A stretch of DNA of 64,000 nucleotides, from the NCBI RefSeq assembly GCF_000378485.1, contig NZ_KB899973.1, forward strand, positions 124,001-188,000. The letters run 5' to 3'. Position 1 is the stretch's first letter. Each line of letters starts with the position of its first letter. The DNA comes from Flavobacterium rivuli WB 3.3-2 = DSM 21788 (GTDB lineage: Bacteria > Bacteroidota > Bacteroidia > Flavobacteriales > Flavobacteriaceae). Positions 1 through 64,000 of the stretch are shown piece by piece. The notes under the pieces were generated by a model. The model ran no database searches. It was not told the origin of the DNA and saw only the letters and a list, made by a program, of their open reading frames with translations. The position numbers and the translations under genes are program-made.

Positions 1-69
1 GAACCAGGAATAAGATCGAACACCTGTAGAAAAAAGTAGATCAATTCATTCAATCTTAATTTTATTTTT

Positions 70-342
70 ATGAAAAATTTTAAAGTGCTTCTAACAGCCG
101 GAGTCCTGATGGCTGCCGTAGGCGGCGCCTTTGCAACGAATGCATCTAAAAATGCAGAGGATGCAAAATTCACCCAGTTCACGGGCTACATCTTTCAAAG
201 TGGCCATTGCGTTGAAAAAAATGCAAAATGCCAGAATGTCAACACCGGTATACTTTGTACCGAAACAGCAACCGGGGGCGCACAGGTTTTCAGAATGACT
301 GCTACGGATGTCTGTACGCAGCAATTATGGAGATTGCCTTAG
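70..342 (+). CDS. DUF6520-like small secreted peptide
   Basis: A 90-residue protein with a clear N-terminal signal peptide: positive MKNFK, hydrophobic core LLTAGVLMAAVGGAFA, then the mature part from about residue 23. The mature region carries four cysteines (the CVEKNAKC segment and two further Cys towards the C-terminus) that could form disulphides in the periplasm or outside the cell. Length, leader and Cys layout match the short DUF6520-type proteins of Flavobacteria, whose function is unknown. The ATG follows an AT-rich leader without a Shine-Dalgarno, as usual in this phylum. A strong hairpin terminator follows directly and is shared with the convergent peptidase gene. The family name is a recall, not a search result. 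Confidence 0.75.
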   Translation: MKNFKVLLTAGVLMAAVGGAFATNASKNAEDAKFTQFTGYIFQSGHCVEKNAKCQNVNTGILCTETATGGAQVFRMTATDVCTQQLWRLP

Positions 343-357
343 TAATCTCAAAAAGCG

Positions 358-390
358 ATGCAGTTCCTGTTAGGAACTGCATTTCTTTTT
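358..390. terminator. Bidirectional hairpin terminator
   Basis: A perfect 10-bp stem (ATGCAGTTCC / GGAACTGCAT, 358-367 and 373-382) with a 5-nt loop is followed by a T-rich run on the plus strand and preceded by A residues. It lies between two convergent genes that end at 342 and 389 and can serve both. Confidence 0.8.
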
Positions 391-2965
391 AAAACTGATT
401 CTTCATCCAGCCTGGTACCGGATCATTTTTAAGAAAATAATCCAGCCATTGTTCGAGCCGTATTGTGAAATCTTCCTGATTTTTTCTATCCATCAGCACG
501 TGGCCTTCATCAGGATATATAAGCATGATCTCAGGTTTGGCTAACCGCCTAAGGGCAAGGTACAGTTCTATGGACTGTTTTACATCCACCTGCCCATCCT
601 TTTCTCCCGAAAACAACAGCAATGGCGTGTTTATCTCTTCAGCCTGATATATTGTTGAGTTCCTCTGGTAGCCTTGTTGATCCTGGTATAATGATTTGCC
701 CATACGCCACTGTTGGGTTTCAAAACGCCATATATTGGGCTGGGCACCATTATCACTGATATCAAGGTACGCACTGGCCATATCTGTAATTGCAGCACCG
801 GCGATTATAGTTGTGAAAATGTTGGTTTGGGTAGCGGTAAAGGCCGCTTCATACCCGCCAAATGAATGACCAAATAACGCAATTTTAACAGGGTTAATAC
901 CTTGTATACCCATTACTGAATTAGTTGCTGAAATTATACAATCAGCAGCACTCTTCCCTACATCGCCTAGCTGGTACGAAATGTCCGGGCATAACACAAA
1001 ATAGCCTCTTGAAGTAAGATTGGTAATATTGAATCCTATATAATTTTGAAGGGTGGGGTTTACATAATCATGTATGCCATTACTCAGTTCTTCATAGATA
1101 TACACCACTAAGGGATATTTTTTATCAGGGTCAAAATTCGCGGGATAATACAACCCTGCCTGGAGATGGATATTTTTAGAATTTACATAACTAACCACTT
1201 TGGAACAGCCCCAATGAAACTTATCGTGCTGTCTGTTGCTTCTGTAGATAACCTGCTCTTTTCCATTTGGTACGGCGGCAACTATTGTCGGTGGTGCATC
1301 AAAGTCCTGTTCTACAAAATAGCGTATAGCATTTTTTGTGCTGTATATTAACTGCGCAAGGTTTTTATCCTTGAGTACCATCGGAAGGGGTTTGCCTTTC
1401 CATATGTAGTATCCATACTTTTTAGTTTCCACATCCAATGACCGGAGTATATATTCCTGCTTAAGGTCAATCTGGGGAAATATCATTCCGTCAAAATTAG
1501 TTGTATACTCAGGCTTATCTGAGGGATTAACAAAACGAAATATCCTTTTATTTTTTCTGCCTTTGGTAATCCGCTCCGCTAGGAAGTTATCCAAATTTAC
1601 CTGCCACATATCAAATCCGTCATTGATTATCAACTTTTGATCTCCGGATGACCAACCGACAAGATCCACTACAAATTTCCCTACAGATAGTACTGGCCGA
1701 CTCTTAATGGATGCCGAAATAATTTCAGAAATATTTACGTGACGTCCGCTGTCAATTGTATAAATCCACCAGCTGTCATCCTTTAGGTAGGCTATATATT
1801 TACCGGCGGGTGACGCTGTTATTTCAAACGGATCCGCACTCTGACCTTGCAATAATAATTTTGTCTGCAGCGATTTTAAATCTGTAATGTAATAATCCGT
1901 TTTGGGGTAATACGCAAAATTCGGCACCTTGCCCCAAGCATAGTAACTGATAGCACACTTCTGATCTCCTGAAAGAAACATACTGGGATACTCATTATTG
2001 GTCAGTTGCATACTTTCCCCCGTTGCAGGCTGCCACACCATTATCTTGGGTATATCTTCAGTCCTTCCATATAGCACCTCCTCGCTGTATGTCAATGCTG
2101 TACCGCCATTCCATATTTGAACATTATCCTCACTTACAGGTAAATTTTCCCGGCTTTTAATTGGGAAAAAGACTGTAGTACCATCATCTGAAATCCTGAA
2201 TTTCGAGCTATCGCCTATGATATCCGTTTGCGTTCCGACAGGATGCTCGCTTGCCGCTATATTAAAATTTATAAGGCTATCCTGCGCCACCTTATATAGC
2301 GATAATTCAGTAGCATTTCCGCATTTAGTAACAAAAGCAAAGGAGTCTCCATTTGCCTGCCAGGCAAAACCCGTAACCATACAGCCGGAACTTCCCGAAA
2401 TCCGCCTGGGTTTTAATACCGCCGTATCCTTAAGGCTGGTATAAAAAACATGATCAGGTGTACTATGCACCAGTTCTGTTCCGGCCGGGCTCAATGAGAA
2501 AGATTTTACACCTGGCTGCTTCCATTTTATTGTACTATCGGCATTAGATAGCGTAATTCCATTATTGGTTGTATAAATAATGTATTCCCCATTGACTGAG
2601 ACGGCATATTGCAGCACATTATCAATTAGACGCGAAGCACCATTTTTAAGGTCGAGCACCAGTACCACCGCCTCGGGGAGCTGGCATACAAACCAGCGGT
2701 CGTGAATAAATTTTCCGTTATAAGCCTTAGGATATCCATAGGTTCTTGTAGCCGCCTTATTTTTCACAAACAAAGTGTCCGACAATCCCTTATATAAAAC
2801 ATTATAGCTTATCCATTCTCCTTTCTCCGAAGCATTCTGCATTTCAACTGTACTCCAAAGGCCATAATCTTTTTGCGAGAGTTCGCGTTTTTGTTGCGCC
2901 TGCCCATATAATGAGCAGGTCAATACAACAAAAAAAATTGTAACTATTTTATCATACTTTTCCAT
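389..2965 (-). CDS. S9 family prolyl-oligopeptidase-type serine peptidase
   Basis: An 858-residue exported peptidase. Residues 1-24 form a signal peptide. Residues from about 30 to 600 look like a beta-propeller of WD/DPP4-like blades, and the last 230 residues are an alpha/beta-hydrolase domain. The catalytic triad is visible: Ser701 in GHSFGGYEA, Asp790 in SGEKDGQVD and His822 in DEGHVL. S9 enzymes cleave short peptides after Pro or Ala; the location here is probably periplasmic. The ATG shares its A with the stop codon of the susD gene (TAATG), so it is translationally coupled to the SusC/SusD pair. This suggests that the SusCD complex imports peptides which this enzyme trims. The substrate is inferred from context only. 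Confidence 0.88.
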   Translation of the reverse strand: MEKYDKIVTIFFVVLTCSLYGQAQQKRELSQKDYGLWSTVEMQNASEKGEWISYNVLYKGLSDTLFVKNKAATRTYGYPKAYNGKFIHDRWFVCQLPEAVVLVLDLKNGASRLIDNVLQYAVSVNGEYIIYTTNNGITLSNADSTIKWKQPGVKSFSLSPAGTELVHSTPDHVFYTSLKDTAVLKPRRISGSSGCMVTGFAWQANGDSFAFVTKCGNATELSLYKVAQDSLINFNIAASEHPVGTQTDIIGDSSKFRISDDGTTVFFPIKSRENLPVSEDNVQIWNGGTALTYSEEVLYGRTEDIPKIMVWQPATGESMQLTNNEYPSMFLSGDQKCAISYYAWGKVPNFAYYPKTDYYITDLKSLQTKLLLQGQSADPFEITASPAGKYIAYLKDDSWWIYTIDSGRHVNISEIISASIKSRPVLSVGKFVVDLVGWSSGDQKLIINDGFDMWQVNLDNFLAERITKGRKNKRIFRFVNPSDKPEYTTNFDGMIFPQIDLKQEYILRSLDVETKKYGYYIWKGKPLPMVLKDKNLAQLIYSTKNAIRYFVEQDFDAPPTIVAAVPNGKEQVIYRSNRQHDKFHWGCSKVVSYVNSKNIHLQAGLYYPANFDPDKKYPLVVYIYEELSNGIHDYVNPTLQNYIGFNITNLTSRGYFVLCPDISYQLGDVGKSAADCIISATNSVMGIQGINPVKIALFGHSFGGYEAAFTATQTNIFTTIIAGAAITDMASAYLDISDNGAQPNIWRFETQQWRMGKSLYQDQQGYQRNSTIYQAEEINTPLLLFSGEKDGQVDVKQSIELYLALRRLAKPEIMLIYPDEGHVLMDRKNQEDFTIRLEQWLDYFLKNDPVPGWMKNQF

Positions 2966-4372
2966 TAGTAACCCGGATTTTGTGGCGCCAGACCAGGGCT
3001 TATTATAAGCTCAGACTGCGGCAATGGCCATAGCATATCCGTAGTATTCCACCCGGGTTTTATGCCTGATAACGCAGCATCGAGCGTTCCGGTCCTTTGT
3101 AGGTCAAAAAAGCGCATTCCCATTTCAGTAAAGAATTCAAAACGTCTTTCCTGTACTACAGCAGCGGTGATTTCAGTAGCAGTAACAGCTGTTGTATTCC
3201 CAAGGCCTGCAGTATTCCTTATTTTATTTAAATCCTCTTTTGCACCGATAAGGTCACCCTGTATTGCCCTTGCCTCTGAACGTATCAGGTACTGTTCGGC
3301 AAGGCGCAGTATAATGGAATATTCAGTTGTGGCACTTGTAGTATTATCCTGTTTATATTTATAGGCATGGTACCATAGTTCTGATCCCCCACCCGATCGC
3401 CCTTATCCAGTGTTCACGCCTTTGGTCATCCGGTTCAAATGCATTATACAGTTCAGGGCGCAGCGCGAGCCTTGTGGGCGGGCCGGCATTAAAAATAAAA
3501 GTGGCACCCTCCTGAGTATTGGCATAGCCGCCACCTGAGGAAAGCTGCCAGATGGTTGTGGTGCTTTCTTTCAGGAATAGCTTATCAAGATCGGTCTCCC
3601 AAGTATATATATCATCCGTATTGATGACCGCCGAAGCTGCGTTAGCTGCTTCTTCCCAACGCGCACTGTGTAGATACAGCCTTGCGAGAAGTGCTTGGGC
3701 TGCAAACTTATTGGGCCTGGCACGCTCTCCCGATATATAGCCACCCGGCAGCTTTTGTACCGCTACTTCAAGATCCGTGATACATAAACTGTAAATTTCG
3801 GCTGTAGCCTGTCGGGATGCCAAAATATTCTGCTGATAATCTGTGACTGTTATATAAGGGCAGGCGCCGAATATACCCGCCAGGTAGGAATGAAGGAAAG
3901 CCCTTATAAACAACGCCTCCCCTATTAGCTGGTCTTTGTCAGCCTGCTCAATACCTTGTGAATTTGTAACACCCTCAATTACAGCATTCGCTGCATAAAT
4001 CTGATTATAAGCCCGGGTCCACATTTCCTGTATTGCGCCAATAGATGGTATCAGTGCATTATTGTAAAAAGGTTCAGAACCTGATATACCTGTCTCATAA
4101 GAGACAAGTTCATCAGTGTATGCACCCAACAGCACCGATAGCCCGGTTGATTGGCCCGATATCATACCATAGTCCCTCATTTGACTATAAATATCTTTTA
4201 AGGCTGCAGTCGCCGTTGTTTTATTTTCAAATACGGTCTGCCCTGTTAACTGGGAGGTAGGCTGTGACACGTCAACAAAATCATCGCAGGAAATAGCTAC
4301 CACTAAAAGTGGCAGTATCAGCAGGACATACTTAAAGCATCGGAAAAGCCTATTGTAAAATGTATTTCTCAT
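2965..4372 (-). pseudogene. SusD/RagB-like nutrient-binding lipoprotein, frameshifted
   Basis: The first 337 codons (4372 down to 3359) encode a SusD/RagB lipoprotein: a hydrophobic leader, lipobox VVAISC, then TPR-rich SusD sequence such as IGEALFIRAFLHSYLA and ALLARLYLHSARWEEAA. The frame then ends abnormally (WGIRTMVPCL). The missing C-terminus is present in another frame from about 3400 to 2965, with family-typical EYSIILRLAEQYLIRSEA, RRFEFFTEMGMRFFDLQR and a terminal LAPQNPGY. Removing one G from the GGGTGGGGG run near 3390 restores one reading frame of roughly 470 codons, the usual SusD length. It is therefore either a one-base insertion mutation or a homopolymer sequencing error. SusD caps the SusC channel at the outer membrane. 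The restored stop overlaps the peptidase start. Confidence 0.82.
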
Positions 4373-4381
4373 AACTCTATA

Positions 4382-7300
4382 TTAAAATTTAATTTCGGTA
4401 CCAAAGCTCACTATCCGCAACGGAGGCAGGTAATTAAAACTCCTGAATTCAGGGTCTCCATCCTTATAGGGCGTAATTGTCAGCAGGTTCTGCCCCTGAA
4501 GAAACAGCCTGCATTGCATCCCTTTAATCCTGGAAGGAAGTTCATAGGATACGGCAATATTTTTAAGCCTGATGTAGGATGCATCACTAACTGCTGCATC
4601 GCTACTCGCATAGCGATAATAGGCGTTAACCGCATCGCTGTTCACACCTGTGGTATAGACCTGGTTCTGCCCCATAGCCGTATTGGGCTGCCATCCACCT
4701 ATTACGGAAGCTGGCTGGTTACCCATTGACCCGGGCTGCGAATACTGTGTTACTGCATTCCAATTAAGCTGTTTGACGAACTGAAAAAGAAAGTCAAGCT
4801 GAATGTGCTTGTAATGTAGCTGGTTGGAAAGCCCTCCATAATATTTAGGGCTGAAGTCACGCACGGTCTGGGCATCATCGGCAAATGATAAACTACCATC
4901 GCCATTAACATCGTCAAATTCATATACGCCTGTTTGTGGGTTTATGCCCTTATAATGGTAGAGCTTCTGGATATTAATGGATTCCCCTATTACATACTGG
5001 CTTCTGTACGTACTGTTTTCAAGCCCCGGAAAGGCGATCAGTTTGTTCTTGGGCAGGGTAATATTAAAACCGCTTGTCCATTCAAAATCCTTCTTTTGGA
5101 CGTTTACGGTGCGCAATGTAAATTCGAGGCCTGTATTCTGTACCGTAGCCCCGAGGTTTGCCTGCATAGAGGTAAAGCCGGTAGCTGACGGTAAGGGTAT
5201 CCCTATCAGCTGGTTTGATGAGCGGTTACGGTACCAGTTTGCCCCGGCGAATATCCTGTCCTTAAAAAAGCCCAACTCAATGGCAATTTCAATTTTGCGG
5301 TTACTCTCCCAGCTAAAATCAGGATTGTACAGCCTTGTGGGCTGAAGGCCAATAGTTCCGTCGTAAACAAGACCTGAAGACTGGTAAGTGTCAAGGTATT
5401 GGTAATCGCCAATCTGGTCATTACCCGTGATACCATAACTGCCGCGAAGCTTACCCAGGCTTAAAAAGCCAGCAGTTTCTTTAAACATTTTTTCCTCTGA
5501 AAACAGCCATGCCCCGCCAACAGCACCAAAATTTGCGAATTGACGGCCTGGCCCAAAGCGGCTTGAACCATCGCGTCGTCCTGTTAGATTGAGGAAATAT
5601 CTGTTTCCATAGGCCAGGTTAACCCTACCATATGCAGCCTGGTATTTATAATTTATCTGATCGTTGTAATACGTGCTTAAATAATTGGCTGATACCAAAT
5701 CATATATAAGGCTGTTGCTGCTGAATCCTGCCCCAAATTGCACCAGCCGGTCAGTAACCTGGTTTTGGAGAGTACTGCCAAGAAGGACATCCAATTTATA
5801 ATTGTCTGTGGCATAATTCCAGTTTAACTGCGGCTCAATAATCCATGAATGCCTGTTTGTTGTATTAACGTTAACAGAGGAGACTTGGGGGCCAACACCG
5901 TAAGCAGGGTCATAGACCGTCGATGGATCGGTTTTTGTCTCATGGTTACGGAGGTCGGTAAACCCTGCACTGACCCGGGCAGTAAAATGCAACGGCAGGC
6001 GGTATGAAAATAAACCATTGGCTACAAGGTTGTTCGTCTTTGCCAGCGCTTTTGCTCCGAGTGCTGCTAAAGGGTTAGTCCATGTATTGCCTTCCCAATT
6101 TAAATTGCCCGCTGCATCGTACAGCGCCGGCGCATTTGGTGCAAGATTTCTTGAGATGCGTGTCAGGTCTATTGCCGGCTGGTTGTTATCCTGAAGGTCA
6201 TAGCTGGCTGAAAATGCCGCCTTAAACTTTTTATCATCGCCTTCATGGTCAATGCTTACATGAACCCCGCCCTTTTTATAGTCAAAATTACCAGGAAATA
6301 CAGTGCTCTGCTTATAGGTATTTCCGCTAATAAGAAAATGAGTCTGGGTTGATCCTCCGGAAACCCCGGCCTGCACATTGGTAATTAGTGCCGTGCCGCC
6401 TGTTAATTCTTTCTGCCAGTCCGTAGTACGGGTCTGGCTCCATTTGCCGTTCACATCATACGCATTTTCGGGATATTCTGTTATCCCGTCATTGGCAAAA
6501 GCCTGCCTGCGAATGGCAAGGTATTGCTGGGTATTAAGCAAGTTCATTTTTTTAGTAACCTGCCCTAAAGCACTACTTACGTTCAATGTGAATTTTGTCT
6601 CCCCTGTCTTTCCCTTTTTGGTGGTTATCAGGACAACCCCATTGGCTCCCCTTGACCCATATATGGCTGTAGCATCGGCATCCTTTAAAATTTCTATACT
6701 TTCAATATCATTCGGGTTAATAGTATTGATGGGGCTGGTTGGGTTCGGGAGTGTGGTCGAAGTCTGTGAATCCCCAATGGCATCCGAAGAGTATGGAACG
6801 CCATCAATAATATAAAGTGGTGCATTCCCACTACTCCGTAGGCTGTTAAGCCCCCTGATCCTGATATCAAAACCCCCACCAGGAACACCGGAAGTCTGTG
6901 TTACATCAACACCTGCCATACGCCCCTGCATCGTTGCTAGTACATTGGGTACAGGCTGCTTTTCGATATCCTTTGAGGTTATACGGGCAATACTGCCTGT
7001 GCTTTCCTTTTGTCTTACGGAATAGTATCCTGCATTGACCACTACTTCTTCAAGTTGCGTAGCATCTTCAGAAAGAACTACATTGATAACCGACTGATTC
7101 CCAGCAGCAATCTCAATGGTTCTAAATCCTGTAAAAGAAAATAAAAGGATCTCTCCCACGGAAGCTGTAATTGTATACCTGCCTTTTTCATCGGAAATAT
7201 TCAAGACAGTGCTACCCTTCACGGCAATGGTTACCCCTGCCAAAGGCCCGACGGCATCAGAAATAACGCCACTGATTTTTTGCTCCTGCAAAAATAAGGT

Positions 7301-7402
7301 TGGCGCTGTGCTTGCAATGGCAGAAAAGGAACAAAGGTATACAGCTAAAAAAAGCGTATACCAAAGCCCCACCCTACCCTTGCAGAATAAAAAATAATTC
7401 AT
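4382..7402 (-). CDS. SusC/RagA-type TonB-dependent outer membrane receptor
   Basis: A 1006-residue receptor. After a long signal peptide (about 1-32) comes a carboxypeptidase-D regulatory-like domain (about 42-112, ISGVISDAVGPLAGVTIAVK). A TonB-box-like stretch (EEVVVNAGY) and the plug follow, with signatures GRMAGVDVTQTSGVPGG, YIIDGVPY and DADATAIYGSRGANG. The rest is a 22-strand barrel ending in an aromatic C-terminus (FGTEIKF). It would import large ligands through the outer membrane using TonB energy together with the adjacent SusD protein, ten bases downstream. The ATG at 7402 precedes a good leader. No ECF sigma or anti-sigma gene is next to it. The linked peptidase suggests a peptide substrate. 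Confidence 0.93.
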   Translation of the reverse strand: MNYFLFCKGRVGLWYTLFLAVYLCSFSAIASTAPTLFLQEQKISGVISDAVGPLAGVTIAVKGSTVLNISDEKGRYTITASVGEILLFSFTGFRTIEIAAGNQSVINVVLSEDATQLEEVVVNAGYYSVRQKESTGSIARITSKDIEKQPVPNVLATMQGRMAGVDVTQTSGVPGGGFDIRIRGLNSLRSSGNAPLYIIDGVPYSSDAIGDSQTSTTLPNPTSPINTINPNDIESIEILKDADATAIYGSRGANGVVLITTKKGKTGETKFTLNVSSALGQVTKKMNLLNTQQYLAIRRQAFANDGITEYPENAYDVNGKWSQTRTTDWQKELTGGTALITNVQAGVSGGSTQTHFLISGNTYKQSTVFPGNFDYKKGGVHVSIDHEGDDKKFKAAFSASYDLQDNNQPAIDLTRISRNLAPNAPALYDAAGNLNWEGNTWTNPLAALGAKALAKTNNLVANGLFSYRLPLHFTARVSAGFTDLRNHETKTDPSTVYDPAYGVGPQVSSVNVNTTNRHSWIIEPQLNWNYATDNYKLDVLLGSTLQNQVTDRLVQFGAGFSSNSLIYDLVSANYLSTYYNDQINYKYQAAYGRVNLAYGNRYFLNLTGRRDGSSRFGPGRQFANFGAVGGAWLFSEEKMFKETAGFLSLGKLRGSYGITGNDQIGDYQYLDTYQSSGLVYDGTIGLQPTRLYNPDFSWESNRKIEIAIELGFFKDRIFAGANWYRNRSSNQLIGIPLPSATGFTSMQANLGATVQNTGLEFTLRTVNVQKKDFEWTSGFNITLPKNKLIAFPGLENSTYRSQYVIGESINIQKLYHYKGINPQTGVYEFDDVNGDGSLSFADDAQTVRDFSPKYYGGLSNQLHYKHIQLDFLFQFVKQLNWNAVTQYSQPGSMGNQPASVIGGWQPNTAMGQNQVYTTGVNSDAVNAYYRYASSDAAVSDASYIRLKNIAVSYELPSRIKGMQCRLFLQGQNLLTITPYKDGDPEFRSFNYLPPLRIVSFGTEIKF

Positions 7403-7721
7403 ACATTGGTTAAGTTAAATGAAACGAAATGTTTTGTTAGCCGAGCCTCCTAGTCGTCCGCCAAGAAGATATAGGGGGCTTTTTTAATCTACAGAAGGTC
7501 AATGTAGTTGTCCCTTCATAGGCAATCGCAATAAATGCTTGATTTGGGAAAATAGCCCGAGACTCCCGACCACTAACTCAAAAGAAAATCAGTACCTCCC
7601 AGGCCTTAAAAGCATAATAAAGATTTTTTATCTCATAGGCAGCAACTATTGGTTCAACAATTACGTATATGCGAGACTATGAATATATGTGAAGTGCGCT
7701 AAGAATAAAGCTGAGAAAATT

Positions 7722-7811
7722 CCTTTAAAAGGAGGCGTGGGTACTCAACTTATTGCTTAGAGGATTTACTGGACTACCTGCGCGCGAATAAGTGAGCCCA
7801 CGCCCTTTAAG
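7722..7811. repeat. Imperfect inverted repeat in the 615-bp gap before the defence island
   Basis: The 7403-8017 gap holds no convincing gene. At 7722-7752 the sequence contains GGCGTGGGTACTCAACTTA, mirrored at 7789-7811 by TAAGTGAGCCCACGCC with about 36 bases between. The arms pair imperfectly over roughly 18-20 bp. It could be a structured RNA or a decayed mobile-element end. It marks the change from moderate-GC SusC to the AT-rich island. Confidence 0.35.
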
Positions 7812-7959
7812 ACGTGAGCAATTACACCTATCATCTTGCGCGCTAAAAAAGTGTCCAGTTTTTCTAAGCAAGATTCAAAGCGAATGCTTCAAATATTTTA
7901 ATTGAAGAATCGCAAAATTACATTTTTCAATGTATTCATTTTGACAAATATAGCAATTT

Positions 7960-7991
7960 ATTTATTCGATACAAATATGTATCGAATAAAT
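7960..7991. promoter_or_regulatory. Perfect palindromic operator upstream of the XRE/CBASS operon
   Basis: ATTTATTCGATACA (7960-7973), four bases AATA, then its exact reverse complement TGTATCGAATAAAT (7978-7991). The 14-bp perfect arms sit 26 bases before the ATG of the XRE regulator, where an autoregulatory operator is expected. The AT-rich flanks contain TTGACAAATATA at 7941, a possible promoter part. That the neighbouring XRE protein binds it is inferred. Confidence 0.65.
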
Positions 7992-8017
7992 CAAACAATT
8001 TTATCAAATTTTACTAC

Positions 8018-8404
8018 ATGAGGAAGTATGACGCAGCAGAGCTAAAACTTTTAAATATTCAAATAGGTTGCGTGCTTAGATTAGCACGGCTACAAAAGTA
8101 CCTTTCACAGGAGGACTTGGCCGCGTTGTTAGAATCAAATTCAACTATGATAGGAAGGGTTGAAAGAGCCAAGAATGTAAGCGCCTGGAATAAAATATTT
8201 TCTATTAGCCAAGAACTAGAGGTTGATTATAGTAGTCTCTTCATACTCATGAGCAAAGATCAACTATTATCAATTGTTGACGAATCGCTAAAGTTTGAAA
8301 ATAAACTTACAGGAGAAAAAGCGATTTATTTTGATAAGCTCAAGGCAGAAATAGCGAAACAATATGATTTACTCAATAATGGAAAATTCAGGACAAAAAC
8401 TTAA
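8018..8404 (+). CDS. XRE-family helix-turn-helix regulator of the CBASS-like operon
   Basis: A 128-residue protein. Residues about 13-68 form a five-helix XRE/HTH_3 domain: IGCVLRLARLQKYLSQEDLA, the recognition region ESNSTMIGRVERAKN, then LEVDYSSLFIL. The remaining tail is helical and charged. It is the first gene of a tight operon: its end overlaps the SLATT gene in another frame (8379-8404). A perfect palindrome 26 bp upstream is the probable binding site, so it likely represses the operon until needed. HTH regulators are known companions of CBASS and SMODS/SLATT loci. Confidence 0.85.
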   Translation: MRKYDAAELKLLNIQIGCVLRLARLQKYLSQEDLAALLESNSTMIGRVERAKNVSAWNKIFSISQELEVDYSSLFILMSKDQLLSIVDESLKFENKLTGEKAIYFDKLKAEIAKQYDLLNNGKFRTKT

Positions 8405-8900
8405 AAGAATAAAAGTAGATGCTTTATATGGCAAGAAAAAACACTTTAATGCCGCAGACAGGAATGAAAAAAATCACTTAAAGCTTGGCATTCCTTTAAT
8501 AATCATTAATGTTTTAACGGGCTCTGTCTTGTTTTATGTTTTGACTGACGGTATTGAAAATTGGATTAAATTTGTTCCCTTAGTCCTTGCTTTCATAGCC
8601 GCCCTACTGAGTGGTTTTCAAACGTATATGAATTTTCAACAAAAGGTTGAAGGACATAGAAGAATTGGAAATCGATACTTAGCATCGATGAAAAAATGTG
8701 ATCGTCTACAGGGATACTTTTTAGACCAATCGATTAACAATGGTGACTTTATGAATAAAATGGAGCAGATTGCACTTGAAATCGATGACATAAATCAAGA
8801 AGCTGAGGCATATCCAACTTCAAATACCGACTATCAGTTAGCAAAAAAAGGAATTGAATTAGGTGAGGAAAATTATACTGATTTAGAATTAAATATTTAA
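8379..8900 (+). CDS. SLATT-domain two-TM membrane effector
   Basis: A 173-residue protein if read from ATG 8379; an ATG five codons upstream at 8364 is also possible. It has two hydrophobic helices at about residues 36-55 (LGIPLIIINVLTGSVLFYVL) and 63-82 (WIKFVPLVLAFIAALLSGF). A conserved-looking helical tail follows (QQKVEGHRRIGNRYLA, then acidic residues). This layout is that of SLATT domains, the SMODS/SLOG-associating 2TM effectors thought to form pores or disrupt membranes when a nucleotide signal is made. It lies directly upstream of the CD-NTase, two bases apart, which supports an effector role. The exact SLATT subfamily was not determined. Confidence 0.82.
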   Translation: MENSGQKLKRIKVDALYGKKKHFNAADRNEKNHLKLGIPLIIINVLTGSVLFYVLTDGIENWIKFVPLVLAFIAALLSGFQTYMNFQQKVEGHRRIGNRYLASMKKCDRLQGYFLDQSINNGDFMNKMEQIALEIDDINQEAEAYPTSNTDYQLAKKGIELGEENYTDLELNI

Positions 8901-8902
8901 TT

Positions 8903-9706
8903 ATGGCCGTATCGATAGATAGCTATTTACGAAGTTTAGCTTCGGGTTATTACCTTAAAAATGATTCTGAAGAAATAAGAAAAATTAATTCTTCTATTGC
9001 TTCACTGCTTGCAAATCTTGATAAAGAACTTGGTATTCTTATCAAGCGCCGATTTATTTTTGGATCTTACGATAGAGATACGATTCTTCCAAGGAAGTAT
9101 GATTCTAAATCTGATATTGATATTATGGTGGTTTTTAATCACACGGATTATGAAAGAACTCCAGATACATATCGAGGATGGTTAAAAAATTTTGCAGACA
9201 AATATTATAAAGACCGCTATGGTTCAGAGGTTGTTAAGTCTTTTCCCACTGTTGCGATAAGATTGAATAATATCAGCTATGACTTAGTGCCAGCTAAAGA
9301 AGAAATTTCATATTACAATTCTTCAGTTTATATTCCTGGAAATTTGGGCTGGAGAACCACAGATCCAAATGACGTAAAGCAAAAGCTTATTGACGCGAAC
9401 ACAAAATATAATCAGATAGTAAGACTATTAATAAGGATAATGAAGGCGTGGAATTGCTATAATAGTTTTCCATATGATTCTTATTTACTAGAATTACAAA
9501 TTACTGGCATGAACTTCTATGGAGATAATGTTCAAACAGGTTTGTTTTATCTAGTAAATCAATTATCTGCAAATTGGAGTGATCCTCAGTCTAAAAAAGA
9601 TAAAGTTACGAGCCTTCAGTACAATTTACGACAAGTCAAATCGTGTTTAGAAAACAATGATTTAGACGGCGCTAAACGTTGGTTACATAGGGTCTTACCG
9701 TATTAA
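8903..9706 (+). CDS. SMODS CD-NTase (cGAS/DncV-like nucleotidyltransferase)
   Basis: A 267-residue nucleotidyltransferase. The active-site signature is complete: G54-S55 in FGSYDRDT, D71 and D73 in SKSDIDIMVVF, and a third acidic residue D127 in ISYDLVPA. The R58-x-T60 context and helical C-terminal half fit the SMODS family, which makes cyclic or linear oligonucleotide second messengers on phage sensing. It is the third gene of the XRE-SLATT-SMODS operon, starting two bases after the SLATT stop. Together they look like a short CBASS-type abortive infection system with no Cap2/Cap3-type accessory genes. The product nucleotide cannot be read from sequence. Confidence 0.88.
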   Translation: MAVSIDSYLRSLASGYYLKNDSEEIRKINSSIASLLANLDKELGILIKRRFIFGSYDRDTILPRKYDSKSDIDIMVVFNHTDYERTPDTYRGWLKNFADKYYKDRYGSEVVKSFPTVAIRLNNISYDLVPAKEEISYYNSSVYIPGNLGWRTTDPNDVKQKLIDANTKYNQIVRLLIRIMKAWNCYNSFPYDSYLLELQITGMNFYGDNVQTGLFYLVNQLSANWSDPQSKKDKVTSLQYNLRQVKSCLENNDLDGAKRWLHRVLPY

Positions 9707-9875
9707 AGCAGCAAGTTATTAGTCTGTATCAAAAATGAATTATATAATATGTATCTTGCTTTGCAGTATATAAAGCGAGTGCCGTCTTTCACGAAATAAT
9801 AGGTATCTGTTTTACCCCTGTGAAAAAGTATCTAAACGATACACGCTAGTTTCCAATATTTTTTATCCAGAACTC

Positions 9876-10793
9876 ATGACTACACAGGAAAAAGCTCTAA
9901 ATGAAATCATATCTTATCGAAATCGATTAGAAGAAATTAAATATGAAGATATTAAAACGCTTATTAAGGAATCCATTCGTCATATACCAATTGCGTTAGC
10001 TAAATTACATAAAGGCGCGGCTATTGACAGGGTAAGATTAAACAAGGACAAACCTTTTTTTACCTCGCAAAAAGAACTGTCATACATTACGGACGAAAAT
10101 ATAATCGCTAACCATTTAAACGAATTTGGGAGAGCGAATAAACCCCATCAACCTCTGTTTTATGGTGCTCTCACAAGTGAGAAAATCAAAGAAAACAGGA
10201 TGACTGCCTATGCAGAAACATCACTAATGTTAAGGGATAATAATGCAATCAATACCGAAGGGGAGCTATTCACATTGAGCAGATGGAGAACTAATGAAGA
10301 ATTGATAGTACCTGAGATCGTTTTTAGTGTGGAGGCAATAAAAGAAAATCCTCAAACAGCGGCCTCTTTTCATAAACATTATCAAGCCTTAATGCAAGAG
10401 CCGATGAGAGAGCTGGCATTGAGGCAGCTAGAGCTTTTCAGTGAAGAGTTTGCCCGCAAGGCCCGTTCCCATCATGATTATAAAATTGCTGTAGCCTATG
10501 CCGATTTACTAATGAGTGAGGGTAATCATCCAGGTATTTTATATCCAAGCGTACAAACCGGACATCAAGGACAAAATATAGTATTGCGGCCTGATATTGT
10601 AGATAAACAACTGACGCTGACAAATGTTTCTACTCATAGGCTGCATAAAAATAAAATGAATGCAACTATGGCAAATTACTACCACGTAAAAGCTTTTGGT
10701 GTAAATAATTCTCATTTTGAATGGGACTTAGATGAATGTGATGAGCCAGCTTTAATAAAAATGTGGTCAGAGCATGTTGCCAATAAAGTATAA
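9876..10793 (+). CDS. RES-domain protein (putative NAD+-degrading effector)
   Basis: A 305-residue protein, longer than the usual 150-200-residue RES toxins. The first 45 residues are helical. The RES features follow: Arg52/Arg54 in IDRVRL, the FGRANKPHQPLFYGAL strand, Glu114 in AYAETS, and Ser225 in ILYPSVQTGHQGQN. RES domains are named for conserved Arg, Glu and Ser and are known as NAD+ phosphorylases or glycohydrolases in Xre-RES toxin-antitoxin pairs. No DUF2384-type Xre antitoxin lies next to it; the nearest XRE gene is 1.5 kb upstream in the CBASS-like operon. It has its own 169-bp leader. It may be a stand-alone defence effector; that role is inferred from the neighbourhood. Confidence 0.75.
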   Translation: MTTQEKALNEIISYRNRLEEIKYEDIKTLIKESIRHIPIALAKLHKGAAIDRVRLNKDKPFFTSQKELSYITDENIIANHLNEFGRANKPHQPLFYGALTSEKIKENRMTAYAETSLMLRDNNAINTEGELFTLSRWRTNEELIVPEIVFSVEAIKENPQTAASFHKHYQALMQEPMRELALRQLELFSEEFARKARSHHDYKIAVAYADLLMSEGNHPGILYPSVQTGHQGQNIVLRPDIVDKQLTLTNVSTHRLHKNKMNATMANYYHVKAFGVNNSHFEWDLDECDEPALIKMWSEHVANKV

Positions 10794-10914
10794 TTTTGGA
10801 TTTAGAACATTTTATCTTGATGCCCGACCCTTTACCGATAAAAAAAATTGAATCAAACCAAGCAAATATAATAAGTCAGAAGCAATAGATACTGACCATT
10901 AATTCTCAGTTCAA

Positions 10915-11526
10915 ATGGAAAATCCTGTTCAAAATATAATTAGTGAACTAAATGCTTCACATCATCCTATTGAATTGGAAGTTAAGCCCGAACTTAATTC
11001 AAAACCTAATGATTGCCTAAATATTGTAAAAAGAAAAGTAGAAAGAGATGGTGGGAAAATGGTTCTTGGATGGCAAATTTGGAAAAATAAGTATTGGGTT
11101 GAGGCCGAATTTCATGCAGTTTGGGAAGATTTAAATTTAGAGCTACATGATATTTCACCAAAAATAATTCCGATAGATAAAATCTTATTTGTGGAAGATG
11201 AAAATCTCATATATGATGGAACTCAAAAAGAAAGTATTCGATTAAATTACTCAAACAATGAATTTGTCAATGTCTTATTTAAAATTTACGAAGCGATATT
11301 TAGATTTGATAATAAGGGTGAGCGAAAATTTTTATATGATTTAAGTCTTGTTTTAAATGATAATCAATTAGGGCATAAAATGTATCTCATAACCCTGAAA
11401 CAAATTGTCGAATATATTTTAAAGTTAAATGGAGATCGAAATTCTAACTGCCCTTGTAAATCTGGAAAAAAATTTGATAACTGCCATGGGAAAGATTTAG
11501 ATAGTAAAGTTTCTCAAGATATTTAA
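10915..11526 (+). CDS. SEC-C motif protein of unknown function
   Basis: A 203-residue acidic protein. The only recognisable element is a C-terminal SEC-C zinc-binding motif, CPCKSGKKFDNCHG (C179, C181, C190, H191). In SecA and many small proteins this motif binds zinc or partner proteins. The first 165 residues show mixed beta and helical character with several Trp (LGWQIWKNKYWVEAEFHAVWED) and no family that I recognise. It sits 121 bp after the RES gene on the same strand in equally AT-rich DNA, and may be a partner of it, though spacing does not prove an operon. It is followed by a decayed HerA remnant. Confidence 0.65.
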   Translation: MENPVQNIISELNASHHPIELEVKPELNSKPNDCLNIVKRKVERDGGKMVLGWQIWKNKYWVEAEFHAVWEDLNLELHDISPKIIPIDKILFVEDENLIYDGTQKESIRLNYSNNEFVNVLFKIYEAIFRFDNKGERKFLYDLSLVLNDNQLGHKMYLITLKQIVEYILKLNGDRNSNCPCKSGKKFDNCHGKDLDSKVSQDI

Positions 11527-11645
11527 CTACGGGTAACCGCTGCTAAAAAGATGCTCTCCATTAAAGTTACTTAAACTTTAGTTTCAGATACAGTTATTGC
11601 CATCCCATAAACTTTTTCCGAACATGCATTCTTTAACTCGTCTGA

Positions 11646-11971
11646 AGACCAAGCTAGCTTTCTGAAACTGTTTTAAGCCAATGCAATGCAGAAACTTTAT
11701 TGTGCACCGCATTCAAAACCCGGAAGATCTTTCCCATACTAGACAAATAACTCCACATGTTTCAGAGACGATATTGAGAAGGATGCCTTCTATACCAATT
11801 CAGCAATCTCTAATTTTTGGACATTCTGTAAACCTCCCAGCAACATTTAAGGCTAATGCAGCAATTCCATTACCTAGTAGTGATAACAAAAAAGTAAGCG
11901 ATAACTGGTTTAGAGCTGCTGGGCATGAAGATAAAAAGGCCATCAACTTAACTAGCATAAGTCTTTTTTAG
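11646..11971 (+). pseudogene. Decayed C-terminus of a HerA-like (DUF87) ATPase
   Basis: Translating across frames gives RPS-stop-LSETVLSQC, then RNFIVHRIQNPEDL, then RMPSIPIQQSLIFGHSVNLP and ending SDNWFRAAG. This is the typical C-terminal region of HerA/DUF87 hexameric ATPases: the xQRPSELSxTVLSQCNNFIVHR motif, then the S(L/I)P..EALIFG strand. A TAG stands where a Glu codon is expected (11655-11657). A tandem duplication of five bases (AATGC) at about 11680-11689 shifts the frame. The ATPase core with its Walker motifs is gone. HerA proteins pair with nucleases or SIR2 effectors in phage defence, so this is probably the grave of another system. Confidence 0.72.
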
Positions 11972-12083
11972 ATAAAGTAAGATTAAAATAATTAATAAAA
12001 TTTCGTCAGATTCCACTACGAATTGTTACATGATTAGTTAATATTCGATTAAATTATTTTAGATTGCACCATTATTAAATCTC

Positions 12084-15000
12084 ATGAAAAATAAGCTCAG
12101 CAATCTATATCATAGTGAAGTAGGCAGAATTCTGTCCTCAAAAAAAAGACAAAACGCATTAAATAATGTCAAAAATCTTCTTGAATTTGATGACTTGTGC
12201 GAAGTAACTGAGACCGTTTCGAAAGCTGTACTGCCTTTGAAATTCAGTGTCTATGGTAATTCTTTCCCTCAACTATTAGAAGATTTAGGGAAAGGTGAAA
12301 TGCTTTTTAAGCCATTATCTTTAGAAAATGAATTTAAGTGGACATTCATTTCTATCCGAAAATTCTCAAAAAAAATATCACTGTTTTTGGTTTTAAAAAA
12401 TAATTTTGAAAATTACTTTTTACTAGGAGATTATATGAGTGCAGAAAAAACACTCGAGACAATTTTAGTAGAGACGGGATATTCTATATGGTACATTGAG
12501 GCAAAATTTTTATTGTTAGAGTATCAGAATAAATCTGAAGAACAAAAACAATTTCTATCAAAAATTAATGAAACCAATAAGAATCTATTTGTTGGAACTC
12601 TGGCTCACTTTCTTTCTTTTCGTACTGAGCGGAATTTATCTGCTTATAAATATGATTATGATATAAAAAGCCTTTTCAATTTAAAAAGGAATGATGAAGA
12701 ATATGATGTGAGGAACTATTATTCATTCAGATTAAATTATTTTGAAAACTTTAATATTGATAATTTTTCTACAATTGTCGTTTTTGAAAACTGCAATTCA
12801 CTAATAGATAGGTATTTAACCACGAGAGATATTATTAAGGTACTATTTTTAAAAAAAGAATGGAACCAGTTTGCTTCAGCGAAAGCACTTTATTTATATA
12901 GAAAGGTAAACGACACAAACTTACTATCAATTATTAATGCCAGTAGTAAAAATATTATTACACCCAATTATTACAATAATGATTATCTAAGGATATTAGA
13001 TTTATACTACTCGGGTTTCTATGAGGATGCTATTACTGAAATAATGTCTTTTATTCACCAGCAGCCTTCAAATTTCGACCTATTAATCATCTATATTAGA
13101 TGTCACGTAAATTTAAAAAAACCAGTTTCAGAAATAGTTCCCAATAAAGATGCGTTAATAAATCAGATTACTTTGAAGATTTATGAGCTAATGAATAATG
13201 CTCAAAACAGAAGCGAGATTTTATATAATTTATACCAAATCAATAAAAACACCTTAAGCTTTGAAATATCTGCGGGTATAAATTCATTTCTCAAAAAGGA
13301 GCAGAATATCGGATCAAAGGACACATTTCGTCTTCTATCTCTAAACATGTTTGACCCATATTTTGCTAAATTCTTTACAAGCCCAGATGAGGGCATTACC
13401 TATTTAGTGAATGGTATGAAATACTTTCAAAGTTCAACTGCGATCAAAACATGGTTAGAGTATCTTAAAAATGAAAATCCAGATGAATCGACGGTAAGTA
13501 AGGAGATTTATGCTTTAAATAAAGCTAAGATATCTTTTATTAGCGAAAATTATCATGAATCAATAGATCAGTGGTATAATATTCTAGAGCAATTCAATGA
13601 TAATATTCCTATTTTACAAACAGCGTTAAAATATCTGTTTAGTTGCTTATTGAAAGTAGATGATATTAATGAAGCTATTAAACTATATGTTAATCACTAT
13701 ATCGCAAATAACAATTCAATAATTAAAATTGATTCCAACAGTTTATTGTCGCTATTACGTTCGAGAAGATACACTAATGTTAGGAGATCTATTGACCTTC
13801 CGATTTTTGTCACGCTATGTTCAGAAGACGATTTGGAAAAAAGCTTTATTTTAGAGCAGTACTGTAAAATATATGGCAAAACTTTGCCCTCTGAATTATT
13901 CCAGGAAGATCTCGATGTCAATGCATTAAAAGTTGAGTTATTTCTTTTTAAAGTTTGCAGTTCTGAAGTTCTCAAGCATTCAATATATCTCAATAATACT
14001 GTTGATCGATTAAATGAAAGATTAATTTTAATTAATCATTTAAAAGAAATTTTCGAAGCAAACGAGAAGAAATATGTGGAAGAATTAAATTTAATAACAA
14101 ATGAACTTATAATATATGAAGGAACATTAAAATTAGAAGAAAGTAAAATATATGCTAATGACCAAGCTATAATAACTTACGAACTAAAGGATATAGATGG
14201 ATTATTTAATCGATTCAAGACGATTTACAACTTATCCTTACAAGACAAGAAAATTTTAATTATATCAGAGAAGTCGTTTGCAATCGTAAAGTTTGATGGC
14301 TCAGATAATTACAACAAGTCGGAAGTTAAGTATACGGAAAGTGCATTATTAGAAGTTTTCAGCGAATTATTTGATTCTATTTTAGATAAGTATTTATTTA
14401 GCAATTTTGGAATTGTGGCGTATTTAAGTACGCGCATCCGACATGGGGTATTACTAGGGGAATTAAGACCGGAACTGGAAAAGCAAAATCTAATTTTAAA
14501 CAGGATCGGTGAAACGGATAAATATGAAGAAAACCGGTATTGGAATTACAGCTTACCGGAAAAAAAAAGATTAGAACTTCATCAGGTATTGTCAACATTT
14601 TCTTTTAAAATAGATTCTTTGATAGATGACATTATAAAAACCAAAATACAGATTAAAAAGGATGGCAAAAACGAGCTTGGTCTTTTCAATTACGAATTTG
14701 ATAAATTGGAATTATCAGCATATATAACTCAAGTTAGTATCGATGTGGACACCAAAACATTTTGTCAAAGCTTAATTGACTTAATTTGGCAAAGAACAGA
14801 TGCTAACCTTGAAGTTATTAGAGACTATATTGACACAACCATTAAAAATAAATTTTCTGAAGAATTAAATATCTTAGATACTAAATTAAGAGAAATATTA
14901 AATGTTGAAGAACTTCCTACAATCTATACCAATGTTGTCGAAAGTTCAACTGTAATTGAGAACAAGCTTAAGAAAATAAGTTCTTGGTTTAGAAGGTCTG

Positions 15001-15500
15001 GGTCGACTATAAATGATTTTGATGTCAACAAAATATTTGAAGTTGTATGGAATAATACCATGAAATGTTATCCGAAAGTTTTAGCGAACTGCTCGGTAAG
15101 CATTAACTTTAATCCGATAATCAAATCAAGTTACTATATTCATTTTACTGACTTATTCAGGATCTTGCTTGATAATATGTTCAAATATGGAAACATCATA
15201 AAAGGAAAAAAGGAATTTGAATTCTTCGCCTATGAAGAAGATGGGTACCTTAAATTAAAATTTATAAATAGAGTTGAGTCTCTGCCAACAGATCTCCCGT
15301 TTAAATACAGAGACAATCAACTAGTACTTGATACAAATAAATTACTGTCTGAAGGAAAATCTGGGATTTCAAAAGCAATTAAAATCGCAAAATACGATTT
15401 GGATAATGAAAAAAACTACATCGTTGTTGCGTCTGATGAATCAGAAAAATTTGAGGTAGTAGTATGTCTAAAAGTCGAAAATCTTTTGAAGTATGCTTAG
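12084..15500 (+). CDS. dtcA: Detocs sensor histidine kinase DtcA (TPR plus HATPase)
   Basis: A 1138-residue soluble protein. Residues about 60-620 are an alpha-helical solenoid with TPR-like repeats (for example YHESIDQWYNILEQFNDNIPI and INEAIKLYVNHYI). A phosphoacceptor-like His787 lies in STRIRHGVLLGEL. A GHKL/HATPase domain closes the protein: N-box D1030-N1031 in LFRILLDNMFKYG and a glycine box GKSGISKAIKIA at 1091-1102. The gene overlaps the receiver gene by 8 bp, followed by a receiver-PNP fusion. This is the order and architecture of Detocs, the defensive two-component system described by Rousset and co-workers (2023), in which DtcA senses infection and phosphorylates DtcC. Assigned by architecture, without a search. 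Confidence 0.88.
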   Translation: MKNKLSNLYHSEVGRILSSKKRQNALNNVKNLLEFDDLCEVTETVSKAVLPLKFSVYGNSFPQLLEDLGKGEMLFKPLSLENEFKWTFISIRKFSKKISLFLVLKNNFENYFLLGDYMSAEKTLETILVETGYSIWYIEAKFLLLEYQNKSEEQKQFLSKINETNKNLFVGTLAHFLSFRTERNLSAYKYDYDIKSLFNLKRNDEEYDVRNYYSFRLNYFENFNIDNFSTIVVFENCNSLIDRYLTTRDIIKVLFLKKEWNQFASAKALYLYRKVNDTNLLSIINASSKNIITPNYYNNDYLRILDLYYSGFYEDAITEIMSFIHQQPSNFDLLIIYIRCHVNLKKPVSEIVPNKDALINQITLKIYELMNNAQNRSEILYNLYQINKNTLSFEISAGINSFLKKEQNIGSKDTFRLLSLNMFDPYFAKFFTSPDEGITYLVNGMKYFQSSTAIKTWLEYLKNENPDESTVSKEIYALNKAKISFISENYHESIDQWYNILEQFNDNIPILQTALKYLFSCLLKVDDINEAIKLYVNHYIANNNSIIKIDSNSLLSLLRSRRYTNVRRSIDLPIFVTLCSEDDLEKSFILEQYCKIYGKTLPSELFQEDLDVNALKVELFLFKVCSSEVLKHSIYLNNTVDRLNERLILINHLKEIFEANEKKYVEELNLITNELIIYEGTLKLEESKIYANDQAIITYELKDIDGLFNRFKTIYNLSLQDKKILIISEKSFAIVKFDGSDNYNKSEVKYTESALLEVFSELFDSILDKYLFSNFGIVAYLSTRIRHGVLLGELRPELEKQNLILNRIGETDKYEENRYWNYSLPEKKRLELHQVLSTFSFKIDSLIDDIIKTKIQIKKDGKNELGLFNYEFDKLELSAYITQVSIDVDTKTFCQSLIDLIWQRTDANLEVIRDYIDTTIKNKFSEELNILDTKLREILNVEELPTIYTNVVESSTVIENKLKKISSWFRRSGSTINDFDVNKIFEVVWNNTMKCYPKVLANCSVSINFNPIIKSSYYIHFTDLFRILLDNMFKYGNIIKGKKEFEFFAYEEDGYLKLKFINRVESLPTDLPFKYRDNQLVLDTNKLLSEGKSGISKAIKIAKYDLDNEKNYIVVASDESEKFEVVVCLKVENLLKYA

Positions 15501-15939
15501 AATTTTAATAGTAGAAGATAACCAAAAAAAGCTGGAGAAAATAAGAAAGTTTCTAGCTGATGAATTTTCAAACATTTTGATAAATGAAAAAATGTCATAC
15601 AATTCAGCATCTAGAGAAATAGTTCTAAATTATAACAATTACGATTTAATATTGTTAGATATGAGTATGCAAACATATGATATATCTGATGATGAATCTG
15701 GTGGAGAGCCTGAGCCGCTTGCAGGAAAAAATATACTAAAGCAAATTTATTTGAGAAATATTCCTACAAAAGTAATTGTTGTCACAATGTACGAAAATTT
15801 TGTAGATGGCACGAGAATCAAACAGTTAGATGAGGAGTTAGCTCACGATTTTGCTGACAATTACTGCGGGTATATATTTTTTTCGCATATTAATACTGAG
15901 TGGGCAATAAAGTTAAAAGAATTAATTATTAAAATATGA
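15493..15939 (+). CDS. dtcB: Detocs stand-alone receiver DtcB
   Basis: A 148-residue single receiver domain with no output domain. The acidic pair E8-D9 (LIVEDN), the phosphoacceptor D56 (DLILLDMSM) and a late beta-strand region (TKVIVVTMYEN) are present. In the known Detocs systems DtcB acts as a phosphate sink that prevents accidental activation of the effector. It overlaps dtcA by 8 bp and dtcC by 4 bp (ATGA), which points to coupled translation and fixed stoichiometry. Confidence 0.86.
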   Translation: MLRILIVEDNQKKLEKIRKFLADEFSNILINEKMSYNSASREIVLNYNNYDLILLDMSMQTYDISDDESGGEPEPLAGKNILKQIYLRNIPTKVIVVTMYENFVDGTRIKQLDEELAHDFADNYCGYIFFSHINTEWAIKLKELIIKI

Positions 15940-17162
15940 TAAATATACTTATTCTAGACGATTCGTCCGAAAAGTCAAATTCTATAAAAAGATTTTTAAT
16001 TGAAGATTGTCATATATCTTCTGATAACATTAACGAGGGGAGATGTATCAAAGAAGGTCGGAAATTGTTATATGAAAATGACTATGACTTATTATTATTA
16101 GATCTAGTTATGCCTCGTGACATGGACTCCGAACCCAATGCTGATGAGAGCTTAAAATTTTTAGATGAGATTTATTACAATAGTAGTATACATATTCCAA
16201 TACATATCATTGGCTTTTCTCAATTTGATGAACTTATAAATATACATCAAGACCGATTTGATGATAAATTGTGGCATTTGATTAATTTTAGTTATTCTAG
16301 TAATGCTTGGAAGGATAAGCTAAATTCAAAGGTTTGCTATATAACATCTCTAAAACAAAGATTCAAAGATTCAATTGAGTCTAAAAACAATTTCGACATT
16401 GCAATAATTTGTGCGTTAGAGATTCCTGAATTTAGGGAAATATTAGATTTAAATTGCTCATGGAAAAGATTTCATTTAGAAGATGATCCTTTGATATATC
16501 ATGAAGGCGTAATAAATACTGTAAATGGCAATACATTAAAAGTCATAGCATGTTCAATCAATAAAATGGGAATGCAGGCTTCTTCAGCAGTAGCTACAAA
16601 GTTGGCGGTTAAGTTTAATATTAAATATTTATTCATGACAGGAATATGTGCTGGCGTTAGGAATAAGGATCTAGATTATGGAGACATCGTTATATGTGAA
16701 AATATAACAGATTACGGTTCGGGGAAAATGGTTGAGAATGAAGTAGGAGAATTAGTTTTAAGGCCTGAGCCTCATCAAATTCCAACTGACCCGAACTTAT
16801 TAGCAAAGCTGAATAGCTTTCTACGAGAGGAAGACAAAATTTTGAGGATACAAACACAATATAGGGGAAAAAAACCTACAACATTATTGAAAGCTAAAAT
16901 AGGGCCTACAACATCTGGATCGTATGTTGTGTCAAGTGAAAGTGTAGTTAATAATATTACTAGTTCAAATAGAAAATTACTTGGAATTGATATGGAGGGG
17001 TATGGCATGTATTTAGCATCACAATATTTTTCAAATACAAAAACATTAATGATAAAATCAATATGTGACTTTGGTGACAAACATAAAGCAGATGATTATC
17101 AACATTACGCCTCATTTACGAGTGCTAATTTTCTTTATTCTTTCATATTTAATATGCTGTAG
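15936..17162 (+). CDS. dtcC: Detocs effector DtcC: receiver fused to PNP-type ATP nucleosidase
   Basis: A 408-residue fusion. Residues 1-125 are a receiver domain with D8-D9 and phosphoacceptor D56 (DLLLLDLVMP). From about residue 153 a nucleoside-phosphorylase-superfamily domain follows: IAIICALEIPEF, the MTGICAG glycine-rich turn (234-240), the ribose-binding GIDMEGYG (350-357, with M353 and E354) and a base-binding Asp in KSICDFGD (374-381). In characterised Detocs systems this domain splits the N-glycosidic bond of ATP, giving adenine and ribose-5'-triphosphate, and depletes ATP to abort infection. The ATGA overlap with dtcB places it in the same transcript. It ends 17 bp from the convergent HNH gene. 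Confidence 0.9.
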   Translation: MINILILDDSSEKSNSIKRFLIEDCHISSDNINEGRCIKEGRKLLYENDYDLLLLDLVMPRDMDSEPNADESLKFLDEIYYNSSIHIPIHIIGFSQFDELINIHQDRFDDKLWHLINFSYSSNAWKDKLNSKVCYITSLKQRFKDSIESKNNFDIAIICALEIPEFREILDLNCSWKRFHLEDDPLIYHEGVINTVNGNTLKVIACSINKMGMQASSAVATKLAVKFNIKYLFMTGICAGVRNKDLDYGDIVICENITDYGSGKMVENEVGELVLRPEPHQIPTDPNLLAKLNSFLREEDKILRIQTQYRGKKPTTLLKAKIGPTTSGSYVVSSESVVNNITSSNRKLLGIDMEGYGMYLASQYFSNTKTLMIKSICDFGDKHKADDYQHYASFTSANFLYSFIFNML

Positions 17163-17179
17163 TCTGTCCATTAAAAGTT

Positions 17180-18238
17180 CTATAAATATAAAAACCCATT
17201 ATTCTGCGCAATGCTTATTAATGGCTGGATGTTCTCTTTATAGCGCTGGTATTCAAAACCAGACTTTGCCGATAAGGCCGGGAAAATCGTAAGGTATTCT
17301 TCGAGCAACTTATTTTTTGGATAGTAGCTGCTTATGATATCAAAAGCCTCCTTCTGTAATTTATAAAATTTGTCAAAATGTTGCTCGATACTGGGAAGTT
17401 TATCGCTTTTAAATGCGTTAAAACTTTTGTCGATAGGGATAAGATTCCAGATCAGGTCATGGGAGACAAAAGCATGGGGCACGAAATGATCCAGCGCATA
17501 TTTATCGACCTGCAGTTTTGTATTGGTAAAGATACAATCCAATGTCCCTAATTCCTTAAAAACAATATCCCAGTAATTTTTCCTTTGATTAGCGAGCGTA
17601 CCCCGAAAGGGCGGCTTGAATAATTTCCCGGGAATATCGGGAACATTGGGATTTCGGGATTGCAGGAATAAGGCGAGGTTCCAAAAACAAAAGTCTTTAA
17701 TTAGTTTGGCGTTGGCTTGCAAATAAGTTATCCATTCCGGGTTAATTTCAATATGGTTGTCATGTAAAGCATATAATGACTGATTCTCAAAATATTGCGA
17801 CTCCGTATAAATCCTTCTTTTGTAGTCGCCATCACTTTCGCCTGTAAATCTTGGAAACCATGGGGTTAAAAACCAATGGGGTACATTTTTATTGAAATGG
17901 TTAAGATGCCTGTGCGTTACAGGATTTGAGGAAGTTAAAAGCTTGTGTAATAAATCGCTTTTACCCATATCAATGGACATGTTTTCTTCTCTTGCGATAA
18001 CTTCGATGGCGTCCTGTATCTGGTCCTGTTTACCAAAAGAAATATGAAAGTAGTTCACGGTGTACCATGCACCCGCTATCATCCTGGAAAACAATTCTTT
18101 TTTTTGAATGTTTGTACTCCCCTCTTCGAGTGCCTCCGTAAGGGCAAGCAACCAATAGAATTTATAGGTGGCCGAGGTATTTCCGAAAGTTGCAGCCAGT
18201 TTATTGACCGGAAGATTAAATAATGGAGGAAGATACAT
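17180..18238 (-). CDS. HNH nuclease-domain protein
   Basis: A 352-residue protein. The N-terminal 200 residues are helical with many aromatic residues and have no family that I recognise. An HNH-like beta-beta-alpha core occupies about 233-282: C235 in LDCIFTNTKL, D250-H251 in LDHFVPHAFV, then N265 in WNLIPID and N274/K277 in NAFKSDKLP. Only one Cys is present, so a full CxxC zinc finger is lacking. The gene converges on dtcC with a 17-bp gap and could be either a separate defence nuclease or a genomic neighbour. A decayed small gene lies upstream on the same strand. Confidence 0.72.
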   Translation of the reverse strand: MYLPPLFNLPVNKLAATFGNTSATYKFYWLLALTEALEEGSTNIQKKELFSRMIAGAWYTVNYFHISFGKQDQIQDAIEVIAREENMSIDMGKSDLLHKLLTSSNPVTHRHLNHFNKNVPHWFLTPWFPRFTGESDGDYKRRIYTESQYFENQSLYALHDNHIEINPEWITYLQANAKLIKDFCFWNLALFLQSRNPNVPDIPGKLFKPPFRGTLANQRKNYWDIVFKELGTLDCIFTNTKLQVDKYALDHFVPHAFVSHDLIWNLIPIDKSFNAFKSDKLPSIEQHFDKFYKLQKEAFDIISSYYPKNKLLEEYLTIFPALSAKSGFEYQRYKENIQPLISIAQNNGFLYL

Positions 18239-18300
18239 TTGTAAATAGAGTATTTATGCTAAAATAATTAAAAGATCAGCGTGGTTAAGCGTTTGAAAAA

Positions 18301-18537
18301 TTATATTTCTGGAAGATCACCCAAATACTTATCAAGGTGCTCCCCTTGCTTAAAAGCCAGCTTACCAATGATCTTATTACTGATCGCATCATAATGAACC
18401 TCCACATAAAAGTCGTTGATACTGTACAACTGGTAATGTATTTTTTCAAAAAGTATATTATCGATATGCACGCCCTGCTCCCACACCGCCTGGTACTGGA
18501 GCACCTAGGAAAGCATTAAAAATTCAGTAAACTTCAT
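18301..18537 (-). pseudogene. Small hypothetical protein interrupted by TAG
   Basis: Reading minus from ATG 18537 gives MKFTEFLMLS, a TAG at 18507-18505, then an in-frame continuation VLQYQAVWEQGVHIDNI that ends KYLGDLPEI. The whole is a 78-codon gene of a recognisable pattern (LS-x-x-x-QY-x-x-(V/L)WE-x-G...FYVEVHYD), seen to my recollection in many Bacteroidota as an unnamed small protein. A GTG at 18504 might restart translation. One base change explains the stop, so the decay looks recent. Confidence 0.6.
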
Positions 18538-18667
18538 AGTATAAAATAAATTATCCCGGACACAGTCCGCGACCGGGACCGCAGCGGCATCCTTTTCAAG
18601 GAAAAGATACAGCGGAGTGCCCGAACAGACGCCCCCGGAATAAAACGTATAAAAAGAAACGCGTAAA

Positions 18668-18702
18668 ATAACAAAGCCCTTTAAAATGATCAAAGGGCTT
18701 AT
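18668..18702 (-). terminator. Terminator of the histone H1-like gene
   Basis: AAGCCCTTT (18674-18682) pairs with AAAGGGCTT (18692-18700). On the minus strand the stem is followed by a T-rich stretch (TGTTATTTT), 16 bases past the stop of the gene ending at 18718. Confidence 0.7.
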
Positions 18703-18717
18703 AAATAAATAGAAAGA

Positions 18718-18891
18718 TTATTTCTTTCCTTCTTCGATAGAAACCTTACGGTATTCCTTAAACAGTTTCTCCAGCTCTAAAGTCGCTTTACGGGCACGTG
18801 CACCGGCAGCTTTGTTCCCTTGTGCAAATGATTCTGATTCTTTCTGGAATACTTCGATGGCTGCTGCTATCTTTTCGTTTAATTCGTTCAT
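18718..18891 (-). CDS. Histone H1-like small DNA-associated protein
   Basis: A 57-residue helical, lysine-rich protein read from ATG 18891 (MNELNEKIAAAIEVF...). The upstream in-frame ATG at 18933 would add 14 residues with no family support. The KAAGARARKATLELEKL core and the VSIEEGKK tail match the short histone H1-like proteins common in Flavobacteria and Bacteroidetes, presumed nucleoid-associated. It has its own terminator. It is a chromosomal housekeeping-type gene, so it may mark the right edge of the defence island. Confidence 0.78.
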   Translation of the reverse strand: MNELNEKIAAAIEVFQKESESFAQGNKAAGARARKATLELEKLFKEYRKVSIEEGKK

Positions 18892-19130
18892 GTGTTTATT
18901 TATTAAATGAGCCTGCAAAAATAAACTTCTCAACCAATATTAAACCTGTTTTACAAAATAATAATGCCGCCCTAACAATCGCTCCGCAGGAACCACCGAT
19001 TATAATTTACCAGCTTTAACGGTATTCCAAAGAACTATCGGGAAGCATCAATGATATTAAATGTACAGGAACCGCTGCCAACTGCGATTGAAAGGTGCCA
19101 ACAGCCAATTTAACTTCATGAGTACTGAGT

Positions 19131-20333
19131 TCACACCTTATTAATAAGATTGTAGTCGGGCAGATCGATTTTCTTCGAATCGCGAAGGTACAGTTTTGAG
19201 AAGATCTTCCGTACTGAAGGCTTACCCGCCACGCGCATTGCGCCACGCAGGAAAGACAGGCCAAAGCGAGTATGTGGCCATAGGAGGCGAATTCCAATTT
19301 TAGGGAAACTCTGCCCTTCTGTTATAAGAGGCCTCATTATCCTACTGTAAGCCTGAAAGGCATCATTATAATGCTCAGCCCTTGCAATCTCACCAGCCAG
19401 CACATACCCGCCTACAATGGCAAGGGTAGTACCGACCCCTGAAAGTGGTGTGGGGCACCATGCCGCATCACCAGTAAGCACGGTCCGCCCTTTCGACCAC
19501 CTTTTCATCCTTACCTGGCGGAGCACATCAAAATAGAAATCTTCCGTTTCAGCCATACCTTTGAGTATCCGTGGGAATTCCCATCCATCGTGCTCAAAAT
19601 TCTTACGGATGAAATCCTTCTGTTGCTGTGTATTCCATTTGTTTTCGCCTTCCGGCTTTTTATGGATTCCCACATAAGCACGAAGTTTACCATCACTGCC
19701 CGGCTTTAGGGTCGCGCCCCTTCCGCCGACAGTGTTATACTGCCGCGCAAACTTACTATCCGACTTCTCGCCCGGTATAGCAAAGTATGCAATAGTAAGG
19801 TCCATATAGCGCTTCCTGTTTTCACCGGGGAATACCAATTCCCTTGTAGCGGAGCCTACCCCTTCTGCTACAATGACAATATCATACTGCTCACGTTTGC
19901 CGCTTGTAAAAGTCACCACCGCCCTGGAATCATTTTGTTCTATTGCAGCTATACTGTCGCCAAAACAGTAGATGGCACGTTCGCTGGCAGGGTTATAGAT
20001 CAGCCGCGATAGATCGCCACGTAAAATTTCCATCTCTGCGGTTGGACCTTCGGCACCGATATCTTCGACTGCAAACCGTGCCAGCACGGTATCATCTTCA
20101 TCTACCCAGTCGGTACCCTGTTCACTTGTATTCAATGCGAGTGCAGCCTCTTCGAGCCCCATCCGGCGTAGCACTTCACGCCCAAGGCCACGGACATCAA
20201 CATTCTGACCACCATCACGAAAACTATCGGCTCTTTCCACTACCGTGACCTCAAATCCCTGTAGGGAAAGCCACCACGCAACCGTATTGCCTGCCACACT
20301 TGCGCCGGTAATCAGGATTTTTTTTTTGTTCAT
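19131..20333 (-). CDS. FAD-dependent monooxygenase (TetX/PHBH-like)
   Basis: A 400-residue class A flavoprotein monooxygenase. An N-terminal Rossmann fold binds FAD (ITGASVAGNTVAWWLSLQGF with acidic end VVER), a central substrate region follows, and the second FAD motif GDAAWCPTPLSGVGTTLAI lies near 300-320. Such enzymes use NAD(P)H and O2 to hydroxylate aromatic or antibiotic substrates; TetX is one branch, but nothing here proves tetracycline as substrate. It starts 27 bp after the AraC-type gene on the same strand, so the two likely form a regulator-enzyme operon. Confidence 0.85.
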   Translation of the reverse strand: MNKKKILITGASVAGNTVAWWLSLQGFEVTVVERADSFRDGGQNVDVRGLGREVLRRMGLEEAALALNTSEQGTDWVDEDDTVLARFAVEDIGAEGPTAEMEILRGDLSRLIYNPASERAIYCFGDSIAAIEQNDSRAVVTFTSGKREQYDIVIVAEGVGSATRELVFPGENRKRYMDLTIAYFAIPGEKSDSKFARQYNTVGGRGATLKPGSDGKLRAYVGIHKKPEGENKWNTQQQKDFIRKNFEHDGWEFPRILKGMAETEDFYFDVLRQVRMKRWSKGRTVLTGDAAWCPTPLSGVGTTLAIVGGYVLAGEIARAEHYNDAFQAYSRIMRPLITEGQSFPKIGIRLLWPHTRFGLSFLRGAMRVAGKPSVRKIFSKLYLRDSKKIDLPDYNLINKV

Positions 20334-20360
20334 TGTATTATTATATTGATTGATATTGGG

Positions 20361-21239
20361 CTACGCTTTATTGCCCTTTTCGCTTAGCCGGAATTTTGCC
20401 GGTGAGGTCTTCGCCATCTTACTGAAGATACGTATGAAGTATTTATAATCATCATATCCCAAAGTTGCGGCGATCTCTTTAACACTTTGATTGGTATATA
20501 CCAGAAGCCTCCGTGCTTCATATATAATTTCCTGCTGTATGAAATGGGTAGACGAAAGCCCAGTAACTGTCTTAAGGGTATCATTAAGGTAACTGACACT
20601 GATATTCATCTGATAAGCATACTGCGCCGGTTTTTTCCATGTTATACATTGTTCCTTTACTAATTGCTGGAACTGTCTTGTAATGGTTATTGCCCGTGGG
20701 GAATGGCTGGCGGCAGCTTCGCTATCCAAAGACTGAAAAAGGTTTACAATATAGTAAAACACTGCATTGAGAAGCGATTGCAAATATTGCATGCGGAACT
20801 CCCCTGATGTATTATTTTGGGAGCCCTGATATAAAAGAGCAAGAAGTTGTGACAAAACAGTTGTCTCATCCTGATTGAGTCTCTTGGTGACGATTTGCCT
20901 GAGCGCCTGTCCTAATTCATTCCTGGACTTTTGGTCAATGAGTTTTGCGTCAAATGCCATTACCCAACCCGATATATCCCTGTAGGATGTGCAATGGTGG
21001 ATCTGGCCGGGATTGATAAGCAGTAATGATAGAGGTTCCATGCTTACAGGCTCAAAGTCTACATTAAAACTAAGAAAACCCCCGTCCAATATAAATAAAG
21101 TGTAGAAATCATGCCGGTGTGCATCACTACTTTGATCATCAAGCCCCTGATCCAGATAATCTGAAGACATCGGCGCAATGGCAATGCCATGCGCATGCTC
21201 AGTCATTTCCACCAATTGAATACCGGTCCCTTTTTTCAT
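20361..21239 (-). CDS. AraC-family transcriptional regulator
   Basis: A 292-residue regulator. The first 110 residues carry a cupin-like sensor part (DAHRHDFYTLFILDGG, LLLINPGQIHHCTSY). The last 100 residues contain the two-HTH AraC domain: QYAYQMNISVSYLNDTLKTVTGLSSTHFIQQ and VKEIAATLGYDDYKYFIRIFSKMAKTSPAKFR. It precedes the monooxygenase gene by 27 bp and probably controls it in response to a small ligand. Confidence 0.9.
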   Translation of the reverse strand: MKKGTGIQLVEMTEHAHGIAIAPMSSDYLDQGLDDQSSDAHRHDFYTLFILDGGFLSFNVDFEPVSMEPLSLLLINPGQIHHCTSYRDISGWVMAFDAKLIDQKSRNELGQALRQIVTKRLNQDETTVLSQLLALLYQGSQNNTSGEFRMQYLQSLLNAVFYYIVNLFQSLDSEAAASHSPRAITITRQFQQLVKEQCITWKKPAQYAYQMNISVSYLNDTLKTVTGLSSTHFIQQEIIYEARRLLVYTNQSVKEIAATLGYDDYKYFIRIFSKMAKTSPAKFRLSEKGNKA

Positions 21240-21375
21240 AGTAGTAGATAATTCCCATTCAGGAATATTTGCTCTACAAAATTAAAACTTATTAGTTGGC
21301 ACATGGGCTATGAAAGGCGCAAAAAGGTGGACAAAAGGCATGTATAGCATCGTATTCCCTTTATACTGCATTTCC

Positions 21376-23076
21376 CTACACTTGATTATCACCTTCTCTT
21401 TGTTCCTCGTTTTTCCTTTTCATCTCCTGGATAAAGAATACTGCCGGTATACCGGTAACAGAAAAGAAGGCATTGGCAAACCGCTGGGTACTGCTGTAGC
21501 CCACTTCCTCTCCTAAAGCCTTGTTAGTATAGTTCAGCATCATCTTATCCTCCTTTAATTTGTCAATGAGGTAATTTATCTTCAGGTCGTTAATATATTC
21601 TGTAAAGCCCTTATCCCTATAATGGCGGATCACTTTGGAAAGGTATTTCGTATTGGAGTTAAAAGCCGCCGCGAGCTTTACCAAGGTCCACCCTACCTCC
21701 AAAAACCGTTTATCCCTCTCAAATTTGGCTAGTAATAATACAAGCTGTTGCGCAGCATCAGGGTTAAGGTCAGGGTATTCCGCCCGTACTTTTTCTACAG
21801 GCGGGGAAACTATGGCCAAAGCATCTTTCTGCATCAGCGCTTCAAACTTTTTACGGAATATCTTTTGATTGCTTATGTGCCTGTAAACAAGATAAAGAAT
21901 GGTCAAAAACAAGGCTAGGATTGCCGACCCATAGATATAATCATTGTATTGCCTGCGGTCCAATAATAGTTCTATACGCTGCTTCTGTTCCAGGAGCTCT
22001 TTAGTATCGTATTCTTTATGAACCCTTCCGGACAAGTAAACAAATGTCTCCTCGATTATGCGGTCGGCCCTCAGTAATTTTTTAACGTAATGTAATTGTT
22101 GCTCCAGGTCTTTCTTATCCTGGTAATAGCGGATAAGGATCTCATAATTTTCACGCAGGTCGGGGCGCAGGAAGTTGGTATCCTCGAAACTTTTATCGAC
22201 TTTTAAAAAGTAAGGCAGCGCACTGTGGAGGTCTCCCAGGGCCATGTAGCATTTCCCTAAGTAAAAATTCCCCACGGCCCCGTTGGCAAAATCTTTTTTA
22301 CGGGCTATATAGGGCAATGCCTGATTGATATTATGTAGGGAGGCAGTGTAATCCCCTAGAAAATACTGGTTGATGCCTTCGGAATGGATAAAATAGGGCT
22401 CCATATCGTGTACACCAAGCCGCTTACCTTCACTAAGCCCTTGAGCGTTCATTCGCGCAGAAAGCCCATAATTCCCGATTTTATTATAACACAATCCCAG
22501 GGAGTGCAGGGAGTTCAGGTACCCCCTGTCGTCATGCCCTTCGAAATAGGCTGCGCATTCCTTAAGCAGGGATATCGCTTCATGGTAGAAGCCAAGATAC
22601 TGTTTAATCTGCGCCATATTGTATTTAGTCTTATAGATAAGATATTGATCATTAGTGGTTGCAATTAGGCCATTCGCAATAAGGTAATTATCCAGTGCCT
22701 CCTTATGCTTTTTCTGCCCGTAGTAGGCTATGCCTTTTGTCAGGTAAGCCGAACCCTGCAATGCCCTGTTATGGGTAGCCTTTGCGGTCAGGACCATGCT
22801 GTCTGCATAATTGAGCTGCTGGCTCACAGGGGCATAGTACACATAATTTTTGTAACCGTTCACCAGCTCTTCTTCATTGTTCTCCCGTTTGGCCTTTTGC
22901 AGGAAGGCATCAAGGTAAACAGCCTGCCGCTTACTACCGGGGTCGCTGTTATCGATACAATCATACAGGTAGTCGTACGCATAATTTTGCAACGTGTCCG
23001 GCTCATCAATTTTGTGCTGTGCGATTGCTGAACCACCTGAACACAGGGAGCCCATAAGAATGTACTTTTTAAGCAT
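21376..23076 (-). CDS. TPR sensor with membrane anchor and AraC-type HTH output
   Basis: A 566-residue one-protein signalling module. A signal peptide spans about 1-19, TPR repeats about 90-300 (for example ALDNYLIANGLIAT and LHSALPYFLKVDKSF), a single TM helix lies at about 380-399 (IYGSAILALFLTILYLVYRH), and the cytoplasmic C-terminus is an AraC-like HTH (WTLVKLAAAFNSNTKYLSKVIRHYRDKGFTEYIND, then LGEEVGYSSTQRFANAFFSVTGIPAVFF). The fold order (periplasmic TPR, TM, HTH) is frequent in Flavobacteria. The target genes are not evident. Two hairpins lie in its upstream gap. Confidence 0.85.
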   Translation of the reverse strand: MLKKYILMGSLCSGGSAIAQHKIDEPDTLQNYAYDYLYDCIDNSDPGSKRQAVYLDAFLQKAKRENNEEELVNGYKNYVYYAPVSQQLNYADSMVLTAKATHNRALQGSAYLTKGIAYYGQKKHKEALDNYLIANGLIATTNDQYLIYKTKYNMAQIKQYLGFYHEAISLLKECAAYFEGHDDRGYLNSLHSLGLCYNKIGNYGLSARMNAQGLSEGKRLGVHDMEPYFIHSEGINQYFLGDYTASLHNINQALPYIARKKDFANGAVGNFYLGKCYMALGDLHSALPYFLKVDKSFEDTNFLRPDLRENYEILIRYYQDKKDLEQQLHYVKKLLRADRIIEETFVYLSGRVHKEYDTKELLEQKQRIELLLDRRQYNDYIYGSAILALFLTILYLVYRHISNQKIFRKKFEALMQKDALAIVSPPVEKVRAEYPDLNPDAAQQLVLLLAKFERDKRFLEVGWTLVKLAAAFNSNTKYLSKVIRHYRDKGFTEYINDLKINYLIDKLKEDKMMLNYTNKALGEEVGYSSTQRFANAFFSVTGIPAVFFIQEMKRKNEEQREGDNQV

Positions 23077-23160
23077 AATAAAATGTGTTTATGCGTTAGT
23101 AAAGCCTGCATTGCCATTTTAAAAATATTTTTAAAACGATTTGGGGATTGCTATGCAGGC

Positions 23161-23250
23161 ATACTACCAAATGTAATGGAAAGTTTGTAGTATCATTAAA
23201 TCTTTAACAAAAACGTGCTATGGATTTCGCGGAAATCCATAGCATTTTTC
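23161..23250 (+). ncRNA. Candidate small RNA or leader with two hairpins and terminator
   Basis: In the 339-bp divergent gap, ATACTAC (23161-23167) pairs with GTAGTAT (about 23186-23192). A second perfect stem follows, GCTATGGATTT / AAATCCATAGC (23217-23227 and 23233-23243) with loop CGCGG, then ATTTTT. A terminator-like hairpin in a region where only divergent promoters are expected suggests a short transcript ending near 23250. No promoter could be assigned with confidence. Confidence 0.4.
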
Positions 23251-23415
23251 ATGGAAACCCACAGCTATTGTGTTGCACGGTGTTGGGACAGGCTATAGTT
23301 TTGGCCTTGAATTCAAAAGCGAAACATTTGGCATATGCCGGATACTGGTTCTGCTTACCCGGGTAAAATGAACTGACGAAAAAAGTAATCAGTCACATTT
23401 AACACATTTCTGACC

Positions 23416-24144
23416 ATGAAAAATTTCTTACCTGGAACTGCACTGCTATGCTTTGCACTCCTTTCGTGTACCACTGAAGCTATCCAGAGTGGCGCAACTG
23501 AACAAACTTTAAATGCAAACCAGGCTTTTGTTAGCAGGCAGGGCCTGGGTGACGCCACCCCTGCCAATACCCAAAATCCCTATGACTTTGCGGGTGCAGC
23601 CCAAAACGAACTGCTTGACCTTTACCTTGATGGCAACTACAGCTACAGTTCTATTGAAGAGGTAAGTGAAAAGGTAGCACTACTGGCCGTCCAACACTAT
23701 GCGCTGGACGGACAGGATACACCACCCACGATATCCCAAGAACAGATTGCGGCTATTCTAACAAACCCCAGCGGGGCGCTCGGCGCAATAGGGACAAGCC
23801 CTACCTTATCTGCTCCGGCGGCAACTGGCTTTTCAGAGTTTATGGTAACATTGGATGCTGCGCAGGACGCGACCTTTGAGGAACTGTATTCCCTGATTAT
23901 TGCTTACGAGACGACGGTAATCAATAATCCGGACTACAGTTCGGCGGATAAGGAAGTAATCCTTACGTCAACCTCGATCGCACGCTATACGATTTATTAC
24001 AGGAAGAAACGAAAAGACCGCGATTGGGATACTTCGGTTGGTAATATAGTAGCTGGTGCCAGCGGTGCCGAAGAGAATACCATTAGCGCGGTATCCATGG
24101 CAGTAGTTACCGGTATTAGTATTAATAACGGCATTACGCAGTAG
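23416..24144 (+). CDS. Hypothetical lipoprotein
   Basis: A 242-residue lipoprotein with a signal peptide and a lipobox LLSC (Cys18). The mature part contains a helical middle (EVSEKVALLAVQHYALDG) and a basic-aromatic patch ARYTIYYRKKRKDRDWD, then a Ser/Ala-rich end. No family recognised. It is followed one base later by a small two-TM protein gene, so the two are co-transcribed and may work together at the envelope. Confidence 0.65.
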   Translation: MKNFLPGTALLCFALLSCTTEAIQSGATEQTLNANQAFVSRQGLGDATPANTQNPYDFAGAAQNELLDLYLDGNYSYSSIEEVSEKVALLAVQHYALDGQDTPPTISQEQIAAILTNPSGALGAIGTSPTLSAPAATGFSEFMVTLDAAQDATFEELYSLIIAYETTVINNPDYSSADKEVILTSTSIARYTIYYRKKRKDRDWDTSVGNIVAGASGAEENTISAVSMAVVTGISINNGITQ

Positions 24145-24145
24145 C

Positions 24146-24391
24146 ATGGGCTCTTTTTTAACGATCGAATCAAAAGTAGTAGCCGCTTCAAGCGTGCTGC
24201 TACTTATTGTTAACCTGGCAAGCCTTTATTTCATCATAGACCTGTACACTTATGATGAGATAACAGGCTATCTATACAATGGTGCCCTCAAAAGCTGCGG
24301 CACACGTGGCTTTGTATACCTGCTTTTTCCCGTAACGATGTCCAACCTCCTATTTATAGGAATAGCCCTTATCGTACGGTTCCTCAAGTAA
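24146..24391 (+). CDS. Small two-TM membrane protein
   Basis: An 81-residue protein with two hydrophobic segments (about 12-31, SVLLLIVNLASLYFIIDLY, and 58-77, LLFPVTMSNLLFIGIALIV). The start codon lies one base after the stop of the lipoprotein gene. No family recognised. Confidence 0.55.
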   Translation: MGSFLTIESKVVAASSVLLLIVNLASLYFIIDLYTYDEITGYLYNGALKSCGTRGFVYLLFPVTMSNLLFIGIALIVRFLK

Positions 24392-24440
24392 TAATGCCGT
24401 GTTAAAGCTATGATCAGTCCGAACAAACTAAACGAAAATA

Positions 24441-25370
24441 ATGAAAGAAGCCCAATGCACCCCGCGGTATAGTAGCTACGGCCAGGGCTTGTATTTATAT
24501 TATATAAAAACAGGAGTGCCGGAATCTATTTTAATGGACGCCTTTAACACCAGTGCGGTTCGTATTGTGCTGATAACCGAAGGCACAATCAAAATTGAAT
24601 TTAGTACCGAACAGCGTACGCTGCACGCACAGGATATTCTTACTATCCCTGCCACTATAACAGCCAAAGCGAGTGGAAACCGTTATGGCCTTTACCTTTT
24701 GACCGCCAGCACACCTTTTTTGGTAGAGCATAGCCTGAAAAATCTTGGCAAAGATTCCTTCGGTTTTTTGGTTACAAATGCAGCGGATGTAATACACCCG
24801 GGCATACAGGCTTACCACACGCTTACCGCATTATTGACACATCTGGGAACAATACTTACTAATGCTGATGCTTCCCCTTTTCAAAAGGAGAAAGTCACGC
24901 TCTGTTTTAACCTGCTGCTATTTGAACTCGCTGAACTTTACCACCCAAACTCGGGCGGGGTATCCAAAAGGGGTGGTCAGAGGGAAAAGTTAGTTTTGGG
25001 ATTCCTGACACTGGTCGCGCAGCATAGCCGCGTGCAGCATGGTGTAAAATTTTACGCTGGCCGTCTCTACGTCACCCCCAATTACCTTAATAAAGTAGTC
25101 AGGGATATTACCGGCAGCACTTTAAAGCATTTTATAGAGGAAGCCTTATTATCCGAGGCGAAAAACCTTTTGCATGCAACTGAAGATACCGTCAGGGAGG
25201 TTTCAGAAACTCTCAACTTCAGCCACCCGGGATCATTCAGTACATTCTTTAAAAAACGGACAGGCATTTCACCCTCATCCTATCGGCGAAACAGGCCCGA
25301 TGATACTGCCCGGGAGGGCAATGTTTACGGAGCCTTCTTTGTAGTCTGGGATAAAAAATCCGGTCAATAA
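24441..25370 (+). CDS. AraC-family transcriptional regulator
   Basis: A 309-residue regulator. The N-terminal half is a cupin-like ligand domain (IVLITEGTIKIEFSTEQRTLHAQDILTIPA). The C-terminal AraC domain shows FYAGRLYVTPNYLNKVVRDITGSTLKHFIEE and VREVSETLNFSHPGSFSTFFKKRTGISPSSYR. A 20-residue tail rich in aromatic residues follows the HTH. It lies 49 bp after the small membrane protein gene on the same strand and just before the conjugative region. Confidence 0.88.
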   Translation: MKEAQCTPRYSSYGQGLYLYYIKTGVPESILMDAFNTSAVRIVLITEGTIKIEFSTEQRTLHAQDILTIPATITAKASGNRYGLYLLTASTPFLVEHSLKNLGKDSFGFLVTNAADVIHPGIQAYHTLTALLTHLGTILTNADASPFQKEKVTLCFNLLLFELAELYHPNSGGVSKRGGQREKLVLGFLTLVAQHSRVQHGVKFYAGRLYVTPNYLNKVVRDITGSTLKHFIEEALLSEAKNLLHATEDTVREVSETLNFSHPGSFSTFFKKRTGISPSSYRRNRPDDTAREGNVYGAFFVVWDKKSGQ

Positions 25371-25411
25371 ATTTTATAGCGCCTTATATAGAACCGCAAA
25401 ATAGATAATGT

Positions 25412-26605
25412 ATGGCACAGAACTATACCCTGGAATGGCTTGACTCCCAAATTTCCATTGTACTCAGCCCACATAAGATGTATTTTCAGGATATCTCAAA
25501 AGATGAGCTACAGGCTATGTCTGAAAAGGCTACTATAGAAACTATCGCCATCCAATCGGAACTCAGGAACCAGGTTTTCTCACTGCATAAGGAAAACCAG
25601 ATCAAGCTCCTGGTACGCAAATACCATTCGGCACTGATCATATTGCTGGATACCATTACTGAGCATCAAAAGCATCCGGCCTTTATCCAGGCTGACCTAC
25701 TGAACATTGCGGCAACGCTGATCTCCTGCCTTGATGAATTGCTGACCTTTATTGAAAAGAGGTTCTCTAATTTCCTGAGCCTTGAAGAGCGTGTCCCTTC
25801 AACGTACCTGGCTGTTTCCTGCAATGAACTTAAGATTAAGCTGGACCGGTTGAAAAAGCGGCTAGTCGCCAATGTCGCAGATACGCGTTTTACAGACCTG
25901 GTATTGGGTAACCTGTATGGTTTTATCAATTCAAAAAAAAATGCACGCGTTACCTTCCGGGAAATGCTTTACCGCAAGGAACTCGTAAAAGAACTGGAAC
26001 TTGTGGGGGAGAAAAAAAACCAAACGAGTGTCTATGCAGCCCTGCATGAGTTATTGGTTTACATGAATTTTAACAGCAGGAGTTATATCAATTATTTTAC
26101 ACAATGCATTGCCGATAAGATCAACCTGCTCCAGAATAAGGTTGAACGTATCGACAGCCTGAGTTTCCATTATAAGGAATTCCAGCAGATGCACAGCAAC
26201 CAGAATATGGTGCTGTACCCGCACCATGACAACCTGAAAGAGGTCCTAAATAACTGGTTCAGCCAGGAGATCGCCTATCTTGAAAAGACATTGCACCTCG
26301 CGGTAAGCCCTCTGAGTGAACGCCGCGCGCCGGCGGCAGTACCTGTTAAAGATGAAAAAATAATATGTGACCTCTCAGCAGACCAGCTGGCTCTTATATT
26401 ACGTGCAGCGGACGAGTCAAGGGTTGTGGTTGCTAAGTCGATGACCGAAGTTTTCAAGAGCATCGTACCGCACCTCTCCACTACCAGAAAAGAAACGCTA
26501 TCCTATACGGCAGTGCGCAGTAAAGCCTATAATGCCGAAGACCGGGATAAAGAACTTGCGGTACTAGCACTGCAGCGCATGATCGAAAAGATAAAAGGGT
26601 ATTGA
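25412..26605 (+). CDS. RteC-like protein of the conjugative element
   Basis: A 397-residue helical soluble protein. The C-terminal 80 residues (AADESRVVVAKSMTEVFKSIVPHLSTTRKETLSY, RSKAYNAEDRDKELAVLALQRMIEKI) resemble the end of RteC-type proteins, which regulate excision and transfer of Bacteroides conjugative transposons. Overall length is greater than typical RteC (about 280), so the N-terminal half may be a different domain. It is bounded by a strong terminator and so is a separate unit upstream of the tra operon. Confidence 0.55.
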   Translation: MAQNYTLEWLDSQISIVLSPHKMYFQDISKDELQAMSEKATIETIAIQSELRNQVFSLHKENQIKLLVRKYHSALIILLDTITEHQKHPAFIQADLLNIAATLISCLDELLTFIEKRFSNFLSLEERVPSTYLAVSCNELKIKLDRLKKRLVANVADTRFTDLVLGNLYGFINSKKNARVTFREMLYRKELVKELELVGEKKNQTSVYAALHELLVYMNFNSRSYINYFTQCIADKINLLQNKVERIDSLSFHYKEFQQMHSNQNMVLYPHHDNLKEVLNNWFSQEIAYLEKTLHLAVSPLSERRAPAAVPVKDEKIICDLSADQLALILRAADESRVVVAKSMTEVFKSIVPHLSTTRKETLSYTAVRSKAYNAEDRDKELAVLALQRMIEKIKGY

Positions 26606-26630
26606 CTACTACCGTGAATAAACTAATGAG

Positions 26631-26667
26631 AAAGGGATGCACCGTTACCGGTGCATCCCTTTTTTTC
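26631..26667 (+). terminator. Strong hairpin terminator after the RteC-like gene
   Basis: AAAGGGATGCACCG pairs exactly with CGGTGCATCCCTTT around a TTAC loop, followed by TTTTTTC. The 14-bp perfect stem separates the RteC-like gene from the tra operon. The 26668-26849 stretch after it likely holds the tra promoter. Confidence 0.85.
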
Positions 26668-26849
26668 ATCCTCCTGAAAAAAATAATTTCTTCCTATTGT
26701 CCTAAAGTAGCGGGGGAACAAGGGGAACAGCGTGGGGGCACAAAAAATTTGTGCTTGTACCATTTTTGATTGATGGCTTCATTTGCCCAATAAAACTATC
26801 CGGTTAACCCCGGGTACAGCGAAAATGTTGAACGATAAAAGAAAAGATT

Positions 26850-27329
26850 ATGCTGACAAACATTTCATGGGGCACTTACGTTACAGCCGTCGCCCTGTTA
26901 CTCACAAGCTGGTACGCCTTTGTCGGATTCCGCTTTTACTTTACCGAAGTAAAAGGCCTGTTATCCGGAAAACACAAATTCAGGGTCACAGGCCCGAGAT
27001 CCCTTACCATGGATGAACCGCCTTCACCAGAGGCCCAGGCACCTCCCATTGCACATGAGATCGACACCTCCGCTTTTGCTGTCGAAGACCCTACGTTCAA
27101 TGATGTGGATGCGGTAGTTGAAAAACTCAAATCTACTATTGCCGACGCGGCCAAGCGCAGTGTCGTAAAAGAGGAACTGCTTACTTACCTGCAATTGGTG
27201 TTAGAAGAATTTCCCTCGGTAAAAAATTCCCCTTTCCGCGAGTCGGTCAGTGAATTTATCGCCTCAGAATGCAATAAAAATGACACCCTTACTGTGACCG
27301 CTGAAGAAGCGGATGCATTATGGGATTAA
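26850..27329 (+). CDS. Single-TM conjugative-element protein
   Basis: A 159-residue protein with one N-terminal TM helix (about 8-30, YVTAVALLLTSWYAFVGFRFYF), a Pro-rich linker (DEPPSPEAQAPP) and an acidic helical cytoplasmic part. It precedes traE on the same strand. Proteins of this shape commonly start the flavobacterial tra operon, but the function is unknown. Confidence 0.65.
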   Translation: MLTNISWGTYVTAVALLLTSWYAFVGFRFYFTEVKGLLSGKHKFRVTGPRSLTMDEPPSPEAQAPPIAHEIDTSAFAVEDPTFNDVDAVVEKLKSTIADAAKRSVVKEELLTYLQLVLEEFPSVKNSPFRESVSEFIASECNKNDTLTVTAEEADALWD

Positions 27330-27457
27330 ACCTGAAATAGCACAGGAAAGCCCTTGCCTGTCCCCTATGCGGCAGGACGTAATGTGACAGAAGGAAGCGG
27401 GCTACAAGGCAACGGCAAACCTGCGCTTTATTACCTATCAACTTAATTTAATGCATC

Positions 27458-27787
27458 ATGAAAAAACACAATTCCTTCAATTATCCCAACCAAAAAGCAG
27501 CCATCTATATCCTGCTATTGTCAATCGTATTCCCCTGCACCTTATTAGCCCAGGATGGCCTTGCCGGAATCAATGAAGCTAACGACCAGGTGCGCAGCTA
27601 CTTTGCAGCAGGCACCGACCTGATGTACGCTATTGGCGCCCTTGTGGGCCTTATCGGCGCGGTTAAAGTCTACCAAAAATGGAACTCCGGTGACCAGGAT
27701 ACCTCCAAAGTTGCCGCAGCGTGGTTCGGCAGCTGCATCTTCCTTGTTGTTGTAGCGACGATCATCCAGTCCTTCTTTGGTGTTTAA
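27458..27787 (+). CDS. traE: Conjugal transfer protein TraE (DUF4134, pilin-like)
   Basis: A 109-residue protein: a signal peptide ending near ALLAQ, then two hydrophobic helices (LMYAIGALVGLIGAVKVYQKW and FGSCIFLVVVATIIQSFFGV) separated by a short NSGDQDTSK loop. This is the DUF4134/TraE pattern, comparable to VirB2 pilins of type IV secretion systems. It is followed six bases later by a helical accessory gene. In the classical order traF follows, but here a giant methylase/helicase gene separates them. Confidence 0.85.
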   Translation: MKKHNSFNYPNQKAAIYILLLSIVFPCTLLAQDGLAGINEANDQVRSYFAAGTDLMYAIGALVGLIGAVKVYQKWNSGDQDTSKVAAAWFGSCIFLVVVATIIQSFFGV

Positions 27788-27793
27788 AAAGCT

Positions 27794-28228
27794 ATGGAAA
27801 GCTTACTTAAGGAAAAACTATCGGCGCACATTGCCCATCATAATCCGGACCTCATGCTCAACCTGCAGGCGGACCATTCGGTAACAAAATACCTTGATGA
27901 AAAAATGAAAGGTATTATGCCAATGATAGCGCAATTAGTTGCTGAGGCAAAACCGCAGTATATCATTCAGGAACTGTGTTTGAAAGCCCTTACATCAGAC
28001 CTGATACCCTCAAAATTCCATTATATCCGTTCGATAATTGAAGAAGATTTCAGTGACGATTTTGAGCGGCTGAAGGAAACAGGGATCCTGACGTTTGAGG
28101 TGGCCAACCTCATCACGATCTGTAATGCTACGGTTTTTAAAAGTTTAGGCTTTACGACGGACAATCTGGAGGACCGGCATCTTCGCTATGCGGTCATTGC
28201 AGAAATATATTACTATCTCCTGGGGTAA
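27794..28228 (+). CDS. Conjugative-element hypothetical protein
   Basis: A 144-residue, mostly helical soluble protein (MESLLKEKLSAHIAHHNPDLML, YIIQELCLKALTSDLIPSKFHYI, then acidic repeats). It resembles the short accessory proteins placed before the large methylase/helicase in Bacteroidota conjugative elements (perhaps DUF1896-like). The function is unknown. Confidence 0.5.
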   Translation: MESLLKEKLSAHIAHHNPDLMLNLQADHSVTKYLDEKMKGIMPMIAQLVAEAKPQYIIQELCLKALTSDLIPSKFHYIRSIIEEDFSDDFERLKETGILTFEVANLITICNATVFKSLGFTTDNLEDRHLRYAVIAEIYYYLLG

Positions 28229-28265
28229 TGCAATTGATGAAAGGGAACTATGAAAACAGGGTACT

Positions 28266-28511
28266 ATGGCTTACAATATCTCAAAAAAACTCGAAGGCAA
28301 TGTCCGCGCCATCCGTGTGGCGATGGATTTCCAAAAAGGCCAACCGCTCTCATCGGAAGACCTTGCCACCCTTCAAGGTTACGCAGGTTTTGGCGGTATT
28401 AAAGCCATCCTGTACCCATATGGCTCCGAGGAAGGCTGGCAGGCAAACGGGGCTACGAATGACGACCTAAAATTGTATCCCGATATCATGGCGTTGCACG
28501 ACCTGTTGTAA
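28266..28511 (+). pseudogene. N-terminal fragment of the split methylase/helicase
   Basis: 81 codons (MAYNISKKLEGNVRAIRVAMDF, GYAGFGGIKAILYPYG, ending ALHDLL) and then TAA at 28509-28511. The same frame goes straight on as ENHTEQEYKAIVASL..., with the SAM-binding motif YEPSAGSG at 28653-28676. One base change (for example AAA to TAA) split a gene of about 1850 codons. The fragment alone has no catalytic motif. Confidence 0.78.
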
Positions 28512-28814
28512 GAGAACCATACGGAACAGGAATACAAAGCGATTGTAGCCTCCCTTAGAAATAGCGTACTAACCGCTTTCTATACCCCTGAAGTCATTCC
28601 CCGCACGATATACAATGTTTTAAAAGAAAGAGGGATAGCACCTAAAAGGCTTTATGAACCCTCGGCAGGTTCCGGTGTATTTATCAGCGAGGCAGTCCAG
28701 GCTTTCCCAAGCCTTGAACAGGTTGCGGCGGTTGAGAAGGACCGGCTCACCGGCCTGATACTTTCAGCACTTAACAGCACACTTCCGGTAAAAACAGCTA
28801 CCCATATTAGCGGG

Positions 28815-31800
28815 TTGGAACAGGCACCGATAACCGACAATGGCACCTACGACCTTGTGGTAAGCAATATCCCTTTTGGTAACTTCCCTGTATTTGATGC
28901 ATCGTTCCCCAGTAAAGACCTTTCAGGAAAAATCCACAATTATTTCTTCGCTAAGGGACTAGACAAACTGGCGGATGGCGGACTAATGGCCTATATTACA
29001 ACCGATGCCTTTTTAAACAGCCCTTCCAACCAAGGTGCAAGGGAGTACCTTTTTAAGCATGCGGACCTGATCAGTGTGGCAGTAATGCCGGACAACCTGA
29101 TGAAGGATACCGGAAATACAGAGGCGCCAAGCCATTTACTGATTGTCCAAAAGAATAACAGCAAGGAGAAATTAAGTTGGGAAGAAGATTTCCTAAATGA
29201 GGTCCGTGAAAAAGAAAATGAGTTTGGCAGGTACCCTTACAATTACTTACTGTCCATAAACGACCATGATGTGGTGATAGGAAACTCCCGCAAACCGGGA
29301 ACCAACCAGTACGGGAGGGCTACCGAAGTTATATGGCAGGACGGGGACATCAACCAGATCGGGGAAAGCCTGCACGCCAGCCTTGCCCACCAGTTCCAGA
29401 ACCGCTTTGATAGCGAGCTTTTCAAAAAAGCACAAGCCCAGGCTACAGCTGTTGGGCAACCGGCACCCTTACATCAAAAGCTGACTTACCTGCCCCTGCC
29501 GCAAAATAAGGCACAGGGTTCAGCGGTACAGCTCGGCTTGTTTGACCTGGCACCCGCAGAAAATAGTAACCGTGCTTCGGCCTACCTCAACAGTACTGAC
29601 GAGGGTATCATCCGCAAGGAATCAGCCAGGCTAATTGGTACAGTCCGCAATACGGAGAACCCCGGCCATGAGAACATTGTCCTGTTGACCGCCAAACAAC
29701 TTAAGGGAGAGCGGTACCTCTACAGGTTACATTCCAACCTTGGGGAAGTCAATAACCTATCGGTTAACTGGATGAACGCATCGCTGTTAGCGTATGAGAT
29801 TAATGCGATCAACACGATGCTGAATGGTTTCGGGCAGGCCTTCAGGTTTGAGGGCGACCAGACGCTGGAAAGCCTGTTCCGCTTCCACGAAAAGGAAATC
29901 GGGCCCGTTACGGAACTGCTGCCTTTTTACAGGCAGGGCACTTTGGTGGTACACATGGGACAGGCAGGTAAACTGGACAACCCGGATCCTGAATTTAAAC
30001 AGGCTGCGTTCCATCCCCTCGGCGGGAAGGGCGATATCAATTTTTATAGGAGTTATATCGCACTGCGTGACAACTACCTGCAATTGTCCGCCCACGAAAT
30101 TGAAGGCAATGCGATCAGCAGCGGCGAAAGGGAAGCCCTGAACGGGCAATACGACCGCTTCGTATCAAGCTACGGTATGCTGAATAGCCCTGCCAACCGC
30201 AGGCGCATTACGGAAGACAGTGCTTTTGGTGTATCCCTGTTGGCATCGCTGGAGCGCAAAGAAGGCGAACACTATGTGAAATCTGACATACTCACCCATT
30301 CGGTCCAAAAATCGAAAGAACGTTTTGTTACGGATGACCCCATAGAAGCGCTTGCCCATAGCTTAAATGATACCGGCAGTGTACACCTTGACTTTATAAA
30401 AGTGGCTCTGGGTATCGATGAAATCGAAGCCATAAAACGCCTTGGTGATACCATTTACCTCAATCCGGGATCGGACGAATGGGAAACTGCAGACCAGTAC
30501 CTCAGCGGAAACGTAGTGGAAAAACTCAATGTGGCAAGGGTACATCGTGAAAAAGCGCCCGGAAATTTACAATACGAGCGAAGCGTTACCGCATTGGAGC
30601 AAATACAGCCGGAACGCATCCCCTTTGAAATGCTGGACTTTAACCTCGGGGAGCGCTGGATACCCACCGATTATTACAGGCAGTATGCCACGGAACTTTT
30701 TGAAAAGGAAACGGATATCAGTTACTTTCCGTCACTGGACACCTTTAAGGTTGCAACGGCCCATAACATCAAAATCGACCGTGAATATGCGGTTACACCG
30801 CAAAATGGAAGGATCACCTACGGCTATACCATACTGGAACATGCCCTGGAAAATACGACCCCATTCTTTACCTATGAGGTATCGGTTGGAGGCGGTAAAA
30901 CTGTCCGTGTCCCGGATAACGATGCGATACAACTGGCGCACCAAAAGATAGAGCAGATCAGGAGTGGGTTTGTGGACTGGCTAAAGGAATTACCTGATAC
31001 AGACAAGAAATATATTGAGAACCTTTATAACGACACGTTCAACTGCTATGTGCTGCGCGAGTACGACGGCAGCCACCTGACCTTCCCAGGGCTGGATAAA
31101 AAAGCACTTGAGATCGATGACCTGTACAGTTCCCAGAAGAATGCGGCATGGCGCATTGTGCAGAACCGCGGTGCGCTGGTGGACCATGAGGTGGGGCTTG
31201 GAAAAACGCTTACCATGATCGTGGCAGCCCAGGAAATGAAACGGCTTAAGACCATCCATAAACCGATGATCATTGCCCTTAAAGCGAACGTGGACCAGAT
31301 TGCAGAGACCTACCGCAAGGCCTACCCTGCGGCAAAAATACTGGCACCCGGGCAAAATGATTTTACCCCGGCGCAGCGGACCAGGCTGCTACACGAGATT
31401 AAGAATAATAATTGGGACTGTATTATCCTGACACATGACCAGTTTGGAAAAATCCCGCAATCTCCTGAGATACAGAAGCAAATTTTCCAGGAGGAGCTGG
31501 ATAACATCGAGCGGGATCTGGATACCCTTCGGGAACTGGGTGGCGACATTTCCAAAAAGATGCTCAAGGGCCTTGAAATACGCAAGAATAACCTTGAGGG
31601 TAGCTTAAAGGGCATACTGCGCGATATTGAGGAAAAAAAAGACACAGGCATCAACTTTAAGGAAATGGGCATTGACCACCTGTTTGTGGACGAAAGCCAT
31701 AAATTCAAGAACCTGACCTTTACGACAAGGCACAACCGCGTAGCAGGGCTTGGTACTACCGAGGGCAGCCAGAAAGCGCTGAACATGCTGTTCGCGGTGC

Positions 31801-33821
31801 GGACACTACAGCAGCGCTTTGACTCGGACCTTTGCGTTACCTTCTTATCAGGTACACCGATTTCTAACAGCCTTACGGAAATGTACCTCTTGTTCAAATA
31901 CCTGCGCCCACGGGAAATGGAGCGCCAGCGCATTGAGAATTTTGACGGCTGGGCAGCAGTATTCGCCAAGAAAACTACTGACTTTGAATTTAGTGTTACC
32001 AATGAAATCGTTGCCAAGGAGCGCTTCAGGCATTTTATCAAAGTACCGGAGCTAGCAATGTTCTATAACGAGATCACGGATTATAAGACGGCGAAGCATA
32101 TTAACCTTGACAAGCCTGAATTACAGGAGACCCTTGTGAATATAGCCCCGAGCGACGAGCAGAGGGAATTCATAAAAAACCTGATGGCTTTTGCCAAAAC
32201 AGGGAATGCAGAATTAATAGGCCGCGCCAAGCTCACGCCAAAAGAAGACCTGGGACGTATGCTAATCGCCACCAATTATGCCAAGAAAATGGCAGCAGAC
32301 CTACGCCTTATAGATGAAGATAAATATAGCGACCACCCCCATAATAAAGTGAATACAGCGGCGCGGAATATCGCATCGATCTATGAAGCTAGCACCCCGC
32401 ATAAGGGCACGCAGATCGTTTTTTCAGATATCGGGACACCCAAGCCGGACAGCTTTAATATGTATGATGCGCTAAAGGATAAACTAGTCAGTGATTTTAA
32501 TATCCCACCCAGCCAGGTGACCTACATCCATGACTGGACGGATCGGCGAAAGCCGGAATTGTTCCGGAAAATGAACAAAGGGGAAATCCGTATACTGATC
32601 GGGAGTACTGAAAAAGCAGGGACCGGCCTGAATGTGCAGGAGCGCGTTGTGGCGATGCACCATTTGGATATACCATGGCGGCCATCTGACCTGGGACAGC
32701 GCAATGGACGTGGCGGCAGGCAGGGCAATAAACTGGCAAAGGAACATTACGACAACAAAGTCCAGAATTTTATTTATGCCACGGAGCAGTCACTGGACAA
32801 TTATAAGTTCAACCTGCTGAAAAACAAAGAAACGTTCATTGCACAGATGAAAAATTGCGAACTGAATGTACGCACCATTGATGAGGGGTCAATCGATGAA
32901 AAGAGCGGCATGAACTTCTCGGAATATATTGCCATCCTCTCGGGAGATACCTCGCTGCTGGAAAAAAGCAAATTGGAAAAGAAAGTAGCCGTAATGGAAA
33001 GCCTGAAGACCGTCCACTTCCGCGAAGCCAGCCGTACAAGGATCGGGTTGGAAAAAATGCAGAATAAAAGGTTCAGTACTGCAGCCACACTGGAAAAGCT
33101 GACCGATGATGCGGCCCACTATAAATCACTGCTGCAATACACACAGGACGGGGCTAAGGAAAACCCTGTAACCTTAAACGGTATTGCCACCTCCGATCCT
33201 GAAGCTATAGGAAGACATATTATCAGCCTGTATGAGGGATGGAAACCCCCGGAAGGACAAGCGGAGCAGAAGATCGGAAGCCTCTATGGGTTTGACCTTT
33301 TCATCCAGCGAAAATATGAAGCCTACGAAGAAAAAGGCAGCTATGAGTATCGGTATTCCAACAGCTTCTATGCGCAGCGGCAGGCAGACGGGATCAAGTA
33401 TACCTATAATGACGGGCTGCCCAATATTGATAACTCTAAACTGGCGGCACGCCACTTCCTCAACGCCATTGACCGGGTGGACAGCCTCAAGGAAAAGTAC
33501 GATTCAAAATTAAGAGAGCTGATAACCGAAATACCAAAACTGGAAAAGTTATTACAGAAATCTTTCGCGCAGGAAAATGAACTGCAGCAGATGAAAAATG
33601 AGCTTGCAGGCCTGGAACGGGAGATCACAATTAAAATCCAGGAAAGCCAACTCAAGCAACAGCAGGAACATCTCGGCAACGCTGGTGACGAGGGTACTGT
33701 TGAGATAAGCCATACGGTAGCAGCGGAACAAGAAGCAGCCGCACGCGGGCCCACGGTGCAGGAAGCAGTAAATGTAACCCAAACGGAACCGGAACGAATA
33801 CGCAGCAAGATGCGATTATAA
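28815..33821 (+). CDS. Giant N6-adenine methylase/SNF2 helicase, N-terminally truncated
   Basis: 1668 codons from the first ATG after the nonsense codon; the original gene began at 28266. The methylase part keeps motif IV (SNIPFGNF) but loses motif I (YEPSAGSG), which lies between the TAA and this ATG, so methylation is probably dead unless a start before 28653 is used. The C-terminal half is an SF2/SNF2 helicase: Walker A EVGLGKTLTM, Walker B variant VDESHKF, SGTPISN, and motif VI-like LGQRNGRGGRQGN. The tail is coiled coil. Such proteins are standard in Bacteroidota conjugative elements and may protect incoming DNA. The position between traE and traF is unusual. Confidence 0.8.
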   Translation: MEQAPITDNGTYDLVVSNIPFGNFPVFDASFPSKDLSGKIHNYFFAKGLDKLADGGLMAYITTDAFLNSPSNQGAREYLFKHADLISVAVMPDNLMKDTGNTEAPSHLLIVQKNNSKEKLSWEEDFLNEVREKENEFGRYPYNYLLSINDHDVVIGNSRKPGTNQYGRATEVIWQDGDINQIGESLHASLAHQFQNRFDSELFKKAQAQATAVGQPAPLHQKLTYLPLPQNKAQGSAVQLGLFDLAPAENSNRASAYLNSTDEGIIRKESARLIGTVRNTENPGHENIVLLTAKQLKGERYLYRLHSNLGEVNNLSVNWMNASLLAYEINAINTMLNGFGQAFRFEGDQTLESLFRFHEKEIGPVTELLPFYRQGTLVVHMGQAGKLDNPDPEFKQAAFHPLGGKGDINFYRSYIALRDNYLQLSAHEIEGNAISSGEREALNGQYDRFVSSYGMLNSPANRRRITEDSAFGVSLLASLERKEGEHYVKSDILTHSVQKSKERFVTDDPIEALAHSLNDTGSVHLDFIKVALGIDEIEAIKRLGDTIYLNPGSDEWETADQYLSGNVVEKLNVARVHREKAPGNLQYERSVTALEQIQPERIPFEMLDFNLGERWIPTDYYRQYATELFEKETDISYFPSLDTFKVATAHNIKIDREYAVTPQNGRITYGYTILEHALENTTPFFTYEVSVGGGKTVRVPDNDAIQLAHQKIEQIRSGFVDWLKELPDTDKKYIENLYNDTFNCYVLREYDGSHLTFPGLDKKALEIDDLYSSQKNAAWRIVQNRGALVDHEVGLGKTLTMIVAAQEMKRLKTIHKPMIIALKANVDQIAETYRKAYPAAKILAPGQNDFTPAQRTRLLHEIKNNNWDCIILTHDQFGKIPQSPEIQKQIFQEELDNIERDLDTLRELGGDISKKMLKGLEIRKNNLEGSLKGILRDIEEKKDTGINFKEMGIDHLFVDESHKFKNLTFTTRHNRVAGLGTTEGSQKALNMLFAVRTLQQRFDSDLCVTFLSGTPISNSLTEMYLLFKYLRPREMERQRIENFDGWAAVFAKKTTDFEFSVTNEIVAKERFRHFIKVPELAMFYNEITDYKTAKHINLDKPELQETLVNIAPSDEQREFIKNLMAFAKTGNAELIGRAKLTPKEDLGRMLIATNYAKKMAADLRLIDEDKYSDHPHNKVNTAARNIASIYEASTPHKGTQIVFSDIGTPKPDSFNMYDALKDKLVSDFNIPPSQVTYIHDWTDRRKPELFRKMNKGEIRILIGSTEKAGTGLNVQERVVAMHHLDIPWRPSDLGQRNGRGGRQGNKLAKEHYDNKVQNFIYATEQSLDNYKFNLLKNKETFIAQMKNCELNVRTIDEGSIDEKSGMNFSEYIAILSGDTSLLEKSKLEKKVAVMESLKTVHFREASRTRIGLEKMQNKRFSTAATLEKLTDDAAHYKSLLQYTQDGAKENPVTLNGIATSDPEAIGRHIISLYEGWKPPEGQAEQKIGSLYGFDLFIQRKYEAYEEKGSYEYRYSNSFYAQRQADGIKYTYNDGLPNIDNSKLAARHFLNAIDRVDSLKEKYDSKLRELITEIPKLEKLLQKSFAQENELQQMKNELAGLEREITIKIQESQLKQQQEHLGNAGDEGTVEISHTVAAEQEAAARGPTVQEAVNVTQTEPERIRSKMRL

Positions 33822-33838
33822 CTTTAAAGTAAGCTACT

Positions 33839-34153
33839 ATGTCAAACAGCGTTTACCAAGTCAATAAAGGGATCAATAAATCTATAGAATTCAAGGGGCT
33901 GAAAGCACAATATATATGGTATCTCGGTGGTGGCATCGCCGGATTGTTGGTAGGGTTTTCCGCAATGTACCTCATAGGCCTACCCTCCTTACTTTGCGTG
34001 GGAGTAATTCTCATAGCAGGCGCACTACTGGTAATGAAAGTGTATGGGATGAGCAATAAATATGGTGAGCATGGCCTGATGAAAGCCATGGCGCGAAAGC
34101 AGGTACCTAAAATTATCAAAATACGGGGCAGGCAGCTATTCCTTAAAAAATAA
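33839..34153 (+). CDS. traF: Conjugal transfer protein TraF (DUF4133)
   Basis: A 104-residue protein with an N-terminal cytoplasmic segment (VNKGINKSIEFKGLKAQYIW) and two TM helices (LGGGIAGLLVGFSAMYLIG and LLCVGVILIAGALLVMKVYG). The DUF4133/TraF pattern is clear; it is VirB3-like, at the inner membrane. It lies 17 bp after the methylase/helicase and 27 bp before traG. Confidence 0.85.
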   Translation: MSNSVYQVNKGINKSIEFKGLKAQYIWYLGGGIAGLLVGFSAMYLIGLPSLLCVGVILIAGALLVMKVYGMSNKYGEHGLMKAMARKQVPKIIKIRGRQLFLKK

Positions 34154-34180
34154 GCCATCAAACTATGTAACGACAATACT

Positions 34181-36649
34181 ATGGAAAAGACAATTGAAAA
34201 TATGTTTCCTATAATGGATGTGGAACATGACTGTATCATAAGCAAACAGGGAGATGTGACTATTGTATTTCGGGCCGACCTGCCTGAGATCTTTACGCTT
34301 TCCGACCAGGAATATGAAACCTTTCACCAGACGTGGGTAAAGGCCATTAAGATACTTCCAAAATTCAGCATATTCCATAAACAGGACTGGTTCCTGGACA
34401 GCAGCTACACGGCTGATTTTACTAAGGAAGATACAAGTTTCCTTAGCCGCAGCAGCGAGCGTTTTTTTAACGAACGTCCTTTTTTAGAGCACAGTTGCTA
34501 CATTATGCTGACTAAAAAGCCGGCAGGCCGAAAGACGTCAACATCGCTTTTCTCCAGCCTGCTGCGTACTACCGTAGTACCGGAAGAAACGCTCAAGCCA
34601 CAGCTACTACAGGAATTTCTGGACAGTGCAGGCCAGTTCCAGAGAATACTGGAAGACAGTGGTTTTGTAAAACTTACGCGGTTAAAAGAAGAAGAACTGA
34701 AAAGCCAGAGCCACAAGCTTGGTCTTATTGAGCGCTACTGCTACTTGGCAGAGAAGGATGATAACCTTATTATTAACGACCTCAAATTCGATGAGGGCTT
34801 GCGGGTCGGTGACAAATATTGCCAACTGTATACCCTTGCAGATGCTGAAGACCTGCCGGCGCTATGCGGCAGCCGTATCAACTACGATAAATATTCTACG
34901 GACAAAACTAAATTCAGCGTGGGATTTGCATCTACACTGGGCCAGTTGCTTTCGTGCAACCATATTTATAACCAGTATGTATTTATTGAAGATGCCCAAA
35001 AGACACTCCAAAAACTGGAAAGTAAAAGGCTGCGCCTGCAATCGCTATCGGCCTACAGCCGTGAGAATACGATTTCCAGGGATGCCACCAACGATTTTCT
35101 CAATGAGGCGATTGGGCAACAACGTTTACCGGTTAAGGCACATTTCAATGTACTGGCATGGACGGATACTAAAGAGGAACTTAAAGATTTGAAGAACATG
35201 ATCTCCTCGGCTATTGCACAAATGGATGCCGTAGCCAAGCAGGAAACCGTAGGCGCCCCGCAGATCTATTGGGCAGGCATACCCGGTAATGCAGCTGATT
35301 TTCCAATGAACGACACCTTTGATACGTTTGCACAGCAGGCTACCTGTTTCTTCAATTTAGAGACCGGCTACCGTTCTTCTATAAGCCCATTCGGCATCCG
35401 TTTGGGGGACCGCCTGACCGGAAAGCCGGTACACGTCGATATTAGTGATGAACCCATGGCAACGGGAATTATTACCAACCGGAATAAATTCATTTTGGGG
35501 CCGTCAGGCAGTGGGAAGTCTTTTTTCACGAATCATATGGAACGGAGCTATTATGAGCAAAACGCGCACATCGTACTTGTGGATGTAGGCCATAGCTATA
35601 AAGGGTTATGCGATATGGTAAATGGCTATTACTTCACGTACACCACCGAAAATCCTATCCGTTTCAACCCTTTTTTTATCGGGGAGGGCGACGCATTGGA
35701 TACCGAAAAAAAAGAAAGTATTAAAACATTACTGCTGGCCCTGTGGAAGAAGGATGATGAGTCGTTCCGTCGAAGTGAGTATGTAGCCTTATCTAATGTC
35801 ATCGCGGGCTACTACAGCAACCTTGAGGCTAAAGATGACGTATTCCCGGGCTTCAATAGTTTTTATGAATTCCTGCGCGATGAATATATTCAGGTACTTA
35901 AGGATGACCATGTAAAGGAACGGGACTTTGATATTGACAATTTCCTGTATGTGCTGCGCCCCTATTATGAAGGAGGTGAATTTGACTACCTGCTGAACGC
36001 GACGGAAAACCTTGACCTGCTGCAGGAGCGCTTTATCGTCTTTGAACTGGATAATATTAAGGACCACCCCATACTGTTTCCGGTGGTTACGATCATAATT
36101 ATGGAAGTCTTCATCAACAAGATGCGCAAGATGAAAGGCATCCGAAAAACGATACTGATCGAGGAGGCCTGGAAAGCCTTAATGAAGGAAGGTTTCGCAG
36201 AATATATAAAATATTTATTTAAAACGGTCAGGAAATTCTTTGGCGAGGCTATAGTGGTTACCCAGGATATTGAAGATATTATATCCTCCCCTGTGGTAAA
36301 ACAGGCCATTGTGAATAACAGTGACTGTAAAATACTCTTAGACCAGTCAAAGTACCAAAACAAATTCGACCAGATTCAGGAACTGCTTGGCCTTACCGAT
36401 AAGGAAAAAGCCCTTGTGCTGTCGATGAATAAGGCTAATGACCCTTCCAGGAAATACAAAGAAGTTTTCATATCCCTCGGCGGCACACAGTCAAAGGTCT
36501 ACCGTACCGAAGTATCGTTGGAAGAATATCTGGTCTACACAACGGAAGAAACGGAAAAAGTCAAGGTGCAGGCCTATGCCAAAAAATTTGATGGCGACAT
36601 TAAAAAGGGCATTGCGGCACTGGCTAATGATATACGTAACGGAATCTAA
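34181..36649 (+). CDS. traG: Conjugation ATPase TraG (VirB4-like)
   Basis: An 822-residue ATPase of the VirB4/TraG-Bacteroidetes family. The Walker A motif is GPSGSGKS at residues 440-447 (Lys446). A Walker B-type strand lies in ILIEEAWKAL, with a following VVTQDIEDI region. The N-terminal 400 residues carry the family's mixed region (LDSAGQFQRILEDSG, LGQLLSCNHIYNQYVFI). It powers assembly of the mating channel at the inner membrane. Full length, with no frameshift. Confidence 0.92.
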   Translation: MEKTIENMFPIMDVEHDCIISKQGDVTIVFRADLPEIFTLSDQEYETFHQTWVKAIKILPKFSIFHKQDWFLDSSYTADFTKEDTSFLSRSSERFFNERPFLEHSCYIMLTKKPAGRKTSTSLFSSLLRTTVVPEETLKPQLLQEFLDSAGQFQRILEDSGFVKLTRLKEEELKSQSHKLGLIERYCYLAEKDDNLIINDLKFDEGLRVGDKYCQLYTLADAEDLPALCGSRINYDKYSTDKTKFSVGFASTLGQLLSCNHIYNQYVFIEDAQKTLQKLESKRLRLQSLSAYSRENTISRDATNDFLNEAIGQQRLPVKAHFNVLAWTDTKEELKDLKNMISSAIAQMDAVAKQETVGAPQIYWAGIPGNAADFPMNDTFDTFAQQATCFFNLETGYRSSISPFGIRLGDRLTGKPVHVDISDEPMATGIITNRNKFILGPSGSGKSFFTNHMERSYYEQNAHIVLVDVGHSYKGLCDMVNGYYFTYTTENPIRFNPFFIGEGDALDTEKKESIKTLLLALWKKDDESFRRSEYVALSNVIAGYYSNLEAKDDVFPGFNSFYEFLRDEYIQVLKDDHVKERDFDIDNFLYVLRPYYEGGEFDYLLNATENLDLLQERFIVFELDNIKDHPILFPVVTIIIMEVFINKMRKMKGIRKTILIEEAWKALMKEGFAEYIKYLFKTVRKFFGEAIVVTQDIEDIISSPVVKQAIVNNSDCKILLDQSKYQNKFDQIQELLGLTDKEKALVLSMNKANDPSRKYKEVFISLGGTQSKVYRTEVSLEEYLVYTTEETEKVKVQAYAKKFDGDIKKGIAALANDIRNGI

Positions 36650-36660
36650 AACATACTACC

Positions 36661-37365
36661 ATGAAACTGAAAACTAAAATCACGCTTTTGCTTCTTTGCT
36701 TTTTACTGGCTACGCCGCCGGTACTGCCTGCCATACCTGCAAGCTCAACTACGACGGCTGCTATACCGCTGGTCAATATCATTAAGGAAGCCATTAAAAA
36801 AGTCATCAAAGCCATCGACCTTCGAATCCAGCGCTTGCAGAACAAGACGATCTGGCTGCAGAATGCCCAGAAGAAACTCGAAAATACGTTGTCAAAGCTA
36901 AAGCTGGATGAAATATCGGAATGGACTGAAAAACAGAAGGAACTCTATAAAGAGTATTATGATGAATTGATGAAGGTGAAAACAGTCATCACGTACTATA
37001 AACGCATCAGGGACATTACCGATAAGCAGGTGCGTCTGGTGGATGAGTATCAGAGGGCCTGGGAACTTTTGAGGCAGGATGATCATTTCAATGAAGGCGA
37101 GTTGCAGTATATGGATAAAGTCTATTCAGGGATACTGGACGAGAGCATCAAAAATATTGACCTGATTTTTATGATTCTGGATTCCTTTACAACACAGATG
37201 AGCGATGCAAAAAGGCTGGAACTCATTAATGCAGCGGCGGATCAGATCGATGGCAACTACGACGACCTGAAACTCTTTAACAAGCAAAATATGTTATTGA
37301 GCCTCCAGAGGGCTAAAGATATTAATGATGCCAATGCAGTGAAAAAGATATATGGTTTACCCTAA
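36661..37365 (+). CDS. TraI-like conjugal transfer protein (paralogue 1)
   Basis: A 234-residue exported protein: a signal peptide (LLLLCFLLATPPVLPAIPA), then a helical body with a long coiled coil (KVIKAIDLRIQRLQNKTIWL). It ends RAKDINDANAVKKIYGLP. The body pattern (ITYYKRIRDITDKQVRLVDEYQRA, DHFNEGELQYMDKVYSGIL, SDAKRLELI) recurs in the two genes at 37902 and 38530, so the three are tandem paralogues. TraI-type proteins are periplasmic parts of the transfer channel, perhaps VirB5-like. Confidence 0.72.
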   Translation: MKLKTKITLLLLCFLLATPPVLPAIPASSTTTAAIPLVNIIKEAIKKVIKAIDLRIQRLQNKTIWLQNAQKKLENTLSKLKLDEISEWTEKQKELYKEYYDELMKVKTVITYYKRIRDITDKQVRLVDEYQRAWELLRQDDHFNEGELQYMDKVYSGILDESIKNIDLIFMILDSFTTQMSDAKRLELINAAADQIDGNYDDLKLFNKQNMLLSLQRAKDINDANAVKKIYGLP

Positions 37366-37375
37366 AGCGAATAGT

Positions 37376-37813
37376 ATGTCAGAATTAACAGCTAATAATC
37401 TTTTTGAATTATTCGATGCCAAAGGATATACGGGCCTTACACGGTTCTATTCCCCATCATTTGAGTTCACAGATACCATTAAGGCTGGTTTGCAGCGGGT
37501 ACAGCAGGAATTTGCCGGTCAGATTGGCATAAGCACTTTCAGTTTGTCTTCCTACCCAGTTTGGGAGCGGCAGGGCGCTCCCTATGTATCCAGTTATGTT
37601 TTGTGCAGCTATAAAGATGAAAAAATTAGCGTCAGGCTTTTAGACCTGAGCTATAACAGGGGTACGCATAATGGTGAAATATCCAGGCAACTTCTAAATG
37701 AACCGGAACCTGGCGATATTCCTGACAAACAGCATTTGAGCGATACACTCAGGAATTTATCTACACAAAATAGCGAAACAAGAAAAAGAAATATTAAAAG
37801 ATATAAGTTATGA
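37376..37813 (+). CDS. Hypothetical protein in the tra operon
   Basis: A 145-residue soluble protein from ATG 37376; an in-frame ATG eight codons earlier (37352) lies inside the previous gene. Sequence such as YTGLTRFYSPSFEFTDTIKAGLQ and SVRLLDLSYNRGTHNGEIS shows no family that I recognise. Its TGA overlaps the next small ORF (ATGA), so it is translationally coupled. Confidence 0.55.
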   Translation: MSELTANNLFELFDAKGYTGLTRFYSPSFEFTDTIKAGLQRVQQEFAGQIGISTFSLSSYPVWERQGAPYVSSYVLCSYKDEKISVRLLDLSYNRGTHNGEISRQLLNEPEPGDIPDKQHLSDTLRNLSTQNSETRKRNIKRYKL

Positions 37814-37905
37814 AAGCATTTTTCTATAAATGTATTGCCATGATGGCCTTTAGCGTTGCCCATGACTGTACAATATTACGGACTACTTTAAACAAAGAAA
37901 GATGA
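37810..37905 (+). CDS. 31-residue small ORF coupled on both sides
   Basis: The ATG at 37810 overlaps the upstream stop as ATGA, and the TGA at 37903-37905 overlaps the start of the next gene as ATGA. The peptide starts MKAFFYKCIAMMAFSVAHDC, a hydrophobic, lipoprotein- or signal-like stretch, and ends TLNKER. It is too short for usual gene callers. The double coupling argues that it is translated, or at least keeps ribosomes moving between genes. Confidence 0.5.
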   Translation: MKAFFYKCIAMMAFSVAHDCTILRTTLNKER

Positions 37906-38525
37906 AAAAACTATTAATATACTGCCTGCTGACCGGTCTATTATCAGGTAGCCTGCAGGCACAGAACAAGCAGGCTAAAGTACTGCTGGAACAAATTGCC
38001 GCCCTACACATTTATATAGGCTATGTACAGGATGGCTATAGTACAGTTAAAAATGGGCTGGACGTTATCGGGGATTTTAAACGCGGTGAACTCAACCTGC
38101 ATGCCGGTTATTTCAGCTCCCTGAGGATGGTTAACCCAGCGGTTAAAGAGTACATAAAGGTTGCTGAAATCATTGCCCTACAGGCTAAAATACTGCAGAG
38201 CTCTAACAATACCCGGAATTTATTACAACAGGATGCTGACCTTTTTAATGGCAATGAGCTGGCATACGTGGGGAAGGTCTACGACAAGCTGCTGGAAGAC
38301 TGCGAACGTATTCTCAATGATCTGGAACCAGTGGTTACCGACGGCCAATTGGAGATGAAAGACGACGAGCGCATGGAACGCATTGATATGCTCCATGCGA
38401 ATATGACGGACAACTATATTTTTTGTAAGCGTTTCGGCAATAGCACCAAAGTACTCGCCGTATCAAGGATTAAAGAAGAGATGGATATACAAAACGCCCG
38501 TGCATTGCGCGGCATAAACGACTGA
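37902..38525 (+). CDS. TraI-like conjugal transfer protein (paralogue 2)
   Basis: A 207-residue exported protein with a signal peptide (LIYCLLTGLLSGSLQAQ) and a helical body: YVQDGYSTVKNGLDVIGDFK, AVKEYIKVAEIIALQAKIL, then NELAYVGKVYDKLLEDCERILNDL and a DDERMERIDMLHANM segment. It is closely related to the next gene and more distantly to the one at 36661. Probably a periplasmic element of the transfer channel. Confidence 0.7.
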   Translation: MKKLLIYCLLTGLLSGSLQAQNKQAKVLLEQIAALHIYIGYVQDGYSTVKNGLDVIGDFKRGELNLHAGYFSSLRMVNPAVKEYIKVAEIIALQAKILQSSNNTRNLLQQDADLFNGNELAYVGKVYDKLLEDCERILNDLEPVVTDGQLEMKDDERMERIDMLHANMTDNYIFCKRFGNSTKVLAVSRIKEEMDIQNARALRGIND

Positions 38526-38529
38526 AATT

Positions 38530-39168
38530 ATGAAAAAGCTATGTATACTACTACTACTGCTGACAATCTCTTTATCCTGCCCAAGTACGGGATATGCACA
38601 AGCCCAGGAATTGCAGCAACTGGCGCTCAACATCGAAAAGCTGGCGCAGTTCCGACAGATCCTGAAGGATATGAAAAAAGGTTATGAAATACTGACTCAA
38701 GGCTATAATACCGTAAAGGACCTCACGGAAGGGAACTTCAGCCTCCATAAAACATTCCTGGATGCTCTTCTTGAAGTTAGCCCTACGGTAAGGAATTATA
38801 AAAAAGTTGCTGAAATCGTTGAATACCAAATACAGTTGGTGCATGAATATTCGACTGCGCTGAACCGTTTCAGGGATAGCGGTGATTTTAATGATGAAGA
38901 ACTGGGCTACCTGGAACGGGTCTACGATAACCTCTTTAACCAGAGCCTGCGTAACCTCGATGAACTTACTGTTGTAATTACTGCCGGGGAACTGCGCATG
39001 TCGGACAGTGAACGCCTTGAAGCCATTGATAAAATCCATGCTGATATGCAGGACAAGCTGCTATTCTTAAGGGACTTCAATAATAACACTTCAGTGCTTG
39101 CGGTACAGCGCGCCAAAGAGCGCAACGAAGTAAATACAATGCGCAGCATTTACAGGGTAAACAACTAA
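38530..39168 (+). CDS. TraI-like conjugal transfer protein (paralogue 3)
   Basis: A 212-residue exported protein: signal peptide (LCILLLLLTISLSCPSTGYAQ), LEKLAQF-type helices, ILKDMKKGYEILTQGYNTVKDL, TVRNYKKVAEIVEYQIQL and ERLEAIDKIHADMQDKL. It starts four bases after paralogue 2 and shares its whole layout, so the pair arose by local duplication. It precedes traJ by 12 bp. Confidence 0.7.
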   Translation: MKKLCILLLLLTISLSCPSTGYAQAQELQQLALNIEKLAQFRQILKDMKKGYEILTQGYNTVKDLTEGNFSLHKTFLDALLEVSPTVRNYKKVAEIVEYQIQLVHEYSTALNRFRDSGDFNDEELGYLERVYDNLFNQSLRNLDELTVVITAGELRMSDSERLEAIDKIHADMQDKLLFLRDFNNNTSVLAVQRAKERNEVNTMRSIYRVNN

Positions 39169-39180
39169 AACATTACTACT

Positions 39181-40380
39181 ATGAAAAGGATAAGCAAGGC
39201 TGTAATCCTTACAGCCGCAGGGCTGGTACTGCCCTATTCTGCAAACTCTCAGGCCCTTGGAGATGAAATGAACAGCCTTCACGGCGTCCTTGAGCAACTC
39301 TATGATGAGATGATGCCTTTATGTAGTAACCTGCTCGGTGTTGGACAGGGAATTGCAGGGTTTGCTGCCCTTTGGTACATCGCCTCAAGGGTTTGGCGGC
39401 ACCTTGCAAATGCCGAACCCATAGATTTCTATCCGCTGTTCCGACCTTTCGTTATTGGTTTCTGCATTATGATATTCCCATCCGTACTGGCTATGATCAA
39501 CGGCATCATGAAGCCGACAGTCACTGCTACCGCAGCCATGGTGGAAGGCTCTAACAAAGCCATAGAAGTATTGCTCCAAAAGAAGGAAGAAGCTATAAAA
39601 ACAACCGATGTATGGCAAATGTATGTTGGGGAAGACGGTAGCGGTGACGAGGACCGCTGGTACAAATATACACATGACGGCGATGACCCCGATGACCAGG
39701 GAATTATATCGGGCATAGGGACTTCTATCAAATTCGCTATGGCAAAGGCGGCCTATAACTTCCAGAATTCTGTAAAAGAATGGATGAGTGAAGTACTCAG
39801 GGTCTTGTTTGAAGCTGCCTCACTGTGTATCGATACCCTGCGAACCTTCCAGCTTGTAGTACTTTCGATTCTTGGGCCATTGGTATTCGGGCTATCTGTA
39901 TTCGACGGTTTCCAGCATACCCTCACTGCCTGGTTGGCGCGCTATATCAATATATATCTATGGCTGCCGGTGGCCAATATCTTCGGCAGTATCATTGGCA
40001 AGATACAGGAAAAGATGCTGATGCTCGATATCGAGCAGGTAAACGATTACGGCGATACATTTTTCAGTAAGACCGATATGGCCTATCTCGCTTTTATGAT
40101 CATTGGTATCATAGGTTATTTTACGGTTCCTTCGGTTGCCAACTACATTGTACAGGCCGGCGGCAGCGGATTAAGCCAAAAAGTAACGAGCCTATTCAAT
40201 AGTGGCAGTTCTTCGGCAATACATTATGGCCAAGCTGGAGGCGGGGCTTTTGCGGAGCGTATGGGCCGTGGCCTTGTAAATATGGCCCACGCACCCTCAG
40301 ACATTATGGATGGTTACCAAAACGGCGGTCAGGAAAAGTCCGGCGGGCACCAGCACGACAAATTGAAAGGCAACTCCTAA
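39181..40380 (+). CDS. traJ: Conjugal transfer protein TraJ
   Basis: A 399-residue polytopic inner-membrane protein. A signal-like N-terminus (ILTAAGLVLPYSANSQA) is followed by several TM helices: GVGQGIAGFAALWYIA, PFVIGFCIMIFPSVLAMI, a central group LVVLSILGPLVFGLSVF and AYLAFMIIGIIGYFTVPSVANYIV. The C-terminus is Gly/His-rich. This is the TraJ pattern of Bacteroidetes conjugative transposons (VirB6-like). Full length, in the expected order before traK. Confidence 0.88.
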   Translation: MKRISKAVILTAAGLVLPYSANSQALGDEMNSLHGVLEQLYDEMMPLCSNLLGVGQGIAGFAALWYIASRVWRHLANAEPIDFYPLFRPFVIGFCIMIFPSVLAMINGIMKPTVTATAAMVEGSNKAIEVLLQKKEEAIKTTDVWQMYVGEDGSGDEDRWYKYTHDGDDPDDQGIISGIGTSIKFAMAKAAYNFQNSVKEWMSEVLRVLFEAASLCIDTLRTFQLVVLSILGPLVFGLSVFDGFQHTLTAWLARYINIYLWLPVANIFGSIIGKIQEKMLMLDIEQVNDYGDTFFSKTDMAYLAFMIIGIIGYFTVPSVANYIVQAGGSGLSQKVTSLFNSGSSSAIHYGQAGGGAFAERMGRGLVNMAHAPSDIMDGYQNGGQEKSGGHQHDKLKGNS

Positions 40381-40397
40381 CCTAAACTACAACCACT

Positions 40398-40961
40398 ATG
40401 TTCACTAAAATGAAAAATATAGATACCGCATTCCGGCATGTACGGGGTTTTACAATGCTCATTATTGCGGCATGCGTACTACTGAGTGGCTTTGCGCTTT
40501 ACAAAAGCTTTAGCCTTGTGGCCGGGATGCAGGAAAAAGTATACATCCTCGCTAATGGCAAAGCCCTCGAAGCCTATGCTTCCGACAGGAAAGATAACAT
40601 ACCTGTAGAGGCAAGAGACCATGTAAAGACGTTCCATAAACTTTTCTTTACCCTCGATCCCGATGAAAAGGTCATCCGCTTCAATGTCACCAAAGCACTC
40701 TACCTGGCCGATGACAGCGCAAAGCGGGTTTATGACGACCTGAAAGAGAACGATTATTATTCCGGTATCATTTCAGGAAATGTAAGCCAGACCATTGCAG
40801 TGGATAGTGTCCAGATAAGCATAAACGATTACCCATACCACTTCAGGTGCTATGCCACACAAAATATTATAAGGACGACAAGTATTGCCCACAGAAGCCT
40901 GATCACAGAGGGAAACCTGCGAAACGTTTCACGCAGCGACAACAACCCCATGGATTTTTGA
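40398..40961 (+). CDS. traK: Conjugal transfer protein TraK
   Basis: A 187-residue protein with one TM helix near the N-terminus (GFTMLIIAACVLLSGFALYKSF) and a periplasmic domain (ARDHVKTFHKLFFTLDPDEKVI, YHFRCYATQNIIRTTSIAHRSLITEG). The motif set is typical of Bacteroidetes TraK (VirB8-like). The start codon at 40398 was chosen; an in-frame ATG four codons later is possible. Confidence 0.87.
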   Translation: MFTKMKNIDTAFRHVRGFTMLIIAACVLLSGFALYKSFSLVAGMQEKVYILANGKALEAYASDRKDNIPVEARDHVKTFHKLFFTLDPDEKVIRFNVTKALYLADDSAKRVYDDLKENDYYSGIISGNVSQTIAVDSVQISINDYPYHFRCYATQNIIRTTSIAHRSLITEGNLRNVSRSDNNPMDF

Positions 40962-41020
40962 TTGAGCGTTGGAACACCATTGAAAACCGCGATTTAAGTA
41001 CCGAAAACAGAAAGTAGACT

Positions 41021-41518
41021 ATGAAAGCACTATTTAAAAAAAATAACGATAAGCCGGGCGAAAATAATGCGCCGGTTCCTAATGCTATAGCACGGCAGTT
41101 TGCCAAAGGATATTCATTTGTCCAGATGAAATGGGCAAAATGGATGGCAAGGAAAACCTCTAAATGGTCCAAAAGGAAACTAACCGCAACCCTTGTGTTT
41201 TTCTGCTTTGTAACAGGGGCCTACAGCACATACTTAATAGTATACAGCCTGCTAACACATGTCGAAGCAACAAGCTCAATAACTACAACCAAAATTTCGC
41301 GGCAGGCTGCTTTGTCTAAAACAATAGCACATAAAAGCGGGGCTGTTATCACCGATGAGGAAATGGATCGCATCATAGCATTCAGGCATTATCTGGACAG
41401 CCTTAAAACAACAGCAAGCGGAACTAAATCGTACGATAGTATTGTACAAAATTGTTCTGGGCTGCTGGATAGCTTAACTATAGTTGAAAATTATTATTAC
41501 CGAAATCTTAAACATTAA
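41021..41518 (+). CDS. Single-TM tra-operon protein (TraL position)
   Basis: A 165-residue protein with a basic cytoplasmic N-terminus (about 1-50, many Lys) and one TM helix (LTATLVFFCFVTGAYSTYLIVYSLL). The rest is a periplasmic helical domain. It occupies the traL position between traK and traM, but sequence similarity to TraL was not established. Confidence 0.6.
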   Translation: MKALFKKNNDKPGENNAPVPNAIARQFAKGYSFVQMKWAKWMARKTSKWSKRKLTATLVFFCFVTGAYSTYLIVYSLLTHVEATSSITTTKISRQAALSKTIAHKSGAVITDEEMDRIIAFRHYLDSLKTTASGTKSYDSIVQNCSGLLDSLTIVENYYYRNLKH

Positions 41519-41522
41519 AATC

Positions 41523-42800
41523 ATGGAAGAGAAACCTAAATCAGCAAAACTGCTCAGGCAACGTAAGATGCTTTTGGTACTGCCCCTGCTTGTACTGCCT
41601 TTTATAACTATGGCATTCTGGGCGTTGGGAGGGGGCAAAATGGATACCGCAAACGCCAATGCGGTGAAGGAAGGATTTAACCTGACCTTGCCGGGCTCCA
41701 ATCTAAAAGAAGGCACCGCCTTAGACAAGATGAATTATTATGAGAGGGCTGCGCTTGATTCCGCTAAACTTGAAGACCTGATAAAAAAAGACCCTAACTA
41801 TTTATCGAAGGCCGCAAAGACAGATGCGGAAAAACCTTTACAGGATACCACATCCCAGGGAAGTAACGACGGCTTGAAAACCTCGGGGTACCGCAACCCT
41901 AATGAAGAGAGGGTGTACAGGAAATTAGAAGCCCTTCAAAAAGCAATGAACAAGCCAGCAACATCCCAGCGACATAATGTAGCATCCCGATACCCAAAGC
42001 CCGCTTCTGAGGATGCTGACGAAGATATTGCAAAATTGGAAGCGATGATGCAATCGATGAACCAGCCACAGGGAACCGATCCCGAAATGCAGCAACTTAA
42101 CGGGATGCTTGAGAATATCCTCGACATCCAGCACCCGCAGAGGGCACAGGAAAAATTGAAAAAGGCCTCAGAGGCGCAACGCGGACAGGTTTTCGCGGTC
42201 GGCACCGGTACAGCGGAAGAAAGTGTATCCTCATTAAATGCATCCAATAGCAGTACGGCTTTAGCGGCGGGCCATTCAACACGAAACGGATTTTATTCTA
42301 TTGAGGAGCCTTTATATGGCGATGTCCTTCAAAATGCGGTCCAGGCTGCTATCCATGAAACACAAACCGTAGTAAACGGCTCCACGGTAAAGCTAAGGCT
42401 GGCCTCAGATATCTTCATTAATGGGATTAAAGTCCCTAAAGATAATTTCCTGTTCGGTACTGCTTCCCTTAAAGGTGAAAGGCTTTCTATAACGATAAAC
42501 AGCCTACGGTTTAATAATTCACTTTTTCCAGTGGAACTCTCGGTCTATGATATGGACGGCATGGAGGGCATTTATATTCCCGGTGCGATCAGCCGCGATG
42601 TGGGCAAAGCATCAGCTGATCGGTCAGTACAGACCTTAGGTGTGGCCACCCTCGACGATTCCTGGAGTGCGCAGGCGGCAGGTGCAGGTATCGAAGCTGC
42701 CAAAACCCTTTTCAGTAAGAAAATTAAACTGATCAAAGTGGTCGTCAAATCCGGTTACCAGGTGCTGCTGAAAGATGAAAAACAAAAAACTACCCACTAA
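41523..42800 (+). CDS. traM: Conjugal transfer protein TraM
   Basis: A 425-residue protein read from ATG 41523 (MEEKPKSAKLLRQRKML). The longer in-frame start at 41484 lies inside the previous gene. One N-terminal TM helix (LLVLPLLVLPFITMAFWALG) is followed by a long Gln/Asn/Lys-rich linker and a C-terminal domain (LASDIFINGIKVPKDNFLFGTASLKGERLSITI), the hallmark of Bacteroidetes TraM (VirB10-like). It overlaps nothing but ends just before traN. Confidence 0.88.
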   Translation: MEEKPKSAKLLRQRKMLLVLPLLVLPFITMAFWALGGGKMDTANANAVKEGFNLTLPGSNLKEGTALDKMNYYERAALDSAKLEDLIKKDPNYLSKAAKTDAEKPLQDTTSQGSNDGLKTSGYRNPNEERVYRKLEALQKAMNKPATSQRHNVASRYPKPASEDADEDIAKLEAMMQSMNQPQGTDPEMQQLNGMLENILDIQHPQRAQEKLKKASEAQRGQVFAVGTGTAEESVSSLNASNSSTALAAGHSTRNGFYSIEEPLYGDVLQNAVQAAIHETQTVVNGSTVKLRLASDIFINGIKVPKDNFLFGTASLKGERLSITINSLRFNNSLFPVELSVYDMDGMEGIYIPGAISRDVGKASADRSVQTLGVATLDDSWSAQAAGAGIEAAKTLFSKKIKLIKVVVKSGYQVLLKDEKQKTTH

Positions 42801-42816
42801 TTTTAATTATAGTATC

Positions 42817-43680
42817 ATGAAAAATATCAAATTAATTGTAACAACCTGTTTCCTCCTGTTGATCAGTATGGCCTACCCGCAGCAAAATATCACGGGTACC
42901 GTCGTAAAGGCGGACTCTTTGTCAATCACCTGTACAAAGACTACAAGTGTCGTGTTCCCTTACGCTATTAAAAGTGTTGACAGGGGCAGCCTGGATATAC
43001 TGGTCCAGAAAGCTAAAGGCTTTGAAAATGTATTACAGGTAAAAGCAGCTGTGGAATGCTTTACAGAAACGAACCTGACGGTAATAACCTCCGATGGAAA
43101 ACTCTATTCTTTCTTGCTCAACTATAACGAGCAGCCTAAAGTTTTTAATATACAAGTTACTAAATCTGAAAATGGAGCCCCCGTAAATGCATTTTCATTT
43201 AATGGGGCCAATGCAGAAGAACTTAAACAATTTTCAACATTGGCTTTAGCGCACAGGAAAAAGTTAAGGGGTGTAAAAGATTACAAAAGTAGCATCAGAT
43301 TCCGTCTTACTGGTTTATTCATTCATGAGGGGATTTTGTATTACAGGATAACTATTAAAAACGATTCCAATATTAACTATGATATTGAGCAACTGCGCTT
43401 CTTTATCCGTGACCAAAAAAAGGCAAAACGGACTGCGTCCCAGGAGATAGAGCTTACACCGGTCTATGTTGATAGACCTGTTACACAGGTGAAAGGTAAT
43501 AGCCAAAATACTGTCGTTTATGCATTGCCCAAGTTCACCATCCCCGATAAGAAATACATGGCTATACAACTTATGGAAAAAAATGGGGGCCGGCACCTTG
43601 AACTTAAGGTAAAGAACAAAACTATCCTTAATTCGGTACTCCTTGAACCAATAAATGCCGGCAGCAATGATCATCAATAG
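42817..43680 (+). CDS. traN: Conjugal transfer protein TraN
   Basis: A 287-residue periplasmic protein from ATG 42817 (MKNIKLIVTTCFLLLISMAYPQQ signal peptide). The upstream in-frame ATG at 42775 is inside traM. The domain contains VVFPYAIKSVDRGSLDILVQKA, VKAAVECFTETNLTVITSDGKLYSFLL and FRLTGLFIHEGILYYRI, typical of TraN (VirB9-like). It is followed by an overlapping gene. Confidence 0.88.
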   Translation: MKNIKLIVTTCFLLLISMAYPQQNITGTVVKADSLSITCTKTTSVVFPYAIKSVDRGSLDILVQKAKGFENVLQVKAAVECFTETNLTVITSDGKLYSFLLNYNEQPKVFNIQVTKSENGAPVNAFSFNGANAEELKQFSTLALAHRKKLRGVKDYKSSIRFRLTGLFIHEGILYYRITIKNDSNINYDIEQLRFFIRDQKKAKRTASQEIELTPVYVDRPVTQVKGNSQNTVVYALPKFTIPDKKYMAIQLMEKNGGRHLELKVKNKTILNSVLLEPINAGSNDHQ

Positions 43681-44797
43681 TTTTGACACTGACGAACTTT
43701 TAAAAGCGATGACTTTACTGGCGGGCGAAGGGTTTGTGCTTGTGGCATTTCCTACTGATGAGGTATCAGATATAAGTAACCTGGCTTATTTTAAAACAGC
43801 CTACGAAGCTTCAGAGCATTGTTATGAGATGTCTACCGATGTTGACTTTTACAAAACCCTGCCCCTGCAAGAGGTAATCGACGACTTAAAGGCAGTAGCG
43901 CCATTTGGGATCGATACCACTCTTAACGAAGCCATCGAAATTTCAGGAATGGCTATGTTGTACCGTGGAAGCACAGAATATCAAAATACTAATTTAAACA
44001 ATACGATCATGAACGAGAAAAATTTTGAGTACCTGGAAAAACAGGTAAAATTTACAGGATTCGGTGAAGAAATGAAAGATGACCTAAGGGCGAAGATTGA
44101 GCAGAAGCTCCCGGAATTTACCCTACAGCACACGTCACAATATGGCCAGGACGCAGCTGTCGCAACCTTAAACTTCAGGAAGTCTGACCAAACTGATATG
44201 TACTTCTTTAACTCTTACAAACTCAATGTAGAGAATGAGTATTCCAGGGAAAAGACCGAGCAGACCTTTTACATCAATTACGGGAATACCATGACGTTAA
44301 AGGAGGCCTACAACCTTATGCAGGGCCGCGCCGTCAATAAAGATCTCATAAATAGAGAAGGCGAGGGATATAATTCTTGGGTCCAAATGGACTTCAAAAA
44401 TCCCGACGAGCGGGGTAACTATAAACTGAACCATTTTCACCAGAATTACGGCTACGACCTTGAAGCGGAACTTGCCAAGCATCCAATCATGGAATTATCG
44501 GACCAACAGCAAAAAGATCAATTGGTTGATTCCTTAAACAGGGGAAACAGGCAGGCGGTCACTTTTGAAAAGGATGGCAAGGAAGTTATGCACTTTGTGG
44601 AGGCTAATCCACAATTTAAGGCAGTGAATCTCTATGACGAACACATGAAAAGGCTTGACAACAGGCAGTCTAACGATCAAACGCAGTTGCAGGGTCAGAA
44701 ATCTTCTGCTAACCAAAGCGCAAAACAGGGACAGGATGCTGAAGATGATGTAGGCGGCAAGCCGAAAAGGAAAAGCCAGGCCAAATCTATGAAATAA
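43655..44797 (+). CDS. Conjugative-element protein, DUF3945-like C-terminus
   Basis: A 380-residue hydrophilic protein that overlaps traN by 26 bp (alternative start 43667). The first 115 residues form a separate unit (FDTDELLKAMTLLAGEGFVLV). From residue 119 (MNEKNFEYLEKQVKFTGF, ATG 44009) the sequence resembles a protein often found after traN in flavobacterial elements: YNLMQGRAVNKDLINREG, YDLEAELAKHPIMEL, FVEANPQFKAVNLYD, and a charged Gln/Lys-rich tail. It may therefore be a fusion of two normally separate genes. DUF3945 membership is a guess. Confidence 0.55.
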   Translation: MPAAMIINSFDTDELLKAMTLLAGEGFVLVAFPTDEVSDISNLAYFKTAYEASEHCYEMSTDVDFYKTLPLQEVIDDLKAVAPFGIDTTLNEAIEISGMAMLYRGSTEYQNTNLNNTIMNEKNFEYLEKQVKFTGFGEEMKDDLRAKIEQKLPEFTLQHTSQYGQDAAVATLNFRKSDQTDMYFFNSYKLNVENEYSREKTEQTFYINYGNTMTLKEAYNLMQGRAVNKDLINREGEGYNSWVQMDFKNPDERGNYKLNHFHQNYGYDLEAELAKHPIMELSDQQQKDQLVDSLNRGNRQAVTFEKDGKEVMHFVEANPQFKAVNLYDEHMKRLDNRQSNDQTQLQGQKSSANQSAKQGQDAEDDVGGKPKRKSQAKSMK

Positions 44798-44954
44798 CTG
44801 CAAGCCACTAAGCCATTGCTGAGTTTTACTAACGAAATGTTCCTACTCAGAAATGGCTTAGGTTATTAAAATCTGAACTACAGTAAAATATCCTGACTTC
44901 ATACAAGCTCTATATCCAAATAAGCGGAAAAGAGACCAAATCAATTAACATGTA

Positions 44955-45245
44955 ATGGAATTACAAAAGCCTTTTACGGACTTCTTTACAGCTATTGATA
45001 AAGACTATCGGATCAGTACAACACATATTGGTATCTACGCCGCTCTGTTACAGTTCTGGATCACAAAAGGGTTCGTAGTACCTGTGAGGGCATACCGTTA
45101 CGAAATAATGGATATTGCTAAGATTTCAGCACCGTACACCTACCACAGGTGTATGAAAGAACTGAGCGAGTACGGATATATCGTGTACCTCCCTACACGC
45201 AAAAGGAATCAAAGGAGTACGATTTACTTCGCTAATCCTGTTTAG
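44955..45245 (+). CDS. Small winged-helix regulator (copy 1)
   Basis: A 96-residue protein with a winged-helix pattern: HIGIYAALLQFWITKGF, VRAYRYEIMDIAKISAPYTYHRCMKELSEYGYIVYLPT, then IYFANPV. It is related to the gene at 45568, which shares the RYEIMxxxxxS..TYHKxxKEL...GYIxY motif. It lies on the same strand just before the excisionase-like gene. Possibly a regulator or replication-related protein of the element. Confidence 0.6.
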   Translation: MELQKPFTDFFTAIDKDYRISTTHIGIYAALLQFWITKGFVVPVRAYRYEIMDIAKISAPYTYHRCMKELSEYGYIVYLPTRKRNQRSTIYFANPV

Positions 45246-45296
45246 TAAAAGTGTAAAAGGTGTTTATGTAACTATTCAATTATTAAAAAAACTATC

Positions 45297-45581
45297 ATGA
45301 GCGAAGGTATTACTAAAGACGATTTAAGGCAATTTGGCCTGCTATTAATGGATAACATAAAAGTAATAATTGGTAAAGCACCTGACAAGGATGATATACA
45401 TCCTGACTGGTTAAAGAGCAGGGTAGTTAGAAAGCTGCTGGATATGTCGCCTGGAACGCTACAGAATTTGCGTATTACCGGAAAGGTACGGTATAAAAAG
45501 ATCCTTGGCTCCTACTATTATAATAAAGCAGACTTACAGCGATTGTTTAACGAAGATAGTAAGAGTCATGAAAGCGGATAA
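45297..45581 (+). CDS. Excisionase-like helix-turn-helix protein (copy 1)
   Basis: A 94-residue protein with a MerR/excisionase-type HTH: DWLKSRVVRKLLDMSPGTLQNLRITGKVRYKKILGSYYYNKADLQRLF. Paralogues are the intact gene at 62120 and the truncated one at 47799. Such proteins act as small DNA-binding regulators or excision factors in Bacteroidota elements. Its end overlaps the next gene by 14 bp. Confidence 0.72.
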   Translation: MSEGITKDDLRQFGLLLMDNIKVIIGKAPDKDDIHPDWLKSRVVRKLLDMSPGTLQNLRITGKVRYKKILGSYYYNKADLQRLFNEDSKSHESG

Positions 45582-45855
45582 ACTATTGAAATATATATCA
45601 TTCTACGAGCAGGATGAAAGATTAAATGTTTGGCACTTAGCATTGCTAGTCGCAATAATTTCGTTAGCGTATAAGCAAAAGCAGCACCAGACTATTAGAG
45701 TTAGCCGCAGCAAAATTATGAAATTGTCCCATGTAAATACTTTACCGACCTACCATAAATACTTTAAAGAACTACAGGATTTCGGATATATAAAATATAT
45801 CCCTTCCTTCCATCCTGATTGCAGGAGTGAAATAGATTTATTAAAACGGTATTAA
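45568..45855 (+). CDS. Small winged-helix regulator (copy 2)
   Basis: A 95-residue protein from ATG 45568 (MKADKLLKYISFYEQDE); the longer frame from 45505 lies within the upstream gene. The core WHLALLVAIISLAYKQKQ, VSRSKIMKLSHVNTLPTYHKYFKELQDFGYIKY matches the gene at 44955. Its stop codon lies inside the terminator stem. It overlaps the excisionase-like gene, so the three small genes form one operon. Confidence 0.6.
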   Translation: MKADKLLKYISFYEQDERLNVWHLALLVAIISLAYKQKQHQTIRVSRSKIMKLSHVNTLPTYHKYFKELQDFGYIKYIPSFHPDCRSEIDLLKRY

Positions 45856-45886
45856 CATAGGATTTATGTTAGTACCGTTTAATTTT
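45844..45886 (+). terminator. Hairpin terminator closing the tra-region tail
   Basis: AAACGGTATTAACATA (45844-45859) pairs with TATGTTAGTACCGTTT (45865-45880) with a single T-G wobble, then AATTTTTT. The stem overlaps the stop codon at 45853-45855. The next 370 bases, to 46258, hold no gene that I can see. Confidence 0.82.
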
Positions 45887-46258
45887 TTATGGCTTTTCAT
45901 TTAGTAGATATATTCTACTATTTAACGCACTTCTGCCCTGCTTTGCGGTCTTCAATGTCAAAATCATTTCCACAAGTAATGGCCTTGTTTTAATTGTTCT
46001 TGTTAAGAAAGAAGCACGGACAGAAAGACAGCTGCTTTACTTGCACAAATATTGTCCTGATCCATATTGTAACTATTTTAAACAGATTCAATCGTTTGGG
46101 TATACAAATTGTAGTCCCTACTACCACCCCCAGACTTTAGAAATGAAATAGTATAACCTAAAAATAATTAAAGATCATAGTTTAAGATTTCATAGTACAT
46201 ATAAATACTGTGAAATATCAAATTAGAGTGATATATAAACTAAATAACCACTTATTTT

Positions 46259-46281
46259 GTAAGCAAAAATGCTTACATTTG
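46259..46281 (+). promoter_or_regulatory. Operator overlapping the -7 element of AbiE copy 1
   Basis: The palindrome GTAAGC-AAAAAT-GCTTAC spans 46259-46276, and its right arm overlaps the Bacteroidetes -7 element TACATTTG (46274-46281). The start codon of the antitoxin-like gene is at 46286, so transcription would begin almost on the ATG. The same arrangement occurs before the intact copy (60733-60755). Confidence 0.6.
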
Positions 46282-46285
46282 ATGT

Positions 46286-46780
46286 ATGGATATGCAATTT
46301 CATAAATATAAAGGAATACATCCCGGAGCGATAGTAGCACGTGAGCTAAAAAAAAGAGCACTTGCACAACGCCCTTTTGCCTAAGAAATAGGTACTGCAC
46401 CTCAATCTTTTAACCAGATTATAAAAGCAAAAAGGCCTTTACCCTTATCAGCCGCTTTAAAAATAGAAAAAGCGCTTAGTTTGGAAGAAGGTGCATTAGC
46501 GGTACTACAAACCTATTATGACATTGAAATCCAAAAATTAAAAGATGCCACAATAACAAAGCCTAATATTACGCGCCTGAGAAAAAGCTTGTTCTGGGAT
46601 ACGGATATTGATGCAATTGACTGGGAGAAAAAGTCAAAGGCAGTCATTGAGCGGATATTTGAAAGGGGGAATATTACTGAAAAGAAAGTAATAATCCGGT
46701 TCTATGGAACTCCGAAAGTACGGAGTATCATCTCAAACCCCAGTACAAAGGCTAAGTTCACGAGAAGCCATAAGCCCTAA
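46286..46780 (+). pseudogene. HigA-like/DUF6922 AbiEi-type antitoxin, nonsense mutation
   Basis: From ATG 46286 the frame reads MDMQFHKYKGIHPGAIVARE, with the XRE HTH (RALAQRPFA, then TAA at 46382-46384), and goes on in the same frame with IGTAPQSFNQIIKAKRPLP, LRKSLFWDTDIDAIDWEKK and RFYG up to 46780. The intact copy at 60760 has a Leu (TTA) where this one has TAA, so a single base change killed it. The HTH plus DUF6922 layout is that of an antitoxin paired with an AbiEii nucleotidyltransferase. Confidence 0.8.
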
Positions 46781-46798
46781 CTATAACAACGCTTAATT

Positions 46799-47466
46799 AT
46801 GCATTGGCAAACGGTAAACGAACTTCTTCGCAAGACCTTGGTATTACTTATGAATTCCACAGAATTTGATGAATTTCGCTTAGTAGGCGGCACTGCGCTC
46901 AGCCTGCAATTGGGGCACAGGTTATCGGTAGATATAGATCTTTTTACTGATGCCGACTACGGCTCCATTGATTTTAAAATCATTGAGGATTTTCTTGATG
47001 CTAATTTTGGGTATGTTGACAAAGGGTTTGGAACAATAACCGGAATGGGAAAGTCTTATTTAGTTGGAGAAGATCGTGAAAACACCGTAAAATTGGACCT
47101 CTTTTACACAACAGACCCATTTATGGAACCACCTTTACTAATCGAAGAAATAAGGATGGCAACTTTAGATGAGATTATAGCCATGAAAGTCGATGTTGTG
47201 CAACGTACAGGCCGCAAGAAAGACTTTTATGATCTGTATGATGTATTACCCCGATATAGTATAAAAGAGATGATTGCACTTCATAAAAGACGTTACCAGT
47301 ATTCGCACGACGAGGCACTAATCCGCGAAATTTCAAAAATTTCACTGAAGCCGATGATGATTTTGATCCTGTTTGCCTGCGTGGTTATTATTGGGATTTT
47401 ATTAAAGAAGACATTATTAGTGCAATCGACAATGAACAGCTCCCCAACGCCCAGGCACAGCCTTAA
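46799..47466 (+). pseudogene. AbiEii-like nucleotidyltransferase toxin, frameshifted C-terminus
   Basis: Residues 1-178 match the intact paralogue at 61268: VGGTALSLQLGHRLSVDIDLFT with the GG and DxD active-site motifs, KLDLFYTTDPFMEPP and MKVDVVQRTGRKKDFYDLYDV. After ALIR the native frame would need GNFKNFTEADDDF..., but one G is missing near 47330 and the open frame runs on into junk to 47575. Restoring the G gives the proper end ...DIISAIDNEQLPNAQAQP and stops at 47464-47466. Both genes of this copy are thus damaged. Confidence 0.78.
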
Positions 47467-47756
47467 AATTAAGATGCCTAGCAAATTAGTAAGTTTAGTG
47501 AATATCAAACTCCTGCATTCAGCCAAGATTTTTAAAAGAATTACTTTTAGAAAAATTACAAAGATGTATCTGTAATCTAAGATTATTAGTACTTTTGCAC
47601 TATATATCCATTGGATTATAACGATCATTTAAATTATTTAAGCTTCGTGCAGGAGCTTCCCACTACATAAAAAATTTATACCCTAAAAATGGGTGTATTT
47701 AAATCTTTGGCAAAATCGGGGGCAATCCAATTTTAAAAAAGTAAAAAGCTCAGTAT

Positions 47757-47797
47757 TTGCAAGGGTTTTAGGGCTTAGGTTCGATTCTTGGCAAAAC
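47757..47797 (+). other. tRNA-3'-end-like sequence at a recombination junction
   Basis: The stretch contains GCAAGGGTTTTAGGG and AGGTTCGATTCTTGGC, a T-arm-like GGTTCGATTC motif without the rest of a tRNA. It closely matches 62637-62682. It directly abuts the truncated excisionase-like fragment at 47799. A degenerate GGCAAAATCGGGGGCAA repeat lies just upstream (47709-47724). This fits an old attachment site or a crossover scar. Confidence 0.45.
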
Positions 47798-47798
47798 C

Positions 47799-47990
47799 TG
47801 GCTTAAGAGTAAGGAGGTGCGTAAACTCTTGGACATATCAACAGGCACGCTCCAATACCTAGGCATAAATGGTACTTCACCTTATAGCAAAATTGGAGGA
47901 ATACTTTACTATAAATATTGCGATATCCTTAAACTGATAAGCGATAAAAAAAGAGGTCAGATGACACCCGAAAACCAATTTCAAATATGA
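47799..47990 (+). pseudogene. Truncated excisionase-like HTH gene (copy 2)
   Basis: The open frame starts without a start codon at WLKSKEVRKLLDISTGTLQYL and runs IGGILYYKYCDILKLIS to a TGA at 47988-47990. It matches the C-terminal two thirds of the genes at 45297 and 62120 (DWLKSRVVRKLLDMSPGTL). The N-terminal 30 or so residues are replaced exactly where the tRNA-like sequence ends, so the truncation is a recombination event. Confidence 0.72.
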
Positions 47991-48186
47991 GGTATTTCTG
48001 TGAAGAAATCACTAAATCCTCTTTAAAATTACCGTTAAAATTCATGCGTGAGTTATTCTGTGCAAGAGTTAAAATTCAGGCACATCTAATTATTTTATAA
48101 GTATTTACGAGTAGGTTGTCGGACTACTACTCCTACTCAAACAACAAATTAAACGCCCTGTAACTATTTATTATTTATAAATTTTT

Positions 48187-48339
48187 AATGAAGACCAGGC
48201 TGTAAAAAATATCCAACGCGACCATCAGGAGCGCCTGCTACCCTACTGGGAGCGTTTGAAGAAGCAAGGCGTGCCGAAAAAAAGAACCCAGCCGGAACAA
48301 AACCCTAACTTTCTGAAAAGCATATCTAATCTTATCTAA
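48187..48339 (+). pseudogene. Unidentified C-terminal gene fragment
   Basis: A 50-codon open stretch with no start codon ends at TAA 48337-48339. It has protein-like sequence (VKNIQRDHQERLLPYWERL and PKKRTQPEQNPNFL) and higher GC than the surrounding gap. It may be the tail of a mobilisation or replication protein, but the family is not recognised. The rest of the 47991-48604 gap shows nothing convincing. Confidence 0.35.
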
Positions 48340-48604
48340 ATAACTTTAGTCCCTTTAAAAAAGAATATCTAATGCCCAACTATAAAAGGAGACTTCGTAT
48401 CCCCTACCCGCTTATAAATGCTTTTTGCTCGTAACTGCTCAGGTACAACATAAAACTGCGAAGTGCATGGTATAAGAGTTTCTAAAATCGAATAGCTGTT
48501 GTAGGCACCATTTGGTATAGGAACGGGGGGAATTGGTATAATTTCCAAAACCAGCCTTATAAAAACGGGTATTTTGGCACTCATAATGACCAGAGTATCC
48601 AATT

Positions 48605-49924
48605 ATGAGCAAAAAAATCATCACACTTCTTCTCATTGCTGTATCCTGCCAGCTCTATGCACAGGAAACCTGGCAGCTCAGGCAGTGTATCGAATACGGC
48701 CTTGAACACAACCGTAATAATGCTATTTACACCAATCAGAAACGCGCCGCCGACGCACGCGCACGGGAAGCGCTGGCCGACTACCTGCCGCGCATCAGCC
48801 TGACCTCCACGCTCGACGACAATCTCAGGCTGCAGCAAACCGTGATACCGGCAGGGATATTCGGTGACCAGGACCTAAGGGTCAGCCTTACCAAGAAATT
48901 TGCCAGCAATGCCACGGCGCAGGTAGACCAGGTACTCTACGACCAGGCACTCCTTACCGGGCTTAGGGCGAACAAATACAACCGGCAGCAGGCAGCACTC
49001 AACCTCCAGCAATCCCGGGAGGCGATCATATACAACATTACCGCCGCCTACCTGGACATCTTTGTGTACCGCCAGCAGCTGGAACTCCTGCATTACAACC
49101 TTGAAACCTACCAGGGCCAGATAAATGTGCTCCAATTACAGGTGGACAAAGGCGTAACGCTACAAAAAGACCTGGATAAGGTACAGGTGGATTATAACAA
49201 CACCCGCTCCCAGCAGCGTGTAGCCCAAAGCAACCTGGAACTGGCGCACAATGAGCTTAAATTCGAAATGGGCTACCCCTTTGATACCCCCTTAAAGGTG
49301 GATACCGCTGCACCCGCAAACCCTGCTATAAAAAAGGATGTAGCATTCTCCCCCGAAGCCCGTATCGATTACCGCCTGGCTGCGCTGGATGTGCGGTTGA
49401 AGGAACTACAGCAAAAGAGCATCCGTGCCGGGGCACTCCCTACCCTTTCTGCCTACGCACGTTATGGGGCCGTGGGGTTTGGCGACCACCTGGACCAGGC
49501 CTACCGCGATCTCAACCCTTTTTCGGCCGTAGGCCTAAAGCTGACCATACCACTGCTGGACTTTTACAGGCGCAACGCCCGCTACCGCCAGGCAGAGGTG
49601 GAGCGCCTCAATGCCGAGGAAAACCTTACCCTTTCCGAAGGGCGCTACAGGATGGAATTTGACAACGCACAGGCCAAGCTCCTACAGGCGCAGTCCAATG
49701 TGGAGAACGACCAGCGTAACGTTACCCTTGCCCAGTCTGTGCTTACCGTTACCGACCTGCAGTTTAAAAAGGGAACGACCGACCTGACCGACTGGCTCAC
49801 GACACAAAACGCCTTGAAGCAGTCCCAGAACAGTTACCTCAGTTCACTCTATACCTATTACCTGGCGCGCATCGACCTTGAAAAAGCTGCCGGCACATTG
49901 CAAAATTTTTACAATTCATTATAA
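48605..49924 (+). CDS. TolC-family outer membrane efflux protein
   Basis: A 439-residue protein with a short signal peptide (IITLLLIAVSCQLYAQ) and two TolC/OEP repeats of long helices (about 20-220 and 240-430), for example YNITAAYLDIFVYRQQLELLHYNLETY and NAQAKLLQAQSNVENDQRNVTLAQ. It forms the outer membrane exit duct for the RND pump encoded downstream. It is the first gene of a three-gene operon with very short gaps (5 and 8 bases). GC content is clearly higher than in the neighbouring mobile genes. Confidence 0.9.
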   Translation: MSKKIITLLLIAVSCQLYAQETWQLRQCIEYGLEHNRNNAIYTNQKRAADARAREALADYLPRISLTSTLDDNLRLQQTVIPAGIFGDQDLRVSLTKKFASNATAQVDQVLYDQALLTGLRANKYNRQQAALNLQQSREAIIYNITAAYLDIFVYRQQLELLHYNLETYQGQINVLQLQVDKGVTLQKDLDKVQVDYNNTRSQQRVAQSNLELAHNELKFEMGYPFDTPLKVDTAAPANPAIKKDVAFSPEARIDYRLAALDVRLKELQQKSIRAGALPTLSAYARYGAVGFGDHLDQAYRDLNPFSAVGLKLTIPLLDFYRRNARYRQAEVERLNAEENLTLSEGRYRMEFDNAQAKLLQAQSNVENDQRNVTLAQSVLTVTDLQFKKGTTDLTDWLTTQNALKQSQNSYLSSLYTYYLARIDLEKAAGTLQNFYNSL

Positions 49925-49929
49925 GCACC

Positions 49930-50988
49930 ATGAAAAAGAAAGTACTGCTTGCCCTGATGGTAATTGGCCTTACGGCACTTATAGTTATACGGCTGGCTTC
50001 CAACAAGAATACCATAGACAAACGCAACCAACCGGAAACTGAAGTAGCCAAAGGCATTCCGGTAACCGTGGCAACTGCCGTTGAAGAAACCCTAAGCACG
50101 GAACTGGTAAAAACCGGTACACTGGCGCCCTTCCGCCAGGCCACCGTACTTGCAACGGCCAGCGGAAAGTTGCTGCGCCTGGATTTTGAGCTGGGTACCC
50201 CGGTACAGGAAGGGCAGCTGCTGGGCCGCATCGATACCCACCTTTTGCAGCTCGACCTTGAAAAATCGGAATCTGCCGCCCAAAAGCTAAGGCGTGACCT
50301 GCAGACGTACAGTGAACTCCTGGAAGGCAACGCCGCAACCCGCGAAAAGGTTGAGGAGGTCCGCCAAAACTACAACGAGGCGGCCAACCGCTCCTCTCAG
50401 CTGCGCCGTCAGATAGCTGATGCTTCCCTGAAAGCTCCCATTAGTGGTGTTATTGCCTCAAGGCCGGTAGAGCAGGGTGTCTTTGTCGCCTCCGGAAGCG
50501 AGGTGGCGACCATTGTCAACCTCTCCCGTGTCAAGGTAACTGTAAACCTGACCGAGGCGGAAGTGTACCAGGTTAGCGCGGGCCAAAAAATACTGCTGCA
50601 AACTGACGTTTACCCCGGCAGGGAGTGGCAGGGCACCCTATCGTACATCAGCCCACAGGCCGACGCAGCACACAATTACGCTGTAGAGATCTCCGCCGAA
50701 AACAACCGGGAGGCCCCACTGCGCTCCGGCACGTTCGTCAGGGTGGATTTCGCCGGAAGGGCGCCGCAAAAAATGCTGCTCATCCCAAGGGAAGCACTCC
50801 TGGAATCCACGCGTGATGCCTCGGTATATGTAATCCAGGCCGGCAAAGCGGTGCTGCGCCCCGTAAAGGCAGGCTCCGATTATGGCGGCCGCGTAGCCAT
50901 AATCGAAGGGCTTAAGCCGGGCGAGCAGGTCGTGACCTCGGGGCAGATCAATCTGCAAAGCGGAACGCCGGTAACCATCTCAAAATAA
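49930..50988 (+). CDS. RND efflux periplasmic adaptor (HlyD/AcrA family)
   Basis: A 352-residue membrane-fusion protein. An N-terminal anchor (VLLALMVIGLTALIVIRLA) is followed by a beta-barrel/lipoyl part (VKTGTLAPFRQATVLATASGKLLRLDFELGTPVQEGQLLGRID), a helical hairpin (residues about 105-155) and the second lipoyl half (ISGVIASRPVEQGVFVASGSEVATIV). The C-terminal membrane-proximal domain ends PGEQVVTSGQINLQSGTPVTI. It bridges the pump to the TolC partner. Confidence 0.92.
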   Translation: MKKKVLLALMVIGLTALIVIRLASNKNTIDKRNQPETEVAKGIPVTVATAVEETLSTELVKTGTLAPFRQATVLATASGKLLRLDFELGTPVQEGQLLGRIDTHLLQLDLEKSESAAQKLRRDLQTYSELLEGNAATREKVEEVRQNYNEAANRSSQLRRQIADASLKAPISGVIASRPVEQGVFVASGSEVATIVNLSRVKVTVNLTEAEVYQVSAGQKILLQTDVYPGREWQGTLSYISPQADAAHNYAVEISAENNREAPLRSGTFVRVDFAGRAPQKMLLIPREALLESTRDASVYVIQAGKAVLRPVKAGSDYGGRVAIIEGLKPGEQVVTSGQINLQSGTPVTISK

Positions 50989-50996
50989 TTTAAGCC

Positions 50997-53900
50997 ATGT
51001 CTATAACCGAAATTGCCATAAAGCGGCCCTTGCTGCTCATTGTAATCTTTACCGTGCTGGTACTCTTCGGGGTGCAGTGCTACTTGAGCCTCAACTACAA
51101 CCTGCTGCCCAAAATCGAGGTACCCACCGTATCGGTAAGCACCCTGTATCCCGGGGCTTCCGCCTCGGAAGTCCAGGTATCGGTAACCAAAAAGCTGGAG
51201 GATGCCTTTGCGGCTGTGGAAGGCCTTGACCAGATGAATTCCACTTCCCAGGAAAGCGTCTCGCAAATTACCCTCCAGTTTAAAAGCGGCACCAACCTCG
51301 AAGAGGCAGAACGCGCTGTGCAGCGTAAGGCCGACAAGGCCCTGAATGACCTGCCCGATACTTCCGAGAGGCCCCAGGTGAATAAGGTCAACCTGGAAGA
51401 AACCCCCGTGATAAAAGCCGGGGTAACCGCCGCCATGCCCCCAAGGGAACTTTATGATTTTGTGGATACCCAGCTGCGCCCCCTGTTGCAAAACGTGGCA
51501 GGTGTGGGGCAGGTAATTATTATCGGTGGCGACCAGCGCGAGGTTCAGGTACAGATCAACCGGGAACGCCTTCAGCAATACGGGCTTTCCCTCTCGCAGG
51601 TAACACAGGCGGTAAACAATGCCAACCTCTCCTTCCCTGCCGGCAGCATAGAAACACCCTCCCGCCAGCTTTCCATACGTTACGATGCCAACCTGAAGTC
51701 CCTGGAAGAATTGCGCCGCCTCGCGGTGGCTACGGGAAAAGACGGCAGTATGATTTACCTTTCCGATGTGGCTGAGGTTGCCGATGGGACGGCAAAGACG
51801 ACGGCGATCAACCATATTAACGGCATCCCATCCATAGGGATACAGATCATAAAGCAAAACGATGCCAACGCTGTTGATGTAAGCCACCTGGTCAAACAGG
51901 CGCTACAGTCTATGGAAAACCAATACGGCGCGCGTAAACTTCACTTTGCCATCTCTTCGGACCAGAGCGTCTATACCCTGGAATCGGCCGATGCGGTAAT
52001 GCACGACCTGGTACTGGCGGTAGCCATCGTGGGGATCGTTATGCTGGCTTTCCTCCACAGCCTGCGCAGTTCGCTGTTTGTACTGGTAGCACTACCCTCG
52101 TCGATCATACCTACCTTCATCGCGATGTACCTCCTGGGTTTTTCCCTTAACCTGATGACCCTTATGGCCATGTCACTGGTCGTTGGGATATTGGTCGATG
52201 ACTCTATTGTGGTGCTTGAGAATATTTACCGGCACCTGGAAATGGGCACCGATAAACGGACCGCCGCCTTAAAGGGCCGTAACGAGATCGGCTTTACCGC
52301 ACTGGCCATAACCCTTGTGGATGTCGTGGTATTCCTTCCCCTGGCCCTGGCCGGGGGAATGATCGGCTCCATCCTCCGGGAATTCTCCCTGGTCGTGGTG
52401 ATCTCGACCCTGATGAGCCTGTTTGTATCCTTTACCATCACTCCCCTATTGGCAAGCCGCTTTGGGCGTGTGGAACACCTGGACAAGGCAACCCTGTGGG
52501 GACGCGCAAACCTGGGCTTTGAGCAGTTCCTGGACCGCATTAAGGAAGATTACGGCACACTGCTGAAAATCGCGCTGGGTAAGAAAAGGTGGGTGCTCTC
52601 AGCCACCCTACTGCTCCTTATCGGTTCCATTGCCCTGGTGCCTACAGGATTTATTGGGGCGGCGTTCATACCGGCTACAGACCAGGGCGACCTGGTGATC
52701 AACCTCGAACTGGAGCCTACCGCACCAATCTACCGTACCAACCTGATGGCCCAGAAAGCCGAAAAGATACTGCTGTCCCAATCCCAGGTAAAGCAGGCTT
52801 TTTCCAGTATCGGTTTTGTAAGTGGCAGCGTCTCGGGAGCCGCCTCTAATGCCAACCTGGCGGAGATAACCATAACCCTGGTCGACAAAAAGCAGCGTGA
52901 CCAAAGTGCTGAAGAATTCGGTATTGCCATGCAGCGCAGGCTGAGCAGTGTGCTCCCGGGGGTGAAGATAACCGCTTCCGCCATATCCATAACCGGAAAT
53001 GTCAACAGTGCCCCGGTACAGATCGCCATTAAGGGTACGGATATAACACAGGTACGACAGGTCGCGGAAGCCTACAGGACTGTTGTCGCCTCAATACCGG
53101 GCACTAAATTTGTAAAGCTTTCCGTAAAGGACCCTAAGCCCGAGGTAGCGATACAGCTCGACCGTGAGAAAATGGCGCTCCTGGGGCTCAACGCCGCACA
53201 AGTGGGTGCTACCCTGCAAAATGCGTTCAGCGGCAGCGACCAGAGCCTATTCCGCGAGGGGGGCAATGAATACGACATACTGGTGCGCCTGGACCATTTT
53301 AACCGTTCCGATATAAGTAATGTACGCAACATGCCCTTTGTGAACACGCTGGGACAAACGGTAACACTGGGACAATTTGCAACAGTGGGCGAAGCGCTGG
53401 GTGAGACCACCCTGCAGCGTATCAACAGGCTAAACGCCATCACCGTGCAGGCCAATGTTGCCGGCCGGCCTTCCGGTACCGTTACCGATGAGATCAGGGC
53501 CAAAGCAGCCTCGGTCAAAATTCCCGAGGGCATCGCCGTCAGCTACCTTGGGGACGCCAAGAACCAGGGTGATGCCTTTGGAAGCCTGGGCCTGGCACTG
53601 CTTACCGCCATCATCCTGGTTTACCTGATCATGGTGGCGCTGTATGAGAATGCGGTGTACCCCTTTGTCGTGCTTTTTTCAATCCCCGTGGCGCTCGTGG
53701 GTGCGCTCCTTGCACTGGCCCTGACCATGGAAACCCTGAACATATTTACCATCATAGGGATGATCATGCTCCTGGGGCTGGTATCCAAGAATGCAATACT
53801 GATTGTCGATTTCACCAACCACCTGCGGGATGAAGGGCATAGCGTTCGCCAGGCTTTAGTGGAGGCCGGTAAAGAACGTTTACGCCCAATCCTGATGACC

Positions 53901-54092
53901 ACACTCGCCATGATACTTGGCATGCTCCCCATCGCCATTGCCAGCGGTGCCGGCTCTGAAATTAAGAACGGCATGGCATGGGTAATTATCGGCGGGCTCA
54001 CAAGTTCCATGGTGCTTACCTTATTTGTGGTGCCCAGCATGTACCTGATCATCGACAACCTGCTCACGGCACTAAAACGCCCTAAACCCTGA
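50997..54092 (+). CDS. RND multidrug efflux permease (AcrB/MexB-like)
   Basis: A 1031-residue permease, the usual family length. The N-terminal helix (PLLLIVIFTVLVLFGVQCYLSL), two large periplasmic loops and 12 TM helices are evident. The proton-relay Asp pair D401-D402 sits in GILVDDSIVVLEN, corresponding to the Asp pair in TM4 of AcrB. A second copy of the fold shows MLLGLVSKNAILIVDF. It exports drugs or metabolites with proton motive force as the third gene of the operon. A terminator follows 28 bp later. Confidence 0.93.
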   Translation: MSITEIAIKRPLLLIVIFTVLVLFGVQCYLSLNYNLLPKIEVPTVSVSTLYPGASASEVQVSVTKKLEDAFAAVEGLDQMNSTSQESVSQITLQFKSGTNLEEAERAVQRKADKALNDLPDTSERPQVNKVNLEETPVIKAGVTAAMPPRELYDFVDTQLRPLLQNVAGVGQVIIIGGDQREVQVQINRERLQQYGLSLSQVTQAVNNANLSFPAGSIETPSRQLSIRYDANLKSLEELRRLAVATGKDGSMIYLSDVAEVADGTAKTTAINHINGIPSIGIQIIKQNDANAVDVSHLVKQALQSMENQYGARKLHFAISSDQSVYTLESADAVMHDLVLAVAIVGIVMLAFLHSLRSSLFVLVALPSSIIPTFIAMYLLGFSLNLMTLMAMSLVVGILVDDSIVVLENIYRHLEMGTDKRTAALKGRNEIGFTALAITLVDVVVFLPLALAGGMIGSILREFSLVVVISTLMSLFVSFTITPLLASRFGRVEHLDKATLWGRANLGFEQFLDRIKEDYGTLLKIALGKKRWVLSATLLLLIGSIALVPTGFIGAAFIPATDQGDLVINLELEPTAPIYRTNLMAQKAEKILLSQSQVKQAFSSIGFVSGSVSGAASNANLAEITITLVDKKQRDQSAEEFGIAMQRRLSSVLPGVKITASAISITGNVNSAPVQIAIKGTDITQVRQVAEAYRTVVASIPGTKFVKLSVKDPKPEVAIQLDREKMALLGLNAAQVGATLQNAFSGSDQSLFREGGNEYDILVRLDHFNRSDISNVRNMPFVNTLGQTVTLGQFATVGEALGETTLQRINRLNAITVQANVAGRPSGTVTDEIRAKAASVKIPEGIAVSYLGDAKNQGDAFGSLGLALLTAIILVYLIMVALYENAVYPFVVLFSIPVALVGALLALALTMETLNIFTIIGMIMLLGLVSKNAILIVDFTNHLRDEGHSVRQALVEAGKERLRPILMTTLAMILGMLPIAIASGAGSEIKNGMAWVIIGGLTSSMVLTLFVVPSMYLIIDNLLTALKRPKP

Positions 54093-54120
54093 CCCCTTTT
54101 ACCGTCCTCTATAGAAAGGG

Positions 54121-54150
54121 AAAGCCAGCCGATAACGGCTGGCTTTTCTG
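54121..54150. terminator. Terminator between the RND operon and the LytTR genes
   Basis: AAAGCCAGCC (54121-54130) pairs with GGCTGGCTTT (54137-54146) around GATAAC, followed by TCT on the plus strand. It sits between convergent genes ending at 54092 and 54170. Confidence 0.82.
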
Positions 54151-54169
54151 ATTTAAAGCGGCTCCCACC

Positions 54170-54895
54170 TTACCGTTCGGGGTTGAGGGCACCGCCGGTG
54201 TATTTGCTGAAAAATTCTTTTTTGTAGACCTCCCCTAACGGGATCTCCGATTCACCAAGGTAAATGGTATGATGGTCAAAAGAATCGATATAATCCCTGT
54301 TGATAAGGTAGGATTTACTTACGCGCATAAAAATATGCTGCGCTATTCTCTGGTGGATGTTCTTCAGGTTCATCGCTGTGATCAGCTTTTGCGTTTTGGT
54401 ATGGATTACCACATAATCTTTTAAACCCTCGATGTAACGGATGTCGGCGTAGGCGATCCGGTGGAAGCGGCGCTCGGATTTAATAACAAGGTAATCCTCA
54501 CTGTTGCCCTCAACAGTGCTTTTTTCGGTAGCCTCGGAAAGCAGCCCTGCATAAGTTGCCGCCTTTTTTATGGCCCGCTCCAGCCTGCCTTTCTCCACCG
54601 GCTTCAAAAGGTAATCAATCGCATCCAGCTCATAGCTCCTGAGCGCGTATTGCGGATAGGCAGTAGTGAAAACAATAAGGCTTTCCCCGGAAACCTGGGC
54701 AGCAAATTCCAGGCCGTTGACCATCGGCATTTCAATATCCAGGAACATCAGGTCTACACGATGCTCCCTCATATAAACAAGTGCTGCCGGGGCGTTGGAA
54801 AAGGTGCCCAGGATCTCAAGGTCTGAAACTTCCCGGATAAGGGCCTCCATCTCCGCGCGGGCAAGCGGCTCATCGTCAATAATGATACAATTCAT
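54170..54895 (-). CDS. LytTR-family response regulator
   Basis: A 241-residue regulator: a receiver domain (D8-D9, phosphoacceptor D53 in LMFLDIEMPMVNG) and a C-terminal LytTR DNA-binding domain (about 140-235, DYLVIKSERRFHRIAYADIRYIEGLKDYVVIHT, FMRVSKSYLINRDYIDSF). Its gene start overlaps the histidine kinase by 4 bp. Nearby 21-bp-spaced TACCAA repeats fit LytTR operators. It may control the kinase operon, the beta-barrel gene or the efflux pump. Confidence 0.9.
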   Translation of the reverse strand: MNCIIIDDEPLARAEMEALIREVSDLEILGTFSNAPAALVYMREHRVDLMFLDIEMPMVNGLEFAAQVSGESLIVFTTAYPQYALRSYELDAIDYLLKPVEKGRLERAIKKAATYAGLLSEATEKSTVEGNSEDYLVIKSERRFHRIAYADIRYIEGLKDYVVIHTKTQKLITAMNLKNIHQRIAQHIFMRVSKSYLINRDYIDSFDHHTIYLGESEIPLGEVYKKEFFSKYTGGALNPER

Positions 54896-55971
54896 ATCGG
54901 AATATTTAAAATAACGGTATATTCTTTTTCGGTAGTGCTGATATCCAGCCTGTAGTCCGTGCCATACAGCAGGCTGAGGCGCCTTTTTATATTGGGCAGG
55001 CCAAGCCCGCTGCTGCCTTCCCGGGGCGCAACATAGTCCACACTTCTCGAATTACGGCAGGTAAACTCCAGCCGCTCGCCCTTTACCTCTACGCTCATAC
55101 AGATATAGGAAGGGCTATCACTAATGTCCACACTGTGCTTAACCGCATTTTCGGCAAAAGTGGTAAAAAGGTTAGGGGGTATAAGCAGGGTGCCCAGCAA
55201 TTTTGGGTCTGCCATAGATGTAATGTTTACCGAGAGATTGTCCCGGCGAAGCTTCTCCAGATCCATGAAGTTGGACAGGAATTTTATTTCAGAACGCAAA
55301 GGCGTACCGGGTTCATTATTCTCATAAAGCTGGTAACGCAAAAATTCCGATAGCTTCATGATCACCATAGTTGCCTTTTCAGGGTTGCTGCGCACCAGCG
55401 CCTTGATCCCGTTGAGCATATTAAAGAGGAAGTGCGGGTTGATCTGGTTGCGAAGCTCGCTAAGCTCCATCGACAGGGTCAGGTTGCTCAGTTCGGTAAT
55501 CCGCTGGTTATCGGTTTTCCAGCGTTCAAAAAGCGAAAATGCTGTGGTCATCAGTATAATGGGCATCACTATGATGATCCCCTCATAAAATCCGGTATCA
55601 TCAGCCGCCTGTTGCCGCACTTCGGCTAACCTTAAGGGATCAAGGTACTTGGTAAGAACGCCGGACATAAGGAACAGGCCCAGGCTGACCAGCAGCAGCA
55701 AAAAGAGAAAGTATAGCGCGTACTGCCCACGGAAAAAAAACCGGGGCACCAGTACGTACATATTAATGTAAAACATGGCGATGAATGAGATGTGCACACA
55801 CAGCAGCCTTAGTAGCTTTACAGTGCCGATGTACTCCTTAAGCCAGTTCGAAAAAAAGATAATGCCCAGCAAAATGACCCACAGCATTATATGGCGCAGT
55901 ACCTTATAACGGGACTCGAAAAGCAGGTCAATCGCCCTTTTATCCCGGATCTGTGGGGTAGCTTGTTGCAT
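54892..55971 (-). CDS. LytS-type sensor histidine kinase
   Basis: A 359-residue kinase with four N-terminal TM helices (about 27-41, 53-76, 85-108, 130-148). The His_kinase (PF06580-type) block has phosphoacceptor H180 in QINPHFLFNMLNGIKAL, and a HATPase follows with N-box NLFTTFAENAVKHS and a glycine box EGSSGLGLPNIKRRL. It is cotranscribed with the LytTR regulator (4-bp overlap). The signal is unknown; proximity to the efflux operon suggests drug or envelope stress. Confidence 0.92.
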   Translation of the reverse strand: MQQATPQIRDKRAIDLLFESRYKVLRHIMLWVILLGIIFFSNWLKEYIGTVKLLRLLCVHISFIAMFYINMYVLVPRFFFRGQYALYFLFLLLLVSLGLFLMSGVLTKYLDPLRLAEVRQQAADDTGFYEGIIIVMPIILMTTAFSLFERWKTDNQRITELSNLTLSMELSELRNQINPHFLFNMLNGIKALVRSNPEKATMVIMKLSEFLRYQLYENNEPGTPLRSEIKFLSNFMDLEKLRRDNLSVNITSMADPKLLGTLLIPPNLFTTFAENAVKHSVDISDSPSYICMSVEVKGERLEFTCRNSRSVDYVAPREGSSGLGLPNIKRRLSLLYGTDYRLDISTTEKEYTVILNIPI

Positions 55972-56040
55972 TGTGGTAATGGTATTAATGATTCTTTAAA
56001 GCAAATATAAGGGATTATCCCACCGCGGCGTTTACTATTA

Positions 56041-56112
56041 TACCAACCACCCTGTTCGTTCTACCAAATTTACCATGCAGCCCGTTTAGTCTAATTTGTA
56101 AGGGGTTTGGTA
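56041..56112. promoter_or_regulatory. Candidate LytTR binding repeats
   Basis: In the 267-bp divergent gap, TACCAA occurs at 56041-56046 and again at 56062-56067, exactly 21 bases apart, with TACCAT at 56071 and the reverse form TTGGTA at 56107-56112. LytTR regulators bind 9-bp direct repeats with this periodicity. The site could control both the kinase gene and the beta-barrel gene. Confidence 0.5.
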
Positions 56113-56238
56113 TAAATTTTAAATACCGCTTTCATATAATCCCTTCTTTTGTTACGGGAAGGCCTGGGATATCTTAGGGTACCTTCGGGCATTGCCATGA
56201 GAACGAGACGCTTTATGACCATAAATTAACACGACCCT

Positions 56239-57231
56239 ATGAAGATTCTTAAAAAAACACTATTAACCTGTTGTGCACTTGTGCCCTCTTTAGCAAGTTT
56301 CGCCCAAACCGCTACCGACAGCATCCCCAAAAAAGCCATCGCTTATGCAGCGGACAAATTCCCGATTGCCCGTGCCCTGAACATTGAGTTTACGCATACG
56401 GCTCCTTACAATTTTTCACCGGAGCAGCGCGGCACCGCCATGCCCGATGGGCGCGTAAACGGACTGAACCTGGCGAAAGTAAGTGCTAACGTAAACTTTA
56501 TAAAAAAAAGGAGCTGGATGCTGGGAGCCACCCTAAGTTATAAATACCTTAATTCGGAAGCAGCACTCACCTCCCCCACAACCGGGGAGAAAAGGCTGTT
56601 ACAGGAAGATTTCCACTATCAGTTTACCACGATTAATTTTATATACTTTACACGCATCTTTAAAAAAACCACCATATTTACCTCCAGCCTGATGCTGGAC
56701 GGCAGTGATAAGCATTTCGAGAGGTTTAAAGGTATCCTTACCGGAACTATGGTGCTCAAGGCAAATGCAAAAACCAAAATGACCGTTGGCCTGCTGGGGA
56801 ACATCGACCCTACCGCACAATCCCCCATCATCCCAACCTTTGGCTACGAACATCATTTTAATAATGGGTTCATCATTGACATCAACCTGCCTAAAAGCCT
56901 TATGCTGCGTAAAAATGTATTCAGCAATGGAAGGGTTTCCCTGGGAACCGAACTGGACCAGACTTCCTTTTATCTCTACAACCTGGATACAACCGGCCGC
57001 AGGTATGAATTCAGGCAGCTCGATATCAATTCCGGGCTCCTGTACGAGCACATGGTGGCCAACTATTTTATAATCACGGCGAAAACCGGGATCAAGCTAA
57101 GCCCTAACGGAAGGATTTTTGAAAAAAGTGGCTCATTTGCCGACCCCGTTTTTGAAATAAAAAACGACCCATCCTTTTACTTTAACTTTGGTGTATCCTT
57201 CAATCCGTTTGCTAAATACAAAAAGAGATAA
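56239..57231 (+). CDS. DUF6268-like outer membrane beta-barrel protein
   Basis: A 330-residue exported protein: a signal peptide (TLLTCCALVPSLASFAQ), then alternating strand pattern typical of a beta barrel (RSWMLGATLSYKYLNS, FQFTTINFIYFTRIF, MTVGLLGNIDP) with an aromatic C-terminal region FGVSFNPFAKYKKR. The family is probably DUF6268. It is divergent from the LytS kinase and downstream of LytTR-like repeats. It may be a regulated porin-like partner. Confidence 0.7.
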   Translation: MKILKKTLLTCCALVPSLASFAQTATDSIPKKAIAYAADKFPIARALNIEFTHTAPYNFSPEQRGTAMPDGRVNGLNLAKVSANVNFIKKRSWMLGATLSYKYLNSEAALTSPTTGEKRLLQEDFHYQFTTINFIYFTRIFKKTTIFTSSLMLDGSDKHFERFKGILTGTMVLKANAKTKMTVGLLGNIDPTAQSPIIPTFGYEHHFNNGFIIDINLPKSLMLRKNVFSNGRVSLGTELDQTSFYLYNLDTTGRRYEFRQLDINSGLLYEHMVANYFIITAKTGIKLSPNGRIFEKSGSFADPVFEIKNDPSFYFNFGVSFNPFAKYKKR

Positions 57232-57296
57232 CACCCTTTACAACGGTTGCTTCATAAGCCCTCGTAAAATAAATAAGCCCAACACAAGCACATAAT

Positions 57297-57545
57297 ATGG
57301 AAGGTACCGTTTACCATATCAATGCGGATAAGGCACGCTATTCACTCTACATAAGTGGCGACCTGTTTCTGATTTTCGAGCCCATTGGCCATTGTGAGCT
57401 GCTAAGGGGTGATATTATCAGGACTACGCCGGAGCGACTGGGTGAGGCCTCACTCTATAATATATCTACCAACTGCCAGTTTGATGCCTACCTGGAGAAT
57501 CTTGTTTCCGGGGATCGTGCCGCAAAGCGCGAATGCCTGCTCTAA
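57297..57545 (+). CDS. Small hypothetical protein
   Basis: An 82-residue beta-rich protein (VYHINADKARYSLYISGDLFLIFEPIGHCELLRGDII). The pattern suggests a small OB- or SH3-like fold (GTVYHINADKARY... IFEPIGHCELLRGDI), possibly an RNA- or cold-shock-like domain, but no firm family. It lies 66 bp after the beta-barrel gene on the same strand. Confidence 0.5.
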   Translation: MEGTVYHINADKARYSLYISGDLFLIFEPIGHCELLRGDIIRTTPERLGEASLYNISTNCQFDAYLENLVSGDRAAKRECLL

Positions 57546-57600
57546 GTGGCACTACCAACTCATTGCTCTCTTACTACGATACGTTCCTCTAACTGTAATC

Positions 57601-57639
57601 CTTAAACTATAGTAAGTACTAATCTTACTATAGTTTAAG
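57601..57639. repeat. Perfect 16-bp inverted repeat
   Basis: CTTAAACTATAGTAAG (57601-57616), loop TACTAAT, then CTTACTATAGTTTAAG (57624-57639). The stem is perfect and AT-rich. On the plus strand the trailing bases are GGGTGG rather than a T-run, so it is more likely an operator or transcript-stabilising hairpin than a classical terminator. It lies 130 bp before the cupin gene. Confidence 0.7.
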
Positions 57640-57768
57640 GGTGGTTTACTATGAATTCAGGAACTTTGTAATTAATTACTAGTTATGAGCAGCCTTTCAG
57701 ACTGCTTTAAATAAAAAACGATTTATGAAAAAGATCGTATTACTAAAATAATTGTAATAAATTTATTT

Positions 57769-58140
57769 ATGAGAACAAAGCAATACAGTGGTAACCTGAA
57801 ATTTGAGAATGTGGTTGAAACGCAAGTGAATGCGCTGGGCCAGAAAATCGAATATCCTGACTTTAAAGACGCTAAAGTCAGCATGATGAAAATAACCTTT
57901 CCACCGGGAGAAAGTACCGGCTGGCACAAGCATATCATTCCCGTGTTTTCCTATATTTTACAAGGAACACTTACCATCGAGACCGAAGAACATAAAATTA
58001 TGGAGTTTAAAGAAGGCAGTAGTTTTGCAGAGATGATCAATGTATATCACAATGGAATCAACAGAGGGAAATCCGAAGTAGTTGCTTTTGTTATTTATTT
58101 GGGCGGAGATGCTACACCGCTGGCTATCCCTAAAACCTAA
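57769..58140 (+). CDS. Cupin-domain protein
   Basis: A 123-residue single cupin. The motif 1 stretch PPGESTGWHKHIIPVFSYILQG carries the GxxxxxH-x-H pattern that binds a metal, and motif 2 falls in the FKEGSSFAEMINVYHNGINRG region. Such small cupins bind metals or small ligands. It has its own terminator downstream and sits between the efflux block and the metal ATPase. Confidence 0.8.
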   Translation: MRTKQYSGNLKFENVVETQVNALGQKIEYPDFKDAKVSMMKITFPPGESTGWHKHIIPVFSYILQGTLTIETEEHKIMEFKEGSSFAEMINVYHNGINRGKSEVVAFVIYLGGDATPLAIPKT

Positions 58141-58163
58141 TACCACCCTTTTTAGAATGTTCA

Positions 58164-58187
58164 GGCCCCTTTACAAGGGGCTTTTCT
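58164..58187 (+). terminator. Terminator of the cupin gene
   Basis: GCCCCTT (58165-58171) pairs with AAGGGGC (58175-58181) around a TAC loop, followed by TTTTCT. The 58188-58435 stretch beyond it holds nothing recognisable. Confidence 0.8.
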
Positions 58188-58435
58188 ATTCACTAGCCAC
58201 AGTTATGTGTCGTAACTATTGTCCTATATTTATCTTATTAATCACAACATTTGTTATTCACCTAAAGACAAGGTGTTTATCTCAATAATTTTGTGAAATT
58301 ATTTATTTCAATGTAATTTGGTGCTATAATTAAATGCAAGTACTATGAAAAAAACCAGAACTTTGAAAATATAGTAAAATATGTTGACAATGTTAGCGCA
58401 GCTAAAAAATAACATCAAGGTTAATTATAATTCTG

Positions 58436-58468
58436 AAAGCTCCAGTTTTATATAAACAGGAGCTTTTT
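58436..58468. terminator. Hairpin downstream of the metal ATPase
   Basis: AAAGCTCC (58436-58443) pairs with GGAGCTTT (58459-58466), and inner GTTT/AAAC extend the stem. A T-run follows on the plus strand. The gene ending at 58485 on the minus strand is the nearest user, so this may be its terminator. Confidence 0.6.
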
Positions 58469-58484
58469 AATTTATATTGAGGAG

Positions 58485-60443
58485 CTATTTCAGCTTCATT
58501 TTCTGTATCCTTACTGCATTGAGTATAGCCAGCAATGCTACTCCAACATCGGCAATAACGGCTTCCCACAAATTGGCAATACCGCCTGCCCCTAATACCA
58601 AAACAATTACCTTTACCACCATGGCTATAGTAATGTTTTGCCATACTACCTGTTTAGTAATCTTGCCCACCCTTATGGCAGCAATAATTTTAGAGGGCTG
58701 GTCGTTCTGGATCACAATATCGGCGGTTTCAATAGTGGCATCACTGCCCAGGCCTCCCATAGCAATACCTGCATCTGCAAGGGCAACTACCGGCGCATCA
58801 TTTACACCATCGCCCACAAAGGCTATCCGGCTACCGGAATCTTTTAATGCCTGCACCTTCTCTACTTTCCCTTCAGGCAGCAAGTCTCCATAGGCTTTGT
58901 CAATACCCAATGTTTTAGCAACCTTATCTACTACCGCCTGCTTATCGCCCGATAACATAACGGTTTGTATATTTAGCTTATGCATTTGGTCGATTGCTTC
59001 TTTGGCATCGTCTTTAATTTCATCTGCAATGGTTATGTAACCCGCATAATTGCCATCTATAGCCAATACTACCACAGTATCTATTAAATTATTTATTTCC
59101 TCCGGATACGATATATCATATTTTTTGAGCAGTTTTGCATTACCCGCATGTACGGTCTTTCCATCCACTTTACCCACCAACCCGTGGCCTGAAATTTCTT
59201 CCACACCTTCTGCTTTTAGCTCTAACTCTTTACCTGCATGGTCTACCACTGCCCGCGCTATAGGGTGTGTAGAGCTTTTTTCCAGAGCGGCTGCATGGTT
59301 TACCAGCTCTGTTTTATCTATTCCCACAGCAACAACATCCTGAACTTTAAACACTCCTTTTGTAAGCGTACCGGTTTTATCCATAATAACCACATTAATA
59401 CCCGTCATTACGTCTAAAAAGTTAGAGCCTTTAAACAGGATGCCGTTTCTGGAAGCCAGCCCAATACCACCAAAATAGCCAAGCGGAATAGACACCACCA
59501 GAGCACACGGGCAGCTTATAACAAGAAATACCAATGCCCGGTAAAACCAGTCATGAAAATTGTAAGGGTTAATAAAAAAATAAGGTACAAAACAAACTAA
59601 TAAAGCCAGGGCAAATACAATAGGGGTATAAATTTTGGCAAAACGGCTTATAAAAAGCTGTGTTTGCGATTTGCGTGCCGTAGCATCTTGCACCATCTCT
59701 AATATTTTGCTAAGCTTACTATCTGTAAAAAGCGAGGCAACTTCTACTTCTGTCACCTTATCAAGATTAATCATACCGGCATATACAGCCTCCCCTTTGC
59801 GTTTGGTATCAGGTTTACTTTCGCCGGTAAGGGCTGCAGTGTTAAAGGTTCCGGCATCTGAAAGAAGGACGCCGTCCAGTGCTACTTTTTCACCGGACTT
59901 AACCTCTATAGTCTCGCCCACTTTAATCTCTTTAGGGTTTACGACCACCGTTTTTCCGTCCCTTTTAACGGTAACTTTATCAGGCCTTATATCGAGCAAC
60001 GCTTTAATACTTCGTTTAGCCCTGTCTACGGCTGCATCCTGAAACCACTCACCTATCGAATAAAACACCATTACTGCTACCCCTTCGCTATACGACCCAA
60101 TGCTAAAGGCACCAATAGTTGCAACGCTCATCAGGAAAAATTCATTAAAAAAATCAAAGCGCTTTGCCTTGCGCCAGGCCATGCCCAGTACGTTATAACC
60201 CGCTAGCAAAAATGCCACAGAAAAAATGATCAGGTTAACTGGAAATGGCGGTTGGTAAGAAAATCCAAATTCGAGGGTCAGCATAACAGCCAGGATAGCA
60301 AATGCAGTAAGTAGCGGCCAGTGGCTTACCCATCCCCCGGCTTCAGGAACCTCGTTGATATCCAATGTTTCTTCATCATGCTCATTTATGATCTTTTGAC
60401 CATTTAATAGTGAAGTTCTTTGTCCTAGCTTATCTTCTTTCAT
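58485..60443 (-). CDS. Heavy-metal P-type ATPase (CadA/ZntA-like)
   Basis: A 652-residue P1B-type ATPase. The metal-binding CPC motif is at C311-P312-C313 (VISCPCALV), the phosphorylated Asp355 in DKTGTLTKG, the A-domain motif in AALTGESKPD, and the hinge VGDGVNDAPVVALADAGIAM near the C-terminus. CPC with this context fits Zn/Cd/Pb or Co export. No N-terminal HMA domain is present. Upstream near 60468-60482 the palindrome TTACC-CTACT-GGTAA may be an operator. The gene lies next to the AbiE module at the edge of the cargo. Confidence 0.92.
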   Translation of the reverse strand: MKEDKLGQRTSLLNGQKIINEHDEETLDINEVPEAGGWVSHWPLLTAFAILAVMLTLEFGFSYQPPFPVNLIIFSVAFLLAGYNVLGMAWRKAKRFDFFNEFFLMSVATIGAFSIGSYSEGVAVMVFYSIGEWFQDAAVDRAKRSIKALLDIRPDKVTVKRDGKTVVVNPKEIKVGETIEVKSGEKVALDGVLLSDAGTFNTAALTGESKPDTKRKGEAVYAGMINLDKVTEVEVASLFTDSKLSKILEMVQDATARKSQTQLFISRFAKIYTPIVFALALLVCFVPYFFINPYNFHDWFYRALVFLVISCPCALVVSIPLGYFGGIGLASRNGILFKGSNFLDVMTGINVVIMDKTGTLTKGVFKVQDVVAVGIDKTELVNHAAALEKSSTHPIARAVVDHAGKELELKAEGVEEISGHGLVGKVDGKTVHAGNAKLLKKYDISYPEEINNLIDTVVVLAIDGNYAGYITIADEIKDDAKEAIDQMHKLNIQTVMLSGDKQAVVDKVAKTLGIDKAYGDLLPEGKVEKVQALKDSGSRIAFVGDGVNDAPVVALADAGIAMGGLGSDATIETADIVIQNDQPSKIIAAIRVGKITKQVVWQNITIAMVVKVIVLVLGAGGIANLWEAVIADVGVALLAILNAVRIQKMKLK

Positions 60444-60732
60444 AGTGCTTAACTTTAAAATAGAATATTACCCTACTGGTAAACAAACGTTTATATAATG
60501 TGATTTCATAGATATCCTAAGCTGGTATCGGAAGATAAAGTAAAGCTATTATTGATTTTCATTACTATAAAAAGAAGTTAATTTAGTGATCTGGGTTCTG
60601 CTCTAAATACAACCTATAAATTCACGGTGATTAGTAACCAAATAATAAATTGTATAAAAAACAGAAGTAGCGATATTGACAGTCACTTCTGTACTTAAAA
60701 ATTAACAGCATCCAAAAATAGGGATTGCGCAA

Positions 60733-60755
60733 GTAAGCAAAAATGCTTACATTTG
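60733..60755 (+). promoter_or_regulatory. Operator overlapping the -7 element of AbiE copy 2
   Basis: GTAAGC (60733-60738) and GCTTAC (60745-60750) form a palindrome whose right arm overlaps TACATTTG (60748-60755), a Bacteroidetes -7 element. The start codon lies only four bases further (60760), so the mRNA is probably leaderless. The same element precedes the broken copy at 46259, which suggests autoregulation by the XRE antitoxin. Confidence 0.65.
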
Positions 60756-60759
60756 AATT

Positions 60760-61266
60760 ATGAACCCACAATTTGAGAAATATAAAGGTATCCATCCCGG
60801 TGCTATACTTGAACGTGAACTCAAAAAAAGAGACCTTGCGCAACGCCCTTTTGCATTATCAATTGGAATTGCCCCCCAGTCATTTAACCAAATTATTAAA
60901 ACTAAGAGGCCCTTACCTATATCTGCCGCTCTAAAGATAGAAAGAGCCCTTAACTTGGAAGAGGGCGCTTTAGCCTTATTGCAAACCTATTATGATATCA
61001 GTATTGAAAAAATGAAAAACTCATTTCATCCGAAACCTAATTTAATACACTTACGAAAAAGCCTGTTTTGGGATACCGCTATTGACACAATAGATTGGGA
61101 AAAACAATCAAAAGCAGTAATTGAGAGAATTTTTGAACGGGGAAATTTAACTGAGAAGAAAGAAATCATACGTTTTTATGGCTCTTCCAAGATCCGTTCT
61201 ATAATCTCGGCGCCATCAGCTAAAGCGAAACTTATAAGAGGTATACAAATTAAACCACTACTATAG
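60760..61266 (+). CDS. HigA-like/DUF6922 antitoxin of an AbiE-type module
   Basis: A 168-residue protein. The N-terminal 70 residues form a HigA-type XRE domain: HPGAILERELKKRDLAQRPFALSIGIAPQSFNQIIKTKRPLPISAALKIERALNLEEG. A DUF6922-like domain follows (HLRKSLFWDTAIDTIDWEKQSKAVIERIFERGN, EIIRFYGSSKIRSII). It pairs with the AbiEii nucleotidyltransferase one base downstream, so it is likely the antitoxin and autorepressor of a type IV-like toxin-antitoxin system. Intact, unlike the copy at 46286. Confidence 0.82.
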   Translation: MNPQFEKYKGIHPGAILERELKKRDLAQRPFALSIGIAPQSFNQIIKTKRPLPISAALKIERALNLEEGALALLQTYYDISIEKMKNSFHPKPNLIHLRKSLFWDTAIDTIDWEKQSKAVIERIFERGNLTEKKEIIRFYGSSKIRSIISAPSAKAKLIRGIQIKPLL

Positions 61267-61267
61267 G

Positions 61268-61933
61268 ATGATATATTGGAAAACTGTAAATGATCTGCTT
61301 CGGGAAACTTTACTGCTCCTAATGCGTTCAAAAGAATTAGATGAATTTCCCCTTGTAGGTGGCACTGCACTAAGCCTGCAGTTAGGTCACAGAATGTCAG
61401 TAGATATAGACCTTTTCACTGACGCTGAGTACGGTTCAATAGATTTTAAAAGCATTGAAAGTTTTCTAGAAGCAAACTTCTCCAACGTTGATAAAGGATT
61501 TGGGGACGTTATCGGAATGGGAAAATCCTATCTCGTAGGATCAGATGTAAACGACACAATCAAGCTTGACCTTTATTACACTACAGATCCGTTTATAGAA
61601 CCGCCATTGATAATAGAAGAGATTAGGATGGCAACTCTAAATGAGATTATAGCTATGAAAGTGGATGTTATCCAGCGTACCGGCCGTAAGAAAGATTTTT
61701 GGGACCTTTATGAAGTACTACCAAAATATAGTATAAAGGATATGATAGCACTCCATAAAAGCCGGTATAAATATTCACATGATGAAGTTTTGATACGAGG
61801 CAACTTTGTGAATTTTAGTGAAGCAGACGATGATTTCGAACCTATTTGTCTCCGCGGCAATTATTGGGAATTCATTAAGGAAGATATTATCAACGCAATC
61901 GAAAAGGAATATAAGACTATGCGTAAAAATTAA
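61268..61933 (+). CDS. AbiEii-like nucleotidyltransferase toxin
   Basis: A 221-residue nucleotidyltransferase: G31-G32 in VGGTALSLQLGHRMS and D46/D48 in SVDIDLFT form the active site. Further on lie KLDLYYTTDPFIEPP and MKVDVIQRTGRKKDFWDLYEV. AbiEii-type enzymes of this superfamily act on RNA, usually tRNA, when freed from their antitoxin. The start codon is one base after the antitoxin stop. Full length by comparison with the frame-restored copy 1. Confidence 0.85.
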   Translation: MIYWKTVNDLLRETLLLLMRSKELDEFPLVGGTALSLQLGHRMSVDIDLFTDAEYGSIDFKSIESFLEANFSNVDKGFGDVIGMGKSYLVGSDVNDTIKLDLYYTTDPFIEPPLIIEEIRMATLNEIIAMKVDVIQRTGRKKDFWDLYEVLPKYSIKDMIALHKSRYKYSHDEVLIRGNFVNFSEADDDFEPICLRGNYWEFIKEDIINAIEKEYKTMRKN

Positions 61934-62119
61934 AGGAGAGTAAATTCTGTATTGTAACATCACAATGGAAGCTCCCATATTTATATCGGCACTTTATTTT
62001 TGACGTGATATTGCAATAGACTACAAGTTCCAAGAAATGAAATCTGATGCCCTATTGCATATATTTCCTTTTTGCATCATTACATTGACAGCAATTATTC
62101 GTAAGCTAATAGTAGTGTT

Positions 62120-62389
62120 ATGAAAGAGCCATTTACGAAAGAAGATCTTTGGCAATTCGCCTCGGAAATTATTCGTGAAGTAACAAAAATCAATAATCCG
62201 CTGACCAATCAATCTGAAGTCATAAGTGACGAGTGGTTGAAAAGCAAAGCTGTCCGCAAGATATTGGATATTTCCGCCGGATCGCTCCGGAACCTTCGTA
62301 TTACCGGCAAAGTGCGCTACAAAAAAGTTATGGGCTCGTACTACTATAATAAGGCCGACCTTTTAGGACTATTTAACGATGTTTCGTAA
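62120..62389 (+). CDS. Excisionase-like helix-turn-helix protein (copy 3)
   Basis: An 89-residue protein that parallels the gene at 45297: EWLKSKAVRKILDISAGSLRNLRITGKVRYKKVMGSYYYNKADLLGLF. It lies 186 bp after the toxin gene. It is probably a small DNA-binding regulator of the mobile element. Beyond it, 62390-63710 is non-coding. Confidence 0.72.
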   Translation: MKEPFTKEDLWQFASEIIREVTKINNPLTNQSEVISDEWLKSKAVRKILDISAGSLRNLRITGKVRYKKVMGSYYYNKADLLGLFNDVS

Positions 62390-62636
62390 AAAGATAGTTA
62401 GTTGATGTTGCTTCGCATAATTAATGTAAACTCCCCTATTTATTTCGAATCTCCACCATCAGCAAAATTGCAATATTAAAAAGGCAATAATTGATGGCTA
62501 TTTTCAATTCTGCGCGTAAATATTTTTTATAAGTTTGCATTATAACAGTTTTATGAAATTACAACTGTAAATCAACACTTTACAACTTAGGTGCAAATCA
62601 GGTGCAAGTTTTAATTGCATGCTTTAAAATATAGGT

Positions 62637-62682
62637 TTTACAAGGGTTTTCGAAGCAGGTTCGATTCCCGGCGAAAAAACTC
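62637..62682 (+). other. tRNA-3'-end-like sequence
   Basis: Contains ACAAGGGTTTTCGAAGCAGG and GGTTCGATTCCCGGCG. The T-arm-like motif is present but no full cloverleaf precedes it. It matches the sequence at 47757-47797 well and probably marks an old integration site of the same element family. Confidence 0.42.
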
Positions 62683-62840
62683 GCTTTGCAATAATCGTTT
62701 TACTTTTGGATGGGAAATATTTTCTTTTTTATTTACCTTTGTAGTCTAGTGATTTTGAATTATACCGTTATATTTAAACGTTTTAGCTTTATTAAAACAA
62801 AGTTTTTTTACTATAAAATCTCCTATAAAACAGGGTTTAA

Positions 62841-62864
62841 TTTTTGTGGCAGAATCGTGGCACA
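62841..62864. repeat. GTGGCA-type direct repeat, copy A
   Basis: The unit GTGGCAnAATCGTGGCAC, preceded by a T-run, recurs at 63080-63103 with one mismatch, and a degenerate form lies near 47709. Each unit itself contains two GTGGCA half-sites 11 bases apart, like integrase arm-type binding sites. Function inferred from position only. Confidence 0.5.
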
Positions 62865-62892
62865 ACCTTGATTAGAGATTTGAAAATGCAGC

Positions 62893-62940
62893 ATTGGCGG
62901 GGGTTTCGGGCATTACGTTCGAATCCTTCTCTCCCCACGA
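62893..62940 (+). other. Second tRNA-3'-end-like scar
   Basis: Reads as GGCGGGGGTTTCGGGCATT followed by ACGTTCGAATCC and TTCTCTCCCCAC, similar to a tRNA T-arm and acceptor end but without a matching 5' half. The terminator 64 bp downstream would suit a tRNA gene. Probably a displaced fragment of a tRNA used as attachment site. Confidence 0.4.
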
Positions 62941-63003
62941 AATGGGTAAAAAAGTAAAAAAAGGCAACTTTTCAAACTTTATAAAAACCCACAAAAATCG
63001 TGT

Positions 63004-63042
63004 AAAACCTGCAAATTCAAGGATTTGCAGGTTTTTTTATTT
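63004..63042 (+). terminator. Strong terminator after the tRNA-like scar
   Basis: AAAACCTGCAAAT (63004-63016) pairs with ATTTGCAGGTTTT (63023-63035) around TCAAGG, followed by TTTATTTTT. The nearest candidate transcript is the tRNA-like scar upstream. Confidence 0.75.
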
Positions 63043-63079
63043 TTAAGCACCCCTCCAAAATTTATAAAGAAGCCCAAAG

Positions 63080-63103
63080 TTTTTGTGGCAAAATCGTGGC
63101 ACA
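63080..63103. repeat. GTGGCA-type direct repeat, copy B
   Basis: Second copy of the GTGGCAnAATCGTGGCAC unit (see 62841). Its right half also forms an inverted repeat, GTGGCACATT (63096-63105) with AATGTGCCAC (63119-63128). The remaining gap to 63710 is AT-rich with no gene visible. Confidence 0.5.
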
Positions 63104-63710
63104 TTGACACATTTTAAAAATGTGCCACAAAACTCCACGTAAGGAGTTAAAAATCAAGATGTAATTCAGCTATACGTCATGATTTTTAAAGCGGTGTAAT
63201 TCTATATTTAAAAAGATTGGCCCTAAACTTAAATTTATAAAATCATATTCCGAAGTCGATAACACATTGCATAAATTAATTACGTTGAACCCCTCTCCAC
63301 CAATTTTAATCACGCTACTAATTACTTGTATACCAATAGAAATAGTGGTCAATTCTAAATCGGCGAAAGGGGTCAATCAAGTTCGGTTTATCCAATTTCT
63401 ATAGCCATATATATCAAGATCAGTTTACTATTTATTATCAAATTGAGTTTTGTATTCCAAGAGTCAAAAGCTTAAAACTAATTTTTATAAAAATAATACA
63501 TATATATAGTAAAAATTCGATTAAAATTATTAATTATTAAAATTTACATAAAACATATTGCTGATATAGAAAAATAGTTTTATACTTGTAGTCATATTAA
63601 CCATTTTTGAAAACGTTATAGCTTTTGTGTTAATTCCCCATTTTATACAAAATGTATAATCTCTAAAAATATTTCAAGAAAACTCTATTTAATTATTTAC
63701 ATACCCAATC

Positions 63711-64000
63711 ATGAAAAAAAATACCTTATTTAAAACGTTGCTGCTTCTCGTTATATTCGCAGGAAGTGTAGCCTGCTCTGACGATGACAAAAAATCAGGC
63801 CGTGAAGCAATTGAATTTGCCGTTACCCCGGAAACTATTCAGTTTAACGCCATTGGTGGCAATTCGATCATTAACATCCACGTAAACGGAAACGACGACT
63901 GGACGATTGAGAATAGCACCGACTGGCTAACCATATCAGAAACTGCAGGTAAGGGCGTAGGTCATGCGGGTTTGGTAGTTGCCGCTAACGAAACTACTGA
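63711..64000 (+). CDS. BACON-domain lipoprotein (partial, runs off the window)
   Basis: The 96 visible codons start at ATG 63711. A signal peptide with lipobox GSVAC (Cys22) precedes an acidic SDDDKK stretch. The following sequence, FAVTPETIQFNAIGGN and DDWTIENSTDWLTISETAG, is a BACON repeat (SxxWLTIS), a carbohydrate- or mucin-associated Ig-like domain of Bacteroidetes surface proteins. The gene continues beyond the window, so its catalytic or binding part is unknown. Confidence 0.8.
   Translation, partial: MKKNTLFKTLLLLVIFAGSVACSDDDKKSGREAIEFAVTPETIQFNAIGGNSIINIHVNGNDDWTIENSTDWLTISETAGKGVGHAGLVVAANETT

Follow-up and report, generated by a model that had tools for sequence, protein, structure and literature searches.

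A decayed attachment-type end beside a fragment of an excisionase-like gene in a composite island of Flavobacterium rivuli

The window, which is the whole stretch of 64,000 nucleotides analysed here, comes from Flavobacterium rivuli and belongs to a contig of 194 kb (C8). Its features are listed in Table 1. A CTnDOT-type set of conjugation genes and an AbiEii-like gene lie to the left of a sequence termed site A, and the 3′ part of a small HTH_17/excisionase-like gene lies immediately to its right. There are two pairs of DUF6922 and AbiEii genes (46481-47575 and 60760-61933), each near an attachment-type end. In addition, the segment 8364-10793 encodes a SMODS synthetase and a SLATT_4 effector, with a RES-domain gene behind them, and is likely a CBASS-like defence locus in the island.

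Table 1. Features of the window and their coordinates
Feature	Position	Strand	Remarks
CTnDOT-type conjugation genes (TraG, TraJ, TraM, DUF4138)	34181-43680	+	left of site A
Intact paralogue of the fragmented gene	45297-45581	+	2.2 kb upstream of the fragment
AbiEii-like gene	46799-47575	+	adjoins site A; preceded by a DUF6922 gene (46481-46780)
Site A, two arm-type direct repeats, imperfect	47707-47725	+	TTGGCAAAATCGGGGGCAA; commonest form elsewhere TGGCA-N6-TGGCA
Site A, AT-rich spacer and CAGTATTTGCAA stretch	47726-47762	+	alignable with other ends
Site A, element-side half-site GGGTTTTAGGGCTTAGG	47763-47779	+	
Site A, T-loop core TTCGATTCTTGGC	47780-47792	+	closest to tmRNA-like ends (TTCGATTCTCGGCGATTCCAC in L230)
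HTH_17/excisionase-like 3′ fragment	47793-47990	+	without a proper start; pseudogene
Site B	62590-62673	+	repeats GGTGCA.., half-site GGGTTTTCGAAGC, core TTCGATTCCCGGCGA; interrupted 15 nt past the T-loop start
Site C, intact far end of the island	62827-62951	+	letters 62917-62951 recur unchanged at tRNA-Tyr (C8:62540-62574)
Second near end (arm repeats) right of site C	63085-63102	+	without integrase hit; tandem remnant

The gene fragment begins at about 47793-47799, a few bases past a copy of GGTTCGATTC (47778-47787). The first base of its WLKSKEVRK codons is 47799, and the letters that precede them at the joint are GGTTCGATTCTTGGC. Its frame is open from 47772, because there is a TAG at 47769, and extends to a stop codon at 47988-47990, giving a translation of GLGSILGKT-WLKSKEVRK..., or GLGSILGKT-WLKSKEVRKLLDISTGTLQ.... 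We built a profile from 99 homologous frames matching a W-L-K-S-type expression, of which 92 are distinct, four rows are the genome's own paralogues and 98 carry an xT..DL-type N-terminus. The fragment matches this profile (E 1.5e-23) exclusively at positions 34-86 of 89, starting with K-T-W. The initial annotation described an excisionase-like gene cut at this joint, and the confined match indicates that the cut is real. The distance from the assigned start to the W codon is 30-51 residues across the 99 frames, and therefore roughly the first third of the gene is missing.

The fragment falls below the cut-off for Pfam HTH_17 (PF12728; E 0.014, 16.1 bits vs 27), it matches solely a PHROG of unknown function (1.7e-3), and NCBIfam holds no family for it or for four nearby proteins. 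The intact paralogue at 45297-45581 barely reaches the HTH_17 cut-off (5e-6, 27.1 bits vs 27), has weak matches to excisionase PHROGs 7735 and 66 (2.4e-4 and 3.7e-4), and finds its best solved structure at E 0.081. It is one of three intact paralogues in the genome, the others being located at C8:186.1k (window ~62.1-62.4 kb) and C3:19.0k, with C8:169.3k as its own position.

Relatives of the gene are present in 60 of 199 genomes of the family (E 1e-9), 31 of 398 of the genus (1e-16) and 8 of 395 of the class (1e-15), and at 44 loci in the species collection. There is one distant relative among viral contigs, which hold no matches to two core patterns, and a search of plasmid DNA gave no match. 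The nearest relatives are at most ~75% identical in protein sequence, and thus the junction cannot be compared at the DNA level; the intact junction in relatives that had been proposed as a check was not found. An orphan N-terminal part is likewise absent from the whole genome, in which the next matches to the N-terminal profile have E values of 0.08 and 5.7, and no frame of the contig stretch upstream of the joint carries convincing N-terminal similarity.

The sequence at the joint was initially described as tRNA-like, and this holds for its T-arm letters only. ARAGORN finds no tRNA or tmRNA gene in the window, Rfam finds no family at its gathering score, and site A was ruled out as a tRNA gene since neither program detects a cloverleaf. 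The cut had been placed 'exactly' at these letters, which in practice stands for a distance of 11 bases from GGTTCGATTC to the W codon, five of which (TTGGC) still resemble the tmRNA-type core. There are six places in the window that match this 10-mer with at most one mismatch, compared to 2.75 expected, and 5 of 100 shuffles reach the same number. Thus, the 10-mer by itself is weak evidence.

Both exact copies of GGTTCGATTC in the window (47778 and 62658) belong to attachment-type ends, the second of which is weak by the model described below. The genome contains 11 exact copies, 8 forward and 3 reverse. Five are in tRNA genes, one is in the tmRNA gene and one is in a partial tRNA-Phe copy, while the rest comprise one in a tRNA-like array on contig C3, one elsewhere on C7, and those of sites A and B. 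In the array (C3:173.1-177.4 kb; L046/L144), a GGGTTACTTCG-like motif that contains T-arm letters and scores weakly as tRNA in Rfam is repeated seven times. The array sits between frames of 504 and 510 amino acids, which presumably resemble Ro60/TROVE and RtcB, a setting known from Y-RNA-like arrays. The partial tRNA-Phe 3′ copy is about 33 kb from a tRNA-Phe pair (C2:482.6-516.1 kb), with an integrase gene at C2:483.6k, and this region is probably another island.

Site A begins with a pair of repeats resembling arm sites, continues with an AT-rich spacer and a half-site containing GGGTTT, and ends in a T-loop core, which is the arrangement of a far end. Sites A, B and C align over ~110 bases comprising repeats, spacer and core. 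This architecture is common to site A and site C, more weakly to site B, and to ends in other genomes of the genus. To survey such ends, we used the pattern GGGTTTN6TTANGTTCGANTC with at most one mismatch. There are 45 matching places in 42 of 398 genus genomes, three of them in the F. rivuli genome, compared to 17 for a letter-reversed control, and therefore part of these hits must be due to chance. A stricter pattern is found in 2 of 397 genomes of the family, being the window's own match and one other. All 42 foreign hits were read, and comparison of the last 60 bases leaves 39 different ones. Both TGGCA repeats (at most one mismatch, at -53/-54) are present in 22 of these 39, whereas L202 and its copy L238, L206, L224, L236, L239 and L243 have neither arms nor a tRNA tail and look like chance matches.

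A model of 29 foreign ends, which took in three of the dubious ones (L202, L206 and L243), was searched against C8:60000-193639, a region of 133.6 kb that supplied no training sequence. It scores site C at E 1e-18, site A at 1.4e-15 and site B at 0.036. Because the pattern was derived from site A, site C and locus L147 on contig C11, only the part upstream of the core tests independently. We consequently removed the selected 25-nt core and the three dubious ends, and the resulting model of 26 ends places site A (7e-8) second to site C (1.7e-11) in the same region, with site B not listed up to E 5. The loci, 52 in number and 238 kb in total, were fetched for carrying the core. They contain 41 distinct matches that extend to the end of the full model, of which 36 have E values of 1e-8 or better, scored in-sample; letter-reversed loci give no hit at E 0.01. 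By eye, 24 of the 36 continue into a tRNA or tmRNA 3′ end, eight are interrupted (L211, L221, L234, L237, L242, L248 and two in L244) and four are unclear (L217, L223, L227 and L241). Locus L244 (G1165:C16, 1604-1147) packs three attachment-type ends into 460 bp, two of them interrupted and the third intact, which can be compared with the close pair of sites B and C in the window.

On these grounds the stretch 47690-47792 is identified, from sequence comparison, as the far-end attachment site (attR type) of a tRNA/tmRNA-targeting tyrosine-integrase element, nearest to those with tmRNA-like ends. Loci L230, L231, L229 and L205 share CTTAGGTTCGATTC with site A, and their tails resemble the 3′ end of the tmRNA of F. 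rivuli itself, which served as the reference. A complete tRNA or tmRNA 3′ end is absent beyond the core of site A, where the tmRNA-type tail is left after 9 bases (13 with one mismatch). Two other core assignments were considered. A tRNA-Arg(CCT)-type core, suggested by a 14-nt T-arm match, was dropped since the closest foreign sites carry tmRNA-like tails, and a CTnDOT-type core was rejected because, by eye, its motif is a better fit to letters near 47588 than to site A. A far end of the same type, with a tRNA-Val-like tail, is found on C11 (15.8-38.9 kb; L147, L153 and L154), and a tRNA-Val gene and an integrase gene are located 23 kb away from it.

It is conceivable that the T-arm-like letters are simply native linker codons (S-I-L-G-K-T-W) of a gene that decayed by mutation. 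The linker of homologues is indeed highly variable, with L075 reading KTILGSQTEQKKW, and the 10-mer alone is not rare. However, the 80 nucleotides upstream match attachment ends independently, and no frame of the contig stretch upstream shows convincing similarity to the missing N-terminus. Furthermore, none of 91 distinct homologous stretches, each covering the 105 nt upstream of the W codon, contains the core; the best has 9 of 15 bases, which is not above shuffles. Thus, the core is foreign to the gene, and we regard a chance origin as very improbable. The same count favours the initial annotation, for which the same joint occurring in other genomes without tRNA-like letters would have been the contrary case. 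The tRNA-like letters are the eroded end of an ancient mobile DNA element, and this end now directly adjoins the rear part of a small DNA-binding gene.

At site C, 35 bp are identical to a tRNA-Tyr gene 124 kb away (C8:62540-62574), the core of the site running into the 3′ end of the tRNA. This gene is followed by arm repeats and an integrase gene (C8:62.85-64.15 kb), the only PF00589 hit of the contig. The identity indicates that the window up to 62.95 kb is inside an island of ~124 kb, and site A accordingly maps within a composite island at tRNA-Tyr. To the right of site C, the arms and flanks at 63074-63107 resemble those by the tRNA-Tyr gene (C8:62480-62760) and form a second near end without an integrase hit, a tandem remnant adjoining the 124 kb island.

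There is no integrase at a partner end of site A, since the contig has a single PF00589 hit at E values up to 0.01, which adjoins tRNA-Tyr and thus belongs to the partner end of site C. In C8:60000-193639, neither a further integrase nor the remnant of one is seen. A search of C8:108000-193639 for a left partner of site A gives a 14-mer near site C and otherwise 11-12-mers at about the level of chance. A mis-assembly at site A is unlikely, because the site has no exact stretch longer than 14 bases in the rest of that region and is located well inside the contig.

One possible history is tandem accretion followed by decay, wherein the right side of the joint is the near end of a second element that lost its tRNA end and integrase and retained a small DNA-binding gene. 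Tandem junctions of this type do exist, as with the integrase-less near end beside site C. Moreover, L249 (the same site as L237) has an integrase-like frame, assigned by eye, 440 bp past its core, and a homologous gene is located ~2 kb from tRNA-Pro in one island of the F. rivuli genome. Models that detect near-end arms elsewhere nevertheless find no arm repeats to the right of site A, and the gene starts at an internal codon immediately past the core. We therefore consider this history improbable.

The interrupted ends give a hint of the place at which such joints are formed. We defined the breakpoint as the last position, counted in nucleotides from the start of the T-loop, up to which an end is identical to the most similar of 12 intact tails. 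The set includes 13 ends, with classes assigned by eye: sites A and B, seven of the eight interrupted ends and the four unclear ends; the second L244 end was left out since it diverges before position 8. Identity stops at 15 in five ends (B, L211, L237, L248b and L241), at 16 in L221, at 14 in L242, and at 8 in L234 and L244b. The other four of the 13 stop at 13 (L217), 11 (L227), 9 (site A; 13 with one mismatch) and 2 (L223; 17 with one mismatch). Thus, apart from site A, 7 of 12 ends break at 14-16 and 2 of 12 at 8, representing fewer independent cases because L221 and L242 apparently go back to a single event and L241 is possibly a genuine tRNA end. By random continuation, a value of at least 15 is obtained in 9 of 20,000 trials.

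Tyrosine recombinases usually have an overlap of 6-8 bases. An overlap of 7 bases, consistent with this range and retained either from the target or from the element, is suggested by the breakpoints at 8 and 15. At site A, positions 9-15 read TTGGCAA, which has 5 of 7 bases in common with TCGGCGA, the tmRNA type, and therefore these may be the target's own letters. The joint would then be somewhere in 47787-47794, where the sequence would switch to that of the gene.

The explanation that we judge somewhat probable is that an element recombined at a secondary target inside the HTH_17/excisionase-like gene, and that the integrase end and the 5′ part of the gene were later lost. Perhaps a tRNA/tmRNA-type element encountered such a gene, of a kind found in mobile elements, as a non-tRNA target. 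Strand exchange might have occurred over a 7-base overlap directly past the T-loop (47788-47794), within the 7 bases that follow TTCGANTC, so that the left side retained the half-site of the element and the right side that of the target. Further insertions that rebuilt the island could then have removed the integrase end and the 5′ gene part. Homologous genes have no core-like target at the corresponding place, which counts against a secondary site, and a reciprocal junction carrying the rest of the gene is not found genome-wide and was possibly lost.

The missing reciprocal part, the lack of a second integrase and of a core in homologues, a breakpoint at site A that is not at 15, and a remnant on the right together make an origin by deletion or decay possible. 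In this alternative, site A once ran into a tmRNA 3′ end, and a later deletion or illegitimate joining unrelated to the integrase brought in the fragment. The region to the right of the fragment (47991-48604) has another short open remnant (48202-48336, with no Pfam family), the 5′ part of the gene is absent, and the interrupted end of L248 is followed ~150 bp further by frames that resemble IS transposases by eye. However, the breakpoint of site A is at most ~15 bases from the T-loop, and the gathering of other breakpoints at 14-16 counts against random deletion, for which no preferred place is expected. We consequently view such a deletion as rather unlikely.

Whichever event formed it, the joint consists of a decayed attachment-type end and an adjacent gene fragment, both located in a composite island, and as a fossil joint it is of a kind already known. 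The initial annotation had proposed a crossover at an attachment-like site. The attachment-type site is well supported by the shared architecture and the core-free model, whereas we infer the crossover itself. More speculatively, the integrases of this family might regularly use non-tRNA targets for recombination, genes of other mobile elements among them, such that interrupted ends would mark a 7-base overlap at positions 9-15; we offer this only as a tentative proposal. If true, composite islands would grow by repeated off-target insertion plus tandem insertion at tRNA genes. Site A illustrates how one such island may have been assembled. From interrupted ends such as this one, the crossover point of these integrases may be readable directly in genomes. 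The survey also yields a signature by which far ends belonging to one group of integrative elements of the genus can be recognized in sequence, and for which no description was found in the literature searched, consisting mostly of papers available without subscription.

The island can be compared with several known systems. The TraG, TraJ, TraM and DUF4138 genes to the left of site A are like those of the CTnDOT-type conjugative transposons of Bacteroidetes. The core of CTnDOT itself is a GTANNTTTGC-type site and, unlike in CTnDOT, the attachment ends described here are of the tRNA/tmRNA T-loop type. The intact paralogue at 45297-45581 weakly resembles HTH_17/excisionase-family proteins and is a putative excisionase, and the fragment corresponds to such a protein without its N-terminal third.

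A genomic island of Riemerella anatipestifer at an Arg-tRNA gene has a 53 bp repeat, which is located downstream of that gene (PMC6764341). It shares with the present island an integrase beside a tRNA gene and a repeat at the far-end junction, which here corresponds to site C and tRNA-Tyr; site A differs in that it is now without a tRNA/tmRNA end and an integrase of its own. For Salmonella genomic island 1, a secondary attachment site and tandem arrays are reported, with integration observed in the laboratory (PMC2297512). Our case is deduced from one old junction and concerns another family. The likeness is an integrative element at a second, non-primary target and the formation of tandems.
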